From Flectobacillus sp. BAB-3569 (GTDB taxonomy: Bacteria; Bacteroidota; Bacteroidia; Cytophagales; Spirosomataceae), in contig NZ_NJFZ01000015.1 of the NCBI RefSeq assembly GCF_002270355.1, forward strand, positions 248,001 through 312,000: DNA of 64,000 nucleotides. Direction: 5' to 3'. Position 1 is the first letter of the stretch. Each line of letters opens with the position of its first letter. Positions 1 through 64,000 of the stretch are shown piece by piece. A model generated the notes under the pieces. That model ran no database searches and was not told where the DNA came from. It saw only the letters and a program-made list of their open reading frames with translations. A program made the translations under genes and the position numbers.

Positions 1-398
1 GACAAGATTTATTGGTAGCTCCAATTTTTGAAACGGGTTCAAATGAAAGAAATGTATATTTGCCAAAAGGCAAATGGATTGATTTTCAGACCCATAAAGT
101 ATATGAAGGTGGGTGGCATAAAATTGCTGGAGGTGAATTTTCAATTGTTGTACTAGTAAGAGAAGGTACAGTATTGCCTCAAGTAAAATTAGCACAGTCG
201 ACTGCACAAATCGACTGGTCACAAATTGAATTAGTCAGCTATGCCATTAATGGAACGGCTAAAGGTAAAGTTTATTTGCCAAATGATAGCCAATGGCAAG
301 AAGTCAGTGTTTCGACAAAAGGGAAGAAAACTCAATTACTCAAAGATCCTTACAATCAAAAAGTGAAATGGAATTGTGTGAGTTTTCTTGAAAGATAA
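1..398 (+). CDS. Glycoside hydrolase family 31, C-terminal part (cut by window start)
   Basis: The reading frame is open from the first bases of the window, so only the last ~132 residues are seen. They begin with DLLVAPIFETGSNERNVYLP followed by GKW, which is the conserved strand after the catalytic barrel of GH31 alpha-glucosidases and alpha-xylosidases (DLLVAPV, then YLP.G.W). The rest is the distal beta-sandwich domain. The protein would hydrolyse alpha-linked glucose or xylose from oligosaccharides; substrate specificity cannot be judged without the catalytic part. It is followed 53 bases later on the same strand by a GH9 cellulase, which suggests xyloglucan or beta-glucan use, with this enzyme trimming side chains. 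That role is inference; the family call is firm. Confidence 0.85.
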   Translation, partial: QDLLVAPIFETGSNERNVYLPKGKWIDFQTHKVYEGGWHKIAGGEFSIVVLVREGTVLPQVKLAQSTAQIDWSQIELVSYAINGTAKGKVYLPNDSQWQEVSVSTKGKKTQLLKDPYNQKVKWNCVSFLER

Positions 399-451
399 TA
401 CTATTTAATTCTTCGGTCGTTAGCGACTATTTATCCAATTTATTTAATACT

Positions 452-2185
452 ATGAATCAAGTTAGTTTTCGCTACTTGGCTGGATTTATACTGGCAGGAT
501 TTGGGTTATTTGCCCAAAATCCTGCCGACCAAATTCGGCTCAACCAAGTTGGTTTTTACCCCAATGCACCCAAACAAGCGGTAGTGGTTGGTAAAAACTA
601 TGAGAACTTTAAACTTATCGACCAGAAAACAAAAAAAGTTGTATTTAAAGGAAAAATAAAAGAGGCGATTAAAAGTCCATTTTCTGAAAAATACACTCAA
701 GAAATAGATTTTTCTAGTTTTCGAAAAAAAGGAAAATATCTGCTCTCTGTGGATAAGTTGGGAGAGTCTCATCCTTTCGAAATCAAAGATAATGCACTTA
801 GTTCCGTAGCTAAAGCCGCTATCAAAGGGTATTATTTTCAACGTGTTTCTGAAGATTTACCTGAGAAATATGCAGGAAAATGGGCTAGAAAAGCAGGTCA
901 TCCTGATACCTCGGTATTGGTTCATGCCAACGCCGTCTCATCGAATCGTCCTGAAGGTACTCGTATCAATTCTCCAAGAGGGTGGTATGATGCTGGGGAT
1001 TACAATAAATACATTGTCAATTCGGGTATTACCATGTACACGCTATTGTCAGCTTTGGAGGATTTCCCTAAAGTTGCTAGCGAATTAGAGTTGAACATCC
1101 CCGAAAGTGGTAATTCTTTGCCTGATCTTTTAGATGAAATTTTGGTCAATCTCGAATGGATGTTGACTATGCAAGACCCCAATGATGGAGGTGTTTATCA
1201 TAAGTTAACGAATGCCAATTTTGACGGAATGATTATGCCTGACAAGGCGACTCTTCCTAGATATGTGGTTCAGAAAAATACTATAGCAAGTTTAGATTTT
1301 GCCGCAGTAATGGCTCAAGCCTCAAGGATTTTAAAACCCTATAACCCTGAATTATCAAGTCGGTGTTTAACATCAGCGGAAAGTGCTTGGAATTGGGCAA
1401 AAGCGAATCCTAAAGTATTTTATCGTCAAAATCAGAACAATGAGAAATTTAAACCTGCTATCACTACAGGCGGGTATGAAGATAATAATGATACTGACGA
1501 ATGGTTTTGGGCATCTGCAGAGTTATTTGTAGCCACGCAAAATTCTCAATATTGGGAAGGAATCGCTAGTACTGATGTGTATTGGCTTCCGATTCAATCG
1601 TGGAATTCGGTGATGCCATTGGGCGCTTTTTCTTTGTTAAAAGCACAAAAAACTTTGCCTTCATTTACCAATAATAAAATAGCACAAATTCAAAATACTG
1701 TTTTGAAGCAAGCAGACGAAATGGTGAAAGATTTGGATAAGCGATTGTTTAGAACAGTGATGGGTAAAACAGCCAAGGATTTTATGTGGGGTAGTTCGTC
1801 CCATGCGGCTAATCAAGCCATGTTTCTACTTCAAGCTTTTCAACTAAACCCTAAGAAAATCTATTTGGAGGCGGCTTTGGGAAATATGGATTATTTGTTG
1901 GGACGAAATGGCGTTGGCTACTCATTGCTAACGGGTTATGGGAGCAAATATCCTATGCATCCACATCACCGCCCGTCTATTGCCGATGGAGTAGACGAAC
2001 CTGTGCCGGGACTACTTTCGGGTGGGCCAAATCCTGGTCAGCAAGACCAATGTAAGTACGATTCGAAGGTTCCAGATGAGTCTTTTTCTGATTCGGATTG
2101 TTCGTATGCTTCAAACGAAATTGCTATCAATTGGAACGCTCCATTGGTATATTTGACAATGGCGTTAGAACATTATTTTCACTAA
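452..2185 (+). CDS. Glycoside hydrolase family 9 cellulase with N-terminal Ig-like domain
   Basis: An endo- or exo-acting beta-1,4-glucanase of 577 residues, exported by a signal peptide ending near LFAQ (residue 22). Residues ~27-110 (QIRLNQVGFYPNAPKQAVVV) are the CelD_N immunoglobulin-like domain typical of GH9 theme D enzymes. The (alpha/alpha)6 catalytic domain follows. GWYDAGDYNKY carries the paired aspartates D180 and D183 that activate water; YLLGRNGVGYSLLTGYG and HPHHRPSIADG form the first GH9 signature; SNEIAINWNAPL at the C-terminus carries the general acid E556. All key residues are present. There is no carbohydrate-binding module and no T9SS sorting domain, so the product is probably periplasmic. 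It likely works with the GH31 enzyme upstream on xyloglucan-type or cello-oligosaccharides. Confidence 0.95.
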   Translation: MNQVSFRYLAGFILAGFGLFAQNPADQIRLNQVGFYPNAPKQAVVVGKNYENFKLIDQKTKKVVFKGKIKEAIKSPFSEKYTQEIDFSSFRKKGKYLLSVDKLGESHPFEIKDNALSSVAKAAIKGYYFQRVSEDLPEKYAGKWARKAGHPDTSVLVHANAVSSNRPEGTRINSPRGWYDAGDYNKYIVNSGITMYTLLSALEDFPKVASELELNIPESGNSLPDLLDEILVNLEWMLTMQDPNDGGVYHKLTNANFDGMIMPDKATLPRYVVQKNTIASLDFAAVMAQASRILKPYNPELSSRCLTSAESAWNWAKANPKVFYRQNQNNEKFKPAITTGGYEDNNDTDEWFWASAELFVATQNSQYWEGIASTDVYWLPIQSWNSVMPLGAFSLLKAQKTLPSFTNNKIAQIQNTVLKQADEMVKDLDKRLFRTVMGKTAKDFMWGSSSHAANQAMFLLQAFQLNPKKIYLEAALGNMDYLLGRNGVGYSLLTGYGSKYPMHPHHRPSIADGVDEPVPGLLSGGPNPGQQDQCKYDSKVPDESFSDSDCSYASNEIAINWNAPLVYLTMALEHYFH

Positions 2186-2321
2186 AATGCACTTTCATAC
2201 ATTTGTTAATACGAATAGTTTTATGCCTATTTTTTGAAAACCGTAAAATAACTTCCAGTGGGGTTAAATTGTTGATTAATAGCTTATTGTTTTGAATTTC
2301 TGTTGCAAAAGACCGAAATGG

Positions 2322-2353
2322 TTGCTCAAAAAGTTCTTTGGGTTGTACCTTTG
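2322..2353 (+). promoter_or_regulatory. Bacteroidota-type promoter of the small lipoprotein gene
   Basis: TTG at 2322-2324 and TACCTTTG at 2346-2353 are 21 bases apart, matching the TTG-N(17-23)-TAnnTTTG consensus of Bacteroidota housekeeping promoters. The start codon lies 38 bases after the -7 box. Confidence 0.7.
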
Positions 2354-2391
2354 TCATAACAAACATTATTAAAACGAACCCTTAAATTATT

Positions 2392-2793
2392 ATGAAAAAG
2401 CTTTATAGTTTTTTGACTCTATTTCTATCTATTGCCCTTCTTTTTGGTTGTAGTTCTGACGATGACAATACCAACACTGTTCCAACTGTAGACTTCGATG
2501 TAGCCATTGGCTCATACACGCTTCGTTCTATTACGAATACGGCTGGTCAGGCAGTAACTGGATCAGGAACTTTGACGGTAAAAAGAGAAAATGGTAATAC
2601 TGCTGGATTTACGTATGCTGTGACCTTGAAGAATGGAACGTCTACCTCAAACGTAAACATTACCAATACTTACACAGTATCGGTCTCGGGATCAAAAATT
2701 AGTTTTGGTACAGATCATTACTACCAGTCAGGAACTTTATATGCATCAATTCCGACTGGTTCAGGAATTTATACAGCTGTATTTACAAAATAA
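2392..2793 (+). CDS. Small lipoprotein of unknown function
   Basis: A 133-residue protein with a lipoprotein signal peptide: MKK, a hydrophobic stretch and a lipobox FGC with the modified cysteine at residue 20, followed by SSDDDN. The acidic run right after the cysteine resembles the Bacteroidota surface-lipoprotein export signal. The mature part is rich in Thr, Ser and Gly with alternating polar and hydrophobic residues, as expected for a small beta-sandwich or lipocalin-like domain. I do not recognise a family. It has its own promoter and terminator, so it is a single-gene unit. Confidence 0.75.
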   Translation: MKKLYSFLTLFLSIALLFGCSSDDDNTNTVPTVDFDVAIGSYTLRSITNTAGQAVTGSGTLTVKRENGNTAGFTYAVTLKNGTSTSNVNITNTYTVSVSGSKISFGTDHYYQSGTLYASIPTGSGIYTAVFTK

Positions 2794-2831
2794 CAGCTTC
2801 TATAAAGTAAGGATTATATTTGAATTTGATT

Positions 2832-2864
2832 AAAACCTTCTCAAATTTTGGGAGGGTTTTTTCA
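2832..2864 (+). terminator. Intrinsic terminator after the lipoprotein gene
   Basis: AAAACCTTCTC and GGGAGGGTTTT can pair (with G-U pairs) around AAATTTT and run into a T tract, 40 bases after the stop codon. Confidence 0.7.
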
Positions 2865-2965
2865 TGTAAATGGATTTCAAAACTATAACCCTTTTGAGAA
2901 GTAAGTAAAACTATCAAAGAGAGTCTAAAAGATAGTCTTGAACTAGGATAGTAATCATGAAATTA

Positions 2966-3010
2966 CACTCAAAACTCATCACTCATAGTTCAGCACTCCT
3001 ACTTATCTCC
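2966..3010. repeat. Heptad-phase repeat, copy 1 of a 34-base dispersed element
   Basis: The stretch AACTCATCACTCA and onward to 3006 matches 30 of 34 bases with 58931-58964 and resembles 60891-60924. Its words are seven bases long with the pattern NNYTCAN. It overlaps the last codons of the minus-strand membrane protein gene. Confidence 0.7.
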
Positions 3011-4042
3011 TTTTAAGAACTCTAAATTCCAAATCTTTTCTGCCTTTTGACCTAAAAACCAAAATGATACTGCAAGGATTAAGAAGAATACAGCTTTGTG
3101 AACTGAGTCCCAGAAGTATTCGAAAAATTTAGTGTAAAGATTGATAAACAGAAAGGTAATCCCGAAACTTCTCGAAGTATAATCGTCTTGTTTGAGTCCA
3201 TACCAAATCGCCAAAATAGCCGCTCCTGCAAATAAGATTCCCCAGTGAAATAGCTCTATTTGTTTGACATGATACCAAGAATCCATATCGCCATAATTGC
3301 CAAAAATAGACAATATCCAAAGTGAAATAAAGAGGTATAAAAGTCCTAAAACATAAGTAGGATGTCGGAAATCGTCCAGTTTTGATTTTTTCGGAATAAA
3401 AAAACTAGCAATAGTTAAGAGCAATCCAAACAGCACAAATCGCATAGGATAGTTCATGCCAATAAAATAAGCTCCCCAGCCTGAGGCGTAGCCTGTCTCT
3501 GTTCCAAACCACGTTCCGAACGATAATACGGCAAAAATCCAGACTAGCGTGGAAGGAAACCAGAACCCTAAGCCTGCATATATCAAGGTAGACAGTAAAA
3601 ATAGCATAGAAAAATGCCCGCTGCCATTGTCGATGACTTTTCCAAAATAACCTACTGCAACTGCCGTAGCCAATACGCCTCCTAGAAAGATAGTCTCATT
3701 GCTAAACAGATTTTGTGGATGATTTTTGCGACGATTTAGCCCCCAAGCATAAAGTCCAGCAGAAATTCCAATAAAACCAATACAAATAGCGGTATTAGAA
3801 GAAGTAAAAAGTTCGGTAATGAGTTCGATAAGACGATTGTCTTTGAGTGCAGTAGCAACTGAAATAATGATACAAATCATGGCAATCCAAAACGCATAGA
3901 TAGCCAGTTTCATCCAATCAAAAGGGCGAATTTGGACTTCCGATTTAAGTTTTTCGGCGGTATCGTCGTTGATGGTTCCTCGCTTTTTCCACTCTTCGAT
4001 GGTTTCTAGGAGAAACTCACCTTGTTTTCTGTTATAATTCAT
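2999..4042 (-). CDS. DUF2157-like polytopic membrane protein
   Basis: A 347-residue inner-membrane protein. The first ~40 residues (KQGEFLLETIEEWKKRGTIN, then DDTAEKLKSEV) are a soluble helical region like the cytoplasmic N-terminus of DUF2157 proteins, where a short segment about a 'sequence to be run through' precedes the membrane part. About ten hydrophobic segments follow. No catalytic motif is visible and the role of the family is unknown. It has no close partner: the AraC regulator upstream is 161 bases away on the same strand. Its last codons lie inside a dispersed heptad repeat, so the exact C-terminus may have been shaped by repeat insertion. The family call rests on overall layout and is moderate. 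Confidence 0.7.
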   Translation of the reverse strand: MNYNRKQGEFLLETIEEWKKRGTINDDTAEKLKSEVQIRPFDWMKLAIYAFWIAMICIIISVATALKDNRLIELITELFTSSNTAICIGFIGISAGLYAWGLNRRKNHPQNLFSNETIFLGGVLATAVAVGYFGKVIDNGSGHFSMLFLLSTLIYAGLGFWFPSTLVWIFAVLSFGTWFGTETGYASGWGAYFIGMNYPMRFVLFGLLLTIASFFIPKKSKLDDFRHPTYVLGLLYLFISLWILSIFGNYGDMDSWYHVKQIELFHWGILFAGAAILAIWYGLKQDDYTSRSFGITFLFINLYTKFFEYFWDSVHKAVFFLILAVSFWFLGQKAEKIWNLEFLKGDK

Positions 4043-4203
4043 GCAAGAAAGGATTTTATGAACGAATAGTTGAATCAGTCAATTTCATTCTGGTGCAAAT
4101 CAAAGCATGAATTTTTCACTCCTTTTGCGTAAATGCAAATTATTTGACAAATAATCTGTGCTGATGAATAGGGTAGCGATGAAACATTGTCATGAAATCA
4201 ATT

Positions 4204-5139
4204 TCATGAAGCTTTTAGAATAGGAAGATTTTTCTTAAAATAAGTAGGTGTTGTACCTTCATATTTTTTGAAAATCGTACAAAAATAATTGACATTTTGA
4301 AAGCCCACTCGATAGCTCGCATCTGTCACGCTGGTGCTTGGATCTGCGAGTAGCCTTTTGGCTAATTTTACTCTTTCTTGAATAATAAATTCGACAGGAC
4401 TTAACCCAAACTCACGTTTGAAGCTACGGAAAAAATGCGCTTTTGACATACAAGCCATATCGCTCAGTTTTTCGATAGTGAGGTTTTCTGCCAAATTTTC
4501 ACGGATATATTTTACCACATGAGCGAAGCGATTGGTATTGATGTATTGCATATAATTGTCAAATATCAATACACGGGCTTGCGTTTGCATGAGGCGAAGC
4601 AATAATTCTTGTAGTGCAAAATTGGCAAACAAGTCCTTGGATACATTATTTTCTTTGGAAACATATACCAACCGATCAATAGTGCTGGCTAACTCTTGGG
4701 TATTCTTGATATGAAAACGATTGAGGTCAATATTCCAAAGTTCATTTTGCTCAACTTTAGCGTATTTCTCATTCAGCAAATCCACGGTCTCCTTTATTTT
4801 CTCTTCATCAATCGCCAAAGCAATACACTGCGTAGGTGTATGTAAGCTGGCTTCTGGAAAATCGATAATCATCTCTTCGTTGGAAGGTACAATCACCGAC
4901 TCGCCTGGCAGGTAGTCAAAACGCTTATCTCCAAAAAGATTCATTACCTTTTTGCCTCGAAGCATAGCAGTAAAAACCAAGTCATTAAATTTCAGACTGA
5001 CTCTTTCGCTTTGCTGATGAGTTTCGAAGATATTCAACTCACAATGATTCAAGTTGAATGTCGAACGATGCTCTACTAGTGTCTGGAGTTGTCTCAAACT
5101 GGTTAATGCTTGGGTTTGTGGCGCAAATTTCTTTTCCAT
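4204..5139 (-). CDS. AraC-family transcriptional regulator next to aldehyde dehydrogenase
   Basis: A 311-residue regulator. Residues ~1-200 form a ligand- or signal-sensing N-terminal region; residues ~205-305 are the double helix-turn-helix AraC DNA-binding domain, with LTIEKLSDMACMSKAHFFRS as the first HTH and DASYRVGFQNVNYFCTIFKK as the second, followed by the usual P.YF. It is transcribed divergently from the aldehyde dehydrogenase gene across a 343-base gap, and this regulator/ALDH/DUF779 arrangement recurs in bacteria, so it probably activates that gene in response to an aldehyde or alcohol. That is inferred from position. No operator could be identified. Confidence 0.9.
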   Translation of the reverse strand: MEKKFAPQTQALTSLRQLQTLVEHRSTFNLNHCELNIFETHQQSERVSLKFNDLVFTAMLRGKKVMNLFGDKRFDYLPGESVIVPSNEEMIIDFPEASLHTPTQCIALAIDEEKIKETVDLLNEKYAKVEQNELWNIDLNRFHIKNTQELASTIDRLVYVSKENNVSKDLFANFALQELLLRLMQTQARVLIFDNYMQYINTNRFAHVVKYIRENLAENLTIEKLSDMACMSKAHFFRSFKREFGLSPVEFIIQERVKLAKRLLADPSTSVTDASYRVGFQNVNYFCTIFKKYEGTTPTYFKKNLPILKAS

Positions 5140-5482
5140 GACCAGAATATCTCTTTAATTATCGGGGATTGATAACATTCAAAATGAGGAATACTACTCC
5201 TTTTTGAAAGCTAACACACTGTTTATAAAACTCACAAAAACAAGATAAGATTGTATTTGATGGTACAATTTACTACCAAAATACTTTTTTTGTCTGTGAA
5301 TAAGTCTTTTTTATTTCCTATTTCAGCTTTATTCTATACAATTTAACAAATAGTAAGTTGTCAAGATTAAATATGATATTTTATTGTAGAAACATGATAC
5401 GATAGTGAAGATTGAAGTGAGAATAAAATGAGAATTTTGAAACATCAAACAACACAAAATCCTTTTAACTCAATTTAACAAC
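5140..5482. other. Divergent promoter region between AraC regulator and ALDH genes
   Basis: This very AT-rich gap has no open reading frame of note. No exact TAnnTTTG box was found on either strand, although it must hold both promoters. No clear direct repeats of the AraC-binding type could be picked out by eye. Confidence 0.5.
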
Positions 5483-7003
5483 ATGGAAACAACAGTAGAA
5501 GTGAGCAACTTGGTGGCACGTCCACAATTCAAAGAGAGATACGAAAACTTTATTGGCGGCGAATGGGTAGCACCCGTGAAAGGTGAGTACTTTCAAAATT
5601 CTTCTCCAGTAGATGGTAGCACTTTTACGGAGGTAGCCCGTTCGAGCAAAGAAGATGTTGAGTTGGCGTTGGATGCAGCTCATAAAGCTTTTGCTTCTTG
5701 GTCTCGTACGTCGGCGACATATCGAAGTAATATTTTATTGAAAATTGCTGACGTAATGGAAGCAAATCTTGAATATTTGGCGGCAGTAGAAACCATTGAC
5801 AATGGCAAGCCTGTTCGTGAAACAATGGCGGCTGATATTCCTTTGGCAATAGATCACTTCCGTTATTTTGCAGGTGTTTTGCGTGCAGATGAGGGAACAA
5901 TGTCAGAGCTAGATGCCGATACAATTTCTATGCACATTCATGAGCCAATTGGTGTTGTGGGTCAGATTATTCCTTGGAATTTCCCACTTTTGATGGCTGC
6001 ATGGAAACTTTGTCCAGCTTTGGCTGCTGGTTGTACCGTAGTAATGAAACCTGCTGAACAAACACCAGTTGGTTTACTTGTCTTGATGGAGTTGTTGCAA
6101 AATGTACTTCCAGCAGGTGTAGTAAACGTCATCAATGGTTTTGGGGTAGAAGCAGGAAAGCCTTTAGCGCAATCGCCTAGAATAGCAAAAGTAGCCTTTA
6201 CAGGAGAAACCTCAACAGGTCGTTTGATTTTGCAATATGCGTCTGAAAACATTATTCCTGTAACGATGGAGTTGGGTGGTAAATCTGCCAATATTTTCTT
6301 CCCAAGTATTATGGATGCGGATGATGAGTTTTTTGACAAATGTTTGGAAGGTGCAGCGATGTTTGCCTTGAATCAAGGTGAAGTTTGTACTTGTCCATCA
6401 CGTATGTTGGTGCATGAAAGTATTTATGAAAAATTCATCGAAAGAGTAGTTGAAAGAGTAGAAAAAATCAAAATGGGACACCCGCTTGACCCAAATACGA
6501 TGATGGGTGCTCAGGCTTCGAAAGAACAGTTTGATAAAATCTTAGGTTATATCGAAGTCGGTCAAGAAGAAGGTGCTGAGTTGTTGACAGGTGGTGCTTC
6601 ACAATACATCGATGGCTTGCCAGAGGGTTATTACATCAAACCAACGCTTTTCAAAGGACATAACAAGATGCGTATTTTCCAAGAAGAAATCTTTGGACCT
6701 GTTGCTTCGGTTGCTACTTTCAAAACTGTTGAAGAAGCTATAGCAATTGCCAATGACAGTTTGTATGGTTTGGGTGCTGGTGTTTGGACACGCGACGCAC
6801 ACGAATTATTGACCGTACCAAGAGAGCTTCAAGCAGGTCGTGTTTGGGTAAACTGCTACCATGCTTATCCAGCACATGCTTCGTTTGGAGGATATAAAAA
6901 ATCAGGTTTCGGTCGTGAAACGCACAAAATGTCATTGAACCAATATCGTCAAACGAAAAATATCTTGTTGTCAAACAACAAAAATAAACTAGGGTTCTTT
7001 TAA
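5483..7003 (+). CDS. NAD-dependent aldehyde dehydrogenase (acetaldehyde dehydrogenase type)
   Basis: A 506-residue ALDH superfamily enzyme oxidising an aldehyde to the acid with NAD(P)+. Visible landmarks are [20 protein letters not shown] (cofactor binding), FTGETSTGR (Rossmann turn), [12 protein letters not shown] with the general base Glu near residue 268, and [11 protein letters not shown] with catalytic C302. EEIFGPV and [13 protein letters not shown] near the C-terminus complete the family set. GEVCTCPSR is typical of the ExaC/AldB-like group that acts on acetaldehyde and other short aldehydes. The downstream DUF779 gene and the divergent AraC regulator are the usual companions of this group. 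A 13-base-stem hairpin made of heptad repeats lies between it and the DUF779 gene. Confidence 0.95.
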
Positions 7004-7014
7004 ACAATGTGTTA

Positions 7015-7117
7015 GTTGTGAATGGTGAATTGTGAATAGTTGCAACAAATACTGCATAGGGGTACTATATACCTTCTTTATGTATAATTTGTAATTCACA
7101 ATTCACTCATTCAAGAT
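7015..7117. repeat. Inverted heptad-repeat tracts between ALDH and DUF779 genes
   Basis: GTGAATTGTGAAT (7025-7037) and ATTCACAATTCAC (7094-7106) are exact inverted copies, each inside a tract with 7-base period (TGAATNG words on the left, AATTCAC words on the right). A transcript crossing the gap could fold into a 13-bp stem with a ~56-base loop. Confidence 0.75.
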
Positions 7118-7131
7118 TCAAAATTGAAGTT

Positions 7132-7467
7132 ATGAATCAAATCAAGATAACAGCTTTGGCAAAAGATGTGGTTCGGCAATTGCAGAATCGACATGGGCGA
7201 TTGATGTTCCATATCAGTGGAGGCTGCTGTGATGGAACTCAGCCCCAATGCTATGAATTAGGAGAGTTTCGGTTAGGAGAGGTGGATATTAAATTGGGGG
7301 ATGTGTGCGATTGTGCTATTTATACCACCAACGACCAGCTGGCTTTTTGGAAGGATACCGAACTAACGTTGGATGTATCGCCAGGTAAGGGGGGAGGCTT
7401 TTCGCTAGAAGCACCTCTTGGAGTAAGGTTTATTATGAAATCTAGTAAATGTGCATTGAATAGTTGA
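7132..7467 (+). CDS. DUF779 family protein, ALDH-associated
   Basis: A 111-residue protein with the DUF779 hallmarks: a short N-terminal helix, HGRLMFHISGGCCDGTQPQC with three cysteines, GDVCDCAIYTT, and the ending SLEAPLGVRFIMKSSKC. The conserved cysteines suggest metal or redox chemistry. The family is nearly always found beside acetaldehyde-type aldehyde dehydrogenases, as here, but no reaction is established to my knowledge. The 128-base gap to the ALDH gene contains the hairpin-forming repeat, so the two could be co-transcribed with different message levels. Confidence 0.9.
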   Translation: MNQIKITALAKDVVRQLQNRHGRLMFHISGGCCDGTQPQCYELGEFRLGEVDIKLGDVCDCAIYTTNDQLAFWKDTELTLDVSPGKGGGFSLEAPLGVRFIMKSSKCALNS

Positions 7468-7580
7468 TGAGTTTGTGTTTTTTAAGCCAATTCTGATTTG
7501 CTATTTCTAAAGTTATTCGGTGTGAGGAATGATCAAATTTAAGATGTAGTTATCAGGTAGGTGCTAGGTTATAAAAGTCA

Positions 7581-7609
7581 TGACAAATTTAAAAATATCG
7601 CTATATTTG
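7581..7609 (+). promoter_or_regulatory. Promoter of the PIN-toxin module
   Basis: TATATTTG at 7602-7609 is an exact TAnnTTTG box; TGACA at 7581 sits about 17-19 bases upstream in the place of the -33 element. Transcription would begin near 7615, which supports the ATG at 7633 and rules out the GTG at 7561 as a start. Confidence 0.7.
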
Positions 7610-7618
7610 TAGTACAAA
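7606..7618. promoter_or_regulatory. Candidate autoregulatory operator, TTTGTA-G-TACAAA
   Basis: A perfect 13-base dyad (6-base arms, one central base) lies over the end of the -7 box and the expected transcription start. That is where the antitoxin of a toxin-antitoxin pair would bind to repress its own operon. The site is seen directly; the role is inferred. Confidence 0.5.
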
Positions 7619-7632
7619 AATACGAAATAGTT

Positions 7633-7788
7633 ATGACGGTCAATCCTCAAAATAAATCCTCAAAGAAAAGTCCTTACAAGGGGCTATTGGAAGAGCATGA
7701 ACTCCATACACCTGAGGAGAGAAAAAAGAATACCGAAAGGCTTAAAAAAATACATCAACAGAATTTACAGAAGCTACAAAAACAGTAA
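7633..7788 (+). CDS. Putative antitoxin, 51 residues
   Basis: A short, very lysine- and glutamine-rich protein (SSKKSPYKGLLEEHELHTPE at the start, KKIHQQNLQKLQKQ at the end) with no recognised DNA-binding fold. Its stop codon is immediately followed, with no spacing, by the ATG of the PIN-domain gene, the tight coupling seen in type II toxin-antitoxin pairs. The start was chosen because it is the first ATG after the promoter. It could wrap the toxin through its charged C-terminus. The antitoxin role is inferred from position and size. Confidence 0.6.
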   Translation: MTVNPQNKSSKKSPYKGLLEEHELHTPEERKKNTERLKKIHQQNLQKLQKQ

Positions 7789-8201
7789 ATGGCTTACCTA
7801 TTAGATACAAACATTATTATTTTTATTCTGAATAATGATAGTTCTAGACTTTCAAAATCTCAAAAGGATATATTATCCTCAAAATCCACTCTTTGGGCAA
7901 GTATTTCAAGCTTTCATGAAATGGCAGTTAAAATTAGAAAAGGTAACTCGCCAATCGAATATTCTATAGATGATGCCCTAAATAAAATTAAAGACTTAGG
8001 AATAAACATCTTATCTGTAAAAGAAGAGCATATAGCGAAAATTACAGAGATACCTAAAATTTATCCTAAGCAAGGTAGTCTAAAACCTCATGGAGACCCA
8101 TTCGATTTACTGATTATCTCACAATCTTTGGTAGAAAAATGCCTATACTTAGTACTGATGAGTACTTCCCGATTTATGATGGTCTTGAGGTAATTGATTA
8201 G
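7789..8201 (+). pseudogene. VapC-type PIN-domain toxin, frameshifted near the C-terminus
   Basis: MAYLLDTNIIIFILN carries the first PIN acidic residue (D6); SSFHEMAVKIRKG holds the second (E of the FHEM motif) and PHGDPFDLLIISQSLVEK the third, as in VapC-like ribonucleases. The frame then runs off as CLYLVLMSTS and stops at 8193. Reading the other frame from 8139 gives MPILSTDEYFPIYDGLEVID and a stop at 8199-8201, which is the expected PIN ending (STDE, then a short strand). One A is missing from the run 8135-8139. As written, the last acidic position and final strand are lost, so the toxin should be inactive. See the findings for the case that this is a base-calling artefact. Confidence 0.8.
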
Positions 8202-8482
8202 ACGAAAAATTCCGTTGTTTAGGGCTTTGCGCAAGGGTAAAGTTTGATAACATAAGTATTAAATTGCTTAAAGGATGTCTCAAATATCTACGTCTTGACT
8301 TACTCAACACGCAAAACCCATTAACAATATTTCTTAAATGGATGTCTTAATTAATAGGAAAGATTAAATTAATAGTATATCTGAGGCAAAATTTGTTTTA
8401 ATCTTTTGATTATGAATATTTTCAAATAACCAATATACTGTTAACTAATAACGTTTCCCTACTTATCCGAAATATGAATATT

Positions 8483-9499
8483 TTACTCCCAAGAAATAAT
8501 AGCTTTGACTAGCGAAGGTTCTGTATATAATTTCGGTAATTGTTCTGCTACTTCTTCAAAGGTAATACGGTGTGAAATCCAGCTATCAACCGATAATTCG
8601 CCAGTTTCCATGGCAGCAATAATTTCTTTGAAGTTATTAGGTTTACTATTACGACTACCCATGATGGTCAATTCTCTTTTATGAAAACTTGGGTCGTTGA
8701 ACTGATAGTCACCTTGATATAATCCTACAAAAACCAATCGTCCACCTGCTGCCAAATAATTGAATGATTGGTGCATAGAAGCAGGACTTCCTGTAGCATC
8801 TAAAACTACTGTCGGCATTTTACCTCCAAATACTTCCAAAATTTGTTCTACTGTTTGGTCATTGGCAACGATACTAGCATCCGCTTTTTTATGTTCTAAA
8901 CAAAAATCTAATCGCTGCGTGTTTCTGTCAACTACGGCTACTTTAGCACCACGAAGTTTGACAAACTCAAGTACTGATAAACCAATTGGACCTGCGCCGA
9001 CTACCAACACCAAGTCGTTGGATTGCACATTGGCTCTTTCGACTGCATGTGCACCAATACCAAGGGTTTCAACCAATGCCAACTGCTCATAATTCAGTTT
9101 ATCAGAAACATGAAGTTTGTGTGCAGGCACTTTGATGTATTCACGCATACCACCATCGGTATGTACGCCCATCACCTGAAGGTTTTCGCAGCAATTGCCC
9201 AAATCACGTTCACAAGCCCAGCATTTACCACAATTTAGATAGGGTTCTACCGCACATTTTTGCCCGATTGTTACTTCTGTCACTTCCGACCCAATGGCTA
9301 CAACCTCGACGCCCAATTCATGTCCCAAAATACGAGGATATTGAAAAAAGGGTTGTCTACCCCAAAAAGCATGATAGTCAGTCCCACAAATTCCTATTTT
9401 ATGGACTTTTACTAAAACTTCATTAGGAAGGAGAGAAGAAGGTTTTTCTGTATCAGAATACGCAAAAGATTCAGGTTGTAATAAGGTAAGTGTTTTCAT
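8483..9499 (-). CDS. Zinc-dependent alcohol dehydrogenase, LgoD/YjjN-like
   Basis: A 338-residue medium-chain dehydrogenase. GICGTDYHAFWG supplies the catalytic-zinc cysteine and GHELG the His and Glu; NCGKCWACERDLGNCC is the four-cysteine structural zinc site; LVVGAGPIGLSVLEF is the NAD-binding Rossmann turn. FWGRQPFFQYPRILGHELG and VGLYQGDYQFNDPSFHKREL, then GSRN, closely resemble Escherichia coli L-galactonate 5-dehydrogenase (LgoD/YjjN), so a sugar acid or polyol is the likely substrate rather than a simple alcohol. It stands alone on the minus strand, with no sugar-catabolic genes next to it. The enzyme class is firm; the substrate is tentative. Confidence 0.85.
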   Translation of the reverse strand: MKTLTLLQPESFAYSDTEKPSSLLPNEVLVKVHKIGICGTDYHAFWGRQPFFQYPRILGHELGVEVVAIGSEVTEVTIGQKCAVEPYLNCGKCWACERDLGNCCENLQVMGVHTDGGMREYIKVPAHKLHVSDKLNYEQLALVETLGIGAHAVERANVQSNDLVLVVGAGPIGLSVLEFVKLRGAKVAVVDRNTQRLDFCLEHKKADASIVANDQTVEQILEVFGGKMPTVVLDATGSPASMHQSFNYLAAGGRLVFVGLYQGDYQFNDPSFHKRELTIMGSRNSKPNNFKEIIAAMETGELSVDSWISHRITFEEVAEQLPKLYTEPSLVKAIISWE

Positions 9500-9676
9500 T
9501 AAAAATTTAACATTGAGAACAGCCGTTTATGCTGAATGATGGAATTACCGATTATTAAGTGTTTTAACTATAGGGTTCAAGAAAGGATTATATACTCAAA
9601 ATAGAAACTCATGAACAAAAAACGGGTAAAAGATTTCTCCCTTACCCGAATAGATGTGTTAGTTTGTAAAAAGTGT

Positions 9677-12643
9677 TTATTTTGTCAACTCATCAAATGT
9701 TAATGACAAGAAGTAGGTCGAGCCTACATTTGGATTACCATAAGCTGTGAAGTATGATTTTCCTAGAATATTCGTTGCCCCTAGTTTTAGAATAGACTTT
9801 AAGCTAGAAATTTTCTTAGAAATCTGTGCATCAAAAGTAGAAATAGCTGGAACAATGGTAGCATTTGAATCATATCCTGCTACTATGCCTGATTGCCACA
9901 AAAAGGCATCTTGATAACGCCAAATTACGTTGAAACCAATGCCAGATTTGCCAAGTTCACGGTTAGCAATTGAAGCAGAATACTTGAATTTTGGTGTATT
10001 GAATGCAGCAGTACCTCCTTGGTTAATAATATTTTGGTCAAATTCTTTCAAAGAGTTATAAGAAACGTTACCTCCAATTAAAAAACCTTTTGGCAAACGA
10101 TAATCTACACCAGCCGCAAAACCTTCAGTCACTGCTTTACCTTGTGAAGAGGCAGGCATCGAGTAAATTTGACGAGTACCTTCGCTTAGTAAACCAAGTG
10201 GCGTTCCTGTAGTAGACTGCATCAAGGTTTCTTGATAGGCAAAATTCTTGAATTGGTTGTAATAATAACTTGCATCGATATACAAAGCATTAGCAATCAA
10301 ACCACGATACCCAATTTCATAAGATTGTACAATTTCTGGCTTGTAAGGCTTAAACTCATAAGGTTTTAATACACCCGAAGCCAAAGCCGCTTGAGTTCCT
10401 TGTTGAGTTGCTAGTTTAGTAGTCAAATCAGCGATCGACGCTGCCGATGGTGCTACGCCATATTTATTGGCAAATGCTTGAGGATTGGCTTGCGCTTCTG
10501 CTTGCAATCCTGTAGCAATACTTGGCGCTAAAGCGGTAGCTCTTTCCTGAATTTGAGTGCCCAAAGCTCTAACTGTAGCTACAGTGTATGCAGGATTTGT
10601 TGTTGAATTGAGACCATATTTGGTCGCATAGTTACCCAAACCACCAATAACAATCGCTTGAGGTGCTTTGATGTCTACATACTGCGACTGAATAGTAGGA
10701 ATTCTAAAACCTGTTTGGTACGATACTCTGAAAGAATGCTCTTTCCAAGGAGAAACTACTGCAGCTACACGTGGAGAAAATTGTCCTTCGAAATTTTGGT
10801 TTTTATCATAACGACTTGAAGCTACGATTTTCAATTTCTCGTCGAAAAACGATTTCGTTGCTTGTAAGTATGCACCCCACTCATTTACTTGAATCCCTTT
10901 TCCATCTTTATCAGGATAGAATGTACCCCCAGAGTTTAGGTCGTACATACGGTAGTTACTTCCTACAATTACCTCAGCAAACTTAATCTCATTTTTGAAG
11001 TTGTACATACCTTCCAACTGATACATATTTGTTTTATCGAAAAGGTGTGCTCCGCCATAAGGATAGGAAGCGTTGTCAGTTGCTGCAATATTTACATTTT
11101 TGATATCCCTAGTCAAAGCATTGAAAACAGCAGAGCCAGCTACAGGGCGACCAGCATCAGCTATCCCACGTGCAACGTTGTGGGCATTGATTCCTATACT
11201 GCCAGACTGCAAGGCATTTAAGTAAGCACCCACGTATGTTGGATACCAAGTAGCACTTCCTCCTCCCCAACTTTCATTCAGTAACTGAGCCAATACACCC
11301 GTTGCGAAAGTATCACCTGAACGTTCTTGTGTAGTATATCCACGAACATAAAAGTTAGAACCTTTCAATTCGAGTTTAGCTTGAATTCCTGAGAAGTTAT
11401 TAAGAGAGTATCTATCCGTACCCATATAAACTGATGTACCTGTGCCGTACATAAACTGCCCAATCGCTTCAATATTTTCAGTTAAACGATAATGTAGAGC
11501 CACGCTAGTACGAATGTTTTTGGCTTCAGGTTTAACCAAATCTAATTCATTATATCCTGTACGACTCACCAAAGTACCATATGGAATCAAAGACGCTGAA
11601 GAAGCTGGAAGAAGGTTTGCCGCTACCATTTTATCTGCTATTGAACGCAAATCTTGTGAAATTTCATCTCCATATACATTGACACCATTGTAGTTTGGAT
11701 CTGTCATACGGTTCGTTTTACCCGTCAAACCATCATTCATATTCAAGGTATTACTTACGGCCCAGTCTCTTGGCACACCGATGTACCAGAAGTTAACTTT
11801 CATTGCAAATTTATCATTGAACGATTGTGCCCAACGCATACTGAAATCATAGAATGAACTGTTGGGTTGACTGCGGTTGCGCTCGTGCATGATACCCGTT
11901 TTGAGGTTGGCACTTAAGCCTTTGTATAAAAATGGACTTTTGGTATTCATCAACAAAATACCATTGAGTGCATTTGGTCCATAAAGCGCAGAGGCTGCCC
12001 CAGGCAAAAATTCGGCACTTGCTAGGTCAATATCAGAGGTTACTACAATCGTACCAACAGAGAAGTTGGTACCAGGAGCTTGATTATCCATACCATCTAC
12101 CAATTGTACTAGTCGGTTGTTTCCATTGGCGTTGAAACCACGAGCGTTGATAGAGGTGAAAGACATAGATTGCGTTGTATAATCAATCCCTTTGAGGTAT
12201 TTCAAACTTTCTAAAAAGTTGAATGAAGGATTAGATTGAATCGAACGAATGTCAATTTTTTCAATAGTTACAGGTGACTTCATTACACTTTCCTCCACCC
12301 GGGCAGCCGATACAACCACCTCTTCTCCTTGGGTAACTTGTTCTGTCATAGCGATATCTAATTTCGCTTGAGAATCAGTTATGGCAATTTCTTGGGTTTT
12401 GTAGCCCACGAAAGAAATAGCTAGTTTGAAAGGTAGAGGAGCGTGGGTATAAAGTGTAAATGTTCCATCAAGGTTGGTAGTTGTACCCGTCACTTTTCCT
12501 CTAATCATAATGTTTACGCCTGCCATTACTTCATTAGTGGATGCATCGGTTACTTTACCTGTGATTTTGGTTTGAGCAAATGACGCAAAAGCGCATAGCA
12601 TCAATCCCAAAGCAAGGATGCTTTTAGTAAAGATGTTTTTCAT
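9677..12643 (-). CDS. TonB-dependent outer-membrane receptor with carboxypeptidase-like N-terminal domain
   Basis: A 988-residue active-transport porin. The start was set at the ATG of MKNIFTKSILALGLMLCAFA because it opens a clean signal peptide ending SFAQ; the 27 codons upstream are not signal-like. Residues ~25-105 (KITGKVTDASTNEVMAGVNI) are the CarboxypepD_reg-like domain, followed by the plug (MKSPVTIEKIDIRSI; ARGFNANGNNRLVQLVDGMD) and a 22-strand barrel rich in aromatic residues, ending in LSLTFDELTK. It takes up a scarce ligand using the proton-motive force. There is no SusD-like partner, so it is more like an iron or vitamin receptor than a SusC-type glycan importer. An insert at roughly residues 700-760 rich in Ala and Gln is unusual for a barrel loop. 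Confidence 0.93.
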   Translation of the reverse strand: MKNIFTKSILALGLMLCAFASFAQTKITGKVTDASTNEVMAGVNIMIRGKVTGTTTNLDGTFTLYTHAPLPFKLAISFVGYKTQEIAITDSQAKLDIAMTEQVTQGEEVVVSAARVEESVMKSPVTIEKIDIRSIQSNPSFNFLESLKYLKGIDYTTQSMSFTSINARGFNANGNNRLVQLVDGMDNQAPGTNFSVGTIVVTSDIDLASAEFLPGAASALYGPNALNGILLMNTKSPFLYKGLSANLKTGIMHERNRSQPNSSFYDFSMRWAQSFNDKFAMKVNFWYIGVPRDWAVSNTLNMNDGLTGKTNRMTDPNYNGVNVYGDEISQDLRSIADKMVAANLLPASSASLIPYGTLVSRTGYNELDLVKPEAKNIRTSVALHYRLTENIEAIGQFMYGTGTSVYMGTDRYSLNNFSGIQAKLELKGSNFYVRGYTTQERSGDTFATGVLAQLLNESWGGGSATWYPTYVGAYLNALQSGSIGINAHNVARGIADAGRPVAGSAVFNALTRDIKNVNIAATDNASYPYGGAHLFDKTNMYQLEGMYNFKNEIKFAEVIVGSNYRMYDLNSGGTFYPDKDGKGIQVNEWGAYLQATKSFFDEKLKIVASSRYDKNQNFEGQFSPRVAAVVSPWKEHSFRVSYQTGFRIPTIQSQYVDIKAPQAIVIGGLGNYATKYGLNSTTNPAYTVATVRALGTQIQERATALAPSIATGLQAEAQANPQAFANKYGVAPSAASIADLTTKLATQQGTQAALASGVLKPYEFKPYKPEIVQSYEIGYRGLIANALYIDASYYYNQFKNFAYQETLMQSTTGTPLGLLSEGTRQIYSMPASSQGKAVTEGFAAGVDYRLPKGFLIGGNVSYNSLKEFDQNIINQGGTAAFNTPKFKYSASIANRELGKSGIGFNVIWRYQDAFLWQSGIVAGYDSNATIVPAISTFDAQISKKISSLKSILKLGATNILGKSYFTAYGNPNVGSTYFLSLTFDELTK

Positions 12644-12935
12644 TGGTTGTTTAATAAAAGGATGAATAGAGCTGTAATCCTCGAACCTAAATGTAAGGAT
12701 GTAAGTTGGTTCTAGAATGTACAAAAAGAAGATTCGATAAACTCTTAGCGGTAGTAAGGTTTGTCCAAATCAGGGCGTCGTAAGATAATTTATTAAGTAT
12801 AAAGTATTGATAGGAAATATCGGAAGTACAAAAATATGTATCTACATGGAATAACTCAAGATATATTACACTCATGTAGGAATATCCACTTCGATGAGGA
12901 TTATTAGAGGTGAATTTTTTATAGGGTAAAACATA
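12644..12935. other. Leader and upstream region of the TonB receptor gene
   Basis: No gene. On the minus strand TACATTTA, ending about 45 bases before the receptor ATG, is one base off the TAnnTTTG box and is the best promoter candidate seen here. Confidence 0.35.
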
Positions 12936-12971
12936 AAAACTGCGTTAAAGATATCTCTAACGCAGTTTTTT
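12936..12971 (-). terminator. Terminator of the M1 peptidase gene
   Basis: AAAACTGCGTTA and TAACGCAGTTTT form a perfect 12-bp stem around AAGATATCTC just after the minus-strand stop, with T residues following in the direction of transcription. Confidence 0.85.
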
Positions 12972-12974
12972 TGA

Positions 12975-14618
12975 CTATTTATTAAGATTTTTAGAGTTTA
13001 TATAAAAATTCTCATCAACAGTTAAGTTGCTTAAATTACTGTCTTCTACAGTTTGCCATTGCATACTAGGCTTTACTTTTAGATAAGTATTATCTGCTTT
13101 TTTAAATCTCACTGGCATATCAAAACCATCGATACAGGTAGTCCAACGGTATTCTAACTTGTTTCCTGATACTTTATATTCTATGGTAGGAATTTGTACT
13201 GTTCTAAGATACTGATCAAAAACTTTACTCAAACTAACCCCACTTTGTTGTGATAAGAAATTTTCGATTTCTTCGGTTGTAACGGTTTTATGATAAAATA
13301 CTTGGTTCATTCCACGCAGAATATTTCTCCATTTTTCATCATTATCAATAATGTAACGAATCGTGTGAAGCATATTGCCACCTTTGTAGTACATATCTCC
13401 CGAACCTTCATGATTGACATTATAAACGCCGATAATTGGGCGGTCATTACTGATGAGTTTACGAGTTCCTAGTACGTATGCGTGTCCAGCTTCTTTTCCG
13501 AAATGATACTCAGTAAATAGGTTTTCTGAATAGTTGGTAAAACTCTCATGAATCCACATGTCTGCTATATCCTTGTAAGTAATATTGTTGGCAAACCACT
13601 CATGTCCAGACTCATGTACAATGATAAAGTCCCATTTAGTTCCCCAGCCTGTGCCCGACAAATCACGACCACGATAGCCATTTTGATAGCCATTTCCGTA
13701 TGTTACTGAACTCTGATGTTCCATTCCCAAATACGGTACTTCTACCAACTTGTAGCCATCTTCATAAAACGGATATGGCCCAAACCAGTGTTCAAAAGCC
13801 TTAAGCATATCTTTGGCCTGATTGAAATGCGTCATGGCTTTTTGATAGTTTTCAGGAAGAACATAATAGTTTAGATCTAGCGGGCCTTTTTCTCCAAAAT
13901 ACTTATCCGTAATTCTGTAATAGTTCGCAATGTTTAGATTTACACCATAGTTATTAATTGGATTTACCACAGCCCACACAAATGTGGTAGTATTGTCGCT
14001 ATTTTCTTTCACACTTCTCAAACGACCGTTTGAAACATCCATTAGACCTTTCGGAACCGTCACAGCAATACTCATACTATCGGGTTCGTCGTACATGTGG
14101 TCTTTACACGGCCACCATACAGACGCACCAAGTCCTTGACAAGAGGTTGCCATGAACAATTTACCGTCTTTGTCTTTGCTCCAAGATATACCACCATCCC
14201 AAGGTGCACGCTTGGCAACTCTTGGTTTTCCCTGATAGTACACTGTCAAACTTTCAGTTTTGCCTACTTTTTGAGGTTTTTGTAGTGTCACAAAAAAGGC
14301 GTTTCCATCTCTTTTGAACTTGAGATTTACCCCATCCTGCACAATTTTGCTAATGATTAAAGGTTGTTGTAAATCTACTTGTAAAACTTGTGATGGCTGC
14401 AATACTTGATAAGTAATGGTATTAAAACCGCTAAAAGTACTGTCTTTTGGCTGTACACTCACATGTAAAGCATAATGTTTTAAGTCCCACCAAATACGCT
14501 CTTTGGTAATCGAGCCACGAAGGGTATCATCGTGAGTAAAAGTGGGTTTGTTGACGAGTAGCTGTGCATTTACGCCAAAACTGGCCATAAATAACAAGCA
14601 AAAAAGGAGTTTTTTCAT
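12975..14618 (-). CDS. M1 family zinc aminopeptidase, secreted
   Basis: A 547-residue gluzincin metallopeptidase with a signal peptide (MKKLLFCLLFMASFGVNAQ). The N-terminal beta-saddle domain covers residues ~40-230; GMEHQ in YLGMEHQSSVTYGNGY is the GxMEN-like substrate-binding loop, with H in place of N; the zinc site is HESGHEWFANN (H335, E336, H339) with the third ligand E358 in MWIHESF, at the correct 18-residue spacing. The helical C-terminal domain is reduced, as is usual in the short Bacteroidota M1 peptidases. It would remove N-terminal residues from peptides in the periplasm or outside. It has its own promoter and terminator, with a hairpin in its leader. Confidence 0.93.
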   Translation of the reverse strand: MKKLLFCLLFMASFGVNAQLLVNKPTFTHDDTLRGSITKERIWWDLKHYALHVSVQPKDSTFSGFNTITYQVLQPSQVLQVDLQQPLIISKIVQDGVNLKFKRDGNAFFVTLQKPQKVGKTESLTVYYQGKPRVAKRAPWDGGISWSKDKDGKLFMATSCQGLGASVWWPCKDHMYDEPDSMSIAVTVPKGLMDVSNGRLRSVKENSDNTTTFVWAVVNPINNYGVNLNIANYYRITDKYFGEKGPLDLNYYVLPENYQKAMTHFNQAKDMLKAFEHWFGPYPFYEDGYKLVEVPYLGMEHQSSVTYGNGYQNGYRGRDLSGTGWGTKWDFIIVHESGHEWFANNITYKDIADMWIHESFTNYSENLFTEYHFGKEAGHAYVLGTRKLISNDRPIIGVYNVNHEGSGDMYYKGGNMLHTIRYIIDNDEKWRNILRGMNQVFYHKTVTTEEIENFLSQQSGVSLSKVFDQYLRTVQIPTIEYKVSGNKLEYRWTTCIDGFDMPVRFKKADNTYLKVKPSMQWQTVEDSNLSNLTVDENFYINSKNLNK

Positions 14619-14640
14619 GTAAAAATAATGAGCGAAATCA

Positions 14641-14674
14641 AAAATCTTAACCGCAGGCGGAGGGTAAGATTTTT
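14641..14674 (-). promoter_or_regulatory. Terminator-like hairpin in the M1 peptidase leader
   Basis: In the minus-strand transcript AAAATCTTACC and GGTTAAGATTTTT can form a stem followed by T residues, between the promoter box and the start codon. It could act as an attenuator or transcript stabiliser. Seen directly; function inferred. Confidence 0.45.
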
Positions 14675-14697
14675 AAAACAAAAAGGTTTAATGATGA

Positions 14698-14705
14698 CAA
14701 AAGTA
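14698..14705 (-). promoter_or_regulatory. -7 box of the M1 peptidase promoter
   Basis: Minus-strand TACTTTTG is an exact TAnnTTTG match, 79 bases before the start codon. A TTG on the same strand lies 24 bases upstream, slightly beyond the usual spacing. Confidence 0.55.
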
Positions 14706-14848
14706 CAAGCTTGATTTGGCTTAACGAAACAAATTACCGAATTGGTGTCGATTTTGCGTTATATGGCACTGTGTTTTTGAGAAGTATTTCAAATACGGCT
14801 AAAATAAGAATATTGGCGGTTAATTTTGAGATAGAAAAGCCCTAAAAA

Positions 14849-14885
14849 CAAAAATCCCTCGACTATTTAGTCGAAGGATTTTTGT
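14849..14885 (-). terminator. Terminator of the BlaR-like gene
   Basis: CAAAAATCC-TCGAC pairs with GTCGA-GGATTTTTG around TATTTA, 17 bases past the minus-strand stop, with T-rich flanks on the exit side. Confidence 0.8.
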
Positions 14886-14901
14886 GTAGGTTTAGAGAAT
14901 G

Positions 14902-16269
14902 TTATTTCTTGAGTGTGACAACAATCACCCCATTGCGTCCTTTTTCGCCGTAAAGTTCTATGGCTTTTTTATCTTTCCAAACGCTTATCGATTCTATGGT
15001 ATTAGGGTCGATTCCAGTTAAACCTCCTGTCCCATACGAAACTTCTTTTCCATTGACAATGCACAGCGGTGCGGTCATAGGCGAAGTGGCTCTCATATTG
15101 ATCTTAGAGGTAGAATCATTCACAGCGGTGAAAACATTGTCTTCATTTTTTACCAAAAGCATATCTTTTACCGCTATGAATTTTGTAGAAGAGTCAATCT
15201 TCGCATTCCCCATTCCTGTAAGTTTAATCGTAACTAGGGTACCTTTGTCTTTAACCTTGACAGAATCACCTTTGTAAGGCGTTCCTACAACGACTACTTC
15301 ACTTAATTGGATCAAAGGCAGTTTTTCTGCTTTGGGATTTTCGACTTTCACTGCCTGTATTTGTTCTTTCAAATAGTCATCGATAGCACTTGTCGTTTTT
15401 TCGATAATCTGTTCAGAACCTTTTGTGGTTTGAGTTACAGTAAAGGCAGTTAGACTGGTAAGTAGGATAGGCGCCAATAAAAAGTACCTTCTCAAATCTT
15501 TGTTGCTGGAGGATTTTTTGTTCATCATTGAAATACGGTGTTTTAGTTCTTGTACATTAAATGAATTTGAAAGAGGTATAGAATTTTGTCCCATGGCTAC
15601 GTAGAGCAATTGCATTTGGTACTGCTTTTTGTCTTGCCCAGAGCCTACGACCAGACTGTCTGTTTGATACTCAATGTTTTCTTTGACGCCACGTTTGAGA
15701 AGCCATACCGCGGGATTAAACCAAAAAATCACTGATAGGATTTCAAATAATAATACGTCTAGTGTATGTTTTTTCTCTACATGTATAGCCTCGTGCGTCA
15801 AGATGGCAGGTAGGTCTTTTATTTCATGTTTTTGGAGATTACAAAAAATATCATTCCAGAACGAAAAAGCACTATCTATTTGATCACTATGCCAAAAACG
15901 AATACTTTCCCAATCATATACCGTTGCTGTTTTTTTGATTTTTTGAATCTGTAAAACAGACAATACTATCTTCAATAAAAGACTCATTACTACAAGTCCA
16001 TAGAATATCTGTACCCACGAATAATCAAATTGTTTTTCCTGAATCACAGGTAAATACAACACCAAATTATTGGCTGGTACGGTAATTTGTGGCACAATCG
16101 AACGATTATGTAACAGGATTGGAGCTATCAATGAATACAGGGTCGTCAACAAAAAATACCACCGATTGTAGGTATAAAAAGTTAATGGACGTAGTAAAAA
16201 ACGATATCCCAAATAGAATAAGGCTAATGATAGTTGCATTTGTACCACCATGATAAGCGTCTGATTCAT
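14902..16269 (-). CDS. BlaR1-like M56 membrane metallopeptidase with C-terminal plug-like domain
   Basis: A 455-residue membrane sensor-protease. Transmembrane helices lie at about residues 5-25, 38-55, 85-105 and 265-285; the M56 zinc site HEAIH (H159, E160, H163) sits on a cytoplasmic loop and is intact, with the distal ENIEYQTD motif. Instead of the penicillin-binding sensor of BlaR1, the C-terminal half is a periplasmic region ending CIVNGKEVSYGTGGLTGIDP, IESISVWKDKKAIELYGEKG and NGVIVVTLKK, which is the TonB plug-like repeat common in Bacteroidota M56 proteins. It should cleave the BlaI-like repressor encoded upstream. What it senses is unknown; beta-lactam sensing is not supported by the sequence. 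Confidence 0.9.
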   Translation of the reverse strand: MNQTLIMVVQMQLSLALFYLGYRFLLRPLTFYTYNRWYFLLTTLYSLIAPILLHNRSIVPQITVPANNLVLYLPVIQEKQFDYSWVQIFYGLVVMSLLLKIVLSVLQIQKIKKTATVYDWESIRFWHSDQIDSAFSFWNDIFCNLQKHEIKDLPAILTHEAIHVEKKHTLDVLLFEILSVIFWFNPAVWLLKRGVKENIEYQTDSLVVGSGQDKKQYQMQLLYVAMGQNSIPLSNSFNVQELKHRISMMNKKSSSNKDLRRYFLLAPILLTSLTAFTVTQTTKGSEQIIEKTTSAIDDYLKEQIQAVKVENPKAEKLPLIQLSEVVVVGTPYKGDSVKVKDKGTLVTIKLTGMGNAKIDSSTKFIAVKDMLLVKNEDNVFTAVNDSTSKINMRATSPMTAPLCIVNGKEVSYGTGGLTGIDPNTIESISVWKDKKAIELYGEKGRNGVIVVTLKK

Positions 16270-16336
16270 AAGCTTTTCTAGTTTTGAATAGCTGTTAAAT
16301 TTTCATAATTATCAGGTGTATGTTTGCCTTACAATA

Positions 16337-16344
16337 CAAACATA
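16337..16344 (-). promoter_or_regulatory. -7 box of the BlaR-like gene
   Basis: Minus-strand TATGTTTG is an exact TAnnTTTG box 68 bases before the start codon, so the sensor gene has a promoter of its own inside the pair. Confidence 0.65.
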
Positions 16345-16356
16345 CGAAGAAATCGA

Positions 16357-16381
16357 ATATCTACGAAATTTTCGTAGATAT
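16357..16381. promoter_or_regulatory. BlaI-type operator upstream of the BlaR-like gene
   Basis: A perfect dyad of two 12-base arms (ATATCTACGAAA and its complement) around one base. The core CTACGAA-N3-TTCGTAG is shared with the dyad upstream of the repressor gene, and its centre lies 25 bases before the TA of the -7 box, covering the -33 region. Confidence 0.75.
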
Positions 16382-16442
16382 TTTTTTAAAATAATTTTAA
16401 AAGGCGAAAAGAGGAAAAATAGGATGTTGAGAAATTGAAAAA

Positions 16443-16805
16443 TTAAGATTTGCCGTTTTGAATCATGTTCAAAATTTCTTGCAAATCATCTGGTGTAATT
16501 TTTTCCTCTTGAGCAAAAAAGCTTACTAATTCTTTGTATGAGTTTTTGAAATAACCAGACACAACATTTCCTACGTGCTCGCGCTTGTAGCTTTCTTGTG
16601 GAATTGCAGGTTCGTAACGAAAGGCATTCGCATATTTTACTGCCTTGACAAATCCTTTTTTCTCCAAATTTTTTACTGTGGAAGCGAGGGTAGTATAGGG
16701 AGGTTTTTCACCTGAAAGACCTTCTAAAATATCTTTGACAAAACCTCCTTTTTTACTCCAAATCACCAGCATAGCTTCCTCTTCGGAAGGTGTTAATTTT
16801 TCCAT
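16443..16805 (-). CDS. BlaI/MecI/CopY-family transcriptional repressor
   Basis: A 120-residue winged-helix repressor. LTPSEEEAMLVIWSKKGGFV and VKDILEGL form the first helices; PPYTTLASTVKNLEKKGFVK is the recognition helix and wing, the signature of the family (YTT...L..KG). The C-terminal helices (ELVSFFAQEEKITPDDLQEI) make the dimer and contain the region cut by BlaR-type proteases. It is encoded upstream of the BlaR-like gene on the same strand. Both genes have matching operator dyads, so it should repress itself and its sensor. Confidence 0.93.
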   Translation of the reverse strand: MEKLTPSEEEAMLVIWSKKGGFVKDILEGLSGEKPPYTTLASTVKNLEKKGFVKAVKYANAFRYEPAIPQESYKREHVGNVVSGYFKNSYKELVSFFAQEEKITPDDLQEILNMIQNGKS

Positions 16806-16826
16806 TATGTTAAAGTTTGATTGTTA

Positions 16827-16834
16827 CAAAGGTA
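16827..16834 (-). promoter_or_regulatory. -7 box of the BlaI-like gene
   Basis: Minus-strand TACCTTTG is an exact TAnnTTTG match 21 bases before the start codon. Confidence 0.7.
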
Positions 16835-16840
16835 TAAAAA

Positions 16841-16875
16841 AACAAACACCTACGAATATTTCGTAGGTGTTTGTT
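16841..16875. promoter_or_regulatory. BlaI-type operator upstream of the repressor gene, possibly also a terminator
   Basis: Two perfect 16-base arms around TAT contain the same core CTACGAA-N3-TTCGTAG as the operator of the sensor gene. The centre lies 24 bases before the TA of the -7 box. The longer arms and flanking T and A runs mean it could also end transcription of the minus-strand gene upstream. Confidence 0.75.
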
Positions 16876-16931
16876 TTTGAAATTTTAAAATATGTAAAAA
16901 TAAAGCTATTCCTTCTGATCGATTTTGGGTT

Positions 16932-17426
16932 TTATTTGATTTGAAATTTTCCCTTTATCGTTTCACTCGTTGTAAAAATAGGAATAGAAAGAATCGTCCA
17001 GTCTACCTTTGCTGAAATGGCGTAATTAACTTTTTGGCTTTTAGTATCTTGGTACGCAGTGATACTAGTGGGTTGCCAACGAACGCCCATATTCCACCCT
17101 GACTCCATGCCTTGCATAGCTAAGACTTCGATTTTTTGATGCTTTTCATAGTAAAGAATCACTTCTTTTTTGAAAAGTTTGTAGTCTTCCACAGAGAAAA
17201 CGGTAGTAAACATTCGGCTGGGATCATGACCTTTTGCCATCTCAAAATATTGAGGAGGAGCCTTTTTTGTACCTGCTTGGCTCAATGTGCCTGGGAAAAG
17301 CATAAAGACTAAAACGGCTGCTAGTATGCCATTTTTCCGTGAAATGTTACGGAGGGAGAAGAAAAGTAATCTTAGATAGAGGACAATAAGCACGAGATTC
17401 AAAAGTCCCCAAAATAGGTAAAGCAT
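16932..17426 (-). CDS. Hypothetical membrane-anchored protein, 164 residues
   Basis: Two hydrophobic segments (residues ~1-26 and ~33-50, the second starting GILAAVLVFMLFPGTLSQAG and possibly a cleavage site) are followed by a periplasmic domain of ~110 residues with alternating hydrophobic and polar strands, ending TTSETIKGKFQIK. I do not recognise the family. It lies between the BlaI-like operator and the GH28 gene on the same strand as both and shares no short spacing with either. Nothing suggests a specific function. Confidence 0.6.
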   Translation of the reverse strand: MLYLFWGLLNLVLIVLYLRLLFFSLRNISRKNGILAAVLVFMLFPGTLSQAGTKKAPPQYFEMAKGHDPSRMFTTVFSVEDYKLFKKEVILYYEKHQKIEVLAMQGMESGWNMGVRWQPTSITAYQDTKSQKVNYAISAKVDWTILSIPIFTTSETIKGKFQIK

Positions 17427-17519
17427 AAAAATTGGGATTTATTGTAGAAAATTGATTTCACGCAAATTAACACTTGCAATTTGAAGAATCCATGATAAAT
17501 ATGATAATCGGTAAATATA

Positions 17520-17564
17520 AAAAATCCCTTTGTTTGGCATTTAAACCATCACAAAGGGATTTTT
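17520..17564 (-). terminator. Terminator of the GH28 gene
   Basis: AAAAATCCCTTTGT and ACAAAGGGATTTTT form a perfect 14-bp stem with a 17-base loop, 18 bases past the minus-strand stop. Confidence 0.85.
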
Positions 17565-17582
17565 ATGTGATACTAGAAGAAA

Positions 17583-18908
17583 TTACTTAATCGCCGCACC
17601 ATTCACTACTACATTTTTCAACGTAAACCCTTTTACTACTGATTTGTCGAAAACAGGGTTTTTACTTTCTACTTTAAAGTTTTCAAAAGTAAAATTGGAA
17701 AGTTTATCGTATTCCGACACGGCTACATCGTAGAATATATCACATTTTACTTCAATATTTCTCAGAGTAACATGATCTGAATAGGAGAGTGGCACATCTT
17801 TACGTCCCTGTAAGTCAAAAAATTGCTTCCAAGGTTTAACAAACAATAAACTATGAGAATTTCCTTTGACATTTTCAACCAAAATATACTCATATAATTG
17901 TGGCGTATCAGGACGCATTTTGAGCCATAAAACTCTGGTTGCTTCATTTACATAGCAGTTGCGCATGATGATATTGCGGTTGTGTATGGCCTCACTACCG
18001 CAGGTAAGGGCAGAATGGCAAAAACCAAATTCACAATCTTCGATAATGATATTTTTGTTGGCACCATTATTTGGCACTTTATCTGCCCAAGGACCTTTGC
18101 CACCTTTTAGTGCAATAGCATCGTCATTTACAGAGAGATAACAGCCTTTGACCAAAACATTGATACAGGCATCTATGTCAATGGCGTCGGTACTTGGGGC
18201 TTTTACTGGTTTTTCTGGTGAGAAAATGTGTGCATCCAAGATCTTTACGTTATTACACTGATATAAATGAGTTGTCCAGAAACCTGAGTTATGCAATTTT
18301 ACATCTTGAATCTGTACGTTATTTGATTTCCAAATAAAAACCAATCGAGGACGAGAAACCTCTAAATTGGTACAGTTAGGGTTCTCCTTTCTTCTTTGCC
18401 AAAACGCCTGCCAATATTTTAAGCCATTTCCATCAATAGTGCCTTTACCCGAAATGGTAAAACCATCTACTTGATAAGCATTTACCAAAGCCGTGAAATA
18501 ATCTAGGCTTTGTCCTTCCATACGTGAAGGTAGTTTGGGATAATCTTCAATGTTATCAGAGCCTTTCAATTTACCCCCTTCTATCACATGTAGATGTGTT
18601 TTGGGTTTGAAAAAAAGCGCACCACTCAAAAAAGTACCTTTGGGAATGACAATGACACCACCCTTTTCAGTTGCTGTGTCAATAACTTTCTGGATGGCTT
18701 CTGTTTGTACTAAAGTGCTATCGTTTTTGACGCCATAATCGGTAATAACGTAAGCTTTTCCAAGTTGTGGTAAAGTGATTTTTTTATTAACAGTAAACCA
18801 GCTCGAAATAGGAGTGCCATCAGGAAACAATTGCGTAGTGTTTTTTTGAGCATTGATTGAACTCAATCCCACCAGTGAACATGCCAAGGCAAGCAGTATT
18901 TTTTTCAT
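17583..18908 (-). CDS. Glycoside hydrolase family 28 (polygalacturonase-like)
   Basis: A 441-residue secreted right-handed beta-helix enzyme with signal peptide MKKILLALACSLVGLSSINA. The GH28 core is visible: KNDSTLVQTEAIQKVIDTA at the start of the helix, STDAIDIDACINVLVKGCYL (in place of NTDG) and SVNDDAIALKGG with the paired catalytic aspartates. The usual GHG motif is replaced by CHSALTCGSEAIHNRNIIM and the RIK motif by LWLKMRPD, a pattern seen in GH28 members acting on rhamnogalacturonan or modified pectin rather than plain polygalacturonan. Specificity is therefore uncertain. It has its own terminator and no pectin-degradation neighbours. Confidence 0.9.
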   Translation of the reverse strand: MKKILLALACSLVGLSSINAQKNTTQLFPDGTPISSWFTVNKKITLPQLGKAYVITDYGVKNDSTLVQTEAIQKVIDTATEKGGVIVIPKGTFLSGALFFKPKTHLHVIEGGKLKGSDNIEDYPKLPSRMEGQSLDYFTALVNAYQVDGFTISGKGTIDGNGLKYWQAFWQRRKENPNCTNLEVSRPRLVFIWKSNNVQIQDVKLHNSGFWTTHLYQCNNVKILDAHIFSPEKPVKAPSTDAIDIDACINVLVKGCYLSVNDDAIALKGGKGPWADKVPNNGANKNIIIEDCEFGFCHSALTCGSEAIHNRNIIMRNCYVNEATRVLWLKMRPDTPQLYEYILVENVKGNSHSLLFVKPWKQFFDLQGRKDVPLSYSDHVTLRNIEVKCDIFYDVAVSEYDKLSNFTFENFKVESKNPVFDKSVVKGFTLKNVVVNGAAIK

Positions 18909-19107
18909 TTTGTATTAAAGCTATTATAAGTTTCAACTGGCAATATGTCTCCAAAAATCCATTTAGCCGTCCTGCTTCCTCGGCTGATGGGATAATAATT
19001 TGTGATTGAATGAATGAGTGATTTAGCGATTATTTTTTAATATGATTTAACATCAAACATGAGTCATCCCGAATTTTTAGGATTGGATTATTCTCCACGT
19101 TTTTATC

Positions 19108-19145
19108 AAAAAAGCGGTCGATAAATGTTTTTCGACCGCTTTTTG
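19108..19145 (-). terminator. Terminator of the OxyR-type gene
   Basis: AAAAAGCGGTCGA and TCGACCGCTTTTT form a 13-bp stem around a 10-12 base loop, with runs of A and T on both sides. It is 160 bases beyond the minus-strand stop. Confidence 0.7.
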
Positions 19146-19173
19146 ATGCTACTATGCTAGATATGAATGGCAT

Positions 19174-19194
19174 GAGACGCAATCATTGCGTCTC
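19174..19194. repeat. Palindrome GAGACGCAAT-C-ATTGCGTCTC
   Basis: Two exact 10-base arms around one base, flanked by CT ACT. From memory, palindromes with this GAGACGCAAT...GCGTCTC core occur as dispersed repeats in other bacterial genomes; this could not be checked here. Confidence 0.6.
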
Positions 19195-19301
19195 TACTGA
19201 TGGAATACAAATTTTCACATAATCACTCATTCGCTCAAGCACTCATTCACTCAATTACAATTCGCTCACAACTCACTCAATAACAGAAAGTGAAAATATC
19301 C

Positions 19302-20243
19302 TTACTGTTTAATCTGAATGACCGAACGAGGTTTGGTATTTTTGATTGATTCTGGCAATGATGCCAAAATACTTTTTTTCAGGGCGTTCAAAACGGCAGT
19401 TTTGGCGAAGTTTTTATGTGCTACCAAACTCACCTCACGCACAGGAGCAGGACTAGCAAATTGTCGGATGAGACCTTTATGTTTTTCCTCAAAATCTAGC
19501 GTTGCAAGTTCTGGTAATATCGTTATTCCTTGATTTCTTTCTACCATTTTACGAAGTGTTTCTAAGCTTCCTGCTTGGTATTCAAACTGTCCAAAACCAA
19601 TTGTTTTACGTTTTAACTCACAAAGATTTTCAATTTGTGAGCGGAGGCAGTGCCCTTCTTCCAAAAGCCATAATTCTTTCGGATCAATATCTTCAGAAAG
19701 GGCGTATTCTTTTTGGTACAAAGCATTTTGCTTTGATACATATAAGACTAGTTCCTCATAAAAAATATGGTGCTCTATAATATTGGGCTGTTGGAGTGGT
19801 GTCGCTAATAACCCAATATCCAAATCATCATTTTTGAGTCCTTGAATAATTCGTTCAGTGGTTAACTCCTTAATTTTAAGCTCCAGTTTAGGGTATTCTT
19901 CCAAGAAACTAGACAAAAATAAGGGTAATAAATAAGGAGCAATGGTGGGAATTACACCTAAGCGAATTTCTCCAGAAACCTCGTTTTTGCCAGAATTAAC
20001 GACCTCTTTGATTTTACTAAATTCGGCTACTGTGATACGGGCTTGTTGGATTATTTCGGCACCAATCTGAGTTGTCACCACAGGTTGTCTACTACGGTCA
20101 AAAATTTTCACTCCTAGTTCATCTTCCAGTTTTTGTATTTGCATACTCAGCGTGGGTTGGGTAACAAAACAGCTTTCGGCAGCTTGTACAAAATTTCGAA
20201 GATTTTCGACCGCAATAATGTATTCTAACTGAGTGATTGTCAT
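19302..20243 (-). CDS. oxyR: LysR-family regulator, OxyR type
   Basis: A 313-residue regulator with an N-terminal winged HTH (FVQAAESCFVTQPTLSMQIQ, KLEDELGVKIFDR) and a periplasmic-binding-protein-like sensor domain. Two cysteines in the sensor domain, C199 and C208 in LEEGHCLRSQIENLCELK, have the spacing of the OxyR redox pair (C-x8-C with H next to the first), which forms a disulfide on reaction with peroxide. It is divergent from ahpC, with a symmetric operator between them. These three facts together make the OxyR assignment strong; it should activate ahpC and perhaps ahpD and control its own gene. Confidence 0.9.
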   Translation of the reverse strand: MTITQLEYIIAVENLRNFVQAAESCFVTQPTLSMQIQKLEDELGVKIFDRSRQPVVTTQIGAEIIQQARITVAEFSKIKEVVNSGKNEVSGEIRLGVIPTIAPYLLPLFLSSFLEEYPKLELKIKELTTERIIQGLKNDDLDIGLLATPLQQPNIIEHHIFYEELVLYVSKQNALYQKEYALSEDIDPKELWLLEEGHCLRSQIENLCELKRKTIGFGQFEYQAGSLETLRKMVERNQGITILPELATLDFEEKHKGLIRQFASPAPVREVSLVAHKNFAKTAVLNALKKSILASLPESIKNTKPRSVIQIKQ

Positions 20244-20259
20244 AGTTTTAAAAGTTAGT

Positions 20260-20295
20260 ATTGATAATCTTTATAGGGTTATAAATAATATCAAT
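20260..20295. promoter_or_regulatory. OxyR-type operator between oxyR and ahpC
   Basis: A 36-base dyad from ATTGATA to TATCAAT with 14 of 18 base pairs symmetric. Four ATA/TAT half-sites are about ten bases apart, as expected for an OxyR tetramer. It starts 17 bases before the oxyR start codon and abuts the -33 element of the ahpC promoter. Confidence 0.8.
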
Positions 20296-20326
20296 TTGTA
20301 TCGAGAAAGTTTTGTGATGACCTTTG
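20296..20326 (+). promoter_or_regulatory. ahpC promoter with a weak -7 box
   Basis: TTG at 20296-20298 and GACCTTTG at 20319-20326, 20 bases apart; the first base of the -7 box departs from TAnnTTTG. The -33 element touches the operator, the arrangement of an activator-dependent promoter. The leader is about 110 bases. Confidence 0.6.
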
Positions 20327-20440
20327 TATCATCAAAACGAAAATAATACTTTTCAAATACGATATTCAGTATTAGTAGTGAAATTATATATTTGAATTGT
20401 ACAATTTTAATATTTATTCAATCATAAATTTACAAAAAAA

Positions 20441-20992
20441 ATGTCTAAAATGTTAGGTTTAGGTGCTCAATTCCCAGCTTTCAAAAAATCTGCAGTTGTA
20501 TCTTTAGAAAAAGGTAAAGAATTCTATGATATCACTTCTGAAGACCATATCAACGCAGGTAAATGGATGGTAATGTTCTGGTGGCCAAAAGATTTTACTT
20601 TTGTTTGTCCAACTGAAATCGCTGCATTCAACGCTAAATCTGAAGACTTTGCTGACCGTGATGCAATTTTGATCGGTGCTTCAACTGACTCTGAATTTGT
20701 TCATTTGGCATGGAGAAACAACCATGATGATCTTCGTGGTTTGAAATTCCCAATGTTGGCTGATACCTCTAAATCTTTGGCTGAAGAATTAGGTATTTTG
20801 GAAGCTAACGAGAAAATCGCTTACCGTGTAACTTATATCGTTGATCCACAAGGTGTTATTCGTTGGGTATGTGCTAACGACTTGTCAGTAGGACGTAACG
20901 TAGACGAAGTAATCCGTGTATTGGATGCTCTTCAAACAGACGAACTTTGCCCATGTAACTGGAAAGCTGGCGAAGAAACTTTGTCAGTTTAG
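20441..20992 (+). CDS. ahpC: Peroxiredoxin AhpC, mycobacterial type
   Basis: A 183-residue 2-Cys peroxiredoxin reducing hydrogen peroxide, alkyl hydroperoxides and peroxynitrite. FWWPKDFTFVCPTEIAAF carries the peroxidatic C56; ELCPCNW at the end carries C170 and C172. This three-cysteine layout, and the close match of WPKDFTFVCPTEIAAF and SVGRNVDEVIRVLDALQTDE, is that of Mycobacterium AhpC, which is reduced by the AhpD adaptor and not by the flavoprotein AhpF. An AhpD-like gene follows and no ahpF is present, so the same electron route is likely. Its codons are more uniform than those of neighbouring genes, suggesting strong expression. Confidence 0.95.
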   Translation: MSKMLGLGAQFPAFKKSAVVSLEKGKEFYDITSEDHINAGKWMVMFWWPKDFTFVCPTEIAAFNAKSEDFADRDAILIGASTDSEFVHLAWRNNHDDLRGLKFPMLADTSKSLAEELGILEANEKIAYRVTYIVDPQGVIRWVCANDLSVGRNVDEVIRVLDALQTDELCPCNWKAGEETLSV

Positions 20993-21006
20993 TTGATATA
21001 AATATC

Positions 21007-21036
21007 TAGCATTGTTTGAGTAATCAAACAATGCTA
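21007..21036 (+). terminator. Terminator of ahpC
   Basis: TAGCATTGTTTGA and its exact complement flank GTAA, 14 bases after the stop codon. Only a short T run follows, so read-through into ahpD is possible. Confidence 0.7.
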
Positions 21037-21121
21037 TTTCTCCTAAATACCTTCCCAAAGGTACTTGAGCGAAGCAATTTATGGTATGTCAAATGATAAA
21101 TATCACTAAGTTTCGCTTTAC

Positions 21122-21258
21122 CACCACTAAAATTATACTCGCTTTAGGCTTTAAGCAATAGGCAAAATGTTTCTAAAAAACAAGCCTACCTTTACTGAAT
21201 GCCCATAGCTGAAAGCCAAAAGCAAAATCGTTTGATTTAATTTTGCACGATTACTTAA
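21122..21258. repeat. Inverted GGCTTTN heptad tracts plus a dispersed AT-rich motif
   Basis: 21141-21163 and the complement of 21201-21223 match at 19 of 23 bases, each with 7-base period (GCTTTAG, GCTTTAA words). The right-hand copy matches 60726-60748 at 21 of 23. The tract ends in GCACGATTACTTAA (21245-21258), repeated at 60849-60862. Confidence 0.75.
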
Positions 21259-21345
21259 GTTTTTAAAATAATACATTGGGCTAACATGATTATGTTAGCT
21301 TTTCTTCAAATAAGACTTTCAGGATTTTATAAATAACATCATAAC

Positions 21346-21930
21346 ATGTTTGGAACTACAAGTGAAACAAAAAAGAACTTGTTGGCAGAATTAAACTTGC
21401 CTACAGATTTAGCTTCTGTGTTTTTGGATAGATTAAACTCGGCAGATCACCGTTATATCAAAGATCTTAAAATCAACGTAAGTAACTCGTTGAAGGCATC
21501 TACTTTGTCTGAAAAAGATGCAGTTCTTTTGGCTTTGGGTGTAGCAATCAACGAAAAATCTTCTTTATTGGTAGCTTCTTTGGAAGAGTTGGCAAAAGCA
21601 AAAGGTGTAGAGGAAAAAGAGTTGTTGGAAGTAGCAAGTTGTGTTTCGTTAATGAACGCCAACAACGTATTCTACCGTTTCCGTCACTTCATGGACAAAG
21701 AGTCATACAATAATATCCCAGCAGGTATTCGTATGTCAATCATGATGAATCCAGTATTGGGTAAAGAATTTTTTGAATTATTGAGCTTAGTAATTTCAGC
21801 TATCAACGGTTGTGAAATGTGTGTTACTTCTCACGAAGCATCTGTAAAAAGTCACGGTGCTAGCGAGCAACGTATATTTGAAGCGGTTCGTTTGGGTGCT
21901 ATTTTGAAAAGCTTTATTGTGCTATTGTAA
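21346..21930 (+). CDS. ahpD: AhpD-like alkylhydroperoxidase / carboxymuconolactone decarboxylase family
   Basis: A 194-residue all-helical protein. The active site NGCEMCVTSHEASVKSHG gives C156-x2-C159-x3-H163, the CxxC-x3-H of AhpD, with the upstream Glu two positions before the second cysteine. AhpD passes electrons from lipoylated dehydrogenase complexes to AhpC. It lies 353 bases downstream of ahpC; the gap contains the ahpC terminator and heptad repeats, so it may have its own promoter. Given the mycobacterial-type AhpC, pairing of the two is a reasonable inference. Confidence 0.9.
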   Translation: MFGTTSETKKNLLAELNLPTDLASVFLDRLNSADHRYIKDLKINVSNSLKASTLSEKDAVLLALGVAINEKSSLLVASLEELAKAKGVEEKELLEVASCVSLMNANNVFYRFRHFMDKESYNNIPAGIRMSIMMNPVLGKEFFELLSLVISAINGCEMCVTSHEASVKSHGASEQRIFEAVRLGAILKSFIVLL

Positions 21931-22090
21931 TCAATAGGGGCATTTTCCTAATGAAATTCTAATACAATAACTCACTCAGTTTGAGAGTTATATAATCAAA
22001 ATCTCCAAGATAGATTTTACTATCTCGACCATTTGGAAAAGGTTTTAGGTTTGTATCTGTAAAGTAATCGTGGAATAGATTGATACAAAA

Positions 22091-22120
22091 AGGTTGATAG
22101 AAGTACGCTTCTATCAACCT
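22091..22120 (-). terminator. Terminator of the SGNH-like gene
   Basis: AGGTTGATAGAAG and its exact complement flank TACG; on the minus strand the stem runs into TTTTTG. It overlaps in range with the plus-strand terminator next to it. Confidence 0.7.
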
Positions 22121-22143
22121 AAACCTAAGACTTCATATATCTA

Positions 22144-22176
22144 CCGTCACAAAATACGTTTTGGGACGGTTTTTTT
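22144..22176 (+). terminator. Terminator downstream of ahpD
   Basis: CCGTC-CAAAA pairs with TTTTG-GACGG around TACG, followed by seven T residues on the plus strand. Confidence 0.75.
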
Positions 22177-22217
22177 ATGTCCTTTAATTATCTTTTGCGG
22201 TAAAGTACATATTTACA

Positions 22218-23252
22218 CTATTGGAGAATAGCATTTACTTTGCTCAACCACAATGCTTTACCTTCACAATTCCAGTGCGAATCTCCTTTGAGGTAGTACA
22301 TTTTTCCTAAGTTATTAAAATCTCTGAAAATCTCAATATAGGGTACTTTCAAGTTCGGGTTATACTGTATTTTTTCAATCAAATGATTATAACTGCCTAG
22401 TTCTGGATTAGTTACGCTTACTTTGTTAGGTATTAAGGCCAAAACAACGTGGTCGAAACCTGCATTTTGATAATGTGTCAGAGAGCGATTGATTACCTCT
22501 ACCATTTTGTTTACTTCCTGAGCTTCTAAAGGATAGAAGGAAGAGGTTTTTTCTGTTGCTTTTGCTTCGTCTCTATAAAACAAAGCTTGTTTGTCAGGCG
22601 ATAAAACCACACCCGATTCTACACGACCAAATACTTTTTCATTAAAAGATGCTTTGGCTTCTCGAATAGTCAAAAAGAAATCATAATTAAACAACGTATG
22701 TTGCAAGCGTTCCTCAACCTGAGACGGGAAGAGCCATGTCAAAAACTCTTCTGATTTTTGGAATAAACGTCTTTTCCACGAAAGTTGAGGGGCTTGTACT
22801 TCAGCAATAGTATCATGTCCAATAATTTGGTAGTTATCGACTTTCTCACTAAAATGCTCACGTGCCGTACGTTCAACAGACTCAAGAATGAGAATATTAT
22901 GATAGTTGGTGTCCAACTTAATTTGGCTACTATTCGCCCAATGCAAGTAGGTATATTTATCTGCCTTGAGCATTGAAGAATCAACACGAGCAGGTTCTGT
23001 AAAGCTATCGCCAAGGATATACAAATGCACTGGCTTTTGAGTTGTTTTTGAAGATACTTTTGAGTCTTTGCAAGTTTTAACTGGGTCTTTAAACTCAGGT
23101 AAATAGGAGAGACGATACAAATCGCCATTACGATAATCGTCTGGAAAAAAGCCCATAGGACCTGTGGTGCGATATACCACAGGCGAGTAAGCCTGAATCC
23201 ATAAAAATATGGCGATGAATAAACAGCTATATTTTAATACTTTTAAAATCAT
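22218..23252 (-). CDS. SGNH-like cell-surface acylation partner of the MBOAT gene
   Basis: A 344-residue protein from the ATG of MILKVLKYSCLFIAIFLWIQ, an N-terminal signal anchor; an earlier ATG at 23312 would overlap the MBOAT gene and adds a poor leader. HLYILGDSFTEPAR carries the nucleophile Ser of the GDS motif and YYLKGDSHWNCEGKALW the distal Asp-His pair (DSHWN), as in AlgJ/AlgX and DltD-like SGNH proteins that move acyl groups to extracellular polymers. The gene follows an AlgI-like MBOAT with 25 bases between them, the standard partner arrangement. The acceptor polymer is unknown. No clear homology beyond the motifs is claimed. Confidence 0.75.
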   Translation of the reverse strand: MILKVLKYSCLFIAIFLWIQAYSPVVYRTTGPMGFFPDDYRNGDLYRLSYLPEFKDPVKTCKDSKVSSKTTQKPVHLYILGDSFTEPARVDSSMLKADKYTYLHWANSSQIKLDTNYHNILILESVERTAREHFSEKVDNYQIIGHDTIAEVQAPQLSWKRRLFQKSEEFLTWLFPSQVEERLQHTLFNYDFFLTIREAKASFNEKVFGRVESGVVLSPDKQALFYRDEAKATEKTSSFYPLEAQEVNKMVEVINRSLTHYQNAGFDHVVLALIPNKVSVTNPELGSYNHLIEKIQYNPNLKVPYIEIFRDFNNLGKMYYLKGDSHWNCEGKALWLSKVNAILQ

Positions 23253-23277
23253 AAATTTTTCAATTATTACCTCAAAA

Positions 23278-24684
23278 CTAGAACTGAAAATAGATAAACT
23301 GATTGGTTTCAAATACGCCTAAGAAATACGTCAGAAATGCCAAACCACATGTCAGTAACCAAAATTTCTTATTCGAGCTTGTATCCACATAAAAGAACTT
23401 CCAGTCTTTTAACATCAATAAACCAATAAGCATAAAACAGAAAACCAGTTCAGCTTGATTTAGCGGACTTTGCAAGGTATCCGTCAGAGAGGTAAAGCTG
23501 ATTTTATGCAAAATCACAGTAGCATCATGTATATTTTTAGCTCTAAAAAACACCCATGCAAGCATCACCAAGAAAAATGTGCTGAACACATTAAGTGTTT
23601 TTCCCCAGAGGTTTTGGGGTAGTTTTAAGCTAGGTAAATATTTATTTCTGAAAATGGCAACAATCAAATAGAAACCATGTAGCGAGCCCCAGATGACAAA
23701 GGTCCAGTTAGCACCATGCCACAATCCACTGACCATAAAAACAATAAACTGGTTTAAATATTTTCTGAACTCTGACACACGATTTCCACCTAAAGGAATA
23801 TACAGATAGTCTCTAAACCAAGTTGATAATGAGATATGCCAGCGTCGCCAAAACTCTGAAATAGAACCTGAGAAATAGGGACTATGAAAGTTTTCCATGA
23901 GCTCAAATCCCATAACACGAGCTGTTCCAAGTGCAATTTCGGAGTATCCAGAAAAATCGCAATAGATTTGAAAAGTGTAAAAGAAGGTTGCTAGAAGGAG
24001 CGAAAGCCCATTTTTATTTTCGGGTTGGTTATAGCAATGATCAACCAACATGGCAAGTCTATCAGCAATAACTACTTTTTTGAAAAGTCCAAAAGCAATT
24101 AAGAATAAGCCACTTTTTACTTTTTCCCAATTGAATTGATGAAATTGATGAAACTGATAAAGCACATTTTGTGGACGCTCAATCGGTCCTGCTACTAGCT
24201 GAGGATAAAACATCACATATAAGGCATAAATACCAAAATGGCGCTCAGCTTTATGATTTCCTCGGTACACTTCTATGGTGTAGCTCATTGCCTGAAAGGT
24301 ATGAAACGATAAGCCGACAGGAAGCAAAATATCTAAAGCTTTGATAGGATTGGTCATAGATGCCCAACTCAAAACTTCGGTAAGGCTATCATTCAGGAAG
24401 TTGAAATACTTGAAATAAACTAGAATACCGATATTAGAAATCAGACTTATGACAAGTAAAAGCTTTCGTTTTACAGCATTTTGTTCATTTTCAAGAAGTA
24501 TCCCAGCAATGTAATCAATGATGATGGTACTTAGCAATATCAGAAAATAGATAGGCTTGAATATCATGTAGAAATAGCAACTTGCCAACAAAAGCAATCG
24601 CCATCTACCTGACCAACCAAGGCTGAAGTACGCAAGCGTAACTATGACAAAAAAGATTAAAAAATGTACAGTATTAAATAACAT
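23278..24684 (-). CDS. MBOAT family O-acyltransferase, AlgI-like
   Basis: A 468-residue polytopic enzyme with about eleven membrane segments. LLPVGLSFHTFQAMSYTIEV, YPQLVAGPIERP, CDFSGYSEIALGTARVMGFE, FWRRWHISLSTWFRDYLYIP and LGGNR are family signatures; MVSGLWHGANWTFVIWGSLH contains the catalytic His. It takes an acyl (usually acetyl) group from the cytoplasm and delivers it across the membrane to the SGNH partner encoded next. Together they would acetylate an exported polysaccharide or cell-wall polymer. Confidence 0.95.
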   Translation of the reverse strand: MLFNTVHFLIFFVIVTLAYFSLGWSGRWRLLLLASCYFYMIFKPIYFLILLSTIIIDYIAGILLENEQNAVKRKLLLVISLISNIGILVYFKYFNFLNDSLTEVLSWASMTNPIKALDILLPVGLSFHTFQAMSYTIEVYRGNHKAERHFGIYALYVMFYPQLVAGPIERPQNVLYQFHQFHQFNWEKVKSGLFLIAFGLFKKVVIADRLAMLVDHCYNQPENKNGLSLLLATFFYTFQIYCDFSGYSEIALGTARVMGFELMENFHSPYFSGSISEFWRRWHISLSTWFRDYLYIPLGGNRVSEFRKYLNQFIVFMVSGLWHGANWTFVIWGSLHGFYLIVAIFRNKYLPSLKLPQNLWGKTLNVFSTFFLVMLAWVFFRAKNIHDATVILHKISFTSLTDTLQSPLNQAELVFCFMLIGLLMLKDWKFFYVDTSSNKKFWLLTCGLAFLTYFLGVFETNQFIYFQF

Positions 24685-24762
24685 AGTTTATAATTTGTAC
24701 CTATCCAACCATCGGGTTTGGGTGTTGTGATGATACTACAGCTAAAGTTTTGAGATACGAAA

Positions 24763-27411
24763 CTACTTCAATTTGATTGACCATGTTTCGATATTCTGAT
24801 TATTATGCGTTGTTATGATAAGTTTATTGTAAGAATCCGAATACTGAATGATAGGGGCAGAGCTTGAAATAATAGGCTTGTCGGACACCTTCTCGCCTTT
24901 TTCGTTATACAAATAATAGGATGACCAGCCGTTGAAGATGGCATAAAATCTACGACCGCTTCCTAAATTGTAGTATTTGAGGTATTTACGTCCAAAAGCA
25001 AGATCTTTTATGGAAAAAAGCTCCTTATCATTTTTGTCCAAAACAGTCACTACCTTGTTATTTCCGCGCATTACAACCCAGTCGTTGGGTTTATCGGAGG
25101 CACAAAGTTGGAATTTATATTCTGTATCTGGTCTAAAAAACTGGTTTTTTTGAACCACCTTTCCTGACATATTAACTTTAAAAAATTCGCCTTTTTGTCC
25201 CAAAACTAATATGGCAATTTGCCCATCAGTTTGGTCTAACACAGGTGCTGAGAGGGTTGGAACGCCCGTTTTTACTGGAAATCCAGTGGTAAATTCTCCC
25301 TTTTCGTTCACGATACCCAACAAACCATTTTCTGTAAGACCTACAGTATAAACCTGTCCCTTATAACCAATTGTTGGGAGTGGACCGATACAATTTTCAA
25401 GGGATTTTTGTTTAAAGCTATGGGTTTCCTCTAAATCATCTGATTGTAAACTTACACAAAGACCGTTTGAGGTTATAATATGGATTTGATTATTGGATTC
25501 TGCAACAGCCCAACTAGTTGAGTTAAGTCCTGAAATGTTCGTACTACTATTTACCTCAAAACCATCTTCCTCTCGTTTTAGGATATAGGCTTTTTGGGTG
25601 GTAAGCACCATTAATCGCTGTTTTTTATCGCTACTAGTTTTCAAAAATTGTGGTTCACCCAATATTTTTCCTTGAACTGAGGTAGACCATATTTTTTTGC
25701 CTTCATTTAATAAAACAAGTTGATTTCCAGTAGTTTGGAATAATAATTCTGAGGACTTGGTGGTTGGGTTGACCAACATTAGCGGTTTTCCTGCAACACT
25801 ATAACCATACTGTTTGAGTTTTAGTAATTTATAATCATATTTTCCTGAGGAGCTTCCCTTGTATGAATCACCCTTTAAAAAAGAAAACTTAGATTTCTCT
25901 TCGTTAGACTGATAAACTAAAAAGGTGATACCTGAAGACTCAAAGGTTTCTTTTGACATTTCGTACCAAGGAGAAGGTAGCAAGGCTTGAAGACCAGTTA
26001 GGGCTTTTTGAGGTTCTGAAATCCAAACTAAATTATTTTCTCCAAGTTTTTTGAGTAGTGACTGATGACGACTGCTACTCGACCAAACCTCATTTCTACT
26101 AATACTAAGTAGATATTCTTGTAAAGTACTTAAATCACTTGCTAGAATAACAAAATCCTTATATTCCGTAAAAATACAATTACTAAAACCTGAAAAAATA
26201 GGTCCTAAAACCATTGCTGGAAACTCTCGAACGCCCAAGGCAGTAATCGTGAACGAACCATACGGGATTGCATAAGGTTTTTGTCCTTTGGCATTGGCCA
26301 CTTTTAGGGTAACCTCCTTAAGTAGGTTTTTGATTTCTTTGTTTTGAATAAGTACAATTTTATTGGCTTTGCTGGGATCGCTACCTTCAAGATTTAGTAG
26401 ACTGACACTATTTTGGATATTATCCTGAATCTGCTCAAAATCGATATCAAAATCGCTTTTTGCAGAGTTTTGAAGCTTCAATAAATATTCATCCGATTCA
26501 ATTTGTTTTTGACAATTATCCTTCAATTCACTTGATTGGTCAATACTAATGTTCAGTGCCATGGAGCAAGAATTAGGAATCATATTGCCTACATCAAATT
26601 TTTTGGCTGATTGTGTTCCGAAGATGTCTGGATTGGGACTCACTGAGAATGCCTCTACGCCATAGTTAAGGAAACTATCTTTGAGATACCAAGTCCACGA
26701 CTGAGGCAAAATACGGGCTAAATAAGGAGCAGAGGTACGTTTTTGTTCTACAACTTTTACACCAAATTCTTTGATGGCATGAGCATTCACATGGGTAGTC
26801 ATCAAAGTGGATTCTGTAAAGGTTGATAAATCCTTGAGTGGTAAATTCTGTGCCCAAAAATGCTTTTTACTCAAAAGAATTTCCTCCAATACTAGGGTAG
26901 AAGGACTAATTATGAGAAAATTATCTTTGATGAAAAATGCAATTTCAGTTTTGGTAGAATTAAAAAATATTTCGTGAATCTTTTGTTTCGCCGTAGTATG
27001 AGTAATCAAACGTAAGCCTTCACGGGTTTTGTCCAAGTGAATCAATTGGTCGAGCAGAGGTTCATCTTCAGAAATGAGAGGAATAAAGTAGGCCCAAGTA
27101 ATACGTTCTTTGGCTTGTGGAATATAAGCAAAGTACAATAAGCGATTGGCAAACAGAGCATCGAGCCTTTCACCTTTTAATCCATAATGTTCTAATTCTG
27201 TAGCAATTGGAAATAAAGAATCTGTGAAGGGTAACTCTTGTAATTTACTTTTAATGCTGGCCTCGTTGGGCTGATAGGCTTCCAGCAATAACAGGGTATT
27301 GTCTGGAATAAGATCAGAAATGAGTTTGTTGGTGGCAGTGGTGTTTCTATAAAAGAAAAAACCGCCTATTCCTAAAAGGATTGCAAGTAGGATGAACCAA
27401 TTTTTTTTCAT
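24763..27411 (-). CDS. DUF3352-like membrane-anchored protein, 882 residues
   Basis: The start is the ATG of MKKNWFILLAILLGIGGFFF, a single N-terminal anchor; 25 upstream codons look like leader. The first ~530 residues (TNKLISDLIPDNTLLLLEAY, then paired alpha/beta repeats) resemble DUF3352, in which the protein measures its own substrate-like domains; residues ~560-882 contain repeated strands of the kind IHIITSNGLCVSLQSD and GQVYTVGLTENGLLGIVNEK, which look like a beta-propeller. Function is unknown. It sits 78 bases upstream of the MBOAT gene on the same strand, so it may belong to the acylation system. The DUF3352 assignment is from overall similarity only. Confidence 0.65.
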   Translation of the reverse strand: MKKNWFILLAILLGIGGFFFYRNTTATNKLISDLIPDNTLLLLEAYQPNEASIKSKLQELPFTDSLFPIATELEHYGLKGERLDALFANRLLYFAYIPQAKERITWAYFIPLISEDEPLLDQLIHLDKTREGLRLITHTTAKQKIHEIFFNSTKTEIAFFIKDNFLIISPSTLVLEEILLSKKHFWAQNLPLKDLSTFTESTLMTTHVNAHAIKEFGVKVVEQKRTSAPYLARILPQSWTWYLKDSFLNYGVEAFSVSPNPDIFGTQSAKKFDVGNMIPNSCSMALNISIDQSSELKDNCQKQIESDEYLLKLQNSAKSDFDIDFEQIQDNIQNSVSLLNLEGSDPSKANKIVLIQNKEIKNLLKEVTLKVANAKGQKPYAIPYGSFTITALGVREFPAMVLGPIFSGFSNCIFTEYKDFVILASDLSTLQEYLLSISRNEVWSSSSRHQSLLKKLGENNLVWISEPQKALTGLQALLPSPWYEMSKETFESSGITFLVYQSNEEKSKFSFLKGDSYKGSSSGKYDYKLLKLKQYGYSVAGKPLMLVNPTTKSSELLFQTTGNQLVLLNEGKKIWSTSVQGKILGEPQFLKTSSDKKQRLMVLTTQKAYILKREEDGFEVNSSTNISGLNSTSWAVAESNNQIHIITSNGLCVSLQSDDLEETHSFKQKSLENCIGPLPTIGYKGQVYTVGLTENGLLGIVNEKGEFTTGFPVKTGVPTLSAPVLDQTDGQIAILVLGQKGEFFKVNMSGKVVQKNQFFRPDTEYKFQLCASDKPNDWVVMRGNNKVVTVLDKNDKELFSIKDLAFGRKYLKYYNLGSGRRFYAIFNGWSSYYLYNEKGEKVSDKPIISSSAPIIQYSDSYNKLIITTHNNQNIETWSIKLK

Positions 27412-27484
27412 TCTGATAAAGCAAATTTGAACGTATGTATTTAGAAAGCCAAAGATAAGGCTTTTGTAGGGGCTATCAAAAAGC

Positions 27485-27529
27485 AAACGAGAACAGCTTC
27501 AGATGAAATTCCCAAAACTGTTCTCGTTT
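27485..27529 (-). terminator. Terminator of the flavin oxidoreductase gene
   Basis: AAACGAGAACAG and CTGTTCTCGTTT form a perfect 12-bp stem with a 21-base loop; the minus strand runs into a T-rich stretch. Confidence 0.65.
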
Positions 27530-27615
27530 ATATATTTTGTTGTAGGTAAATGGATGATTTACTTAAGAAAAGGTATTCTATTTCTACAGTTTATCGGCCA
27601 CCCCAATACACTTAT

Positions 27616-29007
27616 TTATTTTCCCCACATCGCATTGGCCGTATCTGGGAAGAACAATGTCAATTCAGGAACACCATGTGCCATTCTGTTGGCCCATTCA
27701 ACACCTTGCATCAACGAGTGATCTTGGTTAGAAACTTCATATTTCCAAGCGCCAAAACGTCCTCGTGAATAAATGTCGTATTTCTCGAGGGCTGGAAGTA
27801 CTTCTTTCAAAATACCATCACGCTCAACAGATGGTGTTGGATAACCATAGTTCGTTGAGAAGATAAATTCTGAAATAATATCATCCTCAGATTCGATGAG
27901 TTTATCTTCCAACATCGCACGAACCGTATCTTTAATCAAAGTTTCTCTGTCAACAGGCTTACATTCCGATTCACTTACCTCTGCCATCAATGACCATTGA
28001 TTTTCGATATCTGGAACGTTGTATGGGCTATAGTTTGAGAATACCGTAATACGATAATATGGGCTATTTTTTTCTGGGAAATACATCCAACATTTAGTAG
28101 CCAAATCAGCTTTTGGTTTACCTTTCAAACCAATACCAATCACGTTGGTAGAAGAGTGTTTCAGACCTTGTGCTTTGGCTGTAATTGTTTCGTCCAAACC
28201 TTCCACTTTGGTAGTGAAAATATCCAATGGCATTGTGTTCATCAAATAGGTATATTCGATTTCACGACCGTCTTCCAAAATCAACTTTTTAGCAATAGGG
28301 TCTACTTTGGCTACTTTAGCGTTTGTCAAGATATTTTCTTCACCTACCAATTTTCCAACGTTTTCCCAGATAGCTCCTGTACCACCATGTTTAGGGAATT
28401 GGAATGTATTGTTTGGACCCCACGAAAGGTCATCCTTATCGAATAGAATATTTTGGGTAACACGTTGCAAATCAGTAACAGCAACACGCTCACCAACCCA
28501 GCTTGCATTCATTTGTGCAGGAGGGAAAGCCCAAACTTTGAAGTTGTATGGCAACATAAATACCTCAGCGAGACCTTCGCCAAATGTATTCATAATCCAC
28601 TCATGAAAGTTGGCAGGTTTTTTACTAGAAGGGTTTTTGTACAACTTGATCAAACCCTCTAAGCATTTCCACATCGTTTCTTTGCTAAGATATTTGATGT
28701 TGTTTTGGAAAGGGTATGGTACAAAACGGTCTTCAATCCAAACCCATGATTCACGTTGGTGAGTCAACCAACCATCTTCGCCCAATGCTTTCATCATTAG
28801 GTCATCGAAATATTTGTAGTGCGAAAATTGTACGTGACCCCCTACATCCCAAGTAAAGCCTTTTTCATCTACGAAACTGGTGGCCAAACCTCCTATATAA
28901 TTTTCTTTTTCAAGTACGATAAAGTCCTTGATACCAAGTTCTTTCAAGCGATACGCTGCGCCAAGACCTGTTGGTCCTGAACCAATGATGACATATTGAT
29001 ATTTCAT
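27616..29007 (-). CDS. FAD-dependent oxidoreductase (amine oxidase / UDP-galactopyranose mutase-like)
   Basis: A 463-residue flavoprotein. The start at MKYQYVIIGSGPTGLGAAYR puts the dinucleotide-binding GxGxxG motif at residue 9, where it belongs, so 29 upstream codons are excluded. FIVLEKENYIGGLATSF, WDVGGHVQFSHYKYFDDLM and WVWIEDRFVPYPFQNNIKYL match the group of NAD(P)-binding flavoproteins related to protoporphyrinogen oxidase and UDP-galactopyranose mutase that accompany surface-polysaccharide genes. The next gene upstream is a GT2 glycosyltransferase, the usual pairing. A sugar-nucleotide ring-contraction or sugar-oxidation role is inferred, not shown. Confidence 0.85.
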   Translation of the reverse strand: MKYQYVIIGSGPTGLGAAYRLKELGIKDFIVLEKENYIGGLATSFVDEKGFTWDVGGHVQFSHYKYFDDLMMKALGEDGWLTHQRESWVWIEDRFVPYPFQNNIKYLSKETMWKCLEGLIKLYKNPSSKKPANFHEWIMNTFGEGLAEVFMLPYNFKVWAFPPAQMNASWVGERVAVTDLQRVTQNILFDKDDLSWGPNNTFQFPKHGGTGAIWENVGKLVGEENILTNAKVAKVDPIAKKLILEDGREIEYTYLMNTMPLDIFTTKVEGLDETITAKAQGLKHSSTNVIGIGLKGKPKADLATKCWMYFPEKNSPYYRITVFSNYSPYNVPDIENQWSLMAEVSESECKPVDRETLIKDTVRAMLEDKLIESEDDIISEFIFSTNYGYPTPSVERDGILKEVLPALEKYDIYSRGRFGAWKYEVSNQDHSLMQGVEWANRMAHGVPELTLFFPDTANAMWGK

Positions 29008-29117
29008 ACAATAATTGCGGCCGAAGTCTTTAGCCTGTTTGTTGTAATTCAGTCCTGTTGTTTGAGGTAAAAAACAACAGCAAAAATTTGACAAAAGAAG
29101 TGAATAAAAATAGAGAA

Positions 29118-29144
29118 TTGGCTTAAGAATAATTCCTAAGCCAA
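29118..29144 (-). terminator. Terminator-like hairpin after the GT2 gene
   Basis: TTGGCTTA-GAAT pairs with ATTC-TAAGCCAA six bases after the minus-strand stop; a T-rich stretch follows after a short gap. Confidence 0.6.
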
Positions 29145-29149
29145 CGTTA

Positions 29150-29890
29150 CTATTTCAATTTTTTGATTTTCGTATTTAGTTCCAAGCGGAAATTCAAAAG
29201 CTCTTTGAAGCTCTGCCAACATACTTTAAGGAGTTTCATTTTTCGGATTGAAACTTCCCCAGTAAGGCGCTCTTTGTGAACAATTGGAATATTGAATAGC
29301 TCTTGACCTGATTTTTTCGCCATAATTGCAATAAAAATATTCGGTGCAAAAGGAGTTGGACTTGGTAATTGTTCCAACAATTTTTTCAAGAAGCTTCCTT
29401 TAATCAAACGGAATGGAATATTGGAATCGAGGATGAATGTTCCGTAAACCAAGAACATACTCCAACGTAATATACGGGTGATAAACAAACGGAAAACCGC
29501 ATCATGACGCACTTGACGATAGCCTAAGATAAAATCAGATTGGGTTCTTTTATCCCAAAGTTTTTTTACATCTTCAGGAATAAATTGGTCGTCTGAGTCT
29601 GTTTGGAATACATATTCAGCACCAATTTCTACTGCTTTTCTATAAGCGTGAACTACCGCATTACCGTGTCCGCCATTTGGTTGGTGAACAACAATTAATT
29701 TAGGATACTGTGGCTGAATTTCGTCAAGAATTTTACCAGTATTGTCTCTTGAACCATCATTCACTACGATCAAGCGGGTATTTTCTCCTGCAAACTCTGT
29801 GTCTAAAAGGTCACTCCAGATTTTTACTACGTCTGCCATGCACTCTTCTTCGTTGTAAGCTGGCATGACGATGGCTAATTTAATACTCAT
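29150..29890 (-). CDS. Glycosyltransferase family 2
   Basis: A 246-residue GT-A enzyme transferring a sugar from a nucleotide donor to a lipid or glycan acceptor. LAIVMPAYNEEECMADVVKI is the opening strand; LIVVNDGSRDNTGKILDEI and HQPNGGHGNAVVHAYRKAVE are GT2 hallmarks; FQTDSDDQFIPEDV holds the metal-binding DxD. There is no transmembrane tail, so it is a soluble or peripheral dolichyl-phosphate-mannose-synthase-like enzyme. It lies directly upstream of the FAD oxidoreductase gene. Confidence 0.93.
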   Translation of the reverse strand: MSIKLAIVMPAYNEEECMADVVKIWSDLLDTEFAGENTRLIVVNDGSRDNTGKILDEIQPQYPKLIVVHQPNGGHGNAVVHAYRKAVEIGAEYVFQTDSDDQFIPEDVKKLWDKRTQSDFILGYRQVRHDAVFRLFITRILRWSMFLVYGTFILDSNIPFRLIKGSFLKKLLEQLPSPTPFAPNIFIAIMAKKSGQELFNIPIVHKERLTGEVSIRKMKLLKVCWQSFKELLNFRLELNTKIKKLK

Positions 29891-29936
29891 TAAAGATTTT
29901 GTTTGTCCAAACAGTTTTGTGCAATCATTTGCATCG

Positions 29937-29944
29937 CAAAAATA
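29937..29944 (-). promoter_or_regulatory. -7 box of the GT2 gene
   Basis: Minus-strand TATTTTTG is an exact TAnnTTTG match 46 bases before the start codon. No convincing -33 TTG was found. Confidence 0.5.
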
Positions 29945-30139
29945 CCTAATTCAGATTGATTTTTGTAATGTAAATTTTAAAAATGAAGAAAACTTAATGC
30001 TGTTTTTATCAAACAGGTGTTTGACTTCATGGCACACAATTCTATTCTCAGTGATCGATTTGTGTTGGTTAGTTAGTAAAAACTGCTGAATGTGAGATTT
30101 GATTCTTTCAAAACACTTGTTTCTTCAGCGCCTTTCGGG

Positions 30140-31252
30140 TTAATAATTAAAGTATTTTTTCAAGTTGTTAACTGGTTTTTCAACGAGAAACCAAGACAAC
30201 GTTGCTATCAAAACAGTGAGCGTAGCATACACCAAGAGCTCAAAGGCAAATCGATGTGTGATGCTTGGTGCAAACTGTTGTAATTTATGTAAAATTCGAA
30301 CCGTAGGATGTGTTGGGTAATTAGTGTGATAGAAGTTGTAAACAAAATTATGATACAAATATAAACCATAACTAATACGCCCAATGTAGGCCGTTACTGG
30401 ATTTTCGAGACAAAATTTCATGATGCCTCCGTAGCCTGATACGGCTCGTAAAATCAAGAAAAAACTCAGGATAGAACCAAAGAGTCTGTCTAAAACCACA
30501 TAGGTAAAACCGTGGTGAACATCCATTTTTAGCGCAACAATATACCCAATATATAACGCAAGGCTCAGGAATAAGTAACTATTTTTGTCCAATTGCTTAA
30601 ATATTGTATCGCGCTTGTAGGTAAACAAATACGCCATCACACCTCCCAAACCAAATGAATCTAAGCAGGTTGGCATCAAAACATACTGGGCAGTCCAATC
30701 TGCATGAAGGAAGAAAAATAATAACCTTAATCCCAATGATAAGGCGATCATTCCCGCAAAAAGCTTAGTGAAATATTTTTTAGGAAGAAATAAAATCAAG
30801 TAGGGAAAAAACAAATAAAACTGTTCTTCCACCGCTAATGACCATAAGTGGTCAATAACACCAATCCATTTATGATAGATGGCAATGTAAAAATTAGTCG
30901 AATATAAAAGTGACCAGCCTATTGTTGCTCTAATATTCGGTACATCAAAAATAAATAACAGAAACAATGCTAAGTAATAGATTGGAAATATTCGAATGGT
31001 TCTTCGAACAATAAATTGCTTTACTGTAAACCAATGACTTCGGCCAATGGCATCGTCTTTTTCTTTTCCTAACATCAAAATTCTGATAATTAGAAAACCA
31101 CTCAAAACAAAGAACATGGCTACGCCCAATGAACCTAATGGAAGGGTATTTCTTTCAGCTAACCAGTGGTCAATTAGCACAAGGCCTACAGCAATTGCTC
31201 GAATGCCATCTAATTGCCCAAAATAGTCATGTTGATTTTTTGTTTGCGTCAT
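30140..31252 (-). CDS. Acyltransferase family 3 (OafA/YrhL-like) membrane protein
   Basis: A 370-residue integral membrane O-acyltransferase. The start is the ATG of MTQTKNQHDYFGQLDGIRAI because a promoter (see next entry) lies downstream of the more distal ATG at 31342. QLDGIRAIAVGLVLIDHW contains the conserved Asp and the catalytic His; LGVAMFFVLSGFLI, RTIRIFPIYYLALFLLF and VEEQFYLFFPYLILF are family signatures. About ten membrane helices follow, with YIGRISYGLYLYHNFVYNF near the end. It acetylates sugars of surface polysaccharides or LPS, fitting the GT2/flavin genes on the same strand. Confidence 0.93.
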   Translation of the reverse strand: MTQTKNQHDYFGQLDGIRAIAVGLVLIDHWLAERNTLPLGSLGVAMFFVLSGFLIIRILMLGKEKDDAIGRSHWFTVKQFIVRRTIRIFPIYYLALFLLFIFDVPNIRATIGWSLLYSTNFYIAIYHKWIGVIDHLWSLAVEEQFYLFFPYLILFLPKKYFTKLFAGMIALSLGLRLLFFFLHADWTAQYVLMPTCLDSFGLGGVMAYLFTYKRDTIFKQLDKNSYLFLSLALYIGYIVALKMDVHHGFTYVVLDRLFGSILSFFLILRAVSGYGGIMKFCLENPVTAYIGRISYGLYLYHNFVYNFYHTNYPTHPTVRILHKLQQFAPSITHRFAFELLVYATLTVLIATLSWFLVEKPVNNLKKYFNY

Positions 31253-31311
31253 CCTTTTCAGAAAATTGAAGTTAACTCGTTCGGGAGAGTTAAATACAGG
31301 TATTGAATAGA

Positions 31312-31342
31312 CAAAAATAGCTTGTTTTTTGTCCTCTGACAA
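31312..31342 (-). promoter_or_regulatory. Promoter of the acyltransferase gene
   Basis: On the minus strand TTG (31342-31340) and TATTTTTG (31319-31312) are 20 bases apart, an exact fit to the Bacteroidota consensus. It lies inside the longer open frame, so the start at 31252 is preferred. Confidence 0.75.
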
Positions 31343-31579
31343 ATCTAAAATTCGACTAGACGTTTACAAAGCAATATTCGACTTATAGCAAATGAATGCT
31401 AACTTATTGATAGAAAGTGTTCTAGCTATCAATGTATTCCCTAAGTGTGGTAGACCGTTCACTAAATTTAAGTAAAAGGGTCATCAACATTACCCGTACA
31501 GAATTGAGTTAGTAAACTAAAAAATAAACGCTGTGAAAGAGGAAAATTATTGAAAAGGTGACAAGCTCGTTTTGTGATA

Positions 31580-33559
31580 CTATTTTTTGATAATTGTAAA
31601 CTCTACTCGTCTATTCAATTTTCTTCTTTCTTCAGTTGCATTACTTGCAATAGGTCTTGTTTGCCCCCAACCTTTGGTCTGTATTCTATCTGCCTGAATA
31701 CCTTGGCTAATGAGATATTTCTTAGCATTTTTTACTCTATCTTCCGAAAGTTGAAGATTTAGTTGAAAGTCACCAAGGTTGTCGGTATGTCCTTCAAAGA
31801 GAATCTCTAAAGTTGGAATTTCTTTCATTGCCTGTGCGATTCTATCTAAATCTCGTAAGGCAGCTTCTGGCAAATCAGCTTTTCCTTGACTAAAAGTTAA
31901 GCTGTTGAGAATACCTTTATTCCCCACCTCTAGTGGAAGAAGGTAGAAGTTCTTCTTAATTTCTTTAAATTCATTTTCGTTCGTTAAATCAACGTAATCA
32001 GTGATGGTTAAATATCCTTTTTTGACAGGGACAATTTCATATTGCTGGTGTAATGGCAGAATTATTTTGAATAACCCCAGACTTGGATTAAAATGGGTTG
32101 AATTCTTTTTCTTATAGTTTTTATTGGTGTACCATTCGACTTCACATTCTACCGCTTTCTGATCTGAGGTTGAGAGAATTTCTCCCATAAGTACCCACAC
32201 TGGCTCAGGCTGTTTGTCTTCTGGTAAAAGTAGTCTAAAAATATCTTCCTTTTGCGAACTACCCTCGTATGTACACATATAGGCGTATTCGCCTGAAGCA
32301 GGAATGGTGAAGAATCCATCCCAATTTGGGGTATTAATTCCTTCTCCTAAATTCTGAGGCTCAGACCAATTAAGCCACGTTTCGTCTAGTCGGGTGGATT
32401 TAAAAATATCATTATCCCCAAACCCAGAAAAACCTCTAGTCGAAAAGTATAAAGTTTTACCGTCCGCCGCAATAAATGGCGTTACATCATGTTCACTTGA
32501 ATTAAGCGTGTTTCCCATATGTCGCGGTTCAGTCCATTCTTCATTATTTTTCTTGAAAGAAACATACAAATCCCTTTTTCCTTTGGTAGTCATACGTTGA
32601 ACAGACATCACCATTACACGACCATCTGCTGAAACGGCAAACTCTGCATTGGGACTGTAATTATAAAAGTTATCAATTTTAACTTCCTCTGGAAATGACC
32701 AACCATTTGGCGTTCGTTTAGAACGGGAGATACCTGGAGCTAATTTCCCGTCTTTTTGATATTTGTTCATCAACAAAACCTCTCTGCCATCAGAAGAAAC
32801 AGCAAATACGGCATTGTTGTCATCGGTATTTAATGGAATGCCAAGATTTTGAGCCTTCGACCAAGTGCCGTCGCTATTTTTGGTACTGTACCAGATATCT
32901 TGATCTTTTTCTTTACCAAATAAGCTGATATAATTACGGGTATAGTAAAGTGTTTTTCCATCGCTGGAAATGACAGGCGCAAACTCAGGATTTTTGGAGT
33001 TGATAGTTTTTCCTAAATTTTCACGAATTACTTTTTTGGGAGCATCAGACGCCACTTTTACATACTGATTAACCACCTGAGAACTATTGGAAATACCTAT
33101 GGCTTCAATTTGTTTGGAAGTTTTCAACGCACTCTTCCGTAGTACAAGTCGAATGGCTTGTACTTTATATTCAGTCACTTTGGGTAAAATAACATTGAAT
33201 AATTTATCCTTCCCCGGAATGAGCGATGCATCTTCCGATATTTCGAAAAGTAGGTGTTCTTTCGAAAGGGCGTCAATGGCCCATACTTGTGCAATCGAAC
33301 CTTGAGGCATCAATTCTGATACCATCACTTGTTTGATACTGAAAGCTGTATCAAATTTCATGGCTAAGGATTCAAATTCGGAAGTAATGGGGGAAAACTT
33401 TAAGGTCGTAGTTGCTGTTTTGGCACGTAGAGGTAAAACAAATTCAGACGAATACTCGATGACAGTATTAGCCCATTTGATAGTTTGTGATGATGCTTCT
33501 TGGGTGAATATGAACAGTGTAACTACTAGAGCAAAACGAAAAAAGAGAGTATTAACCAT
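31580..33559 (-). CDS. OmpA-family protein with PD40 propeller, paralogue 1
   Basis: A 659-residue secreted or outer-membrane protein. After the signal peptide (ending EASSQ) a discoidin-like domain covers residues ~28-160, followed by five or more PD40/WD40-like beta-propeller repeats (EFAPVISSDGKTLYYTRNYI; TPFIAADGKTLYFSTRGFSG; EGINTPNWDGFFTIPASGEY), a short beta domain, and a C-terminal OmpA peptidoglycan-binding domain (LFEGHTDNLGDFQLNLQLSE; GWGQTRPIASNATEERRKLN). It would tie an outer-membrane complex to peptidoglycan. It lies 51 bases downstream of a paralogue of the same layout. Such proteins are often near T9SS cargo or gliding genes; none is adjacent here. Confidence 0.93.
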   Translation of the reverse strand: MVNTLFFRFALVVTLFIFTQEASSQTIKWANTVIEYSSEFVLPLRAKTATTTLKFSPITSEFESLAMKFDTAFSIKQVMVSELMPQGSIAQVWAIDALSKEHLLFEISEDASLIPGKDKLFNVILPKVTEYKVQAIRLVLRKSALKTSKQIEAIGISNSSQVVNQYVKVASDAPKKVIRENLGKTINSKNPEFAPVISSDGKTLYYTRNYISLFGKEKDQDIWYSTKNSDGTWSKAQNLGIPLNTDDNNAVFAVSSDGREVLLMNKYQKDGKLAPGISRSKRTPNGWSFPEEVKIDNFYNYSPNAEFAVSADGRVMVMSVQRMTTKGKRDLYVSFKKNNEEWTEPRHMGNTLNSSEHDVTPFIAADGKTLYFSTRGFSGFGDNDIFKSTRLDETWLNWSEPQNLGEGINTPNWDGFFTIPASGEYAYMCTYEGSSQKEDIFRLLLPEDKQPEPVWVLMGEILSTSDQKAVECEVEWYTNKNYKKKNSTHFNPSLGLFKIILPLHQQYEIVPVKKGYLTITDYVDLTNENEFKEIKKNFYLLPLEVGNKGILNSLTFSQGKADLPEAALRDLDRIAQAMKEIPTLEILFEGHTDNLGDFQLNLQLSEDRVKNAKKYLISQGIQADRIQTKGWGQTRPIASNATEERRKLNRRVEFTIIKK

Positions 33560-33610
33560 AATATTAAATTAGTTAAACTCTCCTTTACAAAAATAATACC
33601 AGAAAGGAGC

Positions 33611-35629
33611 TTAGATTTTGACAATCGTCACCTCAACTCTTCTATTAAGCTTTCGTTTTTCTTCCGAATTGTTGCTTGCTATAGGTCTTGTAGAGCCATA
33701 GCCTTGGATTTGGATGCGTTTTTCTTCAATACCATTTTTAATAAGGTAGCCTTTCACTTCGGTGACACGTTGCTTCGAAAGCTTTAAGTTTTCGTTCCAA
33801 TCTCCTTGATTATCAGTATGTCCTTCGAGCATAATTTCCATTTTGGGATTTTCTCTCATGGTTGCCACAATATGGTTTAACTCTTGGAAGGAGGCGGGCA
33901 ATAATTCGTATTTACTTTGTTCAAAAAACACACTGTTGAGCGTAATTTTTTGTCCAGCAGCAATAGGGAATAGGAATAAATTCTTTTTGACTTCATGAAA
34001 ATCTTTTTCATTCTCAAAATCAAGTACTTCTGAGGATGATAGATACCCTTTTTGTGAGGCAGAAATCGTATATTTTTTCTTGGTTGGAAGCATAAACTTA
34101 TAGTCCCCCGTAGCTGGGTCAAACGTTACACATACCGTATCTCCGTCCATAGTTGACTGTACTTTTACTTTGGCACCAACAGGTTTTTTATCAGCAGAAT
34201 TGTACACCCCACCCGACACTTGTACGACTACTTCAGGTTTGATTGCCTCAGGAATTTTCAATTTGAAGATATCTTCTTCTCCGAGTGATTTTTCTTGAGA
34301 AGAAAAATACCCATAATCACCTACGGCAGAAATCGTAAAATAACCATCCCATTCAGAAGTATTAATCATCGGACCAAGATTCTGTGGTTCTGACCATTTT
34401 GTCCAAGAATCATCTAGTCTTCTCGTAACAAAAAGATCGTTGTTGCCGTAGCCAGGGAAACCTTTCGTGGAGAAATACAAGGTTTTTGAATCCGCTGCGA
34501 TAAAAGGCATTCCTTCATCTTCGGCGGTATTGACACTTTTTCCCAAGTTGACGGGTCTAGACCATGATTTGTTATCTTGTAAAAAGCTTACATACAAATC
34601 TTTACCTCCTTCGGTATCTTCCAATTGTGCTGAAATAAGGAGAATTCGACCATTGGGAGCTATGGAATATTCGGCATATTCAGACTTGTTTTTGAAGTCG
34701 GCAATCGCTACCTGCTCAGGAAATCCCCAGCCTGAAGCGGTCTTCTGAGAAATAGAAATCCCTTTACTCATTTCGCCATTGGGCATGTACACATTGTTGA
34801 GCAACAAAGTTTTACCGTCAGGATAGATAGCACAAATGGCATTATGCTCTGAATTATTGATTGGTTCAGGAAAAGGTTTGGCTGGTCCCCATGTTTTGTC
34901 GGCTTGAAGCTCAGAAAACCAAATATCTTGCTTTTTGGCATAACCCACATTGGCTGGGTGTTTCCAACGAGTATAATACAAGGTTTTTCCATCGGGAGCA
35001 ATCACAGGCGCTAATTCACGAAATTCTGAATTCACATTTTTTCCTAAATTTTCTTTCACAATCTGACTTGGCATATTATTGGCCAAATTGATGAAGGCTT
35101 TGATGGGCTGGTCGGACTGCGAAATTGCAATAGCATCAATTTGATTCCATCCTTTTACTTTTGAAGTATTAAGACTTACTCTCACCGAACGAACTTTGAA
35201 TGTTGTCATTTGATTAAGTATCAAATTCAGCATTTTACCGAGTTCATTTGTGGGAGGGGTATTATTGATCCAGATAGGATGGATATTATTATTTTCATCA
35301 AAAACATCAACATGTGTGATAGCACCCTGACCAAAGTTTTCGGCAATTGCAATTTGGCGGACTGGCATGAGGGTATCAAAACTAACGATGATGAATTCCT
35401 CGTTGATAGAATTATTTTGGGTCATAGGTTGCCACGCACAAACCGAATAGCCCACTTGAGGTAGTTTGTTGGGTTTTCCTAAAACTTGTATTGCACGATT
35501 TTCTTTGGTCGTTTCTTTGTCTGCATACTCGCTCGAGAACGCCACGACTTTACTGGCCCAAAATGTTTTTTGTGCAAAAAGAGGAAGATTTATAAATGCA
35601 AATAGTATAAGCAAACAGACTCTATTCAT
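33611..35629 (-). CDS. OmpA-family protein with PD40 propeller, paralogue 2
   Basis: A 672-residue protein with the same domain order as its downstream neighbour: signal peptide (FINLPLFAQ), discoidin-like domain (SKVVAFSSEYADKE), PD40 repeats (ELAPVIAPDGKTLYYTRW; GMPFIAADSKTLYFSTKGF; GPMINTSEWDGYFTISAVGD), a small Ig-like domain and OmpA C-terminus (MLEGHTDNQGDWNENLKLSK; GYGSTRPIASNNSEEKRKLN). The discoidin-like part is better conserved to the family than in paralogue 1. The pair presumably arose by tandem duplication and has since diverged widely. Their close spacing suggests one transcript. Confidence 0.93.
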   Translation of the reverse strand: MNRVCLLILFAFINLPLFAQKTFWASKVVAFSSEYADKETTKENRAIQVLGKPNKLPQVGYSVCAWQPMTQNNSINEEFIIVSFDTLMPVRQIAIAENFGQGAITHVDVFDENNNIHPIWINNTPPTNELGKMLNLILNQMTTFKVRSVRVSLNTSKVKGWNQIDAIAISQSDQPIKAFINLANNMPSQIVKENLGKNVNSEFRELAPVIAPDGKTLYYTRWKHPANVGYAKKQDIWFSELQADKTWGPAKPFPEPINNSEHNAICAIYPDGKTLLLNNVYMPNGEMSKGISISQKTASGWGFPEQVAIADFKNKSEYAEYSIAPNGRILLISAQLEDTEGGKDLYVSFLQDNKSWSRPVNLGKSVNTAEDEGMPFIAADSKTLYFSTKGFPGYGNNDLFVTRRLDDSWTKWSEPQNLGPMINTSEWDGYFTISAVGDYGYFSSQEKSLGEEDIFKLKIPEAIKPEVVVQVSGGVYNSADKKPVGAKVKVQSTMDGDTVCVTFDPATGDYKFMLPTKKKYTISASQKGYLSSSEVLDFENEKDFHEVKKNLFLFPIAAGQKITLNSVFFEQSKYELLPASFQELNHIVATMRENPKMEIMLEGHTDNQGDWNENLKLSKQRVTEVKGYLIKNGIEEKRIQIQGYGSTRPIASNNSEEKRKLNRRVEVTIVKI

Positions 35630-36003
35630 AGATAATCATGAAGACGAAGAGGCTTCGATATTTAATGACTTTGGCGTAACCTTAAAAACTGTGCCAATGT
35701 TGTACATCTCAGAGGTAAAGTTAATGTAAAAAAACTTTTATTATGCTAAAATGATATAATTCTGCGAGGGATTTAACTATTTTTAATGGAATGCGGAAAG
35801 ATAAAACGAAAATAGATTTTCCGAGAAGAACAGCTTAAATGAAGATAGAAGTATAAGGAAGTTTTTGCTGAGTAATGATGCTATTGAGGTATGATTGTTT
35901 TGGGAGGAATGCTTTGACGAGAAATTATCTTGAAGATTATTACTTAGCCGTATGTGCTAGGCTTGAGCTTACGGCATAAAGCCTAGCGCATACGACTGAT
36001 ATA
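35630..36003. other. Gene-free stretch with an inverted heptad hairpin
   Basis: No gene is seen. The stretch holds the upstream region of the OmpA pair and a 16-base inverted repeat near its rpe end (35949-35994). No exact TAnnTTTG box was found for the OmpA genes. Confidence 0.5.
35949..35994 (-). repeat. Inverted GGCTT-type heptad pair after rpe
   Basis: CGTATGTGCTAGGCTT and AAGCCTAGCGCATACG are inverted copies with one mismatch (15 of 16), 14 bases apart, and show the same seven-base phase as other tracts. It follows the minus-strand rpe stop within 10 bases, so it may act as its terminator, though no T run follows. Confidence 0.6.
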
Positions 36004-36663
36004 CTATATCTGAATATTTTTCAAATTCGCAATTGTTGCTTGTGGGTTTGGAGCGTTAAAAACAAAGCTTCCTGCTACTAAGGCGTCGGCACCTGCCTCA
36101 ATCAACTTAGTACCAGTTTCTTGATTTACTCCACCGTCGATTTCAATAATCGTATTCAAACCTCTTGAATCAATCATTTGGCGCAAACGAAGAACTTTAT
36201 CGTAAGTAGATTCTATGAATTTTTGTCCACCAAAGCCAGGGTTTACCGACATCAATAATACCATGTCACAATCAGGCAAAATTTCATCAAGTACCGAAAG
36301 AGAAGTGCCAGGGTTTAATACCACACCAGCGACACATCCCAATGATTTGATTTGTTGTAATGTACGGAGAATATGCGTACAAGCTTCATAGTGAACGGTA
36401 ATATTGGTTGCACCGATTCTTTTGAATTCCTCCAAATATCTATCAGGTTTTTCAATCATCAAGTGTACGTCCAAAGGTTTTTTTGCATGACGATTAATGG
36501 CCTCAATTACAGGCATACCAAAAGAAATATTTGGCACAAAAGCACCGTCCATTACGTCGATATGAAACCAGTCTGCTTGCGAGTTGTTGACCATTTCTAC
36601 ATCTCGCTGAAGATTCGCAAAATCCGCCGCTAATACCGACGGAGCAATAATGATATTTTTCAT
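36004..36663 (-). CDS. rpe: Ribulose-phosphate 3-epimerase
   Basis: A 219-residue TIM barrel interconverting D-ribulose 5-phosphate and D-xylulose 5-phosphate in the pentose phosphate pathway. Family signatures are complete: IAPSVLAADFANLQRDVEMV with the start of the barrel, DWFHIDVMDGAFVPNISFG with the metal-binding His and Asp, LDVHLMIEKPDRYLEEF (His), LLMSVNPGFGGQKFI (the phosphate-side MSVNPGFGGQ loop) and IEIDGGVN (catalytic Asp). A -7 box ends five bases before the start codon. Confidence 0.97.
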   Translation of the reverse strand: MKNIIIAPSVLAADFANLQRDVEMVNNSQADWFHIDVMDGAFVPNISFGMPVIEAINRHAKKPLDVHLMIEKPDRYLEEFKRIGATNITVHYEACTHILRTLQQIKSLGCVAGVVLNPGTSLSVLDEILPDCDMVLLMSVNPGFGGQKFIESTYDKVLRLRQMIDSRGLNTIIEIDGGVNQETGTKLIEAGADALVAGSFVFNAPNPQATIANLKNIQI

Positions 36664-36667
36664 GCCG

Positions 36668-36675
36668 CAAAATTA
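36668..36675 (-). promoter_or_regulatory. -7 box of rpe, close to the start codon
   Basis: Minus-strand TAATTTTG is an exact TAnnTTTG match only four bases from the ATG, which would place the transcript start at or next to the start codon. No clear -33 TTG was found. Confidence 0.4.
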
Positions 36676-36711
36676 AAGGAATCTTGTGCAGGAAAAAAGA
36701 AAAAAGCGGTA

Positions 36712-37266
36712 TTATCGAATGAGATAAAGGGCAGAAAGGGTGACTTGCGTTAGACGATAGCCTTCGCCCATAGGTCTTGGAGCTGTCCAGACATTAGCAG
36801 AGGTTTGAAAGATAGCTTCCATTCTCAGATGTTGCTGAATTTTAAGCCCAATTCCTAAGTTGCCTCCAAAGTCGTAGGTCTTTTGGGAGGTGATGTAGGA
36901 AAATTCTCTTTCAAGCTGATAGCTGGCATAAGGACCAACAACACAATAGGCTTTGGAATCGCCAAGATTAATTTTTGCTAACAATGAAAAGTCAATATAG
37001 GGAGATTGAAAGGTAATTCCTCTTCTTTTAAACCCTTTTTTCGTGTATAAAATTTCGGGACTTAACAGTATATCACTAGTCAATGGGAGTTGACCAAAAA
37101 TGCCAAAATGGTAAGCGTAAATATTATTGTTGGGATCATTCAATAGGCCTGTTCCTGCATGTGAGGTGGCATTGCCACCTGCTTTTACCCCAAAATTGAC
37201 ACCATCTTGCGTGAAAGCAGTCCAACAGACTCCGAGGATGCAATAGATCAGTATAAATTTTTTCAT
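36712..37266 (-). CDS. Small outer-membrane beta-barrel protein (PorT-like)
   Basis: A 184-residue protein with signal peptide (MKKFILIYCILGVCWTAFTQ) and about eight amphipathic strands (NFGVKAGGNATSHAG; HFGIFGQLPLTSDILLSPEI; LYTKKG; YALY-like ending QVTLSALYLIR), as in the outer-membrane beta-barrel / PorT family of Bacteroidota. The function is unknown; PorT itself takes part in T9SS assembly but the family is broad. It is a single gene with its own -7 box upstream (minus-strand TACTTTTG at 37312-37319). Confidence 0.8.
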   Translation of the reverse strand: MKKFILIYCILGVCWTAFTQDGVNFGVKAGGNATSHAGTGLLNDPNNNIYAYHFGIFGQLPLTSDILLSPEILYTKKGFKRRGITFQSPYIDFSLLAKINLGDSKAYCVVGPYASYQLEREFSYITSQKTYDFGGNLGIGLKIQQHLRMEAIFQTSANVWTAPRPMGEGYRLTQVTLSALYLIR

Positions 37267-37311
37267 AAGGATTTTTATTTTCTACTTGGCACTAAACATA
37301 AAAGGTTCGAA

Positions 37312-37319
37312 CAAAAGTA
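37312..37319 (-). promoter_or_regulatory. -7 box of the small barrel gene
   Basis: Minus-strand TACTTTTG is an exact TAnnTTTG match 45 bases before the start codon. Confidence 0.5.
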
Positions 37320-37464
37320 TTTTCAAAGGTCTTGTAATCAGCACTTCTTTCATGATTAAGCCTTTTTGCTTAAAGTATTTGAAGCAAAAATCTGATTTTT
37401 GAATTATCTTGGTCAAAAATTAGACCGAAAACATGAATCTATCTCAAAAAATAGATTTTACTAG

Positions 37465-39480
<2,016 letters not shown>

Positions 39481-39548
39481 AAACGAGAATTTTATTAAAA
39501 TTTCTGGGGTATTGAAAACAATACTCTACCAAACTCAAATCAATTATA

Positions 39549-40430
39549 ATGAGACCAAAATTTCATGGTGTAGCTCCCGCATTAGTAACGCCAATGCATG
39601 AGGATGGGAGTATTAACTACGATGGGTTAAAATCTTTAATCCAACACGTAAGCGACGGAGGTGTAGATTATTTGGTTGTTCAGGGAACAACAGGTGAGTC
39701 CGCAACAACTTCTAAAGACGAGAAGAAACGTATATTGGAATTTGTCAAGGAACACAACTACAAGAACCTTCCAATCGTGTACGGTGTAGGTGGAAACAAC
39801 ACGCCTGAAGTGGTCAAATATTTGAAGGAAGTAGATTTGACAGGTGTAGACGCTATCTTGTCAGTATGTCCATATTATAACAAACCTGGCGCTCGTGGTG
39901 TGATTGCACACTATACTGCCATTGCAGATGCTTCACCAGTTCCTGTGATTATGTATAATATTCCAGGTCGTACAGGCATTAATATGTCTGCATCAACAAC
40001 CTTGACGTTGGCTCAGCATCCAAACATTATCGGTATCAAAGAAGCATCTTGTATTATCGAGCAATGTATGGAAATCTACAAAGGAAAGCCTCAGGACTTC
40101 TTGTTGATTTCAGGCGATGACGTGCAGGCTGTTCCAATTATTGCTTGTGGTGGTGTGGGTGTTATGTCGGTTATCGCTAACGCTATTCCTACCAAATTTA
40201 CTAACATGATTCACGCTGCTTTGGATGGTGATTTCAAAGGTGCTCGCGATGTTTTGGGTGATTTCTTGGCGATTGACCCATTGTTGTACGAAGAGGGTAA
40301 CCCAGTAGGAGTGAAGAAGATTCTTGAAATTAAAGGTCTTGCAGAATCTCACGTTCGATTGCCGCTTGTGAAAGCTTCGGAAGAACTTGGCGAAAGAATG
40401 AAAGTGGTTTTGGCCAACGATAACTTGTAA
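39549..40430 (+). CDS. dapA: 4-hydroxy-tetrahydrodipicolinate synthase
   Basis: A 293-residue TIM barrel condensing pyruvate with aspartate semialdehyde at the first step of lysine and diaminopimelate synthesis. GTTGESATTSKDEKKRILEF holds the conserved Thr pair, YYNKPGARGVIAHY the active-site Tyr, VIMYNIPGRTGINM the second Tyr and Arg, and IGIKEASC the Schiff-base K164. GDDVQAVPIIACGGVGVMSV is the usual third loop. Codon choice is like that of highly expressed genes. Confidence 0.97.
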   Translation: MRPKFHGVAPALVTPMHEDGSINYDGLKSLIQHVSDGGVDYLVVQGTTGESATTSKDEKKRILEFVKEHNYKNLPIVYGVGGNNTPEVVKYLKEVDLTGVDAILSVCPYYNKPGARGVIAHYTAIADASPVPVIMYNIPGRTGINMSASTTLTLAQHPNIIGIKEASCIIEQCMEIYKGKPQDFLLISGDDVQAVPIIACGGVGVMSVIANAIPTKFTNMIHAALDGDFKGARDVLGDFLAIDPLLYEEGNPVGVKKILEIKGLAESHVRLPLVKASEELGERMKVVLANDNL

Positions 40431-40438
40431 TATTTTTG

Positions 40439-40468
40439 TCGCCTCATGCTTTTGCTTGGGGCGATTTT
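40439..40468 (+). terminator. Possible terminator of dapA
   Basis: TCGCC and GGCGA pair around a ~15-base loop ten bases after the stop codon and run into TTTTAT. The stem is short. Confidence 0.5.
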
Positions 40469-40484
40469 ATTTTGTAAATGTTGA

Positions 40485-40552
40485 GTAGTGAGCTGTGTGT
40501 GAGTTTACCAAATGCTTTTTACTTAAGGCCTACGGCTTACAGCTCTATCATG
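40485..40552. repeat. Heptad-phase tract downstream of dapA
   Basis: Words of seven bases recur: TTGAGTA, GTGAGCT on the left and TTAAGGC, CTACGGC, TTACAGC on the right. Both word types (TCA/TGA and GGC) found elsewhere in the window occur together. Confidence 0.55.
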
Positions 40553-40588
40553 TAATAACACTTTGTTACCTATAAATAAAAATTAACT

Positions 40589-40891
40589 ATGTTCGTTCAT
40601 ATTGTAAACTTCTGGTTGAAACCAGATTTGTCGGTTGAAGACCGTCAGAAATTTGTAGAAGGGGTAAGTTCACTTGGAACTATTGAAGGTTTGGTAACTT
40701 TTAATGTAGGTACACCTGCTGACACCGACCGTCCTGTGATTGATAGAAGCTACGATTATAACCTTTTAACAGTTTTTAACAACATAGAAGGACACGATAA
40801 ATACCAAGTTGATCCAATCCACCTTAAATTTGTGGACGAATGTAAACATCTCTGGGATAGAGTACTAATTTATGATGCAGAAAGTATTTAA
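40589..40891 (+). CDS. Dabb-domain (stress-responsive A/B barrel) protein
   Basis: A 100-residue ferredoxin-like-fold protein: FVHIVNFWLKPDLSVEDRQK at the N-terminus and DLYLVLTVFNN-like strands (YDYNLLTVFNNIEGHDKYQV), ending DPIHLKFVDECKHLWDRVLI, match the Dabb dimeric alpha/beta barrel. The function is not known; relatives include stress-induced proteins and small enzymes acting on aromatic polyketides. The next gene starts 20 bases before its stop, so they are translated as one unit. Confidence 0.85.
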   Translation: MFVHIVNFWLKPDLSVEDRQKFVEGVSSLGTIEGLVTFNVGTPADTDRPVIDRSYDYNLLTVFNNIEGHDKYQVDPIHLKFVDECKHLWDRVLIYDAESI

Positions 40892-41366
40892 TAATTCAAT
40901 TGTAAAAGGGCTGGCTTCGATATTATTTATCGGCTTAGTGTTGTCTTGTAACAAACCACCCTCAACGAGTTCTTACTATCGTCCGAATTATGAAAGAGGA
41001 GGTTATGATTCTGGTGTTGGCTTAAATTTTGGTATTGATGAAAAATATCCTATCGAAATTTTGCAAGGAACAGATAAACCTGCAAATGCTTTTGAGGAGA
41101 TAGAAAACCTGAAAATTGAGGGTGAATATCCGCTTACAACTGACCAAGAATATAAAGGTCGTATGTTGAAAAGAGGAAATGATGAGCAACAAAAAAGAGA
41201 CTTGTTGAAGCAAATGGTTGAAAAAGCGCAGGATTTGGGTGCAAGTGGCCTAATGAATGTGAATTATAAAGTATTCTCTACAGCTTCAACTTCGGGTTAT
41301 ATTTTGACAGGAAAAGCTTTCCGATATGTCATAAAGCCACAAGTAAAACCTGCTAAGAATTACTAA
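40872..41366 (+). CDS. Lipoprotein of unknown function, 164 residues
   Basis: The signal peptide ends at a lipobox VLSC with the modified Cys at residue 26. The mature part has a Tyr/Gly-rich linker and a domain of ~110 residues (YPIEILQGTDKPANAFEEIE; LLKQMVEKAQDLGASGLMNV; GYILTGKAFRYVIKP) that recalls the YbjQ-like/DUF74-type fold, in which AxxLGAdalv precedes a final strand and gain is seen in the pattern VEKAQDLGASGLMNVNYKV. That resemblance is weak. The gene overlaps the Dabb gene by 20 bases. A second ATG follows the first codon. Confidence 0.75.
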   Translation: MMQKVFNNSIVKGLASILFIGLVLSCNKPPSTSSYYRPNYERGGYDSGVGLNFGIDEKYPIEILQGTDKPANAFEEIENLKIEGEYPLTTDQEYKGRMLKRGNDEQQKRDLLKQMVEKAQDLGASGLMNVNYKVFSTASTSGYILTGKAFRYVIKPQVKPAKNY

Positions 41367-41377
41367 CAGTGTTTATT

Positions 41378-41470
41378 GAGTGAATGGTGGTTGAGTGAAG
41401 GAGTGATTTTTAAAAATTCATATTAAAAATAATTACTCATTCACTCAACCAAATCATTCAGTTAGAGATA
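41378..41470. repeat. Inverted heptad tracts between convergent genes
   Basis: GGTTGAGTGAA (41389-41399) and TTCACTCAACC (41440-41450) are exact inverted copies within tracts of seven-base phase (TGAGTGA words and their complements). They lie between convergent genes and could serve as a two-way terminator. Confidence 0.7.
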
Positions 41471-41505
41471 ACTCATCGTACTCAGCTCGACATAATTACC
41501 CTATC

Positions 41506-42432
41506 TTATTTACAAAAATTATATGCTGCTGATAAATGGTTCTTTTTACCAGTTTCAAAAATCGTATGTTTCTGATAAACTTTTCCTTTTAAAACATCAT
41601 TCATAAAGGTTAGGATATACGCTTGATTTTTATTGAAAAGTTCGGCGCTATATTCATGCCCACCTCCACAATATGTGTACAAGTGCGTCATTCCTTTCAT
41701 GCTTTTCAGGTGATTGAAAATGGAATAAGACCCAAACAGCATCAACCATCCCGATGAATTTACAGGGCAATAATGGTGAGCAGCAGTTCCGTAAGGCACT
41801 GTCACATCTCCATTGCCATGAAAGAACAACATGGGCAGTTTATTTTCTTTGGTGATTAAATTCAAATCCATGATAGCTCCAGCACCAGAGATTAATCCTG
41901 CATATTTGAATCCTTCAGGAAGCGTTTTTCCGTACATCTTCATTAAATTCTGATTCCAAAAAGCGGCGTGTAAAATAGTTTCACCCCCCGCACTCGAGCC
42001 TGCAATAAAGATTTTAGCAGGGTCGATATGATATGAATCAGCCTTATCAATAAAAAATAGAGTAGAAAGCCATAAGTCATTCACCCCAAAATTAAACGCT
42101 TTTATTTTTTCTGGTAAAATACCATCGCAGCTAAACTTTTTGTTTTTCATGTATAAGGTATAGCTGATGGTTGCTGCAGCGTAGCCGTTCTGAGCCATGA
42201 ATTTACAGAAAGCAAATCCGCCATCACGCGAGCCCCCAGAGAAACCTCCGCCATGTACAAAAATGACTAATGGAAGTTTTTCAGAAGATGATGCTTTTTC
42301 GGGAAGAAATAGGTCTAAGTCCAAACGCAGAGTATCGTTTTGGAAATAAGTTAAAGTTTGCTGTTTTTGAGCAAAGCTCTGGACGCCACAAAGAAATAGA
42401 AATGCTAAGATTAAATGTTTTTGGATTTTCAT
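41506..42432 (-). CDS. Secreted alpha/beta-hydrolase (esterase, BD-FAE-like)
   Basis: A 308-residue hydrolase. The start is the ATG of MKIQKHLILAFLFLCGVQSF, which opens a signal peptide ending SFAQ. LPLVIFVHGGGFSGGSRDGG is the oxyanion-hole loop; IFIAGSSAGGETILHAAFWN is the nucleophile elbow with Ser in GSSAG; MLFFHGNGDVTVPYG gives the Asp and YCGGGHEYS the His. All three catalytic residues are present. Such esterases remove acetyl or feruloyl groups from plant polysaccharides or cleave small esters. It stands alone. Confidence 0.88.
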   Translation of the reverse strand: MKIQKHLILAFLFLCGVQSFAQKQQTLTYFQNDTLRLDLDLFLPEKASSSEKLPLVIFVHGGGFSGGSRDGGFAFCKFMAQNGYAAATISYTLYMKNKKFSCDGILPEKIKAFNFGVNDLWLSTLFFIDKADSYHIDPAKIFIAGSSAGGETILHAAFWNQNLMKMYGKTLPEGFKYAGLISGAGAIMDLNLITKENKLPMLFFHGNGDVTVPYGTAAHHYCPVNSSGWLMLFGSYSIFNHLKSMKGMTHLYTYCGGGHEYSAELFNKNQAYILTFMNDVLKGKVYQKHTIFETGKKNHLSAAYNFCK

Positions 42433-42801
42433 ATGATGTACTGATTTTAGGTTATTCTGCAAGACTTTGCTTTTAGGTCAAATATACCAGCTTTTTTAGA
42501 AAGCCTTTCCCTGATTTACCCCAACATATACCAAACATTAACTAAAATAATTTCAGATCAAGATTGTTTGTTAGACACTTAATTGATTAACTGTGAAGGC
42601 TTTGAGTAGTTTTTGGGTGTTTGAAGAATGAAGAATTCTGACTTCCCAAATATTGAGTTTTATGTCATACTCAATAATTTCAATATGTCAAATAAAAAGG
42701 AAAGCATAAACGGCTTAAAGCTTAAAATTAATCTCTATATTCCTGATTGGCTGTTAATATGCCATAAAGTTTAAGTAAATTGAGAAGGAATTTTTGATTA
42801 A
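42433..42801. other. Gene-free AT-rich stretch
   Basis: Upstream region of the esterase on one side and of a decayed gene on the other. No reading frame, hairpin or repeat could be supported. Confidence 0.5.
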
Positions 42802-43182
42802 GACAATACGATAATTATTATCAATCAAATAGCGCAAAATAAGTTAGATTTTAGATTGGTTGCCAAACGATATTGAATGACCAATCTTTTGATTTTGCAT
42901 TAATTTTCACACAGGTAAAAACTTTATTTCCAATTCAATTAGTCTATAATTCGGAAATATATCAAAAAGCAATAAATACAATTCCTTTAAAACCTACTTA
43001 TACTTCCGTTGTGATTTTGAAAACATTTTCAACTAGAATAGCTTTAGGGAAACTGGAAAAACTCCCGAAAAGCGAGCAGCACAAAACCATAATTGCATTG
43101 TTGTGGATCTTTAAAGGATACATTTAGAATAAATGTGGAATGTAAAAATATGTGTAATCATAAGTGGCACAACCTTAATTAG
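42802..43182 (+). pseudogene. DUF5958-like gene remnant with several frameshifts
   Basis: Three pieces in different frames read as one protein. From 42802: IIINQIAQNKLDF, like the DUF5958 start (INxxAQGK). From 42873: LNDQSFDFALIFTQ, then AINTIPLKPTYTSVVILKTF and LGKLEKLPKSEQHKTIIALL WIFK, matching the family core (ikPTyTp.viL......l.Ki..Lp...r.k.f.lLl.lF). From 43117: DTFRINVECKNMCNHKWHNL, the family ending (aD.rRr..C...C.HWWH.L). No start codon is visible in the first piece and at least two shifts are needed, so this is decayed. The family recall is from memory. It lies next to two insertion sequences. Confidence 0.6.
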
Positions 43183-43449
43183 TAAGGCCTTTGATGTTGC
43201 ACATAGGAAGGGGATAAAAGTAATTGAACAGGATAATACATAACCCCGTTGAACATAGAAAAATAACTCAAGATTAGCAATTTAACCCCTAGAGCGTTAC
43301 AAATTTATATTTCACATTTACCAAAAACACGAAGTCTTTTCGTTGGTATCAAGCAGATGCCCACACACTAACAAACCTAGACATATCTCAAAACTTTAAA
43401 AGAATGAAAAAAATTAGTTACTCAGAAGCTAAAAATAATTACAAGTTAA
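43183..43449. other. Unassigned stretch between pseudogene and IS5-type element
   Basis: No recognisable reading frame, repeat or promoter. Probably more decayed sequence of the same island. Confidence 0.35.
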
Positions 43450-43451
43450 TA

Positions 43452-44427
43452 GACTTTATCACGGTTTATTATTTATTGTTCTGAAAGTAACTCTAAGATT
43501 ATGTAATCCAACAGCAATATCCATGATTCGATCTAGGATTTGACTGGTTCTCAGGCGTATTTTCTCCTTGACGACTCTTAATCTTTTTACCCCTGCAAAA
43601 GCATGTTCTACTCTGACTCTTACTTGGGCAATTGCTTTGTTAATTTGCTTCTGAAGGGTAGTTAATGGGTGGTGTTTTGAGCTTTTATAAGGTAAAATAA
43701 CATTTTCATTCTCTTTATGAGCCCCTAAAAATCCTAAGTCAGCTATTATCGTTACTGGGGAAGGTTTAAGACTTATTTCATCCCATAAGGTTTTATCATG
43801 CAGACTTCCCTCGTAGGTTTCTCCAAGATAATGGATGTAAGTATTGGAATCTGAAAATACTAAGTTTTTTACAGTATGTGTCTTCTTTTTCCCACTATAA
43901 AACTCTTTTTGAAGCTCATAGTCTGTACTTCTACTAACCTGTCTTTCAGTGACATCACATAAAATATAATCTAAGTTTTCATCAATAGTAAAACTACCCT
44001 GACGCTGAGCTAGAAAGTTTAAACGATCTAAGGTTTCATGTAAAACCACCAAGAGATACTTGATCCATTCACTTACTTTTGACTGGCATATCCCAGAATA
44101 CTCTGCCATAAAAGATTGACTAGGGTTTTGCTTTAAGTAGTGCAATATGAACTTTAGTTTGGCTTCATTCCCATACAGGCTACTTAACTTAGATTCTTTA
44201 ACTTGTTTATACTTGCGTAAAGTCCCTTTGAGGGTATAGTTGCTAACTTCGTTCCTCCATAAGAGGACAAAAAACTGAATATAAATGTGTGTATTCTCTA
44301 TGATTAAGTGTAGTTAATGTGTTAATTTTGTTCATGGCTCGTCTTTTTTAGTTTGTTTGGTTTTGCGACTACAAATCTAAAAAATTCAAGCCTTTTTTTA
44401 TGATACTTCTGAAACCGTGATAAAGTC
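43452..44427. mobile_element. IS5-family insertion sequence, complete ends
   Basis: The ends GACTTTATCACGGTTT at 43452 and its complement ending at 44427 are exact inverted repeats, and both are flanked by TA (43450-43451 and 44428-44429), the target duplication usual for several IS5 groups. The flanking sequence AA just outside the TA also matches inversely, so the inverted repeat reads as 20 bases if the target is included. Length is 976 bases. The transposase gene inside needs a frameshift. Confidence 0.85.
43459..44335 (-). pseudogene. IS5-type DDE transposase, split into two frames
   Basis: The first frame starts at the ATG at 44335 (MNKINTLTTLNHREYTHLYS, 30 residues) and stops at 44243-44245. 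The second frame is open from 44313 to 43459 and carries the rest: NYTLKGTLRKYKQVKES, the HTH_Tnp_4 helices (QSFMAEYSGICQSKVSEWI), and the DDE core with Asp in LDYILCDVTERQV, Asp in VTIIADLGFLG and Glu in VRVEHAFAGVKRLR. A +1 shift near 44248 joins them smoothly (for example loss of one base in GAACGAAG). Some IS5 groups use programmed frameshifting, but no slippery run is present here, so a damaged copy is more likely. Confidence 0.75.
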
Positions 44428-44478
44428 TATTGTAGATTGACTGAGCAAGTTGAACAGACCAAGGAATAATGTTAGGCT

Positions 44479-44504
44479 TCACTCAAAGACTTTTTTCTTA
44501 ATAA
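44479..44504 (-). pseudogene. 3' end of a MORN/YwqK-like gene fragment, left of the IS3 element
   Basis: Minus-strand frame IKKKVFE followed by TGA. It continues the frame interrupted on the other side of the IS3 element (45945-46035). Together they read as one short fragment. Confidence 0.5.
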
Positions 44505-44553
44505 TGTCCTTGCCTAAAATAGGTTGCCCTGATTTTTAGCCAAGTTAAAGTAA

Positions 44554-45441
44554 TCAAAATTGTAAAATAGTTTGATTTGGGTTGGTGTTTTTTGAATAAT
44601 CACAAGTCCAAATCGGTAAATTAGGTTTGTTTTCATTGTTTAGTTCTTTGATGTACTGTTCAAACGCAAAAGGTGTTAGTCCTTTCAGGGCTGCGTGTGG
44701 TCTTTGATAGTTGTATGTGTGAATTGCTTTTTTAAGCTCAGTGGCTAATTCGTCAAAATTTGTAATATTTCTATAGATTAGATACTGATTTTTAATCGTG
44801 CCATTCACTCTTTCAACGTGCGCATTTTCATAGACCTCATTGCACATACTGATGCTGATTTCAGCTTCATTCAAAAGGCTGACATAGGCTTCGCTGATGT
44901 ATTGACTACCTCTGTCAGAATGGTGAATGAGTTCATGCTTAAACTTCTTCTGTTTCCGAGTTTTCAACGCCATTTTTAAAGCAATGATATTGTTTTCTGC
45001 TCTCATATTATCCGCAAGGGAATATCCAACGATAAAACGAGAATAAACATCTAAGACAAAAACGATGTAATAGAACTTATCATTTACTTTAAAATAGGTA
45101 ATATCACTCGTCCAGAGTTGGTTAATGTCTGTGAGGACTTTATCAACCAAAAGGTTTTTGTAACGACTGTAAGGACTTGAAAAAGTAGTCCTACAGAGGT
45201 TTCTATAGGCTTTTACCCTAAAGCCATAATAGAGTCCAATACTAATAAAGGCATCTCGCCCGATTCCTTCTGGTTGATAATAATCATACATGGTTCTCAG
45301 ACCCATAGCAGGATGAATCTCCCTAATTTGGAGAATCAAGCCCACATAAAGACTTTCCTTTACCTTCCATTCTTCTATTCTGCGGAGCATTTGATAATGT
45401 CCTTGTTTAGAAATACCACAAAGTGCATACAAGTGCTTCAT
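44554..45441 (-). CDS. IS3-family transposase, orfB (DDE integrase core)
   Basis: A 295-residue protein. MKHLYALCGISKQGHYQMLR starts the helical HTH_21 part (IREIHPAMGLRTMYDYYQPE); the rve integrase core has the first Asp in LWTSDITYFKVNDKFYYIVF, the second in HHSDRGSQYISE and the Glu in NAHVERVNGTIKNQY, at normal spacing; NYQRPHAALKGLTPFAFEQY closes it. The core is intact. Unlike many IS3 members, orfB has its own ATG and does not need fusion with orfA, since orfA ends well before it in any frame. Confidence 0.93.
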   Translation of the reverse strand: MKHLYALCGISKQGHYQMLRRIEEWKVKESLYVGLILQIREIHPAMGLRTMYDYYQPEGIGRDAFISIGLYYGFRVKAYRNLCRTTFSSPYSRYKNLLVDKVLTDINQLWTSDITYFKVNDKFYYIVFVLDVYSRFIVGYSLADNMRAENNIIALKMALKTRKQKKFKHELIHHSDRGSQYISEAYVSLLNEAEISISMCNEVYENAHVERVNGTIKNQYLIYRNITNFDELATELKKAIHTYNYQRPHAALKGLTPFAFEQYIKELNNENKPNLPIWTCDYSKNTNPNQTILQF

Positions 45442-45501
45442 CTGGTAAGAATATTGAGTAATATTTCGACGAAAGTACTCTAAAGTGTCGGCTTGAAACT
45501 T

Positions 45502-45905
45502 TTACGGTTCGCCGCTGCGATTTAGGTCAATGTCGAGTTCATTTGAGGCAATCTCAATAAGTTTAGACTGATAGTCTATCTCCATTTGTTTTTGTCGGGG
45601 ATGCCTAATCCTAAAATTCGCTCAAGTTCAGCCACTTTTTTGAGTAACTCCTGAGTTTTAGCTTCTTCGGAATCTTGTTGTACAATCATCTTAGTTCCTT
45701 TTTTGTGGTGAGGAGAATATTGGTAAATCCAGCGATAAACGCTTGTGCTACTGACATCCCACAATTTACAAAATTCGATGATACTAATCCTTTTGTTGAG
45801 AATGTCTTCGACTTTTTCTCGTTTGAACGACTCACTGAAAATACGACTTTGACGAATCTCGTATTTTGTACTTTTCCAAGTTTTAGATTTTGAAGTTGCC
45901 ATCAT
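45502..45905 (-). pseudogene. IS3-family orfA (HTH protein), shortened by a frameshift
   Basis: KTWKSTKYEIRQSRIFSESF, then KREKVEDILNKRISIIEFCK and SSTSVYRWIYQYSP form the HTH, and EEAKTQELLKKVAELERILG the leucine-zipper-like helix. The frame then ends early at 45576 with LGIPDKNKWR. A -1 shift at the A run in GACAAAAAC restores the family ending, QMEIDYQSKLIEIASNELDI then DLNRSGEP, stopping at 45502-45504. As in other genes of the window, adding one A to the run would repair it. A programmed -1 shift is also possible at this site, since IS3 elements use A-rich slippery runs, but here it would only lengthen orfA and would not fuse it to orfB. Confidence 0.75.
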
Positions 45906-45944
45906 TAGTTGATTTTTGAGGGCAACCTATTTTAGGCAAGGACA

Positions 45945-46035
45945 TAATCTTACCATTCTCCCATAACTCATAAGTCATCAACTTACCATTATCACTGTAG
46001 TAAAACCATTCTCCTGAGTAGATTTTCGTGTGATT
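45945..46035 (-). pseudogene. MORN/YwqK-like gene fragment, right of the IS3 element
   Basis: Minus-strand frame NHTKIYSGEWFYYSDNGKLM then TYELWENGK runs into the IS3 end and continues at 44504 as IKKKVFE-stop. The repeat pattern G.W.YY..NG.L......NGK is that of toxin-antitoxin YwqK-like or MORN-type proteins. Only the last ~37 residues survive; a stop codon precedes them at 46036-46038. The fragment was already truncated before, or has decayed since, the insertion. Confidence 0.55.
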
Positions 46036-46253
46036 CTAGGAATATTTAAACTATTAGTCTACATAAATTATTCTTGTGAAAAGCAGTTAGAACAAATGAT
46101 TCAAAGCTAATATAATGCTATATACTGCAACTTCAACAATTAGCTCCATTGAGTCTATCTCACCCACTTGTTAAAGAATGTTAAATCCAGAAAAGGCTTA
46201 CAACCATCCACTGAAATCATACCTCATTGAGATAAATTTAAACCTTCTCTTTT

Positions 46254-46940
46254 ATGAAATTTACAAACATCTCTTTTGTTCTTGTGGCAGTATTGTCCAT
46301 TTCTTGTAAGAAAGTTTACGAGGTAAATCCCAATGTAGAACCCAAACCAGCCAAACTATCGGTATTCAACGCCTGTACTGATTGTGGAGCAGTAAGTTTT
46401 TACCTAGGTACCAAAAAGTTTCTTGACAAGGATATTGACTTTATGACTGAGCTTGGCTATCAAGATTTCCCTACGAATAAAATGGAGTTAAGTTTTAGTA
46501 CTAAAGGCTCAACAACTGCCATAGCAAAAAAAGAAATTACCTTATCAGAACAAGGTAACTACACCGCATTTGTGGCTGGCACTAAAGCCAATCCTTCTAT
46601 TATGGTTTACAATGACGATTTATCAAAACCTAGTCCTAAGTTTGCCCATATTCGTTTTGCCAATTTTATGGTCGAAAATAAAGGACTAAATCTTTACCTT
46701 CAAGGTCAAAATACTCCTTTATTTTCACAAACGGGTTTTGCTGGTGTGCAGACTTTTGAGGCTATCACTCCGGGCTCCAACTACACATTTGTGGTAAAAG
46801 ACGCTAGCAACGATTCGCTGTTGTTCCAGTTAGAAAAAGTGTCGATTGCAACTGGTAGAATTTATACACTTGTCGCCAAAGGAAGTTTAAAAGGAACGGG
46901 CAATCAGAAAGCTTCGCTAGCACTCGTTACAAACAAATAA
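46254..46940 (+). CDS. DUF4397 lipoprotein
   Basis: A 228-residue lipoprotein with lipobox SISC (Cys at 18). KLSVFNACTDCGAVSFYLGT and AHIRFANFMVENKGLNLYLQ are the paired strands of the DUF4397 Ig-like repeat (a.vRf.Na.....v.vyv.g), with TLVAKGSLKGTG the typical ending (ytl...G.......l). Members of this family are cell-surface or secreted proteins of unknown role in Bacteroidota. It starts a new transcription unit after the IS-rich island. Confidence 0.85.
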   Translation: MKFTNISFVLVAVLSISCKKVYEVNPNVEPKPAKLSVFNACTDCGAVSFYLGTKKFLDKDIDFMTELGYQDFPTNKMELSFSTKGSTTAIAKKEITLSEQGNYTAFVAGTKANPSIMVYNDDLSKPSPKFAHIRFANFMVENKGLNLYLQGQNTPLFSQTGFAGVQTFEAITPGSNYTFVVKDASNDSLLFQLEKVSIATGRIYTLVAKGSLKGTGNQKASLALVTNK

Positions 46941-46950
46941 GAAATTATAA

Positions 46951-47001
46951 TGCCCCTTAGAAACGACAGAAACTAGTATTTTCCGTCGTTTCTAAGGGGC
47001 A
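46951..47001. terminator. Large perfect hairpin between convergent genes
   Basis: TGCCCCTTAGAAACGAC and its exact complement form a 17-bp stem with a 17-base loop, 10 bases after the lipoprotein stop. There is no clear T run on either side; it may end transcription in both directions or be a repeat of its own. Confidence 0.6.
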
Positions 47002-47045
47002 CTAAAAGAACTTTAAAGATCAAAGTTTAATATCTAACAAAATCC

Positions 47046-47269
47046 TCACCTCACAATCTGAATAACCTTTACAGGACAAGCCTCTAACGCTTGTTCATTT
47101 TCGGGGAGTTCGTCCTCGTTAAGCTGAATTTGATAGATTCCTTTTTTTCGATAGCTCCTAACAGTACAGCTTTACCATCTTTTTTGGACATACGCCAGCG
47201 CTGATAGGCTATTTCTACGCAAGCATTACAACCAATACAACGGTTTCGGTAATGAATCAACTTAAACAT
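47046..47269 (-). pseudogene. 4Fe-4S ferredoxin overlapping the U32 gene, frameshifted
   Basis: From the ATG of MFKLIHYRNRCIGCNACVEI, whose start overlaps the U32 gene end by 8 bases (ATGTTTAA), the frame shows the cluster motif CIGCNAC and RWRMSKKDGKAVLLGAIEKK, then breaks off at the seven-A run (T run 47141-47147 on the plus strand) and stops at 47084. Adding one A restores GIYQIQLNEDELPENEQALE and ACPVKVIQIVR, the remaining Cys-Pro motif of a small ferredoxin, ending at 47046-47048. As written the second part, including the last cluster cysteine, is lost. The tight overlap suggests it serves the U32 enzyme. Confidence 0.8.
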
Positions 47270-48509
47270 GAGCAGGCACGATTTTGTAAAGTTTGTCGGA
47301 CGGACGTATCTTTTCTGCCACCCGTATCGCAATGGTTTCTCCTCTACTTGCAGTTGTTACGGGATTACCTTCATTGTTTCGTATTTCCTCTGCTACAGCC
47401 TCCACATACCCAGTGGTTGGCCCTGTAATAATCAACTGGTCTCCAAGGTTGATTTCTTGACTTTCGAGTAAAAACTCCCCAACGCCTATTTTTTCAAAAT
47501 ACTTCACTCCTTTGCCTAAATATACCTTTTTCTGAGTAGCTACCGAGCCGTATTGATTACTCCATTCGCCCATTTTACGACCTAAATAGTATCCATCCCA
47601 AAAGCCTCGGTTATATACTTTGCTAAGTTCTGCTTTCCAATGTTTAATTTTTTCGGGTGTGTAAGTACCATCGGCTATGGCATCTACCGCTTGTCGGTAA
47701 CACTGTGTAGTGGCAAAAACATAATCGGCAGCACGTCCACGACCTTCAATTTTAAGCACTTTTACGCCTGCTTCGATGATTTTGTCCAAAAAATCAATGG
47801 TACATAAATCCTTGGCCGACATGATGTATTCATTATCGATTTCGAGCTCTATTCCCTCCTCTTTATCAATAACCGTATATTCTCGACGACAATTTTGGAT
47901 ACAAGCCCCACGATTTGCCGAGGCATTATGGGAGTGTAAACTCAAATAGCACTTTCCAGAAACAGCCATACATAAAGCGCCGTGGGCAAAAATTTCGACT
48001 TGTACCAAATTACCCGACGGACCAGTAATGTGATTTCGTTGAATATTTTTTACGATGTCACCGACTTGTTTCAAAGTCAACTCACGAGCCATTACCACCA
48101 CATCGGCATAATCGGCATAGAGTTCGACTGTTTCGATATTAGTGATATTTGACTGAGTTGAAATGTGGAGTTCCATCCCTTTTTTGCGACAGTAATTCAT
48201 CACTGCCAAGTCAGAAGCAATCACCGCAGAAATTCCTGCCTCTTTAGCTTTATCGATAATTCTTCGCATCAAAGAAATATCATGATCGTAAATAATGGTA
48301 TTGAGGGTGATATAACTTTTGACCCCGTGTTCGGCACAAACACGAGTCACTTCGGGCAGGTCATCAATCAGAAAATTATTGGTTTGGCGGGCGCGCATAT
48401 TAAGTTGTTCTACCCCAAAATATACCGAATTAGCTCCTGCTTTGATGGCGGCCATCATCGACTCCCAAGAGCCCGCTGGAGCCATGATTTCTATAGTTGA
48501 TTGTGTCAT
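47262..48509 (-). CDS. Peptidase U32 family protein (RNA-hydroxylation type)
   Basis: A 415-residue TIM-barrel protein. EIMAPAGSWESMMAAIKAGA and NSVYFGV open the family; FAHGALCMAVSGKCYLSLHS and NRGACIQNCRREY contain four conserved cysteines, of the kind that bind a 4Fe-4S cluster in U32 proteins. Members with this layout (TrhP, RlhA) hydroxylate tRNA wobble uridine or 23S rRNA without oxygen; the peptidase name is historical. The next gene is a ferredoxin that overlaps its last codons, which would fit an electron supply. TrhP against RlhA cannot be decided from the sequence seen. Confidence 0.88.
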   Translation of the reverse strand: MTQSTIEIMAPAGSWESMMAAIKAGANSVYFGVEQLNMRARQTNNFLIDDLPEVTRVCAEHGVKSYITLNTIIYDHDISLMRRIIDKAKEAGISAVIASDLAVMNYCRKKGMELHISTQSNITNIETVELYADYADVVVMARELTLKQVGDIVKNIQRNHITGPSGNLVQVEIFAHGALCMAVSGKCYLSLHSHNASANRGACIQNCRREYTVIDKEEGIELEIDNEYIMSAKDLCTIDFLDKIIEAGVKVLKIEGRGRAADYVFATTQCYRQAVDAIADGTYTPEKIKHWKAELSKVYNRGFWDGYYLGRKMGEWSNQYGSVATQKKVYLGKGVKYFEKIGVGEFLLESQEINLGDQLIITGPTTGYVEAVAEEIRNNEGNPVTTASRGETIAIRVAEKIRPSDKLYKIVPAHV

Positions 48510-48634
48510 TTTGCAAAAGTCTTTGAAAAATCTATCTCCAAGAGATACTATTTAGACCTGTCTTATTCAAAACAAGTCTTCCTTAAAAACCCGCAAAATT
48601 AGGTGTCGAGACATTTTCTCTGCATAATAAAAGT

Positions 48635-48672
48635 AGGTGCTCAAAACTGATATTTATCAATTTTGAGCACCT
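48635..48672. repeat. Hairpin upstream of the U32 gene
   Basis: AGGTGCTCAAAA and TTTTGAGCACCT form a perfect 12-bp stem with a 14-base loop. No T run follows on either strand and the role is unknown. Confidence 0.5.
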
Positions 48673-48832
48673 CAGTAAAGGAAGTTATCTGTTAATTAGC
48701 GTGTATTTAAAACCAGAAGAATAGGCTTGAAGTGTACCGTGTATATATTATTAATATTGGACAAAACGAGTACGAGATAGTCAGGTGTTTGGAACCCTCC
48801 ACTGAATTTTATAAAAACAGTTTTAAACTGTT

Positions 48833-48867
48833 AAAAAAGCTAGTCCAAGACTAAGTCTTGAACTAGT
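48833..48867 (-). terminator. Terminator of the giant T9SS cargo gene
   Basis: On the minus strand TAGTTCAAGAC and GTCTTGGACTA pair around TTA and run into GC-TTTTTT, about 30 bases past the stop codon. Confidence 0.75.
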
Positions 48868-48895
48868 AACTTTAAACAGCTTCATTATAAACTCT

Positions 48896-51800
48896 TTACT
48901 CCTTTATCACCTTACGGCTAAAGGTCTTATCTCCAACGGTCAGTTGCAGAAAATAAACTCCTGTTGGTAATGTACTGATATTCAATTGTCCTTCGTGCGC
49001 TTGTGAACGTGCGGTATTTTGTTGCAGTTCCAGCACTCGTCCTTGGGTATCACTCAAACGTAAATCGTAAGAAGCAGACTTATCTGCTCTAACTTTCCAT
49101 GTCAAATAATCTGAGGTTGGAACGGGATACACCTCCACAAGAATACCGCTTTCCTCCTCTATACCTAATACCAATACCGTAACTTTGGCGGTACCACTTA
49201 CTGTACCTGTACCGCAGATATTTTTTACTTCTGAAAGTGTATAAGAGGTTGTGGATAAAGGATTTACCGTAATCTCAAATGGCGTTTTCTGGGCAGTAAA
49301 TTCTTGTCCGTCCGACAATTTAAAAGTCCATGGAGCATGAGAACCCAAGTCCACCTTCAGCTTGGCTTCCTTGCCATAATCAATCGACTGGTCGCCTGAG
49401 ATACTGGCAGTGGCTGGGATGCTGGGTAGTTGGCTGACGGTTACAGATGGGGTAAAGTCGATACACTTCCCTTTTTGAACTATTGCTCGATAAGTACCCG
49501 AAGACTTTGCCTGATAAATAGACTGGGTGGCATCATTTATCGTTTGTTGATTTCTTTGCCATAGATAATAAAGTCCTTCTGAAGAAGTAGCTAACAAATC
49601 GACACCTTTTTCACCACATACGGATACCGAATCACTTGGCGTAATAGTAGTTGGTATCTCTGTATTTTTGAACAATATTTTCTTAGAAATACCCTCGCAA
49701 GTATAACCCGTGGCTGTTTGAAACTGTACCTGAAGATGGTAGACCCCAGGCGCATTCACTGCTAAGGTATGATGATTAGTTCCTACTGTTTCTCCGTCTT
49801 TAAACCATTGATACGTTTTGATTTTAGATCTATCATTTAAACTTAAAATACTAGTAACTAAACCCTTACATAGAAAAACACTATCTTCTGTTATTGACAA
49901 CGGTGTTTCAATACTGTTAAACTGAAAGACTTTAGGGTCAGATTTTACCATACATCCTCCTTGTAGTTTTATGACTACTTGATAAGTACCATTTTCAGTT
50001 ACCAAATGGTTTTCAAAACTCTGAGAGTCCGAATAGGTTGCCACTAACTTTTCATCTTTATAAATGCTATATTCTCTGATTTCATCTTGATAGAATGCTC
50101 TAAATGGTCTTACCTCTTTAGCACAGATTTTGTAACTATTTATTGGGGTATCACCTACGTAATCATTGCTGTAAAACGGTATATAAAACTTCGCATATTT
50201 CTGCGTAGATGCTATTGCAGAAGTAAGAATATCCAATGAGTGTGACTTATACGAACAAGTAGTGCCATCTTTAAAGTTTAATTCTAACTCGATATCATAC
50301 TTTCCAGCATTTAATTGAGATAATCTCCGAAATCCGAAATTATTATTATACGAATCTAATTGAGCAGACTCTGCATCATCATGCCAATCATCTACTGGAT
50401 GATAGTCTTTTTCATAGCTTAATCTATGTATCAACTTGCCATTCTTATTCAATCGAACAGTAAAGGACTTTATCCTAGGATAGTAATTAACACTATCGGG
50501 ATAGATAAAACTTACATTGGTATTAACCGTTTGTCCTTCACAAATCGACATAATTGAAACCTCTGGATAGTAACCATCATCTAGTTGATAAAAAATAAAT
50601 CGATTTTTAGGTTTTTGATATGTATATGTATTGGAAACACCCCAACAACTATCCTTTGTTACTCTTACAAAATAATCCCCACTCTCGGTCGCTTTTAGTT
50701 GAAGTCCTACTTTGCCTGCTAGTAGTTTATTATCGACAAACCATTGATACTTCCATGTAGAGTCTCCCTGAAATAGATACTCCTTAAGTGGTATGCCCAT
50801 TTCATTACAACTAAATGAAGCATCTGTGTTAACACTGAAAGATTGATTAATATTTAAAGGGACTTTTCCTTGGGCACTCTTCAACTTAATGGTATCTGAT
50901 ACAGATTCACAAGAGCCCATTTTTACTTTCAGTAGATAGTTTCCTGCCCTGTTAAACAATCCACTGTAAGAAGTATCCGTTGACAAAGCTATCCCGTCTC
51001 TCATCCATTGATAGGATACATTTCTTCGATATTGAAAATTGCTATTTTCTGCTAATAATGTACTTTTACCACAAAAGATATCTTTACTTCCATCAACAAC
51101 CACTTTAGGGATTTTCTTCAACACTATATTCTTAGGAGATGTTTTTGCAAGGCAACCACCTGATGATAAATAAATAACCTGATAACTTCCGCTTTGCTTT
51201 GCTGAAATCGTTTTAGCATCATTACTGGTTAGCTCATTGTTATAAGCCCACCTCCCAAAATAAGGATAGTAAGAAAACGTCATTTGAACAGAATCACACG
51301 CTGTAATTCCGGCAGAAGTGTAGAAAAAATCATTATAATTTAAATAACTTACCCATGCCGAAAAAGGATTATTATTCACTCCCCTATTCTTAATGATTCC
51401 TATCGGTGAACTTACAGACTGATCAGAGGTTGTGATAAAGATAGACCAGTCTTTTGTACTTTCGGGCAGCTGTATTTTGATTGGACTGTTGGTACCTTCT
51501 CCCAATACAGTACTATCCATCATTACTTTAAAAATTGTATTGGGTGCGAAGTTACCCAGTTTTTCAAAAGGAATTTCAATGGAGGATAACCCACATGCTG
51601 CGGGTATTGCATCTAGTCGAGTTTGCCTTAGAATGATACTTCGGCAATCCGAAGATTTATTCATGCTAACGGTAATTTCATGCGTAAACCCACAAGTATT
51701 AGTGTCGCTCCTGATAGGGGTAATCTTGTAGATACCTGTGTTGTTTGTATTAAAATTATCAATTACTAATGGCGATGAAACTCCTTTAAGCGTATTCGAA

Positions 51801-54253
51801 ATCCCTGGCCCTGTATAAACTACAGAGTTAATTCCAACTTGCTCAGTAGTTTTAATCAGAGGAAGAGCTAGCTGTCCTTTTTCGCATACCTCCATTGATG
51901 AAGGGTAGGTTACTTTGACAGCATTTTTTACATTAACTATTACTGTAAAAACAGCATCACATCCACCAGTAGTCGACTGATAGGTGAGGGTATAAACTCC
52001 AGCATTTGTCTTGGCTACGTTGTTAATCACAGGATTTGCACTGGTAGAAGTAAATCCATTAGGTCCAGTCCAACGATAACTACCTGATGTTGCTTGGGGA
52101 TTTAGCTCAAGTAAAGATTCCTCACAAAGACTTTTTATTTGTGGAAAACGAAGACCAGTATGTAGCTCAGGGGTAAGCGCAGCGCAGTATGGATTGCTTA
52201 TCAATACTCTGTAAGTATTTGCATCATTAACCCCTACGTCTATTTTACTTTGGTTTAGTTCAGATTGGATAATACCATTTTTAAGCCATAGATAGGAAAG
52301 TCCTTTCTCCGCCTGTACTGCTAGGGTTTTGACACTCTGAGATGCACAAGTCTCAACAATGCTCGGAGTTTTTACCTCTGCAGATTCAACAGTGATTGTA
52401 TCAGAATAATAGGTACATGTATTTGTAGGAAATTCTATCCAATATTTACCAGGTTCATTAACCGTCAGCGAACATCCATAATTTGGATTATTAGAAGAAG
52501 GTTCATTGATTACAACCCCATCTCTTTTCCAAATTTTATACTTAGAGTACAAGGAATAACAGTCGGATAGTGATATTTCAATGCTTTCTTTCCTACACAA
52601 ATATCGTTTTTGAGGAGAGCTAAATGTTGCTATGACCTTATTCGATGGAATAGGTGCTTGAGAAAATGGCTTACTTTGGTATTGACACTTTGAGTTATTA
52701 ACCTTAAGTACAAAACTCGCACCATCCGAGCTTGTAACAAAGTTATCGGTACTAATAAGTTTTCCATCTCTGAACCACTGATAGTTTATTTTGTCCTCAA
52801 AATATTGATTATTATAAAAGTATAGTATTTTAAAATTAGTACTTGAGCAAGTAAAAGGAAGAGTCAAAACATTTTTACTAAAATCAGCCAATGGAAGAAT
52901 ATCATTGGCATTACCCTGTACTATTTTTATGCTATCATAGGCAATACACTCCCCTTGTGTGGCTTTAATTACATAAAGCCCATACTCGCGAATGCTAAAC
53001 ATATCAGAAGAATAGGTTTGATTTCCATCCCTATACACAATGAATGCCCCATCTGCTTTCGCAATTAAGGAATGCCAATCAGTTTTTATATCACATACTT
53101 TTACTACGTTAGAATCAATGATACTCCCACCTGTATAGTATGAAATATTTGCCCTAATCTTGTCGGTAGACTTGATTGTTTTTTTTGTAGAAGTTCCAAC
53201 ACAATTACCTGATACAATTTTAAAACTATAATTACCCTCTGAGGTAACATCAAATGTTGAACCATTAGCATTCGGAATTGGTGAGTCATTTTTATACCAC
53301 TGAAAGGAAGGCGATGAGGCATTAATTCCATTATTATTATTTACTAGTGCCCCTTTCAACTGCACAACTCCTCTTTTGTTACACAGTAGTAATGAATCAC
53401 TTGATGTATTATTTGGAAAGTAAACACTGAGCCCCTTTGTATTTACCCTTTTAATAGTACGTGATTTAAATTCACACGTAGGAGTCTGTAAAAGGGCATA
53501 GTAAGTACCTTCCTCTGCTATTGAGATACTTGTAGAATTTAAAAAAACTTTCCCATCTTTATACCAGATTACTTTCCAATCGCCCAAAAACGAGGCAGTA
53601 GATACAGTTAAATTAGATTTTGAATCTTCACAAGTTGAGATAATATACGGATCTGGATATCCACCGAGGAGTGTCGTAACTGGGCCTCCCTCCTGTTGGT
53701 AAGATACAGATAAATCACCGATACAATCATTCCCTTCAAATTTCAGATTAATAGAGTCTTTTAGAATACAGCCAAATTGGTCTCTTGCGGTAACTTTATA
53801 ATATCCACTATTGTTTGATTGGGGCAGGAGTATCTTTACTGTCTCTCCAAGTGCAAAATAGTTGTTGGGTCCCGACCACTCAAAAGTACTTGCATGACTC
53901 CCAGTTACACTAAGTACTTTGTTCCCACTTACATCAGAAGAAGTTGATATAGAAAACTTGGTAGATAAATATCGATTTATTCCGACAAAAATATGATGCT
54001 TTTGAAGCTTGTCAACCACAACGGTGTATATACCCGTATGCTTGCTAGAATCAGCAATCTCTGCAACTGTAACAGTCTGACTTCCTGTAGACTTATACCC
54101 ATTAGGACCCGACCATTCATAGGTCTTTCCTTGGATGGGCGACACTAAACTTATCCTTTGTCCTTTACAAAAGTTACTCGAACTGTAGTTGCCTTGACCA
54201 TTTACGAGATGTACTGATAATAAAAAGAAAAGAATGATGTAGATTTGTTTCAT
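48896..54253 (-). CDS. Giant secreted Ig-like repeat protein with T9SS sorting domain
   Basis: A 1785-residue cell-surface protein. Signal peptide (MKQIYIILFFLLSVHLVNGQ), then a series of at least a dozen Ig-like or PKD-like modules of 80-110 residues with recurring phrases: YQWFKDGE or YKWxRDG, then GxYxVxVxxGxC and S.T-I (for example YLWQRNQQTINDATQSIYQA; SYQWMRDGIALSTDTSYSGL). The last ~80 residues (VEVYPVPTSDYLTWKVRADK; LRLSDTQGRVLELQ; LPTGVYFLQLTVGDKTFSRK) are a type A T9SS C-terminal sorting domain, so it is exported across the outer membrane and attached to the surface. A role in adhesion is plausible by analogy with other repeat-rich T9SS cargo; nothing in it identifies the ligand. 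Confidence 0.93.
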   Translation of the reverse strand: MKQIYIILFFLLSVHLVNGQGNYSSSNFCKGQRISLVSPIQGKTYEWSGPNGYKSTGSQTVTVAEIADSSKHTGIYTVVVDKLQKHHIFVGINRYLSTKFSISTSSDVSGNKVLSVTGSHASTFEWSGPNNYFALGETVKILLPQSNNSGYYKVTARDQFGCILKDSINLKFEGNDCIGDLSVSYQQEGGPVTTLLGGYPDPYIISTCEDSKSNLTVSTASFLGDWKVIWYKDGKVFLNSTSISIAEEGTYYALLQTPTCEFKSRTIKRVNTKGLSVYFPNNTSSDSLLLCNKRGVVQLKGALVNNNNGINASSPSFQWYKNDSPIPNANGSTFDVTSEGNYSFKIVSGNCVGTSTKKTIKSTDKIRANISYYTGGSIIDSNVVKVCDIKTDWHSLIAKADGAFIVYRDGNQTYSSDMFSIREYGLYVIKATQGECIAYDSIKIVQGNANDILPLADFSKNVLTLPFTCSSTNFKILYFYNNQYFEDKINYQWFRDGKLISTDNFVTSSDGASFVLKVNNSKCQYQSKPFSQAPIPSNKVIATFSSPQKRYLCRKESIEISLSDCYSLYSKYKIWKRDGVVINEPSSNNPNYGCSLTVNEPGKYWIEFPTNTCTYYSDTITVESAEVKTPSIVETCASQSVKTLAVQAEKGLSYLWLKNGIIQSELNQSKIDVGVNDANTYRVLISNPYCAALTPELHTGLRFPQIKSLCEESLLELNPQATSGSYRWTGPNGFTSTSANPVINNVAKTNAGVYTLTYQSTTGGCDAVFTVIVNVKNAVKVTYPSSMEVCEKGQLALPLIKTTEQVGINSVVYTGPGISNTLKGVSSPLVIDNFNTNNTGIYKITPIRSDTNTCGFTHEITVSMNKSSDCRSIILRQTRLDAIPAACGLSSIEIPFEKLGNFAPNTIFKVMMDSTVLGEGTNSPIKIQLPESTKDWSIFITTSDQSVSSPIGIIKNRGVNNNPFSAWVSYLNYNDFFYTSAGITACDSVQMTFSYYPYFGRWAYNNELTSNDAKTISAKQSGSYQVIYLSSGGCLAKTSPKNIVLKKIPKVVVDGSKDIFCGKSTLLAENSNFQYRRNVSYQWMRDGIALSTDTSYSGLFNRAGNYLLKVKMGSCESVSDTIKLKSAQGKVPLNINQSFSVNTDASFSCNEMGIPLKEYLFQGDSTWKYQWFVDNKLLAGKVGLQLKATESGDYFVRVTKDSCWGVSNTYTYQKPKNRFIFYQLDDGYYPEVSIMSICEGQTVNTNVSFIYPDSVNYYPRIKSFTVRLNKNGKLIHRLSYEKDYHPVDDWHDDAESAQLDSYNNNFGFRRLSQLNAGKYDIELELNFKDGTTCSYKSHSLDILTSAIASTQKYAKFYIPFYSNDYVGDTPINSYKICAKEVRPFRAFYQDEIREYSIYKDEKLVATYSDSQSFENHLVTENGTYQVVIKLQGGCMVKSDPKVFQFNSIETPLSITEDSVFLCKGLVTSILSLNDRSKIKTYQWFKDGETVGTNHHTLAVNAPGVYHLQVQFQTATGYTCEGISKKILFKNTEIPTTITPSDSVSVCGEKGVDLLATSSEGLYYLWQRNQQTINDATQSIYQAKSSGTYRAIVQKGKCIDFTPSVTVSQLPSIPATASISGDQSIDYGKEAKLKVDLGSHAPWTFKLSDGQEFTAQKTPFEITVNPLSTTSYTLSEVKNICGTGTVSGTAKVTVLVLGIEEESGILVEVYPVPTSDYLTWKVRADKSASYDLRLSDTQGRVLELQQNTARSQAHEGQLNISTLPTGVYFLQLTVGDKTFSRKVIKE

Positions 54254-54332
54254 AATATCACATTGAATTTTAGACTACAAATAAATAAAGTTTTTCACTC
54301 GATAAAAAACTTATTCTTCATTCAAAATCAAA

Positions 54333-54364
54333 AAAGGCTCAGTGACATCAATCACCGAGCCTTT
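54333..54364 (-). terminator. Terminator of the lactonase gene
   Basis: AAAGGCTC-GTGA pairs with TCAC-GAGCCTTT around CATCAA, and the minus strand continues into TTTTTT. Confidence 0.75.
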
Positions 54365-54418
54365 CTGGACAATCTAGGTTAATTTTGCGTTATTTTAAAG
54401 TGTTAGTAATTCTTTCGC

Positions 54419-55546
54419 CTACAACGCATCAGCAAATTTTAAACATACGGGCATCGACACTTCTATAGAATAGCCTGTGTATTTGAGCTTACCTGTTTTT
54501 TTATCTCTACTAAACACGGTAATGTTATCGCTGTCTTGATTGGCAACTACTACATAATTACCTGTCGGGTCTATCGCAAAGTTTCTTGGTGTTTTGCCTT
54601 CTACTGGAGTATTATCTACCCAAGTCAGTTTGCCTGTTTTGGCATCAATGGCATATACCGTAATACTTTCGTGTGCACGATTGGAAGCATACAAAAATTT
54701 ACCATCAGCTGAAACATGAATATCTGCATCCCACTTGAGCCCAGTGTAGTCAGAAGGCACGGTCGAAATCGTCTGAATGGGTTTTAAAGCGCCTTTTTCA
54801 TAACGATATGCCGTAACTGATGCCGTAAGTTCTTCAATAACGTAAGCGTATTTGTTATTAGGAGAAAATACAAAATGGCGTGGGCCAGAACCTGGTGTCG
54901 AGCTGGTAAAAGCAGGTTTACCAGGGTTTAAAAGCCCTTTTTGTGTATCTAACTTATAGGTATAAACTTTATCCACACCCAAATCTGGCACAAAAACATC
55001 GGTATTATTTATCGCAACATTCACAGAGTGAACATGTGGTTTTTCCTGACGATTTTTGTTTACTGAGCTTCCTGTGTGTTGAATGGTCTGGGTAGCTTTT
55101 CCGAGTGTTCCATCTGATTCTACAGGGAGAATACTCAAACTTCCTCCTCCATAATTCCCTACCATAACCCACTTTCCTGTACGGTCGGTAGTCACATGAC
55201 AAGAACCTGGACCTCCAGCCGATTGTGAGTTGAGATAGGACAACACTCCTTGCTTACGGTCAAATCTAAAAGAATTTACGGTACCATCGCCATCGGTTTC
55301 GCCTACCGAATACACCATTTCTTGGGTTGGTGACACCGCAATAAAGGAGGGGTTTTTGACACCACTAACATGACTAGTATATTGCAATTTTCCAGTACTC
55401 GGATTAAAACGATACACATAGATGCCTTTGCTAGTTTTGGCAGTGTAGGTGCCCACAATCATATAAAATTCTTTGGACGCTGTTTGAGCTAGGACATTCA
55501 CCATGGTCGTCATGGTAAGTCCAACGAGTAGCAATAGTTTTTTCAC
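54419..55546 (-). CDS. Lactonase family beta-propeller protein (6-phosphogluconolactonase-like)
   Basis: A 375-residue secreted seven-bladed propeller of the Lactonase (PF10282) family with signal peptide ending VLAQ. FYMIVGTYTAKTSKGIYVYR is the typical first blade; GPGSCHVTTDRTGKWVMVGN, YGGGSLSILPV, GPRHFVFSPNNKYAYVIEEL and DIHVSADGKFLYASNRAHES are the family repeats with the conserved His, Arg and Asn. It hydrolyses sugar lactones; because it is exported, a periplasmic aldonolactone is a more likely substrate than cytoplasmic 6-phosphogluconolactone. It has its own terminator and no linked pentose phosphate genes. Confidence 0.93.
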   Translation of the reverse strand: MKKLLLLVGLTMTTMVNVLAQTASKEFYMIVGTYTAKTSKGIYVYRFNPSTGKLQYTSHVSGVKNPSFIAVSPTQEMVYSVGETDGDGTVNSFRFDRKQGVLSYLNSQSAGGPGSCHVTTDRTGKWVMVGNYGGGSLSILPVESDGTLGKATQTIQHTGSSVNKNRQEKPHVHSVNVAINNTDVFVPDLGVDKVYTYKLDTQKGLLNPGKPAFTSSTPGSGPRHFVFSPNNKYAYVIEELTASVTAYRYEKGALKPIQTISTVPSDYTGLKWDADIHVSADGKFLYASNRAHESITVYAIDAKTGKLTWVDNTPVEGKTPRNFAIDPTGNYVVVANQDSDNITVFSRDKKTGKLKYTGYSIEVSMPVCLKFADAL

Positions 55547-55632
55547 GGGATAGCTGAAGGTTTGACATAAAATACTTTAACAGAACGAAGTTAGTATTCT
55601 GGATGTAAAATATTGTACTTTACCCAATAAAA

Positions 55633-55661
55633 AACCACGCTCTTACAACAAGAGCGTGGTT
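55633..55661 (-). terminator. Terminator of the PepSY-like lipoprotein gene
   Basis: AACCACGCTCTT and AAGAGCGTGGTT form a perfect 12-bp stem around ACAAC; on the minus strand it runs into TTTTTT. It lies upstream of the lactonase gene and about 120 bases beyond the lipoprotein stop. Confidence 0.8.
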
Positions 55662-55779
55662 ATATGCATTATACAAATTACACTTTTAAATTATTTTGTT
55701 TGCATTATGCTGGAAGTAATCGTTCAACATTAGGTCATTTTCAAATCTTCAAATTCCCCTAATTTTCAAATCAGATAAA

Positions 55780-56397
55780 TCAATGACCTCTACCTTTACC
55801 TTTGCCACGACCACCATTCATTGGAGGAATGTCGGCTACTTTGACAAAGTTTCCTGCTGAATCGAACACCAATACTACTCGAGTTGTATCATTTGCAATA
55901 CCTACAAACAAGTTTCCATCGGCATTAGTCCCTGCTTTTTTGATGGTATAACCTGCATAATTGGTCGTAACATAGCTAGTCACTGAAGCAGGTAGCGTTG
56001 TAATATCTACTGCTGTTAGTTTAGCTTTCTTGCCATATTTTTCGATAATTTGAATAAAATTACCGCTTGCATCAAACAATAATCCTGTATGTGTACTATT
56101 CAAAGATATTCCTACAACATATTGTCCTAATGAGTCTGTCGCCGCAAATTTCACTTGTGCTCCTGCGTAGTTAGTAGTGATATAAGAAATAACCTTGCTA
56201 GGTAGAGCGGTAGAATCAATAGGCGTTAATTTGCCTTTACATTTAGTCTTTGTGGTCGAATCCGCAGCAGTACGTGCTGCTGAAACTTGGATTGCTTCTA
56301 AATCACCATCACTTGAAGGTGTAGCATCTTGTGATTGACAAGCCACCATATAAAGGCCAAAAACAGCCATCAACAATAATAACAATTGTTTTTTCAT
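55780..56397 (-). CDS. PepSY-like (DUF2874) lipoprotein
   Basis: A 205-residue lipoprotein with lipobox MVAC (Cys at 20). Two similar repeats follow: TPIDSTALPSKVISYITTNY with AGAQVKFA and a hydrophobic strand, and TAVDITTLPASVTSYVTTNY with AGYTIKKA, each ending in LLFDASGNF or LVFDSAGNF. The pattern (lP..v..yi...yp...i.ka....... .y.V.l..g....l.Fd..G.f) is that of the PepSY-like DUF2874 family of periplasmic proteins. The C-terminus GGRGKGKGRGH is very basic and glycine-rich, unusual for the family. Role unknown. Confidence 0.85.
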   Translation of the reverse strand: MKKQLLLLLMAVFGLYMVACQSQDATPSSDGDLEAIQVSAARTAADSTTKTKCKGKLTPIDSTALPSKVISYITTNYAGAQVKFAATDSLGQYVVGISLNSTHTGLLFDASGNFIQIIEKYGKKAKLTAVDITTLPASVTSYVTTNYAGYTIKKAGTNADGNLFVGIANDTTRVVLVFDSAGNFVKVADIPPMNGGRGKGKGRGH

Positions 56398-56502
56398 GTG
56401 TACTTATTGGTTTAACTTTTTATGAGATTAAAAAATATAGTTGAAACGTTTCATAAGTACATGACTGATGGTCGACAAAAACCGTTGCCTTCTCGACAAA
56501 AA

Positions 56503-57741
56503 TTATTCAAAAATCTCCACAGATTGTATTTCTTTGAAAAGCTCCATCAAAGATTCGCTTGGGGCTTGACCTTTTCCTTCTTTGCTATTTTTAAAATATT
56601 CTACAAAAAGTTCTTCCATACTTTTGTTATCTATACTCACAATTTTGGAAGTACCATCATTGCCTTTTTGCAAATTTTTCACCTCAGGAATAATAGGCAT
56701 CATCATCGGATGTGCATCCATCAGCCTTTTCTTATCTGCCGACTCCAAGTAACTTTCAGTTATCATCGTAATCTGAACAATAGCGTCTTGATTTTCCTCC
56801 AACCAAGCTAGAGCCTCCTCTACTTCGGTAAATTTATTACGTAACAATTTTTTCCCTTTAGTTAAAGCAATAGGTAAAAGATTGACAGGTTTCCCAGCCT
56901 GAGCCTCTACCACAACCACATATTTGGTTTGATTAGCTTCCGAAAAACTATAGGCCAAAGGGCTACTCGAATAAATAATCGGACAAGGCTCTGTATCAAT
57001 GGTTTGGAATCTGTGTAAGTGCCCTAGAGCTACGTACTGCGTTTGAGGAGGAATATTTTCAGAATAAATCGCCGAGGCGCCACCTACATGAAGTATTGGT
57101 TTTTCGTCATCTGGTTCTTCGGGTTGTTCTCCTCCATTTTTCATCATAAAGAGGTGTGTTACCAAGAAATTAATCCCTTTTTCGTCGAAATATTGATCTG
57201 CCAACTGCTTCCAGTGCTGTGCCAAATGCTGGCGAAGACTATCCTCTGTATCCTCTACTCCCAAATAAGTTTTCAAGCGTACTTCGTTGGCATAAGGTGT
57301 CAAAATCAAACGCAATGGCGTTTGCTGTTTGGGTAATGCCAGCTCTATATATCCGTTATCTACATGCAATACCTCTATTCCTCCATCGGTGGTAAACGGA
57401 CGGAGATAGGCGTTTGGATACCCCACAAAAATAATTCCGCAAGCACGGGCTAAGGCATCAGGCACTTCGATGCGCTCAGGAGAATCATGATTGCCTGCAA
57501 TGGCAATCACAGCGCGTGTTCCATTGTTTGACAAACGATGTAAAGTAGAATACAACAGCTCGGTAGCTTCTGACGAAGGATTAAAGTTATCAAACAAATC
57601 ACCTGCTACAATCACGGCATCTACCTCCTCTTTGTCGGCAATCTCCACGATTTCAGCCAATACCTCACGTTGTTCCTCCAAGCGAGAAAACATATCCAAT
57701 CTTTTACCCAAATGCCAATCGGCAGTATGTAATATTTTCAT
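56503..57741 (-). CDS. sbcD: Exonuclease subunit SbcD (Mre11-like)
   Basis: A 412-residue calcineurin-like nuclease. The start is the ATG of MKILHTADWHLGKRLDMFSR, which places the first metal motif at residue 6-8 as in SbcD; 13 upstream codons are excluded. Metal motifs are all present: DWH, VAGDLFD, GNHDS, VTHLF and ALGHLHRFQ. With SbcC it opens hairpins and removes DNA end blocks. No sbcC gene is adjacent, although the two usually form an operon, so the partner must be elsewhere. The C-terminal part (ESLMELFKEI) is the SbcC-binding region. Confidence 0.93.
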   Translation of the reverse strand: MKILHTADWHLGKRLDMFSRLEEQREVLAEIVEIADKEEVDAVIVAGDLFDNFNPSSEATELLYSTLHRLSNNGTRAVIAIAGNHDSPERIEVPDALARACGIIFVGYPNAYLRPFTTDGGIEVLHVDNGYIELALPKQQTPLRLILTPYANEVRLKTYLGVEDTEDSLRQHLAQHWKQLADQYFDEKGINFLVTHLFMMKNGGEQPEEPDDEKPILHVGGASAIYSENIPPQTQYVALGHLHRFQTIDTEPCPIIYSSSPLAYSFSEANQTKYVVVVEAQAGKPVNLLPIALTKGKKLLRNKFTEVEEALAWLEENQDAIVQITMITESYLESADKKRLMDAHPMMMPIIPEVKNLQKGNDGTSKIVSIDNKSMEELFVEYFKNSKEGKGQAPSESLMELFKEIQSVEIFE

Positions 57742-57840
57742 TTTAAAATCAATTATGTATAATGGGCTTTGGGCTGTCAACTGAGTACTTTGGTTTAGTA
57801 CAATACATCGAACTCAAAATTTATCTCCCAGCACTCTTAT

Positions 57841-58661
57841 TTATTTTCCTCCAGTCACAGCGTTTATCAAGGCGGCTTTATCTCCAAAAAGCGAGATAAA
57901 GAATCCTCCAAAACCAGAAACCACGGCAATGACGACACCTGCGGCTAGTATGGCAAGTAAGGTTTTTCCAATCGCTGACCAAGTGTTTTCCTCCTCAAAA
58001 AACTGCTTATATGCCCAAATCATATAGACCATACTGATGAGGGAGGAAATCAAAGATTGAGCATAAAAACCGATAATACTATTTTTCAAAAAAATAAAAA
58101 TGGAAACAAAAGTAACTTAATCAGTTCAGAGTGTGAAAGTACAAAAAGATGTAAAACGATGCCTTCAACCCAATTGTACCGTTCTTTTCCTAAAATCTTA
58201 ACTGAGAAAAAACCATACAAAAGAATACTAAACATGAGTTGATAGGTATAATTTTCAAAAGCAAAATGTACGGCTTTTTTGACGAAGGGCATTATAGCTT
58301 TTTGTTCTTTGGTTTTCATATTTTGGAACATAATATCCATATTGAAAAGATCGTCCCAGTAATGTAGATAAATCCAAGTAGCCACCCCACCAATCAACAA
58401 AAGATAATTGACAGGATGAAAATGATTCACTCGTTTGCCCTGCACATATTCCCTTACCGAATGCCCTGGCCGAGTACTCATCATTTTTAGGGTATATAAC
58501 AAGCCTCTGTTGAAATAAGTAAAGGCGTTGAGTAGTTCCGAAAATATGTCATTGAAAACCAGTCTTTTGGTGGTAGCTTTTTGCCCACAATTTGGACAAT
58601 AGTGCCCGTGGTATTCGTTTTGACAGTTTTTACAATGAATTAAATCGTGCGAATGACTCAT
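57841..58661 (-). pseudogene. DUF3667 membrane protein split by a frameshift
   Basis: The first frame (58661 to 58086) starts MSHSHDLIHCKNCQNEYHGH with CxxC and CPNCGQK forming the DUF3667 zinc ribbon, then FNDIFSELLNAFTYFNRGLL and TRPGHSVREYVQGKRVNHFH and HPVNYLL, all family marks, with membrane helices. It stops at a run of seven T bases. The second frame continues as KNSIIGFYAQSLISSLISMV and YMIWAYKQFFEEE with two more helices, the normal family C-terminus. One extra T in the run would join them into one protein of ~272 residues. The -7 box upstream is very close to the ATG. Confidence 0.75.
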
Positions 58662-58672
58662 ACAAATATAGG

Positions 58673-58680
58673 TTTGGCTA
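58673..58680 (-). promoter_or_regulatory. -7 box of the DUF3667 gene, close to the start codon
   Basis: Minus-strand TATATTTG is an exact TAnnTTTG match 11 bases before the ATG, so the leader would be only a few bases. Confidence 0.5.
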
Positions 58681-58699
58681 ATAATGGAGAGGTTAAAAT

Positions 58700-59030
58700 G
58701 GTGAGTTATGAATAATGAATTGTGAATTAGTAATGAGCAAAGGATACAAAAATAATTTATTTCAGATTTCTGATATTAAGTATTAGTGCAGAATTATAGT
58801 TAAGTTTTGTGTGTTAGGGACAAGGCAACAGGCATAAGGCAAGGAGTGTTAAAATGTTTTTAAAGACCACAGACATGCACTTTCCCCATAGCCCACCGCC
58901 GAAAGCCGAAAGCTCAAAAATCACCTTCAAAACTCATCACTCACAATTCAGCACTCATACTTACCTATCCTTCAAGCGCAAAATACTGAATTCTTTGTCA
59001 ATGAACAATCAGAAAAATTTACCCCCCCCT
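58700..59030. repeat. Cluster of heptad-phase tracts, part 1
   Basis: Four tracts in seven-base phase: TGAATNN words at 58702-58740; AAGGCAA, CAGGCAT and similar at ~58822-58850; CCCATAG, CCCACCG, CCGAAAG at ~58884-58918; and the 34-base dispersed element at 58931-58964 (30 of 34 with 2973-3006). A run of eight C bases (59022-59029) follows. No gene is supported here. Confidence 0.7.
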
Positions 59031-59069
59031 AAACAACGCCACATTGAAGCTGTTTAAACCTTTTCGTTA

Positions 59070-59089
59070 CGGGTGAATAAATTCACCCG
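59070..59089. repeat. Palindrome CGGGTGAAT-AA-ATTCACCCG
   Basis: Two exact nine-base arms around AA. Like the GAGACGCAAT palindrome at 19174 it stands inside a repeat-rich gap. Confidence 0.55.
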
Positions 59090-59130
59090 CTAAGTGGAAA
59101 ACTTTCATATTGTTAACCATTCCCCTAGCG

Positions 59131-59262
59131 ACTCACCCCTAGTGCCTAGTGCCTATACCCTATCCCCTAAAAAACCACTCAAACACTCTGTGCCTTTGTG
59201 CCTGTTCCCTAAAACCAAAACCTATCCCCTAACGCCTCACTCCTTTCCATGCCTAAAAAATT
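59131..59262. repeat. Cluster of heptad-phase tracts, part 2 (TNNNNCC words)
   Basis: TAGTGCC twice in tandem, then TATACCC, TATCCCC, TGTGCCT, TTGTGCC, TGTTCCC and similar seven-base words with a pyrimidine-rich end. Open frames across this stretch are artefacts of the repeats. Confidence 0.65.
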
Positions 59263-59364
59263 ACCATTTCAACAATTTAAGTACTCTTTTTTTAACAAGT
59301 TTACAAGAAATAAAAGCCAATATTAATTAATCAAAAAAAGTTAGTTTAAGCAATCTCCTTCAAT

Positions 59365-59372
59365 TAACTTTG
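59365..59372 (+). promoter_or_regulatory. -7 box of the aminotransferase gene
   Basis: TAACTTTG is an exact TAnnTTTG match 71 bases before the start codon. The -33 region has TTAG instead of TTG. Confidence 0.6.
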
Positions 59373-59443
59373 TGCAATTTTGGGGGTGACTGTAATTTGC
59401 TCAAATCTTCCTCGTTTTTTCATAATCCGAAACAACAAAAACA

Positions 59444-60646
59444 ATGTCTGTCGAATTATTATCAAGTCGAATCAACGCATTAGAAGAGTCGGCTACGTTG
59501 GGAATGACCAAAAAAGCTCGCGAATTGGCGGCTCAAGGTCACAAAGTGATTAGTTTATCTGTAGGTGAACCAGATTTCAAAACTCCAAAGCACATTTGTG
59601 ATGCTGCTAAAGACGCTATTGATGCTGGTTTTCACGGTTACTCACCAGTGGCTGGTTACCCTGACTTGCGTAAAGCAATTGCCGATAAATTAAAACGTGA
59701 CAACAACCTTGAGTGGGGTCCAGAAAATATCGTAGTTTCTACAGGAGCAAAACACGCATTGGCAAATGCTATTTCGGTATTGGTAAACCCTGGCGAAGAA
59801 GTAATCATCTTTGCACCTTATTGGGTATCATACTCTGAAATGGTAAAATTAGCTGAAGGTACTTCTGTCATTGTAGAAGGTGCTTTTGATAATAACTTCA
59901 AAGTAACTCCAGAGCAATTTGAAGCAGCAATCACACCTAAGACTAAATTGGTGATGTTTGCTTCTCCAAACAACCCTACTGGTTCGGTATATACTGAAGA
60001 AGAATTGAGAGCTATTGCTGCTATTGTTGAAAAACATCCAAATATCTTCGTTTTAGCTGACGAGATTTACGAATATATCAACTTTACAGCAGGTGGTCAC
60101 TTCTCTATCGGTTCTATTCCAGCTATCAAAGACCGTGTAATCACTGTAAATGGTGTTGCAAAAGGTCATGCGATGACTGGTTGGAGAATTGGTTTCACGG
60201 CATCTGCTAAATGGATTGCAGAAGGTCTTGAGAAATTACAAGGTCAAGTTACTTCAGGTACTTGTTCAATCGCTCAGAAAGCTGCTACTGCTGCTTTCAA
60301 TGGTCCTTTGGATGAGGCTTACAAAATGAAGGAAGCTTACGACCGTCGTCGTCATCTTGTAGTGGGTTTGTTGCGTGAAATCCCAGGTTTCAAAGTAAAC
60401 ATGCCAGACGGTGCGTTCTACGCATTCCCAGATATTAGCTACTACTTTGGTAAAACTGATGGCAAAACAGTAATCAACAACTCTGACGATTTCTGTATGT
60501 GGTTGTTGGCTGAGGCTTTTGTAGCTACTGTAGCTGGTTCAGGCTTTGGTGCTCCAAACTGTATGCGTATTTCAACTGCTGCCGCTGACGAACAATTGGC
60601 AGAAGCTTGCGAAAGAATTAAGACTGCTGTAGCTAAATTGAAATAA
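59444..60646 (+). CDS. Class I/II pyridoxal-phosphate aminotransferase (aspartate type)
   Basis: A 400-residue fold-type I aminotransferase. VISLSVGEPDFKTPKHICDA and GFHGYSPVAGYPDLRKAIAD are the family openings; STGAKHALANAISVLVNPGE binds cofactor phosphate; ASPNNPTGSVYTEEEL holds the substrate Asn; VLADEIYEYINF the Asp and Tyr; NGVAKGHAMTGWRIGF the Schiff-base K240; NCMRISTA the C-terminal Arg. This Igamma subgroup transaminates aspartate, and some members use prephenate. Codon choice resembles highly expressed genes. Confidence 0.95.
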   Translation: MSVELLSSRINALEESATLGMTKKARELAAQGHKVISLSVGEPDFKTPKHICDAAKDAIDAGFHGYSPVAGYPDLRKAIADKLKRDNNLEWGPENIVVSTGAKHALANAISVLVNPGEEVIIFAPYWVSYSEMVKLAEGTSVIVEGAFDNNFKVTPEQFEAAITPKTKLVMFASPNNPTGSVYTEEELRAIAAIVEKHPNIFVLADEIYEYINFTAGGHFSIGSIPAIKDRVITVNGVAKGHAMTGWRIGFTASAKWIAEGLEKLQGQVTSGTCSIAQKAATAAFNGPLDEAYKMKEAYDRRRHLVVGLLREIPGFKVNMPDGAFYAFPDISYYFGKTDGKTVINNSDDFCMWLLAEAFVATVAGSGFGAPNCMRISTAAADEQLAEACERIKTAVAKLK

Positions 60647-60719
60647 GCAACTTTAAGCTTAGTGTAATAATGCAAAGTGAAGTTAGTGAGATAAGTAGGT
60701 GGGCAAAATAAAATTTAAT

Positions 60720-60924
60720 TTTTGAGCCTTTGGCTTTCAGCTTTGGGCATTCGGCAAAAACATATCTATCGTAAATAAAAAACATTTTAACACTCTTTGC
60801 CTTGTGCCTGTTGCCTAGTGCCTAAACTCATAAGTCAAATCTAATTGTGCACGATTACTTAATAGATTAGTAAGTAAAATTTACATTCATAATTCATCAC
60901 TCACAATTCCGCAATCATATTTAA
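60720..60924. repeat. Heptad-phase tracts downstream of the aminotransferase
   Basis: 60726-60748 matches the complement of 21201-21223 at 21 of 23 bases. At ~60800-60835 the words TTTGCCT, TGTGCCT, GTTGCCT, AGTGCCT pass without break of phase into AAACTCA and TAAGTCA. GCACGATTACTTAA (60849-60862) repeats 21245-21258, and 60891-60924 is a third copy (29 of 34) of the dispersed element at 58931. Confidence 0.75.
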
Positions 60925-60958
60925 AACCCCTGTTTTGGTTCTTCCAAGCAGGGGTTTT
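60923..60958 (+). terminator. Terminator between aminotransferase and NhaD genes
   Basis: AAAACCCCTG and CAGGGGTTTT form a perfect 10-bp stem with a 16-base loop. It covers the first codons of the longest open frame of the next gene, which argues for the later start at 61019. Confidence 0.75.
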
Positions 60959-61018
60959 GACTTTATATTGTATTTTGGTACCTTCGAAACTCTATCGAGT
61001 ATCATTATCCCTTTTATC

Positions 61019-62308
61019 ATGCTATCAGGAATCGTTATTTTATTCACCCTTGGCTATTTGGCCATTGCCCTTGAACATCCTATCAAAATTAACAAAACGG
61101 CAACGGCCTTGCTCACAGGCGTGGCTTGCTGGACAGTATATGCGCTCGGAAGTGCTAATGAATCTGAAAAGGTAGTCGACGAGCTTTCGCATCATTTGGG
61201 AAGTGTTGCCGAAATCCTATTTTTCTTACTAGGTGCCATGACTATTGTGGAGTTGGTAGACGCCCATCATGGGTTTAAACTTATTACCGACCGCATTACT
61301 TCCAAAAACAAAGTAACACTTCTTTGGATTTTAGGACTCATTACGTTTTTCCTTTCTGCTGCCTTAGACAACCTAACTACAGCCATTGTTATGATCTCGG
61401 TGGTTCGCAAACTCATAAAAGAGCCTGAGACTCGTAAGCTTTTTGCAGGTATCGTAATCATTGCTGCCAATGCAGGTGGAGCGTGGTCGCCAATTGGGGA
61501 TGTTACCACTACGATGCTATGGATTGGAGGACAAATTACAGCAGGTAATATTATGAAAGGTTTATTTTTACCAAGCTTGATTTCTTTATTAATTCCTCTT
61601 TTGTTTATGACTTCTCGTCTAAAAGGAAAAGTAAAAGCTTTACCTGCCAATGAGGAACAATATTCGCCCGAAAATACGCATCAGCTCATTGTAGAGGCTC
61701 AAAACTCAACTATTATGCTTGTGGTAGGTTTGGGGTGTTTGTTGTTTGTGCCTGTTTTCAAAACCATTACCCACTTACCTCCTTACATGGGCATATTACT
61801 AGGATTAGGTATCGTTTGGGTTGTTTCTGAAATTTTACACAGTGGTAAAGACGAAGAAGATCGTAAGCCTTTTTCGGTGGCACATGCCCTCAGCAAAATC
61901 GATACGTCGAGTATTCTATTCTTCTTGGGAATTCTAATTGCTATCGCAGCCCTCGAGTCTACGCATTTGCTTTCAGACTTGGCTATGTGGATGGATAAAA
62001 CTATTGGTAATCAAGATATTATTGTAACTACAATTGGATTAGCCTCTGCCGTTATCGACAACGTTCCTTTAGTGGCCGCCTCGATGGGTATGTATGACTT
62101 AGCTCAATATCCTGTTGACAGTAAACTTTGGGAATTCATGGCCTACTGTGCTGGTACAGGCGGAAGCATTCTAATCATCGGTTCGGCGGCAGGTGTGGCC
62201 GTAATGGGTATGGAGAAAATTGATTTTATCTGGTATATGCGCAAAATCAGTCTTCCCGCCCTCTTGGGTTATTTTGCAGGCATTGCAGTGTTTTTATTGC
62301 TTTATTAG
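61019..62308 (+). CDS. nhaD: NhaD-type sodium/proton antiporter
   Basis: A 429-residue transporter of the ArsB/NhaD superfamily with about eleven helices, exporting Na+ (or Li+) for H+. ELVDAHHGFKLITDRI, FFLSAALDNLTTAIVMISVV, NAGGAWSPIGDVTTTMLWIG and IDNVPLVAASMGMYDLAQYP are NhaD signatures, with the buried Asp and Thr residues used for ion transport. The start MLSGIVILFTLGYLAIALEH was chosen over an upstream TTG because a terminator hairpin lies over the longer version. It has its own strong terminator. Confidence 0.93.
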   Translation: MLSGIVILFTLGYLAIALEHPIKINKTATALLTGVACWTVYALGSANESEKVVDELSHHLGSVAEILFFLLGAMTIVELVDAHHGFKLITDRITSKNKVTLLWILGLITFFLSAALDNLTTAIVMISVVRKLIKEPETRKLFAGIVIIAANAGGAWSPIGDVTTTMLWIGGQITAGNIMKGLFLPSLISLLIPLLFMTSRLKGKVKALPANEEQYSPENTHQLIVEAQNSTIMLVVGLGCLLFVPVFKTITHLPPYMGILLGLGIVWVVSEILHSGKDEEDRKPFSVAHALSKIDTSSILFFLGILIAIAALESTHLLSDLAMWMDKTIGNQDIIVTTIGLASAVIDNVPLVAASMGMYDLAQYPVDSKLWEFMAYCAGTGGSILIIGSAAGVAVMGMEKIDFIWYMRKISLPALLGYFAGIAVFLLLY

Positions 62309-62330
62309 AGTCTAAAGCCTCCTTTCCACA

Positions 62331-62370
62331 ATGCGCTCTATATTTTCAACAAAATATAGAGCGCATTTTT
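62331..62370 (+). terminator. Terminator of nhaD
   Basis: ATGCGCTCTATATTTT and its exact complement flank CAAC and run into TTTTT; a strong intrinsic terminator 22 bases after the stop. Confidence 0.9.
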
Positions 62371-62526
62371 ATTAAAATACGCCTAAAGTTCAGTAATAAA
62401 ATCGAACAGTTCACGGAAAAGAATTTAGGTTTCACACCATAATATAGTTGTTTCACTCCGTTTTCAATATCCTATTTTCAAGAGCCAAAGTTATAGAGGT
62501 GAATTAAACATTAATCCTTTATACTT

Positions 62527-63462
62527 ATGAAAAACCTTAAAAAAACAGGACTAGCCTTATTAGGCTTCGTATTACTTGGCTTGAGCGCATGCTCAAAAGA
62601 CGAAGAAAACAACACGGTCATGACAAAAGACATCACAGATGTTGCCATTGCAGACCCACAATTTAGCACCTTAGTTTCTGCTTTAACCAAAGCTAATTTA
62701 GTCACTGCGCTGAAAGCAACAGGACCATTTACGGTATTTGCGCCCAACAATACAGCATTTACAAAAGCGGGTATTACTAGTCTGGATGGTATTAATAACA
62801 CTGACCTTACCAATATCCTAACCAACCATGTGGTTTCGGGAGAAGTAATGGCAGCCAATGTAACTTCGGGTACTGTACCAACGCTCAACTCTAGTAGCCC
62901 GATTTACATTTCGAAAAATGCAGATGGTGTATTTATCAATGGTAATATCAAAGTTATTGCTACGGATGTGGATGCTTCAAACGGTGTAATTCATGTAATT
63001 GATAATGTGATTACTCCTCCTACTAAAAACTTGGTTACTATTGCAGCAGAAAACAGCAACTTCTCAGAACTTGTAAGTCTAGTGACTGCTGCCGACCCAG
63101 CTGTAGTAACTGCTCTATCTCAGGCTTCAGCAAGTGGATTGACAGTTTTTGCTCCTACGAATGCCGCTTTTACAGAACTTTATAAAACTGTTCCAAAAGC
63201 AACCTTGTTAGACCCAGCCAATCGTACGTTATTGACCAATGTATTGTTGTACCATGTCGTACCAGGACGTGTGTTCTCAACAGACCTACCAAATGTTTCG
63301 GGTGAGGTTGCAACCGCTAATTCGGCAGCGAAAGTGACATTCAACTTATCAGGTGGAGCTAAAGTGATTGGCAAATCAAGCGGAAACTCAAATATTACCT
63401 CAGCTAATATTTTGGCTACAAATGGCGTAATCCATGTAATTGACAAAGTATTGTTACCATAA
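62527..63462 (+). CDS. Fasciclin (FAS1) domain lipoprotein
   Basis: A 311-residue lipoprotein with lipobox LSAC (Cys at 22) and acidic residues after it. Two FAS1 domains follow: DPQFSTLVSALTKANLVTAL with FTVFAPNNTAFTKAGI and NGVIHVIDNVITPP, and NSNFSELVSLVTAADPAVVT with LTVFAPTNAAFTELYK, LLYHVVPGRVFSTDL and NGVIHVIDKVLLP. FAS1 domains mediate surface adhesion. Both copies are full length and carry the H1 and H2 boxes. Confidence 0.93.
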   Translation: MKNLKKTGLALLGFVLLGLSACSKDEENNTVMTKDITDVAIADPQFSTLVSALTKANLVTALKATGPFTVFAPNNTAFTKAGITSLDGINNTDLTNILTNHVVSGEVMAANVTSGTVPTLNSSSPIYISKNADGVFINGNIKVIATDVDASNGVIHVIDNVITPPTKNLVTIAAENSNFSELVSLVTAADPAVVTALSQASASGLTVFAPTNAAFTELYKTVPKATLLDPANRTLLTNVLLYHVVPGRVFSTDLPNVSGEVATANSAAKVTFNLSGGAKVIGKSSGNSNITSANILATNGVIHVIDKVLLP

Positions 63463-63575
63463 ATAGTAGATAGTGTCTTTACTTAGCCCTCGTCGACCTT
63501 GGACGGGGGTTATTTATTTTCAAACATACCAGTACTCAAAACCGTTATCGATATACCACTCTTTCTTCTCAATTT

Positions 63576-64000
63576 ATGCAAAGTCTATATGCTCATTCAT
63601 TTCGATTTTTGTGGGTTCTAATCCTCACGGTGTATTCTTTTGCCAATACACTCGTTACCGAAACCCTCAGCTACTATCCTATCCCATTAAAAGAACCGGA
63701 GCTACTGTTCTTGTTTTTCCTCTTGATTTTGGGTATTTGGGAAGGTAATAGGCTTATTTACTTATTTATTTCCCGTTTTCATTATCCCAAATTATGGTAT
63801 AAACTCCTGCTAGGTATGGCAAGCAGTATTTTGCTTACTGCTATTTTAGCTGTTGGGTTAGGATACATTTTTGCAAATACTTGGGATGTTAGACCCAGTG
63901 ATAATTTTGGTTTGCTGATCAAACTATTTTTGATGTTTGCTTTCAGAATCAACCTTTTTCTCAACATTCTCAATACGATTTATTTGTACGTGCATGAATT
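63576..64000 (+). CDS. Sensor histidine kinase of the LytS/YehU type, N-terminal part (cut by window end)
   Basis: An open frame from the ATG at 63576 runs off the window end (141 codons seen). It encodes MQSLYAHSFRFLWVLILTVY and further hydrophobic segments, giving four membrane helices (about residues 8-28, 45-65, 82-105 and 118-138), with IPLKEPELLFLFFLLILGIW and FRINLFLNILNTIYLYVHE. The last phrase resembles the membrane end of Bacteroidota LytS-like kinases (N.F.n.i.ai.fy....), just before the kinase domain. The kinase part is outside the window, so the call is tentative. Overlapping frames in this stretch are shadows. Confidence 0.6.
   Translation, partial: MQSLYAHSFRFLWVLILTVYSFANTLVTETLSYYPIPLKEPELLFLFFLLILGIWEGNRLIYLFISRFHYPKLWYKLLLGMASSILLTAILAVGLGYIFANTWDVRPSDNFGLLIKLFLMFAFRINLFLNILNTIYLYVHE

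What the first reader, a model, noticed from the sequence alone, without database searches (positions are those of the whole stretch)
58700..60924. A family of intergenic tracts with a strict seven-base period made of a few recurring words
Seen directly: gene-free stretches at about 2966-3006, 7015-7117, 18998-19275, 21122-21258, 35949-35994, 40485-40552, 41378-41470, 58700-59262 and 60720-60924 read as runs of seven-base words. Two word types dominate, NNYTCAN (AACTCAT, CACTCAC, AATTCAG) and GGCTTTN/GTGCCTN (GCTTTAG, AGTGCCT). The phase is kept while words change; at 60800-60835 it passes from one word type to the other without slipping. They are too degenerate for simple satellites and lie outside genes. 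Known analogues, from memory, are the heptanucleotide STRR repeats of cyanobacteria, but those repeat one word; I know no named family like this. Inference: an unidentified copying or slippage process that keeps length 7, or RNA-level structure.
Basis: partly seen in the sequence, partly recalled or inferred. Interest (0 to 1): 0.85.

Follow-up and report, generated by a model that had tools for sequence, protein, structure and literature searches.

The report
Seven-base word arrays after gene ends
Gaps between genes of this bacterium (genus Flectobacillus) hold runs of similar seven-letter words; many lie in short DNA elements that appear to move, and the runs tend to sit right after gene ends with their G-rich strand facing the same way as the gene.

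Summary
The seven-base period is real. In 190 kb of intergenic DNA there are 170 lag-7 tracts, 33 at lag 8, and 5-12 at lags 3-6 and 9-13. It is not strict, and five of the nine listed stretches show no lag-7 signal at gap level. 118 of 172 tracts lie in four short dispersed families, E1, E2, E3 and E5. Window E1 (60694-60859) is a clean insertion: sister G001 has one TA at the empty site. I read the families as MITE-like; no transposase was found. Arrays gain and lose whole words. Conserved RNA structure was not supported.

The unexpected result is placement. With its G-rich strand in sense, a tract facing a gene 3' end lies within 30 nt of the stop in 50 of 86 cases; with the C-rich strand in sense, 3 of 83. 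Tracts outside all elements follow the rule (21 of 31 against 2 of 26), as do period-8 tracts (11 of 21 against 0 of 20); random placement gives 15%. Bacterial heptamer repeats, and G-rich ones near stop codons, are in print. Degenerate words of many classes, mobile carriers and one strand rule make this a new variant. Mechanism unproven.

The parts
60694..60859 (+). E1 copy, 166 bp between two TA (60692-60693 and 60860-60861): imperfect TIR, (GGCTTTN) array, spacer, (TGCCTNN)x4 array, TIR ...TGCACGATTACT
   Evidence: nhmmer 60688-60871 E 1.2e-49; clean insertion, site empty with a single TA in G001; G002 also lacks it but its gap has diverged and shows no TA there
58777..58963 (-). E1/E2 chimera, 187 bp with TA at both ends; TGCC and GGCTTT arrays plus an NAYTCAN array next to one TIR
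   Evidence: TIR pair; E1 E 1.6e-43, E2 E 1.5e-7. Sisters: G001 has a shorter E2-like element and G002 none; the G001/G002 pair gives a clean TA site. This genome shares the right junction, but its left junction lacks some 15 bp that both sisters have, so it is not an exact filled/empty pair
58694..58744 (+). TGA-type heptads in a divergent gap, not after a stop codon
   Evidence: in no element model
59128..59245 (+). CCCTANN / TGCCTAG heptads; 21 bp longer here than in G001 and G002 at one point, G002 14 bp longer than G001 at another
   Evidence: in no element apart from a weak E1 hit 59179-59215, E 0.0002
60884..60915 (+). NAYTCAN heptads; words differ among three species while the right-hand flank is almost unchanged
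   Evidence: E2 hit 60856-60920 (-) E 6e-10
2946..3004 (-). partial E2 whose TIR-like end overlaps the stop codon of the minus-strand gene 2999-4042; TGA words follow
   Evidence: E2 E 1e-10
7004..7131 (.). TGA heptads 15 nt after the stop of gene 5483-7003 and an inverted array at the other end; same gap length (128 bp) in G002
   Evidence: z 6.1
18909..19301 (.). period-8 words at both ends (inverted) around hairpins: a different repeat, E8-like
   Evidence: lag-8 z 3.2; (E8 model rests on 2 sequences)
21131..21259 (-). diverged E1/E5-like element
   Evidence: E1 E 6.3e-10, E5 E 7.3e-8

Best explanation
Two layers. (1) Arrays of seven-base (less often eight-base) words lie directly after gene stop codons with their G-rich strand as coding strand, whatever the word; they lengthen and shorten by whole words and drift at the free positions (shown as pattern; the copying step is inferred: misalignment or unequal exchange between words). 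(2) Most of them here are carried in short non-autonomous elements (MITE-like; about 100-190 bp; ends of the type AGTAATCGTGCA / AGTATTAGTGC; target TA) that spread them through the genus (insertion shown at named sites; transposase inferred). Why the G-rich strand and the stop codon matter is open. My favoured mechanism, not tested: behind the last ribosome the transcript is bare, a G-rich transcript can pair back with its template, and the open DNA there invites word-step slippage and tolerates insertions.
For: Carriers: E1 82 hits in 1.23 Mb, many ending at the same model positions; E1/E2 inverted ends, E2 copies of 98, 104 and 105 bp; E1 insertion with single TA at the empty site; 20 clean insert rows of 141 after a flank filter, two inserts appearing twice because they are seen against both sisters, several with heptads; 118 of 172 tracts in E1, E2, E3 or E5. 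Turnover. Placement: all tracts 50 of 86 against 3 of 83; two-armed elements 13 of 38 against 1 of 42, E2 16 of 17 against 0 of 15, free tracts 21 of 31 against 2 of 26, period 8 11 of 21 against 0 of 20; random placement 1391 of 9153; ordinary stretches after stops are only mildly G-rich, 806 against 567.
Against: No autonomous copy: 15 spans covering the 21 long TIR pairs hold no transposase among 24 ORFs scanned (22 match other Pfam families, one of these only below its cut-offs; 2 match none); only part of the genome was scanned so. The single DDE_3 gene of the genome has other ends by my reading. TA duplication is exact at one window site and in the G001/G002 pair, approximate elsewhere. 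54 of 172 tracts match no element. In two-armed elements the G-rich strand reads inward from both ends, so for them the strand rule partly follows from anatomy. Distances rest on ORF calls. In loci from other genomes the rule is mixed. E1-specific DNA was found in two named genomes only (50 listed stretches).
Confidence: 0.62

Rival explanations
1. The TGA-type heptads (TGARTKN) are a three-frame stop array that insulates gene ends; mobile elements only distribute it.
For: Own 26 of 31 within 30 nt in sense (49 tracts; null mean 3.2, maximum 9 in 300 draws), antisense 0 of 23; G001 18 of 21 and 0 of 15; G002 7 of 9 and 0 of 7. E2: array end within 15 nt of a 3' end 17 of 28, other end 2 of 27 (P 4e-5), while E1 shows no significant end bias (16 of 41, 11 of 46, P 0.17). 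TGA x4: 24 at period 7, 3 at 8, none at 6, 9 or 12.
Against: Words without regular stops follow the same rule: GAT class 7 of 15 against 0 of 12, AGGC class 13 of 23 against 1 of 26 (a stricter motif had given weaker figures). Periods 5, 10, 11, 13 would serve as well but give none; period 4 gives 7, none near a stop. Elsewhere some post-stop words (AATTCAG, AATTCAA) have no stop in sense, by eye. In 11 of 25 comparisons the sister lacks a tract.
Confidence: 0.1
2. Replication slippage alone favours seven-base units (an idea that PMC4679880 attributes to Mrazek et al. 2007); no carrier and no link with transcription are needed.
For: Clean indels that copy their neighbour, length 4 and more: 6 of length 7, 3 of 8, 1 of 4, none of 5, 6 or 9-30. 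Perfect (TGCCTAT)n arrays in G001 and G002.
Against: By the printed context these indels lie in existing arrays; clean indels of all kinds rise only mildly at 6-8. Does not predict the placement rule or the dispersed families.
Confidence: 0.13
3. Conserved hairpins (terminators or regulators) explain the arrays, arms pairing GGC with GCC word by word.
For: By eye, arms are inverted word arrays in E1, E3 and E5; minus strand of 60702-60869 folds at z -2.74, plus strand -1.65 (the stretch folded is shifted 8-10 nt from the element ends).
Against: 40 E1 copies: 3 pairs, none with a double change. No Rfam match in the window.
Confidence: 0.07
4. The stop-codon placement is an artefact: arrays and TIRs contain stops, so ORFs are called up to them.
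For: Some stops lie in the TIR or tract (negative distances); many free tracts start at distance 0; genes were called by ORF length only.
Against: 24 of the 31 own TGA tracts have the stop wholly before the tract motif at 0-30 nt, 13 of 33 distinct places elsewhere. By reading, the other E2 end also has stops in three frames yet lacks the bias. Words without regular stops obey the rule. At C20:181183 both sisters lacking the insert have the stop.
Confidence: 0.1

Closest known systems
TAACTGA and other heptanucleotide repeats (MacGregor 2015, PMC4679880)
   Same: Seven-base unit, mostly intergenic, 7-nt indels between close strains, other heptamers alongside in some Bacteroidetes, stops in all frames noted, suspicion of mobility
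   Different: One main word, mostly just upstream of start codons in the Beggiatoaceae strain, no carrier shown. Here several degenerate word classes, TIR-bounded carriers, G-rich strand in sense after stop codons
GGGNATC repeats of Xanthomonas and Nostoc (Rehm 2015, PMC4692102)
   Same: Heptads; downstream of ORFs mostly within 50 bp of the stop on the coding strand (section read)
   Different: Quadruplex-forming G-rich word, described there as generally not associated with mobile elements; most words here cannot form quadruplexes (inference from the words)
BrickBuilt MITE of Porphyromonas gingivalis (PMC4596501, abstract and outline seen)
   Same: Bacteroidetes MITE with small inverted-repeat ends and an internal tandem array, always intergenic
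   Different: 23-nt unit; here degenerate 7-nt words as arms or next to the TIR
MITEs with TA target such as Correia elements and RUP (recalled, not tested)
   Same: Short, TIR, TA duplication, many copies
   Different: No word arrays known to me; no matching IS found here

Membership tests
MITE | Short, non-coding, many dispersed copies | tested here: met
   E1 82 hits in 1.23 Mb; 1 of 88 hits in a gene
MITE | Terminal inverted repeats | tested here: met
   E1, E2 ends, imperfect in E1; E3 by motif
MITE | Target-site duplication with empty sites | tested here: met
   TA at window E1 against G001, and at the E2-like element of G001 against G002; approximate elsewhere
MITE | Autonomous element with the same ends | tested here: inconclusive
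   None among 24 ORFs in TIR-bounded spans of the stretches examined; one DDE_3 gene in the genome, other ends
Heptanucleotide STRR/LSSR | Tandem iteration of one seven-base word | tested here: not met
   Words vary at fixed positions, e.g. TGARTKN; Tandem Repeats Finder finds only short period-7 rows in the window, up to 4 copies
Heptanucleotide STRR/LSSR | Length change by whole units | tested here: met
REP/REPIN | 20-40 bp palindrome tagged GTAG or CGTC, RAYT transposase | tested here: not met
   E1/E2 are longer and have no such tag at their ends; RAYT genes not searched
Structured RNA family | Covarying base pairs or an Rfam match | tested here: not met

The most novel reading that the evidence does not exclude
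Near-tandem arrays of 7- or 8-base words, of any word, are made and kept directly behind stop codons with the G-rich strand as coding strand by a transcription-linked process (bare, G-rich transcript pairing back with its template where ribosomes leave), and are then picked up and spread by MITE-like elements. The same degenerate word TGARTKN after stop codons in other families suggests the process is general.
Probability: 0.22. Interest if true: 0.8.

Novelty: new variant of a known kind. Interest (0 to 1): 0.6.

Why it matters
Why bacteria favour seven-base repeats is open; in what I read of PMC4679880 and PMC4692102 no mechanism is established. Here arrays can be compared word by word between sister species, and a strand-and-position rule that holds for different words and for two periods points to where and on which strand the process acts. 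That makes a transcription-linked origin directly testable.

Tried and rejected
Autonomous element: 21 long TIR pairs, 15 spans after merging; 24 ORFs scanned, no transposase (one overlapping ORF and one lying across two loci not scanned; one span has no ORF of 120 aa). A 1.2-kb candidate at C48 is a DUF2400 gene between two E1 copies. IS630-type gene: one, other ends by eye. Conserved RNA structure. Rfam: none. A 7-bp duplicator outside arrays: not seen. Small odds elsewhere were shifted to match: main 0.65 to 0.62, slippage 0.15 to 0.13, hairpin 0.08 to 0.07, artefact 0.12 to 0.1. Papers: searches; Flectobacillus + repeat + genome held 57 papers, 12 listed, none about repeats by title. I found nothing on stop-proximal degenerate heptads beyond PMC4692102 and PMC4679880; this speaks for those searches only.

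Full report
Source. The window is G000:C20:248001-312000 of a 6.62-Mb draft genome in 183 contigs. The window's own genome may be left out of that collection. The second title looks like a misnomer (inference).

The observation. Lag 7 and its double stand out in intergenic DNA of the window (z 3.2 and 5.4; lag 2 also 2.9). In 1.23 Mb of the genome there are 170 lag-7 tracts, 33 at lag 8, 77 and 26 at lags 14 and 21, and 5-12 at lags 3-6 and 9-13; coding DNA shows 11 at lag 7 in 1.04 Mb. Four of the nine listed stretches carry a lag-7 signal at gap level and five do not. Word classes read: NAYTCAN, NATCCNA, TGCCTNN, GGCTTTN, CCCTANN, TAACNGN at period 7; NATCRCTN, TTCAAATN, TTTGTGCC at period 8.

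Carriers. TGCCTNNTGCCTNNTGCC has 228 matches in the genome and none read backwards. A profile of 28 copies finds 82 hits (E<1e-4) in 1.23 Mb. This is E1: TIR, (GGCTTTN) array, spacer, (TGCCTNN) array in inverted relation, TIR. E2 is 98-105 bp with the NAYTCAN array running straight into one TIR. E3 has TTCGGAN arrays on both arms and outer repeats TGTACGAAGGA. E5 is E1-like. 118 of 172 lag-7 tracts overlap E1, E2, E3 or E5 by at least 40%, and 54 none (172 rather than 170 because gaps were re-called on joined contigs).

Mobility. G001 reads gtgaga-TA-atag where this genome reads gtgaga-TA-[E1]-TA-atag at 60694-60859. G002 also lacks E1, but its gap has diverged. At 58777-58963 this genome has an E1/E2 chimera, G001 a shorter E2-like element and G002 none. 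G001 against G002 is a clean TA site; this genome shares the right junction but lacks about 15 bp at the left. In 452 aligned gap pairs (of 456, over 291 of 888 own gaps) there are 141 insertions of 60-450 bp; 20 rows pass a flank filter, and two inserts appear twice, against both sisters. The enzyme was not found.

How arrays change. In 59128-59245 this genome has 21 bp more than both sisters at one point, and G002 14 bp more than G001 at another. Elsewhere: 4 words against 7 in both sisters (C20:74885), 14 bp fewer in G002 (C20:225155), 14 bp more in G001 (C20:88142). E1 copies differ by 7 or 14 in the TGCC array. In-tract indels of 4-70 bp are multiples of 7 in 20 of 42, against 217 of 1560 outside (P 3e-7), with possible alignment bias. 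Clean indels that copy a neighbour, length 4 and more: 6 of length 7, 3 of 8, 1 of 4. At 60884-60915 words differ among three species while the right flank is almost unchanged.

Placement after stop codons. I first saw it in the NAYTCAN class, which on the other strand is TGARTKN. Own: 49 tracts; 26 of 31 that have a 3' end upstream in sense start within 30 nt of the stop (24 with the stop wholly before), null mean 3.2 and maximum 9 in 300 draws; 0 of 23 in antisense. G001 18 of 21 and 0 of 15; G002 7 of 9 and 0 of 7; 80 kb of G003 has none. E2 shows it by end: 17 of 28 against 2 of 27 within 15 nt. E1 is near stops with either end (16 of 41, 11 of 46) more than near starts (9 of 87).

On checking other words I found that the rule is wider. 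Orienting every lag-7 tract by its G-rich strand (167 tracts; ties dropped), tracts with that strand in sense after a 3' end lie within 30 nt in 50 of 86, and with the C-rich strand in sense in 3 of 83. By class: TGA 17 of 21 against 0 of 13; GAT 7 of 15 against 0 of 12; GAG 7 of 9 against 0 of 5; AGGC 13 of 23 against 1 of 26; other 6 of 18 against 2 of 27. By carrier: two-armed elements 13 of 38 against 1 of 42; E2 16 of 17 against 0 of 15; free tracts 21 of 31 against 2 of 26; period 8 outside elements 11 of 21 against 0 of 20. Random placement gives 1391 of 9153 (15%). Ordinary 35-bp stretches 0-30 nt after stops are G-rich in 806 and C-rich in 567 cases, so composition alone does not account for it. 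In two-armed elements the rule partly follows from anatomy, as the G-rich strand reads inward from both ends. Free tracts and E2 do not have that excuse. Gene ends rest on ORF length alone.

Elsewhere. A four-word NAYTCAN pattern occurs in 80 of 395 genomes of a phylum sample (481 matches); the reversed pattern in 32 (58 matches) (sums typed by eye). Of 36 loci, one (L165) gave no tract by the strict motif, and two places are held twice (L222/L232, L226/L236), leaving 33 distinct places. 15 have a sense stop within 30 nt upstream or at the first word (13 wholly before); 8 have an antisense ORF's stop within 30 nt, mostly with TGAATTC-type words (whose own totals, 15 and 9 of 35, count the duplicates). 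The loci were the first few listed per genome, not a random sample. The free positions of the word are alike there, with position 4 more often A (position 5 was largely fixed by the search). G003 and G004, same genus, lack the TGCC pattern, so the elements are patchy.

RNA structure. Consensus fold of 40 E1 copies: 3 pairs, no covariation. Single folds z -1.65 and -2.74. Rfam: nothing in the window.

Print. PMC4679880 (abstract; sections 9, 11, 12; passages): TAACTGA heptads in Beggiatoaceae, cyanobacteria and five Bacteroidetes, other heptamers alongside, 7-nt indels between Cyanothece strains, stops in all frames, possible mobility with no carrier; it credits Mrazek et al. 2007 with heptads as the most abundant class in most genomes examined and with a polymerase-contact idea. 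PMC4692102 (abstract, introduction, one results section): GGGNATC heptads, mostly within 50 bp of a stop on the coding strand when downstream. PMC4596501 (abstract, outline): a Bacteroidetes MITE with an internal array. PMC3733652 (passages). Each ingredient is known; their union, and a strand rule that holds for different words and two periods, is what I find new.

Verdict. Partly confirmed and worth the look. Carriers plus placement rule as described: 0.62. A transcription-linked origin is the bold reading (0.22) and is open.

Noticed in passing
window about 19167-19198; other copies: Palindrome GTAGAGACGCAAT-ATTGCGTCTC, like GTAG-tagged REPs (PMC3733652, passages read), which that paper lists for Proteobacteria, Cyanobacteria, Chloroflexi and the PVC group, not Bacteroidetes.
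   Followed up: partly
window about 19106-19148 and other gaps: Hairpin AAAAAGCGGTCGA...TCGACCGCTTTTT, terminator-like, repeated across the genome, often next to the GTAG palindrome and period-8 words.
   Followed up: no
window near 48851; a 13-mer of it in 21 of 888 gaps: Another dispersed palindrome, CCAAGACTAAGTCTTGAACTAG, of unknown kind.
   Followed up: no
L153 (G001:C43 start) and L154 (G002:C130 end): Both assemblies break inside a perfect (TGCCTAT)n array beside what looks by eye like the same response-regulator gene: a long simple heptad array at an orthologous place.
   Followed up: partly
G338 contig C1, places: 22 array sites (merged by eye) run in 4 same-strand blocks (0.00025 of shuffles), perhaps following gene or replication direction; GC skew could not be checked.
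   Followed up: partly
window 58777-60861; L140 7968-9180: A gene flanked by two E1 copies in opposite orientation, twice: an aminotransferase (PF00155) in the window and a DUF2400 gene, a composite-transposon-like layout.
   Followed up: partly
C20:174568-174615 against G001 and G002: After the same stop codon the TGA spacing differs by species: by eye 7, 4, 4, 7 here and 4, 4, 7, 8 in both sisters.
   Followed up: no
L246 (G000:C106): The only DDE_3 (IS630-type) transposase found is in two ORFs (DDE_3 and HTH) beside an integrase-core transposase.
   Followed up: partly
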